Shown here in pieces: positions 1-20,149 of a stretch of DNA of 20,149 nt. Within the stretch, counting starts at the first letter, position 1. Every line of letters begins with the position of its first letter. Origin of the DNA: a virus. A program made the position numbers and the translations under genes. The stretch spans positions 1 to 20,149 of IMG/VR virus record IMGVR_UViG_3300044225_002299; one strand, given 5' to 3'. Below the pieces are notes generated by a model. It worked only from the letters and a program-made list of their open reading frames with translations, ran no database searches and was not told the origin of the DNA.

Positions 1-2747
1 CCTGATAATCTTTTAAATCCTGTGCCATAAACTCCTCTATCGATTGCATTATTTTTAACAAGACCTTTACCTTCTATAAATACATATGGAGTTACGTTAC
101 TACCTCTAATTACCTCGCCAGCAGCTGGTATATGTCTCATTTCTTTTAAACCTTGTTCTGCAATATTAGTTGTAGTTCTAATTATCTCTGCAGGAAATGA
201 CATGAAATTACCAATAGGTAGTATTCTTGCTGTCTTAACAGCAGATCCAACGTATGCATAGTTTGGAACAGTATTTTTAATAATATTAGCTGCCTCTTGT
301 TTTAATCCTTGAATAATTTCTGGTGTTAACTCAGTCCCTTGTTTTACAGCTGCTTGTTTTAATCTATCTAATTCAACAACATAGTTTGTAATCTTCCACG
401 TATCATCTTCTGCAACATATTTACCTTGAAAGAACTGACCTAGTTTTTTTAATTTAGACATAAAAGGTCTTAGTATTGCGTCAGTGGATACAACACCAGG
501 GTTGCCTGTTGCATCTTTTAAAAGATTTATAAGATCTCCTATCTGCACTTGCGAGTTTACAACACCAAGTTCTAATAATTCTCTGTACGCTGCTTGTGCT
601 TCTGCGCTACCTGGTCCAAGTTTTAATAATGCAGATGTATCCACACCTTCTCTAAATGCTCTAGCTAATAAACCAGGATTAGTTAATCCTTCAAATAATA
701 TACCATTAGCACCAGCAAATGCGCCTGCACTAAAGAAGTTACGTAAGTGTGTAGGTATAGATAAAACTGTTTTTGCTAATTGTGATACACCTTTTGGAAA
801 TAATAATAAATTTCTATAAAACCATGTCACTGCCTTTTCTGCTGGGTTTGCACCCTCTCTACCTCTAATAACAGATGTAAGACCTGCACCTATATCGTTT
901 GCATTTTTTATACCGTCAGCTATTTCTTTTGTTGTAAATTTACCAGACAATGGACTTACAATTGTATTACCACCAGGTAATTTTTGTATAATCTCATCCA
1001 TTTTAACTATTTCAATACCAGTGCTCGGTGAGTTGACAGCTTGTTTTGCTATATCTTCTGTATCCCAAAAAAAACCTCTACCGCCACCTTGTTGCACTTT
1101 TGTATTTTGTGCTGCAACGTCATCAAAATATGTGGCAGTTCTTGCAACAGCAGACAAGTTTGTCATCGCATTAAATATAGAATATCTAGGATCTTCTATT
1201 TCACCAAATAGTTGTCTAAATACTTTACTACCTCTACCAGGTATGCCCTCAAAAGTTTTAGTTTTAGACATAGCAGTGGCGTTTGTATACGTAACATCAG
1301 GTAGTCCACCTGCTTTCTTTTTAACTTGTACTTGATTAATAATATCATCAACTAAAAATTTTGCTTTTTCATAATACTCAGTACCCACTGGCACCATTTG
1401 TTTAGTTGATAAATCTTTTTCTAAATTTACAGGAGTTTTTCTTGTTGTGTCAGTCTGTGCAAGATATCTTCTAAATAAATTAATAGCTCTTGCGTATGCT
1501 TCATCTGTAGGTTTAAATTTTTGAAATAATTTAAATAAACCTTTTGGTTTTTGAAATATTCTATATGTGCCACCTAACCAACCTTCTATTCTTTCTTTCA
1601 TTATTTTTTGTAAATCTTTTGCACCTGCTGCAATTTTACCTTCTGTATTTCTATTTAATATATTAATTAAATTAGTAAATTCACCTCGTGCACTATTTAA
1701 ATTAGTTACAATATTTGTAATAGATTCTTCTGATATATCTTTTTGTTTTAATAATTTAATTAAATCATCAGATGCTTTTGGGTTAATTGGTTTTGTTAAA
1801 TCACCTTCAAATAATGCATCATTTAATTTTTTATAAAAATCTACTTGTTCTTTATTCGTGGTTGTATCAAAAAATTTACCTGTTCTAGGAAATATTTTGT
1901 CAACTTCTTTTGTTATGTTTTGTACAATTTCTCTTGCTCTAAAAGTATCTCTAGCTTTTAAACCTTGTTTTGCCATCTCTGATTCAAAAACTTCTTGTGG
2001 TAAATCACCCCTTGGTCTAAATGGTGAACCAATATATTTGTCTACCCATCTCTCAAATGCACTATCGCTGTACGCAATATCTTTTCCTCTTTTTGCAAGA
2101 GCTTTACCACCTGCTCCTACACCATAAACAAATGGTGTAATAAATATAGACTCAGTTCCAAACTTTAATCTGTTTAATAATCTTCTACCTGCTTCTTCTC
2201 TACCAACAGATTCTCTGTCATCTATCGCTGTTGGTCCATCAAAAAAATCACCAAATGTTCCTATGTCCTCAACATCTGCAACTAAAGTTTCTCCTGTTGC
2301 ACCCCCAAATACACCAGCAACAAATCTTTTAGCTTTATTAGGAACTCTTTCATTTAATGATTGAGCTTGTTTCATACCATCTTGGATAGATTTAGCTCTT
2401 GGATTAAGATAGTTCCCTGCTTTCTTTGCTTTGATAGCTTTATCTGCAAGTTTAGTTGCAGCTTTAAATCCTGCAGTTCCTGGTATACCTATTTGTGTAA
2501 AGGTTTCTACTAGTTTTCCTGCAACTCTATCTTGTGCTGTATCTTCAAATATATTTATATCATCAAAAAATTGTTCTACATCTGCCGCTGTATTACTATC
2601 TGCTCCAAGGTCAATTAGTTCTGCACCAAGAGATACAACTCCTTCTACAGTTTTAATTATACCTGATGCAAAACCTGCAGCAACAGATGAAAATATGCTA
2701 CTGTCGTTGTTTAATTCTGCTTCTGTTAATGGGACGTATTTTGCCAC
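1..2747 (-). CDS. Giant internal virion protein, GTG start, 3' end outside the window
   Basis: The minus-strand frame stays open for 915 codons from GTG at 2747 to the window edge. The start is set by a strong SD (AGGAG, 6 bases before GTG) formed partly by the preceding gene's stop; the next in-frame ATG would discard a well-formed N-terminus (AKYVPLTEAELNND). Residues 18-48 are hydrophobic and helical. The middle is a Lys/Glu/Asn-rich helical region. A semi-hydrophobic stretch lies near residues 650-690, and FMSFPAEIIRTTTN is near residue 850, a motif I associate with very large marine podovirus proteins. No lysozyme, transglycosylase or polymerase motif is visible in the part seen. A large ejected protein is the likely role. 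Confidence 0.8.
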   Translation of the reverse strand, partial: MAKYVPLTEAELNNDSSIFSSVAAGFASGIIKTVEGVVSLGAELIDLGADSNTAADVEQFFDDINIFEDTAQDRVAGKLVETFTQIGIPGTAGFKAATKLADKAIKAKKAGNYLNPRAKSIQDGMKQAQSLNERVPNKAKRFVAGVFGGATGETLVADVEDIGTFGDFFDGPTAIDDRESVGREEAGRRLLNRLKFGTESIFITPFVYGVGAGGKALAKRGKDIAYSDSAFERWVDKYIGSPFRPRGDLPQEVFESEMAKQGLKARDTFRAREIVQNITKEVDKIFPRTGKFFDTTTNKEQVDFYKKLNDALFEGDLTKPINPKASDDLIKLLKQKDISEESITNIVTNLNSARGEFTNLINILNRNTEGKIAAGAKDLQKIMKERIEGWLGGTYRIFQKPKGLFKLFQKFKPTDEAYARAINLFRRYLAQTDTTRKTPVNLEKDLSTKQMVPVGTEYYEKAKFLVDDIINQVQVKKKAGGLPDVTYTNATAMSKTKTFEGIPGRGSKVFRQLFGEIEDPRYSIFNAMTNLSAVARTATYFDDVAAQNTKVQQGGGRGFFWDTEDIAKQAVNSPSTGIEIVKMDEIIQKLPGGNTIVSPLSGKFTTKEIADGIKNANDIGAGLTSVIRGREGANPAEKAVTWFYRNLLLFPKGVSQLAKTVLSIPTHLRNFFSAGAFAGANGILFEGLTNPGLLARAFREGVDTSALLKLGPGSAEAQAAYRELLELGVVNSQVQIGDLINLLKDATGNPGVVSTDAILRPFMSKLKKLGQFFQGKYVAEDDTWKITNYVVELDRLKQAAVKQGTELTPEIIQGLKQEAANIIKNTVPNYAYVGSAVKTARILPIGNFMSFPAEIIRTTTNIAEQGLKEMRHIPAAGEVIRGSNVTPYVFIEGKGLVKNNAIDRGVYGTGFKRLS

Positions 2748-2758
2748 GGTCTACTCCT
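2747..2758 (-). promoter_or_regulatory. Strong SD specifying the GTG start of the giant gene
   Basis: On the mRNA, ATAGGAG is followed by TAGACC and GTG. The TAG inside the SD is the stop of the upstream gene. This gives near-ideal SD spacing for a rare GTG start and supports termination-reinitiation. Confidence 0.75.
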
Positions 2759-3620
2759 ATCCACCTTGATAAAAGTCGTCAGAAAACTCTTCTCCTAATC
2801 TTTTTATCGCTGGACCAACTATATTTGGTTTTGTTTTTTGACCAAACAATCCTGGTGTTCTATCAGGATCTGGCATAGCCTCACCAGTTGTATCTATATC
2901 TTCCGAGGAAGCCGGTACTAATATAAACTTACCAGTTTGATCTTTTACAAATCTCATGGGTTTACCTGTTGCAACATCATATACAACCTGACGTGCTAAT
3001 GTTGGATTTGCTTTTACAAATCTTTCAACATCTCTAGGTTTTTGTAATGTTGATGAATCAATTATATCTGTGGCAACAGATTCTTCTCCATAATTGTCTA
3101 CTAGATTAGGATATGTTGTAGTTGCAAAATCCACTTCTCTCTGTGCTTTTATTGTATTACCTTCGTATTTAGTATCTGCAATATCTTGTATTCTTTTAGT
3201 TGCATCTGTTGTATCCATACCAGCTATTTCTTTTTGTGTGGCTAATTTTTTCTCTAATTGTCCTTCTTCAAACTCTCTTTCTTCTGCTGCTAGTTCTCTT
3301 GCAAACGCTCTATCAGATGCTGTCTTCATGGATTCTACTTGGTTTGCTTGTAGTTGTTCAAGAGGTCCTCGTGCAGATGCTGCAATTGTAGAAAATAAAC
3401 CGCCTTGTGGTGGTCTTGATAATAAATCTAAACCAAAGCTAGTTAAAAATCCTGGTATTGTTCCAGGCATTAAGTTTGATGCAAATGAATTAGGTGTTCC
3501 GTTCGCATAACCTGTTCTACCACCATTAGCCATTTTTTGTGGTTGATCTAATCCTGATGTGATACCAGTTCCTGCAGAACCACCTATTCTAAACATTGGT
3601 CTTTTTAAAACTCTATTCAT
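2757..3620 (-). CDS. Internal virion protein of marine phage type
   Basis: A 287-residue protein. Residues 1-45 carry RPMFRIGGSAGTGITSGL and MANGGRTGYANG, motifs that recur in internal virion proteins of marine phages. A hydrophobic stretch (IPGFLTSFGLDLL) precedes a strongly charged helix at residues 95-135 (ARELAAEEREFEEGQLEKKL), probably a coiled coil. The C-terminal half is mixed and ends FSDDFYQGG. Gene order (after the Gln/Ala-rich protein and before the giant protein) suggests part of the ejected core. AGAGG is 4 bases before the ATG, which overlaps the preceding stop by one base. Its own stop codon lies within the next gene's SD (ATAGGAG). Function is inferred from context. Confidence 0.77.
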   Translation of the reverse strand: MNRVLKRPMFRIGGSAGTGITSGLDQPQKMANGGRTGYANGTPNSFASNLMPGTIPGFLTSFGLDLLSRPPQGGLFSTIAASARGPLEQLQANQVESMKTASDRAFARELAAEEREFEEGQLEKKLATQKEIAGMDTTDATKRIQDIADTKYEGNTIKAQREVDFATTTYPNLVDNYGEESVATDIIDSSTLQKPRDVERFVKANPTLARQVVYDVATGKPMRFVKDQTGKFILVPASSEDIDTTGEAMPDPDRTPGLFGQKTKPNIVGPAIKRLGEEFSDDFYQGG

Positions 3621-4648
3621 TATCCTCTACTAAATCCAGGCACTCCTTTAAATGCCGCTGTTCCTTTTCCTAATGCGCCATAAATACCAGCTAAAGTTGT
3701 ACCTACACCTAGCGCTGTTTGTAATGGTGTTGGGTTAGGTATGTTTGTTGTTTGTGTTCCTTGTCCAGCTACACCTCCCATTAGTCCTGTTACTTGACTA
3801 GCAAATCTATCTAATTGTTCTTGTGGTTGGAATGTTGCCTGTCTTGCTGCTTCTCTTTGTGCATCAAGTTGAGCTTGTGCCTGCGCTTGGTTCAGTGCGC
3901 CCAACTGACCTAAACGTGTTATATCTGTTCCTGCTAGTGCTTGTTGTTGTCCACCTAAACCTGATTGAAATGCCCCTAATCCTTGTTGAGCTTGGGCTAT
4001 GTTAAATCTATTTGCAATGTCTTGCTGTCTAGCTTGCATCGCTTGTCCAAATCCTTGTTGCAAGAGTCCTGCTTGTAGTAAAGCTCTTTCTCTCGCTGCC
4101 CCTGTGCCAAACTCAGCGAGTTGCACTCCCGCTCGACCCGCGCCGAGCACACCCAAAGCTGCTTGTTGATCTCGTATTTGCTGTTCTTGTATAGCTCTAT
4201 TACGATCAAATTCTGATAATGTCGCATCAATTACTTGTGCTTGATAAGGGGACATAAAATCATCAATTTGTTGTGTTGTTGGGGCTCCTGTAGGAATACC
4301 ACCTACTGTAGTCGCTGCTGCTGTTCCTGCTTGTTGAGCTGCTGTTAAGAAGGGTTGAAAAGATCCAACACCTGCTTGTGCTAAAGCTTGTGCTTGTTGT
4401 TGTAAAGGATCTCTTGCTGCTACTTGTGGTGCAAGTCCTGCTAAACTTTCTTCTCTTATACTAAATTGTCTTGCTGCATCTTGCCTTGCTTTAAATTGTT
4501 CGTCAGTCTCTCCGGCTTGTTGTGATATACCTGTAATACCTGTTGATATAACAGGTACAGCTGTTTGTGCCGTGATCTGTGTTGCAAGATCTTTACCTAT
4601 ATCTTGTATAAACTGTGGTGGTAAATTTTGTACTTGTTGAACAGCCAT
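3620..4648 (-). CDS. Gln/Ala-rich internal virion protein (ejection-protein-like)
   Basis: A 342-residue protein extremely rich in Gln, Ala and Gly and almost without Cys or Trp. Long helical stretches, for example DPLQQQAQALAQAGVGS and NQAQAQAQLDAQREAARQ, alternate with Gly-rich turns. FMSPYQAQVIDATLSEFDR (around residues 130-148) is a motif seen in many marine phage internal proteins. The C-terminus (GVGTTLAGIYGALGKGTAAF) is a short hydrophobic segment. Composition and position beside other internal protein genes fit a core or ejection protein like P22 gp7/gp20 in role, not demonstrable homologues. AGAGGAAG precedes the ATG, which overlaps the preceding stop by one base. Residues 168-195 are coded by unusually GC-rich DNA. 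Confidence 0.78.
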   Translation of the reverse strand: MAVQQVQNLPPQFIQDIGKDLATQITAQTAVPVISTGITGISQQAGETDEQFKARQDAARQFSIREESLAGLAPQVAARDPLQQQAQALAQAGVGSFQPFLTAAQQAGTAAATTVGGIPTGAPTTQQIDDFMSPYQAQVIDATLSEFDRNRAIQEQQIRDQQAALGVLGAGRAGVQLAEFGTGAARERALLQAGLLQQGFGQAMQARQQDIANRFNIAQAQQGLGAFQSGLGGQQQALAGTDITRLGQLGALNQAQAQAQLDAQREAARQATFQPQEQLDRFASQVTGLMGGVAGQGTQTTNIPNPTPLQTALGVGTTLAGIYGALGKGTAAFKGVPGFSRG

Positions 4649-6045
4649 TATAATACTTCCTCTAATCTTTGTGATGTTTGAAACATTTTACGTGCGCCTT
4701 CTAAGCCTTGCGATTCCTCTGATACTTCACCCCCGGCTTCGAGGTTTTTCATCATGTTATACATAACTTCTGCTCCTTTGTCCACACTTCCATCTCCTGC
4801 ATTTCTAACCGCATCCGCTGTAAATACAAACTCATTCTTAGATAATCTTGCAGGTACATCATCTGCCTTCTCCATTCTACCTATATCTACAAAACCACCT
4901 GTTTCTCTATAATCCTTTTCTTTACCATCCATATCTATTAATGGCATTACTTTTTTAGCTACTGGTTCTTTAGCATCCTCTGTATCACCACCTTCAGCCA
5001 TTAATCTATACGCTTGGCCTTGAAATCTACGTGGGTCAGCTCTAATAGCTGCTATATCTAAACCCTCTCCAAGATAAGGACTTGTTGGTTCTTTTTCTTC
5101 CTCCTCATCTTCAACACCTATTCCTAATAATGGTAGCGCTGATATTGCTCCTATACCTAACATAGCTTTTCCTGTTAAACCTCCAAAAATACCTTTTGAG
5201 GCAGCTCCTCTAGTTGTTAAACCTAATTCTGCAGGTCCTCTAAAAAACCCTGTTCCTCCTACACCAGCTGCAGCTTTTGCTTTACTTGCTCCAGTAAAAA
5301 ATCCTGCTCCCGGTAAATTACCAAAACTAAAACCACCTCTACCTGCTGCAGTAAATGGATTTCCTCCACCACCTAAATAATATATCCCAGCCGCTGCTAT
5401 CGCTGCTTTACCTATATCTGACTTTGCAACTTTTTTGATAGCTCGTGTTGCTTTCTTTACAATACTACCTAATCCATATGCTTGTCTTGGTTCGTCGTCC
5501 ATGACTGCTCCACCATCTGCCATAAGTCTGTATGCCATTCTATTTAAATCTACAGGTGGTGTAGAAGTTACAGGTGCTCCTGTGTCTCCACTCATAGCTC
5601 TGTTGTATTCTTCTTCGCTACTGTAACCAAGTTGCATCCATAATGGCATATCTCTACCACCTTCATCTCCTCTTTTTGGATTTTTAAAAGCTGCTCGTGG
5701 TCCAGAAAATAAATCAGTAACATTAAATTTACCTGCACCAGTTAAACCAAATGTTGGTCTATCAATTAATTTTTCTATAGTTCTAATTCTCTCTAATCGA
5801 TTTTGTTCATCGGTTGATTTATCAACTGGGCCTGCGGGTCCTCTAGTTGATATACCTAATTCTTGAGGCCCAGTTGGACCAAAACCTCCAGTTCCAGTGC
5901 TACTAGGTCCTGGTCCAGTTCTACCTTGAGCCTCTTGAGCTTCTGCACTTCGGTATCCTTGTCTAGTGCCACCGAAACCTGGTTTAACTAGCATACCGCC
6001 GTCTTGTAACATCTGTTTTGCTTGTTGTGATCTTGTTATGGCCAT
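4648..6045 (-). CDS. Probable internal (ejected) virion protein with cationic and hydrophobic helices
   Basis: A 465-residue protein. Two arms share a layout: ELGISTRG (62-69) then AYRLMADGG (171-179), and ELGLTTRG (273-280) then AYRLMAEGG (345-353), an apparent internal duplication. A cationic amphipathic helix (194-209, SIVKKATRAIKKVAKS) runs into a hydrophobic segment (211-224). A second Gly/Ala/Leu-rich hydrophobic stretch covers 284-310 and is followed by an acidic run (VEDEEEEKE). The C-terminal part (GGFVDIGRMEKADDVPARLS, then NEFVFTADAVRNAGDGS) is frequent in marine phages and of unknown role. Cationic-plus-hydrophobic segments suit a protein that crosses the host membrane during DNA ejection; this is inferred. 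It has a GATAG-like weak SD. Its stop shares a base with the next ATG. Confidence 0.78.
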   Translation of the reverse strand: MAITRSQQAKQMLQDGGMLVKPGFGGTRQGYRSAEAQEAQGRTGPGPSSTGTGGFGPTGPQELGISTRGPAGPVDKSTDEQNRLERIRTIEKLIDRPTFGLTGAGKFNVTDLFSGPRAAFKNPKRGDEGGRDMPLWMQLGYSSEEEYNRAMSGDTGAPVTSTPPVDLNRMAYRLMADGGAVMDDEPRQAYGLGSIVKKATRAIKKVAKSDIGKAAIAAAGIYYLGGGGNPFTAAGRGGFSFGNLPGAGFFTGASKAKAAAGVGGTGFFRGPAELGLTTRGAASKGIFGGLTGKAMLGIGAISALPLLGIGVEDEEEEKEPTSPYLGEGLDIAAIRADPRRFQGQAYRLMAEGGDTEDAKEPVAKKVMPLIDMDGKEKDYRETGGFVDIGRMEKADDVPARLSKNEFVFTADAVRNAGDGSVDKGAEVMYNMMKNLEAGGEVSEESQGLEGARKMFQTSQRLEEVL

Positions 6046-6054
6046 TTGTCTATC

Positions 6055-6225
6055 TTATTTTGTTTTTCCTAATAAATCAAGGCTAGGCATGACTACAGTT
6101 ACATCTCTTCTAATATCTTCCGGAGATATATTTTTAGCCTTCCACTCGTCATCACTCATATATTGTTCACCTGTTTTTTTATTTGTTATTTTTTCTATTA
6201 TCTTTTGTGGTTTTAATTCTTGCAT
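6055..6225 (-). CDS. Small conserved marine-phage protein of unknown function
   Basis: A 56-residue, highly charged protein from ATG at 6225 to TAA at 6055-6057. Key segments are KIIEKITNKKTGEQYMSDDEW, PEDIRRDVTVVMP and the ending LDLLGKTK. I recognise this KTGE-EW-DIRRDV-MP-LDL pattern as recurring in marine phage genomes upstream of internal virion protein genes. Function is not known to me. An AGAGG SD stands 7 bases before the ATG, and the ATG overlaps the preceding stop by one base. The next gene starts 9 bases after its stop. Confidence 0.75.
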   Translation of the reverse strand: MQELKPQKIIEKITNKKTGEQYMSDDEWKAKNISPEDIRRDVTVVMPSLDLLGKTK

Positions 6226-6563
6226 TATGTGACCTCTCTTGGCTGTATTTCTAATATTGAAGCTATGACGTGCAGCTCATTCGCGTCACTAGCTTGTACT
6301 TTTAAAGCTTCACTCTCTTCAACTACGAGAGGGTGAGTTAAGAGTTCTGTTGTTGTATTGGTTGCTATGGTCTTTGATTTAAATAAAGTAAATATATTGG
6401 TAGATGCATCCACTAAAGTAACATCTATATTGCAACCAGATCCTGCATCATTACAAACTAATAAAGACTTAACCACAGATGTTTTTGCTGTAGGCACCGT
6501 GTACAGTGTTGTAAGATCAGTTGTAGTTAAATCTACTTTTTTATTAATAAAATTATTAGCCAT
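6225..6563 (-). CDS. Small beta-rich structural protein
   Basis: A 112-residue protein. The sequence ANNFINKKVDLTTTDLTTLYTVPT and the later SVVKSLLVCNDAG and LEIQPREVT read as a beta-sandwich of the kind common in small phage structural proteins that decorate or cap other components. I have seen similar ones in marine phages beside tail or head genes, without a proven function. The start overlaps the preceding stop by one base and lacks an SD. The stop overlaps the following ATG by one base, so it is locked into the translationally coupled string from nozzle to internal proteins. Confidence 0.75.
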   Translation of the reverse strand: MANNFINKKVDLTTTDLTTLYTVPTAKTSVVKSLLVCNDAGSGCNIDVTLVDASTNIFTLFKSKTIATNTTTELLTHPLVVEESEALKVQASDANELHVIASILEIQPREVT

Positions 6564-6727
6564 TAATTTAAAAAGAAGTTAAATGCTTCTAATTCCTCTT
6601 TTAGTTCTTGTTGAAAGGTAGTATTTAATTTTTGAATTACACCATCTAAGTCTCTAGTTTGAGCTTCTGCTACAGTATAATCATATTCCACACTAGGTCT
6701 TGTTAATACTTGTACTATTTTTGCCAT
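6563..6727 (-). CDS. Small conserved-context protein between nozzle and internal protein genes
   Basis: A 54-residue protein, MAKIVQVLTRPSVEYDYTV through EAFNFFLN. It is supported by one-base TAATG overlaps at both ends and by a GAAGAAG stretch before its ATG, which would be hard to explain by chance. The C-terminal half (residues 20-48, TRDLDGVIQKLNTTFQQEL) should form an amphipathic, acidic helix, perhaps a coiled coil. Family and function are unknown. Position suggests a minor virion or assembly factor. Confidence 0.7.
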   Translation of the reverse strand: MAKIVQVLTRPSVEYDYTVAEAQTRDLDGVIQKLNTTFQQELKEELEAFNFFLN

Positions 6728-8934
6728 TATCTTCTTCCGTCTGGTTGTATATCTAATCTAAATGTTCCTAACTTCCAGGTTTGACTAGCTCCTGTATTTG
6801 CAACTTTTAATGATACTGCTCTAGCTCTTGCACGTGTATCTACTTTTTGTGTAGATGACGTTACAGTAAAAGGGCCTAAAGCAGAACTAGCTTTTGTGTC
6901 ATTAGGAAAATTTCTTAATTCTAAAGTAACCTGTGCATTTCCTGTTTGAGATATAAAGTCAGGAATAAATCTTCTAATTTTCATTAAAAACTCTCCATCA
7001 CCTCTAAGATCAGCTGTTCCTGTTGTAGCTCCTCTAGCTATTCTTTGAGTAATATCAAAATCACCAGAGGATATATTTGAAGTTATGGCGGTTATAGTTC
7101 CATTTCTATTTTGGTCTGTCCCTGTTTCGTGTTCATAGTATGATGTTCTACCCTCAGTGTTTCCTACAACATCAAAAGATGTATCTGTCCCTGCATCATA
7201 TTCTAAAGCATGTGGTCTTGGAAAGACGGCTGAGTCTTGCCACATAGTTCTTGAAAGAGATCCTATAGTCCATACAGGTCTTTTTGGTGACGAGTCAAAA
7301 TAATTATATGCAACCATTCTATTAACAACAGTGGATGTAGCTTGTGGATAAAACCACATAACTTCACCAAACAAATTATTTAATCCTGCTGAAATCATTT
7401 GATTACCTGATTCCATATTTATGTCATCAAACACAAAGTCTTCAACTAAACATGGTAGTGATTCTAATTTACCTGCATATCTAAAGAAGCCATTCTCTGA
7501 CATCCAATACGCAGCACCATCAACTTCTACACATGCATTTTGACCTGCTAATCCACAGTTAGTTCCTACTTGTGAAAAGGCAAATGTAAAAGGTGATCCA
7601 ACAAAACGTTGTGTAAATAATGCTGTATCAGTCCAAACATATATTGCATCTCTACCTCTAATAGCTCCTCTGATCTGTGATCCATCAGCTAGTCTTTGTG
7701 TACCGGCTGTATTGGTTGCTGTAGGTGTATATGTATTTATATCTTCTTGATCTGAGAATCTAATAAACATATCGTCTTGAGTTGCTTTACTACCAATTGT
7801 TGTTTCTGTTCCATAAAATACTAAGTGACGATCTGGTGTAGATACCACCATGTGTCTTGATGCTGTAGGTGCTCCGGATATAATTGTACATCTTGTTTCT
7901 GTTGCGTTTGATAAAGAAGAGTCCCACTCAAATACCTCACCATCGTGTATTAAACAAATTGCTTTATCACCAAAATTATCTAGTGACCACATACCTGGTT
8001 CTAATACTAAGTCACCTGACGCTGCCTCACCCCAAGCAACATAGTCTGTGCTATTTTTAACTGAGGCACCATCACTATGTGAAGATCGCGTTGAGTTTCT
8101 AACAGCTCTAGTAATACCTGTTAATGTAGTGCCACCTGTAATACCCGTGTAAGATATCTCTTCATTTCCCACTTGAATAAAATTAGTGCCAGAGCTTGGA
8201 AACTGTGTAGCGTCTGCTAAGACGATGGATGTTCCAGACCCACCTGTGCCTGCAGTATCATCTGATAATGCTCCATTTAAAGTTGTTGTTACCGGGTTTG
8301 AAGCTTCTCCACCCCAAGATCCAAGACCCCAACCAAAACCTTTTTCTTGAACTGCAGATCCAACAGGAAAATAATGCCTTACTCTAATACCACCAGATGT
8401 TGTTGCACCAGATCCTGTTTCATTTGATGGCATTGTAATTGTTATCGTTTCTGTTGTTGGAACAGAGGTCACCATAAATTTTTTATCATCAAAGTCTGAT
8501 GCTGAAAAATTAGATCCTGTAATTGTCGTAAAATTATCTAATAAGATAATATCTTGTGGATTAATACCATGACCTGTTGAGAAAGTTATTGTAACAGTTG
8601 GTGATCCGTTGGTCGTGGTAAACGCACTAGTAAGCGTTGTTGTAGATTTGATAGGATGTATGTCATAGAATACACCTCCAGAAAAAGCATACAAAATTCT
8701 GTTCGTGCCAATAATAGCGTATCTTCTACCTAAACTGTTAACAAAATGATGAAGACCCCGTCCAGCTCCCGTAAGTTCATTTTCATTTACAGTGCCTAAT
8801 TGATTCCATCCCCCTATTTTTTCAGGAGATCCATATCTAAATCTAACATTATCGCAGTCAACCCACTGTCCTTCTGCTGTGGTTTCTGAGATTTGTTTAT
8901 TAATGCCCGGTTGAAATCCTATTTTTTGTAGCAT
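6727..8934 (-). CDS. Podovirus tail nozzle / hub (stabilisation) protein
   Basis: A 735-residue protein. The opening QPGINKQISETTAEGQWVDC and FRYGSPEKIGGW are typical of the large beta-propeller-like tail hub or nozzle proteins of short-tailed phages, related in role to P22 gp10 and the SU10 nozzle, which form the tail tube under the adaptor. Two inserted beta domains are visible: residues 104-182 (FTTTNGSPTVTITF, HG, TITITM, ATTSGG) and residues 215-298 (FIQVGNEEISYTGITGG then RAVRNSTRSSHSDGA). Residues 300-735 contain repeated beta blades (LVFYGTETTIGS, YWMSENGFFRY, MWFYPQATSTVVN). The gene follows the cassette after 15 bases and has no clear SD. Its TAA shares one base with the next ATG. 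Confidence 0.85.
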   Translation of the reverse strand: MLQKIGFQPGINKQISETTAEGQWVDCDNVRFRYGSPEKIGGWNQLGTVNENELTGAGRGLHHFVNSLGRRYAIIGTNRILYAFSGGVFYDIHPIKSTTTLTSAFTTTNGSPTVTITFSTGHGINPQDIILLDNFTTITGSNFSASDFDDKKFMVTSVPTTETITITMPSNETGSGATTSGGIRVRHYFPVGSAVQEKGFGWGLGSWGGEASNPVTTTLNGALSDDTAGTGGSGTSIVLADATQFPSSGTNFIQVGNEEISYTGITGGTTLTGITRAVRNSTRSSHSDGASVKNSTDYVAWGEAASGDLVLEPGMWSLDNFGDKAICLIHDGEVFEWDSSLSNATETRCTIISGAPTASRHMVVSTPDRHLVFYGTETTIGSKATQDDMFIRFSDQEDINTYTPTATNTAGTQRLADGSQIRGAIRGRDAIYVWTDTALFTQRFVGSPFTFAFSQVGTNCGLAGQNACVEVDGAAYWMSENGFFRYAGKLESLPCLVEDFVFDDINMESGNQMISAGLNNLFGEVMWFYPQATSTVVNRMVAYNYFDSSPKRPVWTIGSLSRTMWQDSAVFPRPHALEYDAGTDTSFDVVGNTEGRTSYYEHETGTDQNRNGTITAITSNISSGDFDITQRIARGATTGTADLRGDGEFLMKIRRFIPDFISQTGNAQVTLELRNFPNDTKASSALGPFTVTSSTQKVDTRARARAVSLKVANTGASQTWKLGTFRLDIQPDGRR

Positions 8935-8949
8935 ACCATTACAGTAAAA

Positions 8950-9471
8950 CTATTTTAAGAAAAAATCAAAAGAAATAATCCTTTTTTTAAACTTAAGCTT
9001 ATTTGGCTCAGTGTAATGTAATAGGAATTGAGGCACTATCATTATATCACCTTCCTCTACAGAGGGACTATAAGATCTAGTCATATCTTTTTCACTATTC
9101 CAAGGTTGTATGTAATTTGTTTTAGGAGAATCTTTTTTCATTCTTAAATAAATAATACCAGAATAACCTTGAGAACTGTGATTATGAGGAATGTGATAAT
9201 CACCTTTATTATAAGTTACAGACCAGGCGTGTTTAATATTTATTTCTTTATTATATCTAGCTTTTATTAAACTAAATTCATCTTTAAATATTTCTTTTAA
9301 TTGCCAAGTAAAATCAGCTTTGTTTCTATTACTATTAAAATTACTAATAGGCATCTCTGGATATTGTTTTAATATTTCTTCTATGTGTTCTCTTTTATTT
9401 TTAAAATTACAACATTTTATTTTAAAAAACTCTATTTTAAATGCAGGAGTTATTTCATATTTTATTTTCAT
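8950..9471 (-). CDS. 2OG-Fe(II) oxygenase family protein, HxH type
   Basis: A 173-residue protein and last gene of the cassette. YHIPHNHSSQGYSGIIYLR (92-110) carries the HxH motif H96-N-H98 followed by the SG-x-I-Y-L strand. VPQFLLHYTEP gives distal H152 and FKKRIISFDF gives R164. It resembles the HxH oxygenase at 11084-11716 and the PF13759 group, but the rest is divergent. The N-terminal 60 residues are Lys/Asn/Phe-rich with two adjacent Cys (20-21). As in the other HxH protein, the usual carboxylate ligand is missing at +2. A weak AGAAG precedes the ATG, which overlaps the upstream stop by 4 bases. A 15-base gap then leads to the nozzle gene, where the structural module resumes. Confidence 0.78.
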   Translation of the reverse strand: MKIKYEITPAFKIEFFKIKCCNFKNKREHIEEILKQYPEMPISNFNSNRNKADFTWQLKEIFKDEFSLIKARYNKEINIKHAWSVTYNKGDYHIPHNHSSQGYSGIIYLRMKKDSPKTNYIQPWNSEKDMTRSYSPSVEEGDIMIVPQFLLHYTEPNKLKFKKRIISFDFFLK

Positions 9472-10079
9472 TCACTTCTTTTAAACCATGAAGGTAATCC
9501 CAAATGTTTACGTCTATCAAATATGTTTTTATCAGCTCCCGGTGTTTTACGATTATTATAATGTAAAAAAACTTGCACACAATCTTTACCTCTAAAAACT
9601 TCTCGCCAGTGTTCTAAATCACATCCTTTATAAACTAACATATCTCCTGGATTTAAATCTACTTTAATTTTTTTATTATTTGATTTAAGGTATATGGGCC
9701 ATTTATCTCCACCTAAATTCATGGTGGTTGATATCTCACAACTAAATCTATCAGTATGTTTTTTTAATACGTCACCTTTTTTATATATTCTAGCGTATGA
9801 ATAAGAAGGGTTTAATTTTAATCCTGTTGCTTTTTCCATTATAGGTTGACATAACAACAATAAAGTTTCCATTGCTATATCAGAATAATGTGAATATGTA
9901 TTAGGCACTTGTGAATCGCTCCAAACACCCCATTCATTTGTAAAAGGCGATATGTATCCTGTATCAAAAAAAGTTCTAGCTACTTGTCTTTTTAATAAAA
10001 AATAGTTAGCAATAAATATTGCTAAATCTTCCTTAATAGCGTTTTTAATAATTGTGTATTTATTTTTTTTAAAACTCAT
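9468..10079 (-). CDS. Fe(II)/2OG oxygenase family protein
   Basis: A 203-residue protein. SYARIYKKGDVLKKHTDRFSCEIS contributes H108-T-D110, and CDLEHWREVFRGKDCVQVFLHYN supplies distal H157. No Arg sits 10-11 residues after H157; nearby candidates for the 2OG carboxylate are R163 or K165, with Q169 in the following strand. The LEHWREVF...QVFLHY pattern is familiar from a distinct subgroup of 2OG oxygenases, so the shift may be family-normal. NLGGDKWPIYL is the expected strand between the motifs. The C-terminal HLGLPSWFKR lies outside the core fold. It shares one base with the preceding stop, has no SD, and overlaps the next gene by 4 bases. Confidence 0.84.
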   Translation of the reverse strand: MSFKKNKYTIIKNAIKEDLAIFIANYFLLKRQVARTFFDTGYISPFTNEWGVWSDSQVPNTYSHYSDIAMETLLLLCQPIMEKATGLKLNPSYSYARIYKKGDVLKKHTDRFSCEISTTMNLGGDKWPIYLKSNNKKIKVDLNPGDMLVYKGCDLEHWREVFRGKDCVQVFLHYNNRKTPGADKNIFDRRKHLGLPSWFKRSE

Positions 10080-10564
10080 TAAAAATAATTAAAATTTATA
10101 GTTATTCTAATTTTACTATCACTACATCTAGAGCTTTTATGCTCTATACTTGGATCAAATAAAACAACTCTATTTTCTTTCGGTTCTACTGCTGTCTCTC
10201 CTTCTTTAAAATATGTGCAACCATTATTGTTGTTTATATACATAATACAACCTTTATGATTAAAAGGCAAATCATAATGAAAATTATTATAAGTCATTTT
10301 TTCAACTTTTGTGTGAAGATTGCCTTTTATTCTAATCAAACTTTTAATTTTTAATTTGTTTAACGTATTTACCCATAGATTAAAAAAGCTACTTTGTGGT
10401 TGAAGATCATTATAAAAATTGTGATTAAAATAAAATTTATTTTTTTCTGAAGGTTTAGATATATAGTCATGATAAAACCAAGGGAATTGATCACTCATTA
10501 AAGTATTTTGTATTTGACTAAATTCTTTTTTTGGTAAAAAATTATCTATTATTTTAATAGTCAT
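10079..10564 (-). CDS. Fe(II)/2OG oxygenase, small phage type
   Basis: A 161-residue protein with H96-Y-D98 (NNFHYDLPF), distal H142 (VVLFDPSIEHKSSR) and R153 (SKIRITINFN), the standard 2-His-1-carboxylate and 2OG-binding arrangement. IKIIDNFLPKKEF at the N-terminus matches the opening strand-helix of small oxygenases in T4-like marine phages, where they are common accessory genes of unknown substrate. At 161 residues it is near the lower size limit for the fold. The start overlaps the preceding stop by 4 bases without an SD, and the stop shares a base with the next ATG (TAATG). Predicted active. Confidence 0.83.
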   Translation of the reverse strand: MTIKIIDNFLPKKEFSQIQNTLMSDQFPWFYHDYISKPSEKNKFYFNHNFYNDLQPQSSFFNLWVNTLNKLKIKSLIRIKGNLHTKVEKMTYNNFHYDLPFNHKGCIMYINNNNGCTYFKEGETAVEPKENRVVLFDPSIEHKSSRCSDSKIRITINFNYF

Positions 10565-11094
10565 TTTACAATCATATTTAAATTAAATCTATGTTTGGAC
10601 TTAGTGCTAGCTATACCTTTGTGCCAAATATTACTGGGAAAAATTAAAGCTTGCCCCTCTATGCTAGGATAAAATTTATTATTTATTTCAGTCCCACCAT
10701 CATTAGTATGTAAATTATATATAATAGAATAATAACCATCTTCTAATTCATCTTTATGCAAAGCAGCTTTTGAAGAGGTGTCATAATAATTCCAATAAAG
10801 CCTGTATAAAGTTTGTATTGTTTTAAGTTTGTTTTTAATCGTATAAAAAATAATATCGCCATATAAATTAAGTGATGTGTTGATGTGAAGATTAAATTTT
10901 CTATCAAACGTTACATGAGAAAAACCTGCGTTATTTATATTTTTATCTAACATTTTATTTACATCTGTGTTTCGCTCTTCTCCTTCAAACCTTCCGGTGT
11001 CGCTTGCTATTTTCCATCTAGCTTCATTTATTAAAATTTGAATAATGTCTTTGTTGGTTTGAAAAGGAAGAATGTTATTAATTTTAGTTACCAT
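10561..11094 (-). CDS. Fe(II)/2OG oxygenase-fold protein
   Basis: A 177-residue protein starting MVTKINNILPF. A longer frame opens upstream at 11178, but that extension lies entirely within the preceding oxygenase gene and reads as its shadow, so I choose the ATG at 11094 with an 11-base overlap. Predicted cofactor residues are H113-K-D115, distal H158 (LIFPSNIWHKG) and R169 (KSKHRFNLN). NDGGTEI between the motifs fits the GGxL/T strand of prolyl-hydroxylase-like folds. The first 80 residues are Lys/Asn-rich and contain an RWKIASDTGRFEGEE segment of unknown role. The stop overlaps the next ATG by 4 bases. The cofactor set looks complete, so it could be active. No substrate can be inferred. 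Confidence 0.8.
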   Translation of the reverse strand: MVTKINNILPFQTNKDIIQILINEARWKIASDTGRFEGEERNTDVNKMLDKNINNAGFSHVTFDRKFNLHINTSLNLYGDIIFYTIKNKLKTIQTLYRLYWNYYDTSSKAALHKDELEDGYYSIIYNLHTNDGGTEINNKFYPSIEGQALIFPSNIWHKGIASTKSKHRFNLNMIVK

Positions 11095-11716
11095 CTTTAG
11101 CCATATCTTTAGGAACAGCTTGTATGTTCCAATGTATAAATCTAAATGGTTCAATGCCATGATCAACTGTAAATTCATGTTCTAAGTATCCTGGAAATAT
11201 TACAAGTGATCCTGGTTTTGGTTTAAAATGAATTATTTCTGAACCAGGAGCAAGTTGAACATTAGGTTTCATTTTTAATTTAGTTGCTCTTGCGCCTGTT
11301 CTTGGTTCATGAAACCTTGGATAAGAAGTTTTATCACTACACTTTAAAAAATAAAAACCTGATACATGTTGATTCCAATGTATATGTGCTGAGTGATGAC
11401 CACCACCTTTTTTAGCAAACTCTTGCACCCACATTTCACTAAATATAGTTGCGTATTGTGACATATCAAAACCTTGGTGATCTAAAAACTCCCATGATTT
11501 TTGTCCAATGTAATCTCTAAAACTTACAAAATCAGGATCTCTCGTCAATGGGGTTGAGTGATAAGATCTACCAAAGTCACCATTTTGTTTTATATATTCT
11601 TTTTCTCTTTTACGAGCATCCAAAATATATTTATTACTTGCTTTATTTAATGATTTAATAAATTCTGGTTTATCTTCTACCCAAATAGGTGTTTCAAAAT
11701 GATTAGTTGTATGCAT
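11084..11716 (-). CDS. 2OG-Fe(II) oxygenase family protein, HxH type
   Basis: A 210-residue protein that resembles the putative 2OG-Fe(II) oxygenase family PF13759: an N-terminal FETPIW, then SAHIHWNQHVSGFYFL (109-124), PRFHEPR, and SLVIFPGYLEHEF. Predicted iron ligands are H111 and distal H180, with R192 (FRFIHWN) for 2OG. Position +2 after H111 is His113, not Asp/Glu, so the classical carboxylate ligand is absent or supplied elsewhere; the HxH pattern is, as I recall, normal for this group. Its start lies 14 bases inside the halogenase gene, and its end overlaps the next gene by 11 bases, suggesting co-expression with the halogenase. Length is typical of phage members. The substrate is unknown. 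Confidence 0.85.
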   Translation of the reverse strand: MHTTNHFETPIWVEDKPEFIKSLNKASNKYILDARKREKEYIKQNGDFGRSYHSTPLTRDPDFVSFRDYIGQKSWEFLDHQGFDMSQYATIFSEMWVQEFAKKGGGHHSAHIHWNQHVSGFYFLKCSDKTSYPRFHEPRTGARATKLKMKPNVQLAPGSEIIHFKPKPGSLVIFPGYLEHEFTVDHGIEPFRFIHWNIQAVPKDMAKDGN

Positions 11717-13121
11717 TTTTTATATACTTCTTATGACTAATTGTTTCTACTTTATTATTCCATTCTTTTTGTTTTTTAATTCTGTCGTATAAATAATTTT
11801 TATACTTTTTTGACAAATTATCAAATTCTTTTTTTATTAATTTTACATCAAATAAATTTAATTCTTTTAATATTATTGAAAAATTTTCAGACTTAAATAA
11901 ATTATATTCACAGTTAAAATCCTCTTTTATTGGAAGCCTCTTTTTCCATGTTTTTAAATTATGTTTTAAACTTTCGGGTAAGTTACATTTATAATCTTTC
12001 CAAAATTTACTATCTCTTTTATTTGTTAAATAATGTAATAAAACAAAGTCTCTAATATTTTCTACAATTATTTTAAATTTTTTATTGTATAAATCTATAT
12101 CTGTTTGATTATAATTTATTATTAAATGCATCAAAATAAAAGCTTGTTGTATAGATGTCCCTATAGAAGATGCTTCTAAAGGTTCAATAAAACTAGAACT
12201 TAAACCTGTTGCAACACAATTTCCTATCCAGGCTTTATCTAAAGCACCTGCTTCAAATTTTATATTTTTCCCTATTTTTATTTTTTGACCTAAATAATCT
12301 TCACACTCTTGTTTTGCTTGATCTGCATTTATGTATTTATTATTAAAAACATAACCATTTCCCCAACGTCCATTTGTTGGTATTCTCCACATCCAACCCG
12401 AAGACATTGCCTTAGCTGTCGTGTAAGGTGTGTATTCTAATGTATCTTCTGTAGGAAAAGCTATGGCTTCGTTCATAGGTAAATATTTTTTGTAAGATTT
12501 CCATTTAGCACCTAATTTAGAAATCAATAATTTTTTAAAACCTGTGCTATCGATATAAAAATCATATTTGTATTTTTTATTTTTACTTTCAATACTTTGT
12601 ATATTATTTTGTTTTATGTTTACTTTAATAATTTTATCTGTGTAAATATTAATATTATTTGTCTTACATTTTTTAAGTAAAAATTTATTTAATTTAAAAG
12701 TATCAAAATGATATTGATTTGTTGGATCAGATGGAGTTACTAAATTATTCCATGCATGAGGATCTGTATATTCTTTTGATCTTAATTTATTAGCTACGGC
12801 AAAAGCATATCCCCCTAAATAATGAGCAAATTTTAAATTAGCAAAAGATCCATACGTGTTATGATAATAATCGTGATCAGTCCAATTTTTAAACATAATG
12901 CCTCCTTTCATAGTAGCGCCAGTTTCTTTAATTAATTCTTCTTCACTAATATTAGTAAATTTCATAAAATCAGACCAGTGTTCGGTGGTTCCTTCTCCAA
13001 CACCTATGATACCTATTTCGTCAGATTTTATTATATCTATTTGAATAAATTCAAACCTTGATTTAAGAATTAAAGCAGTTATTAAACCAGCCGTGCCTCC
13101 ACCTACAATTAATACTTTCAT
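11703..13121 (-). CDS. Flavin-dependent halogenase (tryptophan halogenase family)
   Basis: A 472-residue protein. It has an N-terminal FAD-binding GxGxxG (VGGGTAG, residues 6-12), the predicted catalytic Lys at K72 (TGATMKGGIMFKNW), the halogenase signature W-x-W-x-I-P (GWMWRIP, residues 242-248) and FIEPLEAS (311-318), whose E316 matches the catalytic Glu of PrnA-type enzymes. The Ser that follows this Glu in PrnA is Ala317 here. Such enzymes use FADH2, O2 and halide to form hypohalous acid, which is guided to Lys for electrophilic halogenation. They need a flavin reductase, and none is in this window. A cyanophage halogenase (VirX1) that prefers iodide is a precedent for viral members. The start overlaps the preceding stop by 4 bases; the 3' end overlaps the next gene by 14. 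Residue equivalences are from memory of the family. Confidence 0.92.
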   Translation of the reverse strand: MKVLIVGGGTAGLITALILKSRFEFIQIDIIKSDEIGIIGVGEGTTEHWSDFMKFTNISEEELIKETGATMKGGIMFKNWTDHDYYHNTYGSFANLKFAHYLGGYAFAVANKLRSKEYTDPHAWNNLVTPSDPTNQYHFDTFKLNKFLLKKCKTNNINIYTDKIIKVNIKQNNIQSIESKNKKYKYDFYIDSTGFKKLLISKLGAKWKSYKKYLPMNEAIAFPTEDTLEYTPYTTAKAMSSGWMWRIPTNGRWGNGYVFNNKYINADQAKQECEDYLGQKIKIGKNIKFEAGALDKAWIGNCVATGLSSSFIEPLEASSIGTSIQQAFILMHLIINYNQTDIDLYNKKFKIIVENIRDFVLLHYLTNKRDSKFWKDYKCNLPESLKHNLKTWKKRLPIKEDFNCEYNLFKSENFSIILKELNLFDVKLIKKEFDNLSKKYKNYLYDRIKKQKEWNNKVETISHKKYIKNAYN

Positions 13122-13729
13122 TTAAATGGTTTTCCCAAATTCCAAGTAACTAAACTATATCTAGTTCCAGAAGTTACAGGTCTTACTCGGTGCCAAAGGT
13201 GTGATGGAAAAACAATAATAGAACCTTTAGTTAATATTTCTTTTGCTTGAACTACGTGTTTTTTTTCCTCTCTTTTATTAGGCTCATAATTTCTAAAATC
13301 AAATTCTAATTCACCACCCTCATATTCAGATCCATCTGTTAATTGACATGTAATAGATAACTTTCTAACTTTACCACATAACAAAGGATGATTTGTATCA
13401 TCATAAGGTTTTTCCCAACTATCACAATGCCAATCATAATATTGACCAATTTTATATTTAGTAAATTGAATATCTTCTGAACAGTCCCAATCAAAATTCC
13501 AACCTGCGTTTTCATTTGCTCTATGAATATATGGATGTATTTCTTTATATACCCAAGGATCAGTTATCCAAGCAACGTCAGAATTTCTTGGTATAAATTT
13601 TAAATGTTGATTTTTGTTTCCGGTGCGTGCTTTAAACTCTTTAAGACTTAAACCATATCTTATTACTTCATCACAAAATCTAGATGACAACGCTGATTTA
13701 AAAACCCAATATTTATTTTCTAAATTCAT
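13118..13729 (-). CDS. Fe(II)/2OG oxygenase, prolyl-4-hydroxylase/PKHD-like
   Basis: A 203-residue protein with a complete set of predicted cofactor residues: H101-C-D103 (YYDWHCDSW), distal H180 in FPSHLWHRV and 2OG-binding R190 (TSGTRYSLVTW). The core matches small phage and bacterial prolyl-4-hydroxylase-like enzymes that hydroxylate protein side chains or small molecules with O2 and 2OG, releasing succinate and CO2. The EGGELEF stretch between the iron motifs is typical of the PKHD-type group. Length is normal for a single-domain member. It abuts the preceding gene and overlaps the halogenase gene by 4 bases (ATGA), with no SD at its own start. Substrate is unknown. It is the best candidate for an active 2OG enzyme here. 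Confidence 0.88.
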   Translation of the reverse strand: MNLENKYWVFKSALSSRFCDEVIRYGLSLKEFKARTGNKNQHLKFIPRNSDVAWITDPWVYKEIHPYIHRANENAGWNFDWDCSEDIQFTKYKIGQYYDWHCDSWEKPYDDTNHPLLCGKVRKLSITCQLTDGSEYEGGELEFDFRNYEPNKREEKKHVVQAKEILTKGSIIVFPSHLWHRVRPVTSGTRYSLVTWNLGKPFK

Positions 13730-14245
13730 TTATAAAATTTTATAAGTTATACAATGTATAAAGTTTGATTTTTCTTTTTGTTTATTTTCTATGTAATACA
13801 TACATGAGGAAGGAAACATAATAAATTTATTATTTTCTAAAGTTATATTCCATTGTTTATCTAAATATTTATTATCTTTATATTTTACTCTTACAGTGCA
13901 ATCTTCTGCTCTAACACCATATAATAAGATATAATCAGGTGATTTTAATACGTCATCATAATCAACATGACAAAAAGGTTTTGAAGTTTCTAATGGATTA
14001 TACTCAGTTCCCCAGCTTTTAATATTTTCTACAACTAAATCATATTCAACAAAACAGTGTTCTATAATATATGAATTAAGAATATCAAAAGGTGGACAAG
14101 GTATAAAATCTTGGTTTTTTGTATCAGCATAAACTTCATGAAGTAATAATTGATCTCTATCTATTTTCCAATTTGATGGTAATTTTATATCACCATAATA
14201 TAGAGATGTTTCACTTAATACTTTCTTATTAATTAATTTTTTCAT
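13730..14245 (-). CDS. Degenerate 2OG-oxygenase-like protein
   Basis: A 171-residue protein. I place it in the double-stranded beta-helix 2OG oxygenase superfamily by comparison with its downstream neighbour. FCHVDYDD (92-98) matches the HxD metal-binding step (H93, D95), and FIMFPSSCMYYI (141-152) aligns with IIVFPSHLWHRV. In that alignment the distal metal His is replaced by Tyr150, and the 2OG-binding Arg position falls on K159/S160. If the alignment holds, two of the usual iron/cosubstrate contacts are lost, suggesting a non-catalytic or altered member. It opens the AT-rich cassette, starts inside a hairpin, has no SD, and its stop abuts the next ATG (TAAATG). The family call is tentative. 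The N-terminal 80 residues are unrecognised. Confidence 0.62.
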   Translation of the reverse strand: MKKLINKKVLSETSLYYGDIKLPSNWKIDRDQLLLHEVYADTKNQDFIPCPPFDILNSYIIEHCFVEYDLVVENIKSWGTEYNPLETSKPFCHVDYDDVLKSPDYILLYGVRAEDCTVRVKYKDNKYLDKQWNITLENNKFIMFPSSCMYYIENKQKEKSNFIHCITYKIL

Positions 14246-14264
14246 TTCTTTTTAAGAAACGAAA
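14240..14264 (-). promoter_or_regulatory. Hairpin covering the start of the first cassette gene
   Basis: The mRNA can form an 11-pair stem, including one G-U pair, with a 3-base loop. One arm is 14254-14264 and the other 14240-14250. The ATG at 14245-14243 is inside the second arm. The stem is mostly A-U, so only moderately stable. No U-run follows, so it is not an intrinsic terminator. It may lower initiation at the entry to the cassette. Confidence 0.5.
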
Positions 14265-14268
14265 CAGT

Positions 14269-14736
14269 TTATACACCGTTATTAACTATTACCCATCCTG
14301 TATTGTTATCGGCTTGATAAGCATCCTCATCCCACTTATGAATCCAATCATGAGTTTGAGCAGCATTCTGGCTTTCCTGTGTCGTATCTAATTCTGGTTT
14401 GTTATTGTGGGGTGCATCCCAATCTGCGGTTGTAGTATTTTTAACCCAACTTGGATAAGGTTGTACGGGCCAAAATATTTGATTAGCCTCATCCCACGTG
14501 CTTCCTTTACCTGCAAAATTTCCTCTAAAAGGAGTTCCACCTAAAAAGTGTTTATTACGTAATGTGTTGTAAGAAGTTTGAATCCATTTATCAGCAGGCC
14601 AATTAGCAATTTTTTGTAAAAATGCTTGACCAATGCTTTCTGTTTCTACTCCTTCACTATTACTTGTGTCTTTATCAGCTACTACAAGAACTGTTAGAAC
14701 AACATTGTTATCATTTATTTTTGCAAAATGTGCCAT
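14269..14736 (-). CDS. Trp-rich structural protein of unknown function (marine phage type)
   Basis: A 155-residue protein beginning MAHFAKINDNNVVLTVLVV, an opening I recognise from small proteins of cyanophages and other marine phages near tail fibre genes; none has a function known to me. It has an N-terminal beta strand pair, then WPADKWIQTSYNT, FLGGTPFRGNFAGKGSTWDE and WPVQPYPSWVKN. Trp, Pro and Asn are abundant and the protein is acidic. It starts 4 bases after the glycine-rich gene's stop with no clear SD, so it is probably translated by coupling. It is the last gene before the oxidative cassette. A small fibre-associated or capping protein is plausible, from context only. Confidence 0.75.
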   Translation of the reverse strand: MAHFAKINDNNVVLTVLVVADKDTSNSEGVETESIGQAFLQKIANWPADKWIQTSYNTLRNKHFLGGTPFRGNFAGKGSTWDEANQIFWPVQPYPSWVKNTTTADWDAPHNNKPELDTTQESQNAAQTHDWIHKWDEDAYQADNNTGWVIVNNGV

Positions 14737-14740
14737 ATGT

Positions 14741-15736
14741 TTATGCTTTAAATTGATACCTCACTATTACAACACCTGATCCACCGGTTACGGGTCCTTG
14801 GTTTTCACCACCTCCCGCGCCTCCGCCAGTATTAGCCGTTCCGCCCGAAGAAGAACTATTTCCTGAACCGCCGCCACCCACTCCGGGTTGAGCTCCTGGG
14901 TTTCCGCCGCCTCGTTGATCAGCGCCTCCTGCGCCTCCTCCTGCAAAATATCTTAAAGAACCATTTGGTCCTGGTGTTCCAAAACAAGAACTTGTTGTAA
15001 TAGCTGTGCCTTCGCCAGCTCCAGCCGCACCTCCTTGGTTACTTGAGGCTCCGCCGCCAGCCGCTCCTGCTCCGCCGCCGCCTCCACCAGCTCCATTGTG
15101 AGATCCGCCGGATCCAGGTCCTCCATTGTTTCCTTGACCTGGTGGACTTGCTGAACCCGGTGAACCTCCGCCACCGGCTCCTCCGCCTGATCCTCCATCT
15201 CGTTGATCAGGGTTATTAGTTGAGGCTGCTCCTCCGCCACCACCAGTTGAGGTTACACTAAATCCTGATGAATTACTTCCACGTTGTCCACATCCAGGGC
15301 CTCCAGGGCTTCCAGACCCTATAACTATGGGATAGCCTTGAACTGAAACAGGCACCGCCGATACTCCTGAACCATAAGGACTAGCTGTGTAACAACCAGA
15401 AGCTGCACCAGAAGAGGCTTTAAAACCTCCTGCTCCGCCGCCTCCAGATTTATGGTTTGCTGCACCGCCACCGCCAGCGATAATTAAATAGTCTACGTTA
15501 TTGTTAGCAGGCACCAGAGCTCTAGCTACACAAAAAGTTCCAGAGCTAGTAAAAATATGAATTTTATGAGATCCACATTCTATTACAGTGTTTCCTCCAG
15601 TTGCGCATATAAAATCTGTACAAACCCCACCAGCAGAACCAAATCCTAAAATTTGATAACCAAATGATTTACCTTTACGGGATTGTATGTCTTTTGTGTT
15701 CTTACCTATTGTAAGTTTATTTTTGATATCTCTCAT
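14741..15736 (-). CDS. Glycine-rich adhesin-like protein
   Basis: A 331-residue protein. Residues 1-80 are an ordinary N-terminal domain with several cysteines (C39, C44, C54, C69). VDYLIIAGGGG (81-91) begins a long glycine-rich region to about residue 315, dominated by GGGGAGG, GGPGSGG and GGGNPG runs, and the protein ends GVVIVRYQFKA. The VDYL-AGGGG start and VIVRY ending are hallmarks of a glycine-rich family frequent in marine phages. T-even-like phage adhesins show that such segments can form polyglycine-II helix bundles used for receptor binding; transfer of that fold here is inference. Its DNA is locally GC-rich from Gly codons. The start has a weak AAGG SD 8 bases upstream. Confidence 0.8.
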   Translation of the reverse strand: MRDIKNKLTIGKNTKDIQSRKGKSFGYQILGFGSAGGVCTDFICATGGNTVIECGSHKIHIFTSSGTFCVARALVPANNNVDYLIIAGGGGAANHKSGGGGAGGFKASSGAASGCYTASPYGSGVSAVPVSVQGYPIVIGSGSPGGPGCGQRGSNSSGFSVTSTGGGGGAASTNNPDQRDGGSGGGAGGGGSPGSASPPGQGNNGGPGSGGSHNGAGGGGGGAGAAGGGASSNQGGAAGAGEGTAITTSSCFGTPGPNGSLRYFAGGGAGGADQRGGGNPGAQPGVGGGGSGNSSSSGGTANTGGGAGGGENQGPVTGGSGVVIVRYQFKA

Positions 15737-15748
15737 ATTCTATACCTT

Positions 15749-17128
15749 TTATGCGTCGTTAGCAGCGTCAGTAGTAAAGAATAATTTAATACCAAGTAAT
15801 CTTGCATCAGCATTTAAATCATCTGCTGAAACGTCTCTTGATATTTGAAAAAATACGTACTCATCTGTGCTAGGTGAGCCCGCTATAGTTACTGCTCCAC
15901 TTTCTGCTGTTACGTCTAAATCATTTGATGTCCCACTATGTGCTTTTGCTGTAGGTGCAACTGCAGTTCCAAAAGCAGTATTTAAATCTCCATTATCTGC
16001 TAGTGCAACGCCTTGCAAAGCCCACGATGTTGTTCCTGTGTCTGTTGAAGTGGCTGTGAAAAATGCTTGAAAAGTTATTGTGCCTTCGTTCCATGACTTA
16101 GGGAAAGCAACTGCAAACTGAGCAAACTCATCTGAATCTTTATCAAAATCTAAAACTTTTAACTCTGGACCATTTGATAATTCAACTTGCTCAATATCTG
16201 AACATCCATTTGTAGTATTGGGATACATTGCAACTGCTGGAACCCAAATAGTTTCTTTACCTGCAATTTTTATTGCAGCTGTATTATCTCCACCATCTAC
16301 GGCTTGTGCTACTCCAGTTCCGTTTGGAGCGATAGTAATATTTCCATTTGCACCATCAGTTATTGTAATCGTACCTGAGTTAGTTCCTGAATTAGTATCT
16401 AAAACAAGATCGTGTGCACCACTAGTTGTTATAGTTGCTGCAGCGGAACCTGTTCCAAACACAGTCTCTCCAGATCCTTTTGGTACGATAGCTATATCTA
16501 TGTTTGTATCGCCACCTGTTGCAGATAATGTTGGATCATTTCCTGTAGCAGCGTTTGCTATTGTAAACTCATTTACTGCAGAACTTGTAGCTGTAAGTTT
16601 AACTGACTCGTTACCGTTAGTGTCATTAATAGATGTACCAATTTTTGGTGAAGTTAGAGTTTTATTTGTTAAAGTTTGCGTCCCTGTAAGTGTTACATCA
16701 CCCATTCCAATATCAATAATATCTGGGTTAGTGCCATCGTTTGCAGAAGCAAATACGATTTTAACACTTGAAGGTGCAACCGCAACAGAACTTCCAGAAC
16801 CTGAAACATATTTAAATGTTACATCTTGTGAACCACTTGTTGAATTTTTTAAAAAGTAAAAAGTTTGAACATCAATAGGTATAGTTACGTTTCTTCCAGC
16901 ACTTAACGATCCTGTAAACTCGATCATTCTGTGTGCAAGAGTTGCACCAGTTGATCCATCAGATACTGAAAGAGTTGTATCTCCAGAATCAGATACTGCT
17001 TGTTGTGTAAATCCGCCTGCTATTTGTTCTAAAAGTTGTAAATTTGTATTTGTTTTCGTCCCCCATGTACCGGCGTTTTCACCAGTTGCTTGAAGTTCTA
17101 CACCTAATCCCGTAAATGTTGATGCCAT
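15749..17128 (-). CDS. Tail fibre-like structural protein
   Basis: A 459-residue protein. The N-terminus (GVELQATGENAGTWGTKTN then LQLLEQIAGG) is a signature of many marine phage fibre-like proteins and probably the virion-attachment part. Residues 40-150 are a beta region, residues 150-280 are Thr/Gly/Asn-rich repeats (TLTNKTLTSPKIGTSI, GSGETVFGTGSAA) typical of fibre stalks, and residues 290-459 form a compact beta domain starting IWVPAVAMYPN that may be the distal tip. The start has an AGGAG SD with good spacing. It is followed 12 bases later by the glycine-rich gene, so stalk and adhesin may form one appendage; that link is inferred. There is no sign of an endosialidase or lyase motif. 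Confidence 0.8.
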   Translation of the reverse strand: MASTFTGLGVELQATGENAGTWGTKTNTNLQLLEQIAGGFTQQAVSDSGDTTLSVSDGSTGATLAHRMIEFTGSLSAGRNVTIPIDVQTFYFLKNSTSGSQDVTFKYVSGSGSSVAVAPSSVKIVFASANDGTNPDIIDIGMGDVTLTGTQTLTNKTLTSPKIGTSINDTNGNESVKLTATSSAVNEFTIANAATGNDPTLSATGGDTNIDIAIVPKGSGETVFGTGSAAATITTSGAHDLVLDTNSGTNSGTITITDGANGNITIAPNGTGVAQAVDGGDNTAAIKIAGKETIWVPAVAMYPNTTNGCSDIEQVELSNGPELKVLDFDKDSDEFAQFAVAFPKSWNEGTITFQAFFTATSTDTGTTSWALQGVALADNGDLNTAFGTAVAPTAKAHSGTSNDLDVTAESGAVTIAGSPSTDEYVFFQISRDVSADDLNADARLLGIKLFFTTDAANDA

Positions 17129-17140
17129 AATTTTCTCCTA
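17123..17140 (-). promoter_or_regulatory. Stop/SD-fused ribosome binding site of the fibre-like gene
   Basis: This is the second copy of the 18-base element at 18600-18617: stop TAG fused to TAGGAG, then AAAATT and the ATG. It fixes the start of the 459-residue gene and couples it to the Trp-rich gene just upstream. Confidence 0.75.
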
Positions 17141-18154
17141 TGCGACGTCACTATATGTTATATTTGAGCCTGTTGCAACATCAGAATACGAAATATTTGA
17201 TCCTGTGTCAACATCTTGATAAGCTTGTATTCCAAATCCTGTTGATGATCCAAATCCTGCAAGAGAGGACGTTATTTGTTGTCCTGTTAGTCCAACCACG
17301 TCTGCAGGTGATATTGAACCCACAGATAAAGTTCTTGATAAACCAGATAATCCTACAGACATTTGATCTGGAGTTATTGATCCAACAGATAATGTTGCTG
17401 CTACACCGCTTACATCTACAATTTGTGCAGTTGTTATTTCAACTGATCCTGTAGAGCCAGCTATTGATTGACCAGATAATCCAACTACGTCGGAAGGTGA
17501 AATAGAACCTACTGAAGAATTTATTGATTGACCAGATAATCCAACTACATCTGCAGGAGTTATTGATCCAACAGAAGAAGTTATAGCAGATCCGGATAAT
17601 GAAACTGTTGGCGATAATATAATTGTTGTTGAACCAACTCCAAATGTTGAATTAACTCCTGTTACTCCAACCACATCCGCAGGGTTTAAAGTAAACATAC
17701 CCCAACCGTTGTCACCATAAGATGCGTTACTCCAACCATTAGCACCTAAATTTGATGTTATTGATTGACCATCTAATTCTACTGTTAAACCACTAAAACC
17801 CCATGACTCAAAGTTCCAAGTATCTCTGCCCCAACCTTGTTCTGGAAAAGCAGTAACTGATCCAACTGAAGATGTAATTGATTGACTTGATAATGTAATA
17901 GTTGGGTTATCACTTTCTCCATATGGACCACCATTCCAAGTATCTCTACCCCAACCATTTAAAGATCCTGATATAGGCTCTCCTAAAGATGCAGTTATAC
18001 TTTGACCAGTTAGTTGTGCTACTTCATCAGTAGCTTGACCCCATGATCCACCTGTATTCCATGCATCAACGCCCCAACCACTTGTAAAAGCTTCAGTTGT
18101 TCCCCAACGACCTGTGCCCCAGGTTGTTCCTGATTGGTTCCAAGTGTTTGCCAT
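17138..18154 (-). CDS. Trp-rich repeat protein, probable tail appendage
   Basis: A 338-residue protein with two repeat regions. Residues 1-151 hold 13 tryptophans in GWG-x-D-x-WN modules (GWGVDAWN at 26, GWGRDTWN at 67 and 107). From about residue 47 onward there are about ten copies of a roughly 13-20-residue beta repeat with consensus LSGQSITSSVGSI, some linked by SPADVVG. The last 25 residues repeat YSDVATGSNI. The repetitive beta architecture fits an elongated fibre or spike, although no phage fibre family is assigned with certainty. The start is set by a strong AGGAGG inside a palindrome, implying high and perhaps regulated translation. It lies between the adaptor and fibre-like genes. 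Its unusual Trp content close to a tryptophan-halogenase gene is noted as a finding. Confidence 0.78.
   Translation of the reverse strand: MANTWNQSGTTWGTGRWGTTEAFTSGWGVDAWNTGGSWGQATDEVAQLTGQSITASLGEPISGSLNGWGRDTWNGGPYGESDNPTITLSSQSITSSVGSVTAFPEQGWGRDTWNFESWGFSGLTVELDGQSITSNLGANGWSNASYGDNGWGMFTLNPADVVGVTGVNSTFGVGSTTIILSPTVSLSGSAITSSVGSITPADVVGLSGQSINSSVGSISPSDVVGLSGQSIAGSTGSVEITTAQIVDVSGVAATLSVGSITPDQMSVGLSGLSRTLSVGSISPADVVGLTGQQITSSLAGFGSSTGFGIQAYQDVDTGSNISYSDVATGSNITYSDVA
17462..17548 (-). repeat. 60-base-period direct repeat inside the Trp-rich protein gene
   Basis: A 27-base stretch at 17462-17488 is repeated exactly at 17522-17548, a spacing of 60 bases or 20 codons. It encodes the VVGLSGQSI part of the beta repeat. 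Near-identity at the DNA level suggests recent in-frame duplication and a route for repeat-number change. Confidence 0.8.
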
Positions 18155-18172
18155 AAGGAGGACCTCCTTATG
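18152..18172 (-). promoter_or_regulatory. Perfect inverted repeat holding the SD and start of the Trp-rich gene
   Basis: A 21-base perfect inverted repeat with 10-base arms around one central base. On the mRNA it reads CATAAGGAGG-T-CCTCCTTATG. It contains the upstream stop (TAA), a strong SD (AGGAGG) and the next start (ATG), with 8 bases between SD and ATG. The second arm is an anti-SD sequence in cis. A realistic hairpin would have about 8 base pairs and a 5-base loop, pairing both SD and ATG. I infer it could act as a translational switch, opened by ribosomes finishing the upstream gene. Confidence 0.7.
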
Positions 18173-18605
18173 CTAATCGTATGATTGCGTTTGTTGCGTC
18201 TGCTGCTGGAAATTGAATTGTAAAAGTTCCTGAAGAAACTGTCTTGTCACCGCCAAATGCAATTGCAGCAACTGCTTTATTTGATTGTGATGAATTATAA
18301 ATTAAACAACCATTAGCTGTAAAAGATGCAGAAGTAAAACTTACATCACTAAAATCACAAACTGCAGTTGATGAATCTAAAGTTGGAGTTACACTTGTTA
18401 AAGTTGCACCACCCGATGTGTAAGCAGTTCCAGATGAGTTTGTAATTTCGTTTGAAGTTGAGAAAGCCGTTGTGCTTGCTCCTAATGTTGCTGAACTTGT
18501 GAATAATGCTATTTTAAAAGTATTTCCAGTTGTGGCTGTAAAGTTATGTGTTCCAACTAAAAGCTCTTGTTTGAAACTATTACATATTGCCGATGTTATT
18601 GCCAT
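18168..18605 (-). CDS. Beta-rich virion protein of unknown role
   Basis: A 145-residue Ser/Thr/Ala-rich protein with almost no charged residues, predicted from composition to be all beta. It opens MAITSAICNSFKQELLVG and contains HNFTATTGNTFKIALF, a pattern I know from many marine phage structural modules with no firm function. The absence of Lys/Arg over long stretches and alternating Thr/Ser/hydrophobic residues suit an exposed, protease-resistant virion surface protein such as a decoration or short appendage. The start is fixed by TAGGAG six bases upstream. It lies directly after the adaptor gene and 13 bases ahead of the Trp-rich repeat protein. Function is inferred only from context. Confidence 0.78.
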   Translation of the reverse strand: MAITSAICNSFKQELLVGTHNFTATTGNTFKIALFTSSATLGASTTAFSTSNEITNSSGTAYTSGGATLTSVTPTLDSSTAVCDFSDVSFTSASFTANGCLIYNSSQSNKAVAAIAFGGDKTVSSGTFTIQFPAADATNAIIRLA

Positions 18606-18617
18606 AATTTTCTCCTA
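18600..18617 (-). promoter_or_regulatory. Stop/SD-fused ribosome binding site of the 18168-18605 gene
   Basis: On the minus strand the adaptor stop codon TAG is also the first part of the ribosome binding site TAGGAG, followed by AAAATT and the ATG. The same 18 bases recur at 17123-17140 before the fibre-like gene. Spacing of SD to ATG is 6 bases. This supports both starts and indicates termination-reinitiation coupling. Confidence 0.75.
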
Positions 18618-19319
18618 CGGGTTTACTGATCTTACCGGTATTCGAACAGTGCCATCTGTATAGTCATCTCTTCGTCTTCTACCGACTTGTTCGTTAGCAA
18701 ACTTTTGTACCTCAGTTTTATACTTGTTTTCGTATAGTGTCAACATATCTATTGGACCTTTTAAAAATCCATATGTCTCTGATAAACAACAGTACAGTAG
18801 CCCATTTGGAAAATTAAGACTAATATAATTAGTATCATTATTCTCTAATAGAACAGGCATAAAATTAAAATGTACCCTAAATTTATAATTTTGATCTGGA
18901 GTAGGAGCTATGGCTATACGTCCTGAAGTAGTATCAGATTCCCCTGTTGCTCCTCCGTACATAGCATAATATTTAGGTTTAGCTCTTTTTGCAGACTCGG
19001 TAGAGGGAACATATTCTTGTAAATATGTATAATCTTTTTTTTCTAAATATGAATTAGCACCTGTTGTAGCTGATGTAGAATCATAAACTTGTATACTTCT
19101 TATAAATAAGCATCCTGCTGGCGCGTTTATTTGATCTTGACCTGCAATAAAATTACCTATTTGTTGTTTCCTATCAGCATCAATAGGAACATCTCTCATT
19201 ATTCTATATTGTGCATTTAAAATAATATTTTCTAAAACAGAATCTGATAATACATTAGAGTCTGTTTCTGTATAACTTCTAATTTGTGTTTTTAATCCTG
19301 ATGCACTTAATCCTGCCAT
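18615..19319 (-). CDS. Head-tail adaptor (SU10 adaptor-like)
   Basis: A 234-residue protein. Its N-terminal half is helical (residues 1-60, with LSDSVLENIILNAQYRIMRDV), followed by a beta-rich centre and a helical, basic C-terminus (FANEQVGRRRRDD). Length and pattern match the adaptor that docks under the portal in short-tailed phages such as SU10, joining portal to nozzle. The middle segment RIAIAPTPDQNYKFRVHF is typical of these proteins, where a substrate-like hairpin packs against the tail ring. SD-like AGGA precedes the ATG, which overlaps the preceding stop by one base. The downstream gene starts 9 bases after its stop, inside a TAGGAG stop/SD fusion. Family assignment is from recognition of pattern, not a search. 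Confidence 0.72.
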   Translation of the reverse strand: MAGLSASGLKTQIRSYTETDSNVLSDSVLENIILNAQYRIMRDVPIDADRKQQIGNFIAGQDQINAPAGCLFIRSIQVYDSTSATTGANSYLEKKDYTYLQEYVPSTESAKRAKPKYYAMYGGATGESDTTSGRIAIAPTPDQNYKFRVHFNFMPVLLENNDTNYISLNFPNGLLYCCLSETYGFLKGPIDMLTLYENKYKTEVQKFANEQVGRRRRDDYTDGTVRIPVRSVNP

Positions 19320-19534
19320 TATACTATTCCTGCAACCTCTTTACAAATAGGACAACTTTTTTTGTATCTATTATGTGTTCCACATTTTATTGCTTTACCA
19401 TCAACATCTGTGTACATAGGTGTTTCTGGTTCTGGCATGTCTTCGTACAATTGAAGATGTTCATCTTTTTCAGGACATCCACATTGTTTAATACCAAATA
19501 AACTACATATAAAATTTTTTATTTTTTTAATCAT
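19319..19534 (-). CDS. Small Cys-rich protein, possible zinc knuckle
   Basis: A 71-residue protein. It begins with a basic amphipathic stretch (IKKIKNFICSLFGIK) and then has CGC at residues 18-20. Near the C-terminus C51, H54, C61 and C64 are arranged as C-x2-H-x6-C-x2-C, which could bind one zinc ion. The start overlaps the preceding stop (ATGA) and the stop shares one base with the adaptor ATG, so it is translationally coupled on both sides in a structural operon. I do not recognise the family. A minor virion or assembly protein is a guess from context. The overlaps on both sides support it being a real gene despite its size. Confidence 0.75.
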   Translation of the reverse strand: MIKKIKNFICSLFGIKQCGCPEKDEHLQLYEDMPEPETPMYTDVDGKAIKCGTHNRYKKSCPICKEVAGIV

Positions 19535-20025
19535 GCTGTTACTGTCACTGGTCCTGCTGATACAGAACCACCTCCTCCTGTCTCACTTATACTAGATGTT
19601 GTAGATGTTGCAAAGGTATAATTATCATCATTTGTTTTTGTAATTGTATATCCTGCAGCTAAATTTATTGTTGCTGCAGCCACTCCTCCAACAACATTTG
19701 CATCTCTAAAACAAACAGTTTCACCAGTTGATCGACCGTGGTTGGGTTCATTTACAGATATTGTTGTAGATCCATTTGTTGTAGTAAATGGATTTAATGG
19801 TAATAGTTTTGGAACAGCTGTTTCTATTCTGTCAGGTCTAACATGTCGTAATGATATTGCATCACCGTTCATAGGTTTTGGCTCTAGTTGTGGTTGTTTT
19901 GGTTCAAATTCAGATACATGCACAAAAGATCCATTCCATTCTCTAACCATTTCTTTATATGGAAACTCCATACCAGATCTATCTGATATTGCTCTTGCGT
20001 ATTTACCTGTTGCGTATTTTGCCAT
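19531..20025 (-). CDS. Virion structural protein with C-terminal beta-domain
   Basis: A 164-residue protein. The N-terminal part (residues 1-50) is hydrophilic, with the sequence AISDRSGMEFPYKEMVREWN, a style I associate with structural proteins of marine phages and uncultured marine viral contigs; its exact virion role is unknown to me. Residues 80-158 form a beta-rich domain opening with FTTTNGSTTISV, followed by an HG dipeptide and YTITKTNDDNYTFAT. This resembles an inserted domain of the nozzle protein at 6727-8934. AGGA lies 5 bases before the ATG, whose first base is shared with the upstream stop. The 3' end overlaps the next gene by four bases (ATGA). The role is inferred from neighbours: it lies just ahead of the adaptor gene. 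Confidence 0.8.
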   Translation of the reverse strand: MAKYATGKYARAISDRSGMEFPYKEMVREWNGSFVHVSEFEPKQPQLEPKPMNGDAISLRHVRPDRIETAVPKLLPLNPFTTTNGSTTISVNEPNHGRSTGETVCFRDANVVGGVAAATINLAAGYTITKTNDDNYTFATSTTSSISETGGGGSVSAGPVTVTA

Positions 20026-20149
20026 TATGATCCTGGGTAATATGCTTTAGGAGTAATGTGTGTGCTAGATGCAGAACCATCTTCTGCTAACGCTCTTGCA
20101 AACTCATCCTCGTAAACTAATTTCATTGTTTGAGTTAATTGTGGCACAT
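20025..20149 (-). CDS. 3' end of an unidentified virion gene (partial)
   Basis: The minus strand has an open frame entering from the window edge and ending at TAA (20025-20027). About 40 residues are visible. They include VYEDEFARALAEDGSAS and the ending ITPKAYYPGS. The stop overlaps the next ATG by one base (TAATG), the same junction used repeatedly between structural genes here, so it is almost certainly the upstream member of the same late operon. There is too little sequence to name a family. From its position before neck genes it is probably a head or neck component, which is inference only. Confidence 0.6.
   Translation of the reverse strand, partial: VPQLTQTMKLVYEDEFARALAEDGSASSTHITPKAYYPGS

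Follow-up and report, generated by a model that had tools for sequence, protein, structure and literature searches.

An oxygenase island with optional halogenase cargo beside fibre genes of a predicted HTVC023P-type pelagiphage

What does a marine phage do with a halogenase and seven oxygenase-fold genes packed into a single overlapping string? The question is raised by a stretch of viral DNA of 20,149 nucleotides (IMG/VR record IMGVR_UViG_3300044225_002299), referred to here in its entirety as the window. The original prediction saw in this string a dedicated oxidative tailoring pathway arranged around the halogenase. Combining profile searches, structure prediction and comparison of related loci, this report assesses what the genes encode, which of them form the conserved unit and what their products might act upon.

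An eight-gene block within a structural-gene run

The eight contiguous genes expected at 8950-14245 were all found there as open reading frames on the minus strand, as were all the other genes named below, and the block sits within a run of structural genes of the same orientation with overlapping reading frames. The gene junctions are also as predicted, with g8 and g7 abutting at 13730/13729 and overlaps of 4 (13118-13121), 14 (11703-11716), 4 (10561-10564), 1 (10079) and 4 bases (9468-9471). The one exception is the proposed 11-base overlap of g5 and g4, which holds if g4 begins at the ATG at 11094; this codon is Met-29 of the longest g4 reading frame, which starts at 11178. By its sequence, the source phage is a pelagiphage of the HTVC023P type, with which it has structural genes and synteny in common. 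The best isolate matches of t735 include HTVC027P and HTVC023P (47-48 %) as well as 023Pt_psg01 (46 %), and those of g7, g2, g8 and g9 include HTVC023P (44-67 %), where the gene order is alike. Phages of this kind rank among the ocean's most abundant viruses. The same block, complete or, where the contig is truncated, partial, occurs in contigs L002-L007, L010 and L011, and its genes are under purifying selection (dN/dS of 0.09-0.14 for the halogenase and 0.27-0.43 for g8). Because of this selection and recurrence, the block is not a product of chance.

Families, folds and catalytic residues

The assignment of a flavin-dependent halogenase is borne out, as hal (11703..13121) matches PF04820 over its full length (E=3e-95) with all motifs intact, namely GGGTAG (7-12), K72, WMWRIP (243-248) and EPLE (313-316). 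K72 and E313/E316 are invariant in the halogenase alignment (A1), the PDB relatives are PyrH, PrnA, RebH and VirX1, and the predicted activity is that of a tryptophan-type enzyme.

The seven remaining genes had been described as six with recognizable 2OG-oxygenase ligands and one degenerate. All seven have the 2OG-oxygenase fold according to Pfam, PHROGs, iterated profiles and AlphaFold; remote relationships were traced with iterated profiles and structure prediction, and profiles started from g1 recover g3, g4, g5, g7 and g8, while those started from g4 recover g2. The ligand count stands in full for only three genes: g3, g4 and g7 combine HxD...H...R with a profile match, g1 and g5 carry HxH...H...R in place of the canonical HxD, and g2 has HxD...H but neither Arg nor Lys at the usual co-substrate position. 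The P4H/PKHD-like g7 (13118..13729; HxD101...H...R) matches PF13640 (E=3e-14) and phrog_61, in the PDB its profile picks up a P4H as well as PKHD hydroxylases, and 363 of 372 relatives keep its motif. Like g7, the PF13759-type g5 (11084..11716; HIH111-113...H...R; E=4e-14, phrog_81, a 3BVC homologue) and g1 (8950..9471; HNH96-98...H...R; E=2e-9, phrog_81 E=4e-26) lie above the Pfam cut-offs, and the HxH form is common in their family (56/127 g1-like and 202/369 g5-like proteins). Below the cut-off are g3 (10079..10564; HYD96-98...H...R), with PF13640 at E=0.002, phrog_274 at E=6e-49 and phrog_81 at E=3e-6, and g4 (10561..11094, from the ATG at 11094; HKD...H...R), with phrog_274 at E=2e-18; the 2OG motif is kept in 140 of 145 g3-like proteins. 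The PHROG label of phrog_274, DNA endonuclease V, is doubtful for both, as their Pfam matches, although weak, are to 2OG families only and both carry the 2OG motifs.

Two genes, g2 (9468..10079) and g8 (13730..14245), had no relevant Pfam match, and their AlphaFold models (pLDDT 95.7 and 90.7, respectively) were built from locus-derived alignment rows only. The g2 model, a double-stranded beta-helix, matches prolyl-hydroxylase and other 2OG structures, with the EF-Tu prolyl hydroxylase 4IW3 on top in Foldseek (E=4.7e-10) and PHD-type prolyl hydroxylases next, and H108, D110 and H157 are invariant in 60/60 sequences. No conserved Arg or Lys lies approximately 8-14 residues past the distal His, where C167 and Q169 are found; the invariant R97, R111 and R159 might stand in as 2OG anchor. 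The family, phrog_2954, is labelled 'ferrochelatase', an identity (HemH) that is rejected, there being no Pfam ferrochelatase match and the fold search giving 2OG oxygenases. A PDB sequence search with g2 returned TET matches only, none significant (TET/JBP E=0.27). In fold and metal ligands, g2 and g7 resemble Pseudomonas putida PPHD (which acts on EF-Tu), PHD2 and the PKHD-type PiuC, but sequence identity is low (about 14 %) and g2 departs from them in lacking the usual 2OG-anchoring basic residue. The gene called degenerate is g8, and its lack of metal ligands extends to the whole family. Foldseek matches its model to 3BVC, 2RG4 and PHD2 (best E=3.7e-6), the ligand columns are not conserved among 59 family members, His-93 is replaced by Asn, Gln, Glu or Asp in most relatives, and the distal His is not conserved. 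If it works at all, g8 would, on its modelled fold, be a pseudo-enzyme.

A conserved island and its exchangeable halogenase

What is conserved is an oxygenase island of core order g8-g7-g5-g2, lying between g10-g9 and the tail gene t735 (6727..8934; a tail or DNA-stabilization-like protein whose homologues are annotated 'stabilization protein' or 'putative tail protein'), with g1, g3 and g4 as variable extra oxygenases. The island is nearly universal in the phage group and the halogenase is a rare, optional cargo: among the matches listed, which are best-match sets with many fragmentary loci, at least two oxygenases occur in 34/37 comparable loci and a halogenase in 3/37, which gives no support to the halogenase as the centre of the system. 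The isolate HTVC023P itself has the g8-g7-g5-g2 island and lacks a halogenase. Linkage of the halogenase to oxygenases is nonetheless upheld. Among the matches listed, again with many fragments, an oxygenase lies no more than 2 kb away from 42 of 45 diverse viral halogenases; clustering is significant over whole records (p about 5e-5) and, for isolate genomes, only when these are pooled (p=0.034) and not when they are taken singly. In S-PM2 and P-SSM2, the halogenase lies away from any oxygenase cluster. Two loci, L046 and L062, encode halogenases fused to g2-type oxygenases (713 and 680 aa), and the halogenase parts of the two fusions fall in different supported clades; in L099/L178 an unrelated halogenase (34 %) occupies the same slot while the remaining block is 72-92 % identical. 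The block is a mobile module, since in L007 identity is 94-95 % for hal, g4, g3 and g2, against only 48 % for t735.

Such mobility is also what would be expected if morons or auxiliary genes, each with a target of its own, had gathered independently by the fibre genes through frequent recombination. Gene content and order are indeed shuffled in L006, L008, L033 and L044, and the GC content of oxygenases (0.286) and halogenases (0.270) is below that of t735 (0.372) and g10 (0.474); proximity to fibre genes could simply mirror such a hypervariable insertion hotspot. As a full account this is nevertheless unlikely. Halogenase linkage is kept despite the shuffling that, together with its loss, had been named as grounds for abandoning the pathway idea, the g8-g7-g5-g2 order is conserved, and the same families are paired again in unrelated phages; together with the two fusions and the same-slot replacement, these features require functional coupling.

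Parts of this arrangement have been met before. In HTVC023P-type pelagiphages, a 2OG-Fe(II) oxygenase and a 'ferrochelatase' were described as co-located partner-AMGs (Wittmers et al. 2022, PMC9599517), which matches the present locus in phage group, g7 and g2 families and co-location, and phrog61 and phrog2954 are reported to be seasonally enriched (PMC11561400). In the portions of these two papers available, g2 is read as a ferrochelatase and no halogenase or Gly-rich fibre linkage is reported; the oxygenase fold seen in the g2 model, as well as the halogenase linkage and fusions, is added here. VirX1 of cyanophage Syn10 (PDB 6QGM) belongs to the same enzyme family as hal and has the same motifs, and in Syn10 and Syn9 two halogenases adjoin Gly-rich genes and a series of 2OG genes; however, the Syn10 halogenases belong to a different clade from that of the window, whose phage is a short-tailed pelagiphage, and the available text of PMC8407142 does not discuss the VirX1 neighbourhood as a system.

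Fibre neighbours and candidate substrates

On the other side of the island lie g9 (14269..14736; phrog_7759, function unassigned), a Trp-rich protein (9 W in 155 aa) for which a PDB sequence search found no relative, and its partner g10 (14741..15736), a fibre- or adhesin-like protein (PF21722, E=2e-13) that is 31 % Gly, has no Trp and aligns with its relatives (A11). Among the matches listed, g10 lies within 4 kb in 45/47 g9-anchored loci, and at least one oxygenase is present in 34/47 and at least two in 25/47. Of the 31 loci anchored on g7, 30 include g9/g10 at a distance of up to 4 kb, and 30 include g2. Oxygenases number 0.30 per kb near fibre genes vs 0.10 elsewhere, and in 12 of 14 phage records with PF21722 such a gene has an oxygenase or halogenase no more than 3 kb away (null 4.75, p about 1.5e-4). 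The g10-(g9)-oxygenase layout recurs in HTVC023P, HTVC033P, HTVC008M, Mosig and S-SM1, and in pelagiphage and cyanophage myoviruses the same gene set adjoins Gly-rich fibre genes. As to tryptophan as the halogenated residue, g10 has none to offer, and the Trp content of g9 is no halogenase signature (5.2 % vs 5.3 % in loci with vs without a halogenase).

The idea of a dedicated tailoring pathway thus stands as regards functionally linked enzymes, which also form a mobile module; the Gly-rich fibre genes, however, are the stronger neighbours and point to tailoring of the virion or of host recognition rather than to a small-molecule pathway. The most likely reading, with about even confidence, takes the block for a mobile cassette of post-translational tailoring whose enzymes would add hydroxyl groups and halogens to proteins of the fibre tip or to virion proteins associated with it. 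The core 2OG-fold hydroxylases g7, g5 and g2 would act with the ligand-less g8 as a putative binding or docking partner, while the variable cargo would comprise g1, g3 and g4, joined by the halogenase in a minority of phages. The enzymes would probably be made together with the late structural genes, as the position of the block among structural genes suggests, and would hydroxylate and, where a halogenase is present, halogenate proteins encoded next door, with Gly-rich g10, Trp-rich g9 and other putative fibre parts as candidate targets. The outcome might be altered or diversified receptor binding, or a protected tip. Consistent with a protein target, g2 resembles a prolyl hydroxylase solved with EF-Tu and g7 resembles P4H/PKHD enzymes, and the active site of VirX1 is large and open (PMC8407142). 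Counting against it, 2OG enzymes that act on small molecules are likewise among the fold matches of g2, g2 is missing the basic residue (Arg/Lys) that commonly anchors 2OG, and large cyanophages have many 2OG genes far from fibres. The broader proposal is of a modular, virus-encoded system: 2OG hydroxylases, together with a halogenase that can be exchanged, would modify the phage's own receptor-binding fibres, with g8 docking, to yield a virion-borne halogenated or hydroxylated adhesin. This is more tentative, possible rather than probable.

Were the enzymes instead to act in turn on a host aromatic metabolite, or to make a halogenated natural product, the mutual divergence of the oxygenases, the natural-product oxygenases among the g2 fold matches and the acceptance of many small aromatics by VirX1 (PMC8407142) would be explained. 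Flavin-dependent halogenases paired with 2OG enzymes are also typical of natural-product clusters. This is improbable, however, in that scaffold-forming, transport and resistance genes are all absent from the window, as is a precursor peptide, the core island is retained where the halogenase is missing and its link with fibre genes across several phage backbones would be unexpected; g9 itself may be a precursor-like substrate.

Only a small probability likewise attaches to modification of host outer-membrane proteins, lipids or glycans that would block superinfection or re-adsorption. Travel with receptor-binding genes could then reflect receptor matching, and metaviromic islands of marine phages, which hold Fe(II) oxygenases in variable regions by host-recognition genes, were earlier placed under host recognition (PMC3909814), although that description covers neither a gene set nor a halogenase, a core order or a mechanism. 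In Thalassotalea (L424), bacterial relatives of the halogenase have as neighbours a surface receptor of the TonB kind and a metal-dependent cupin-fold protein, Cupin_8; that locus is cellular, Cupin_8 is neither PF13759 nor PF13640, and the halogenase is about 31 % identical. The late expression suggested by the structural neighbours would be poorly timed for superinfection exclusion, and the block has no glycosyltransferase or lipid genes. Finally, modification or repair of DNA or RNA bases, favoured by the endonuclease V label of g3/g4 and by the DNA repair role proposed for cyanophage 2OG proteins (PMC3037559), is very improbable in view of the 2OG motifs of g3/g4, the insignificant TET/JBP similarity of g2 and the published placement of the group's DNA-hypermodification genes near polA, elsewhere (PMC9599517).

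The widespread oxygenase and 'ferrochelatase' genes are now counted among the auxiliary metabolic genes, with manipulation of host metabolism as their role. If the block is a fibre-tailoring cassette, they would serve host recognition and not metabolism, recent ecological papers would be in error in calling one of them 'ferrochelatase', and what viral halogenases do in nature could be tested directly by mass spectrometry of virions. As a biocatalyst, too, a naturally fused halogenase and oxygenase would be of use.

Composition of the block

In the window, which is the entire IMG/VR record of 20,149 bases, a check of open reading frames bore out the original prediction of eight overlapping genes (g8, g7, hal, g5, g4, g3, g2 and g1; 8950-14245, minus strand), including their strand and junctions, with the best start of g4 being the ATG at 11094. 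The flavin-dependent halogenase gene, hal, matches PF04820 (E=3e-95), has PyrH, PrnA, RebH and VirX1 as relatives in the PDB and retains the GGGTAG, WMWRIP and EPLE motifs as well as the catalytic-lysine column. The other seven genes had been described as having the 2OG-oxygenase fold, with one of them degenerate, and folds or motifs obtained for all seven show that description to be correct. HxD...H...R is present in g3, g4 and g7, and HxH...H...R, a pattern frequent in PF13759-type relatives, in g1 and g5. As both g3 and g4 (10079-11178) carry 2OG-oxygenase motifs, their PHROG label of 'endonuclease V' ('DNA endonuclease V', phrog_274) appears to be wrong.

Both PHROGs and many cyanophage records label the phrog_2954-like g2 (9468-10079) 'ferrochelatase'. 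H108, D110 and H157 are kept in 60 of 60 diverse members. The very confident AlphaFold model of g2 (pLDDT 95.7) has its best PDB match (E=4.7e-10) in the prolyl hydroxylase of Pseudomonas whose structure was determined together with EF-Tu; PHD-type prolyl hydroxylases rank next. The 'ferrochelatase' name, carried by such genes in >100 phage records, has very probably been propagated in error for a long time, the modelled fold being that of a prolyl hydroxylase. Because g2 has no basic residue at the usual 2OG-anchoring position, its dependence on 2OG is presumptive.

The degenerate gene is g8, for which predicted structure and fold comparison also give the 2OG fold. Its metal ligands are lost throughout a family of about 140 members, so that it is not a decaying copy; with purifying selection kept (dN/dS 0.27-0.43), g8 is a conserved pseudo-oxygenase. 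The GC content of the block is 25-28 %, versus about 30-46 % in its flanks. Low GC is typical of these genes more widely: in loci bearing t735, the tail/DNA-stabilisation-like gene bounding the block (6727-8934), mean GC is 28.6 % for oxygenases and 27.0 % for halogenases, versus 37.2 % for t735 and 47.4 % for the Gly-rich fibre gene g10.

Linkage and exchange of the halogenase

The predicted linkage of the halogenase to oxygenases is real, yet the halogenase is optional in this phage group. The best 80 matches include 45 diverse viral halogenases with flanks long enough for the comparison, and for 42 of them an oxygenase is encoded no more than 2 kb away. Across whole records, 58 oxygenases lie within 4 kb of halogenases, versus 18.7 expected (p about 5e-5), in permutations covering few genomes that were in part chosen for halogenases; six isolates alone give 11 versus 3.8 (p=0.034), and S-PM2 has no oxygenases clustered within 4 kb of its halogenase. 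Fusions and same-slot exchange are stronger evidence than these counts. A halogenase and a g2-type oxygenase share one reading frame in contigs L046 (5446-7587, 713 aa) and L062 (6432-8474, 680 aa), whose oxygenase halves are 57 % alike; their halogenase halves fall into different well-supported clades, and therefore fusion, or domain exchange between fusions, occurred more than once. Two further contigs, L099 and L178, hold the window's block minus g3, with all other members except the halogenase 72-92 % identical. Their halogenase occupies the same slot with only 34 % identity and shares its clade with a Syn10 halogenase; the slot has been retained and the enzyme swapped. In contig L007 (2853-9425), hal, g4, g3 and g2 share 94-95 % identity with their counterparts in the window, and t735 only 48 %, which indicates a mobile block and a recent cassette transfer between phage backbones.

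Position beside the fibre genes

By t735 identity (46-48 % to HTVC027P, HTVC023P and 023Pt_psg01), the nearest isolates are HTVC023P-type pelagiphages. HTVC023P itself has the order four Gly-rich genes, g9, g8, g7, g5, g2, a tail gene, another oxygenase and t735. Locus sets were the best 80 matches per scan, near-relatives and fragments included, and were labelled with iterated profiles that may drift, especially in distant loci for single 'g5' matches lying between g10 and g9. Of the t735-anchored contigs, 37 extend over 4 kb or more of the relevant flank; 34 of these have at least two oxygenases at this site and only three a halogenase. Anchoring on g7 finds g2 nearby in 30/31 loci and the g9/g10 fibre pair in 30/31, and anchoring on g2 finds g7 in 23/23. 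With g9 as an independent anchor, g10 is near in 45/47 loci, at least one oxygenase in 34/47, at least two in 25/47 and a halogenase in 2/47. Up to 4 kb from fibre genes, oxygenases are packed about three times as densely as in the rest of the same contigs. Of the 14 phage records carrying a PF21722 Gly-rich gene (g10 in the window, 14741-15736), 12 have such a gene no more than 3 kb from an oxygenase or halogenase (random expectation 4.75, p about 1.5e-4, again from few genomes); these include the myoviruses HTVC008M, Mosig, S-SM1 and Syn10, and the association therefore crosses phage families.

Adjacent to g10, the Trp-rich g9 (14269-14736, phrog_7759) almost always adjoins a Gly-rich gene; searches found no solved or named relative, and it is a candidate substrate or fibre chaperone.

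Wittmers et al. already reported that 2OG oxygenases lie together with 'ferrochelatases' in phages of the HTVC023P type (PMC9599517), and identical PHROG labels were used in a 2024 time series (PMC11561400). In the metaviromic islands of marine phages, Fe(II) oxygenases have been noted alongside genes for host recognition (PMC3909814). The active site of the viral halogenase VirX1, from Syn10, is large and open (PMC8407142), and the roles suggested so far for phage halogenases, e.g. antibiotic protection, are speculative (PMC2984593). In the open-access literature, no published link was found between halogenase, oxygenases and Gly-rich fibre genes.

A possible tailoring cassette and wider clusters

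For the block we show gene families, folds and ligands, together with linkage, fusion, replacement, mobility and purifying selection. In the best-supported reading, to which we give an even chance, the block is a modular cassette that tailors the fibre module; for this we infer a protein substrate, late expression, a role for g8 and an effect on infection. Protein-hydroxylase-like enzymes and an exchangeable halogenase would modify proteins that form the fibre tip or are associated with it, and g8 may be a docking partner. Halides, oxygen and 2OG are at hand in an infected marine cell; reduced flavin would be needed from the host, because no flavin reductase gene was found in the window. Since g10 has no Trp, it would, if it is the halogenase substrate, be modified at another aromatic residue. 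The nearby g9 has nine Trp in 155 residues; its Trp content is not correlated with halogenase presence among the loci compared.

Wider clusters occur in some larger contigs, among them L087, L091, L092 and L094 (about 1,400-20,500), where about five halogenases are interleaved with about ten 2OG oxygenases and adjoin up to three Gly-rich genes. A Thalassotalea locus, L424 (4600-12054), has in a row a TonB receptor, a halogenase, a Cupin_8 protein and a second halogenase, a cellular parallel to the phage pairing, with halogenase and metal-cupin next to a surface receptor. L402 (6425-14959), a contig in a Porticoccaceae MAG that may be phage-derived, has a pair of neighbouring halogenases together with three or more PF13759 oxygenases.
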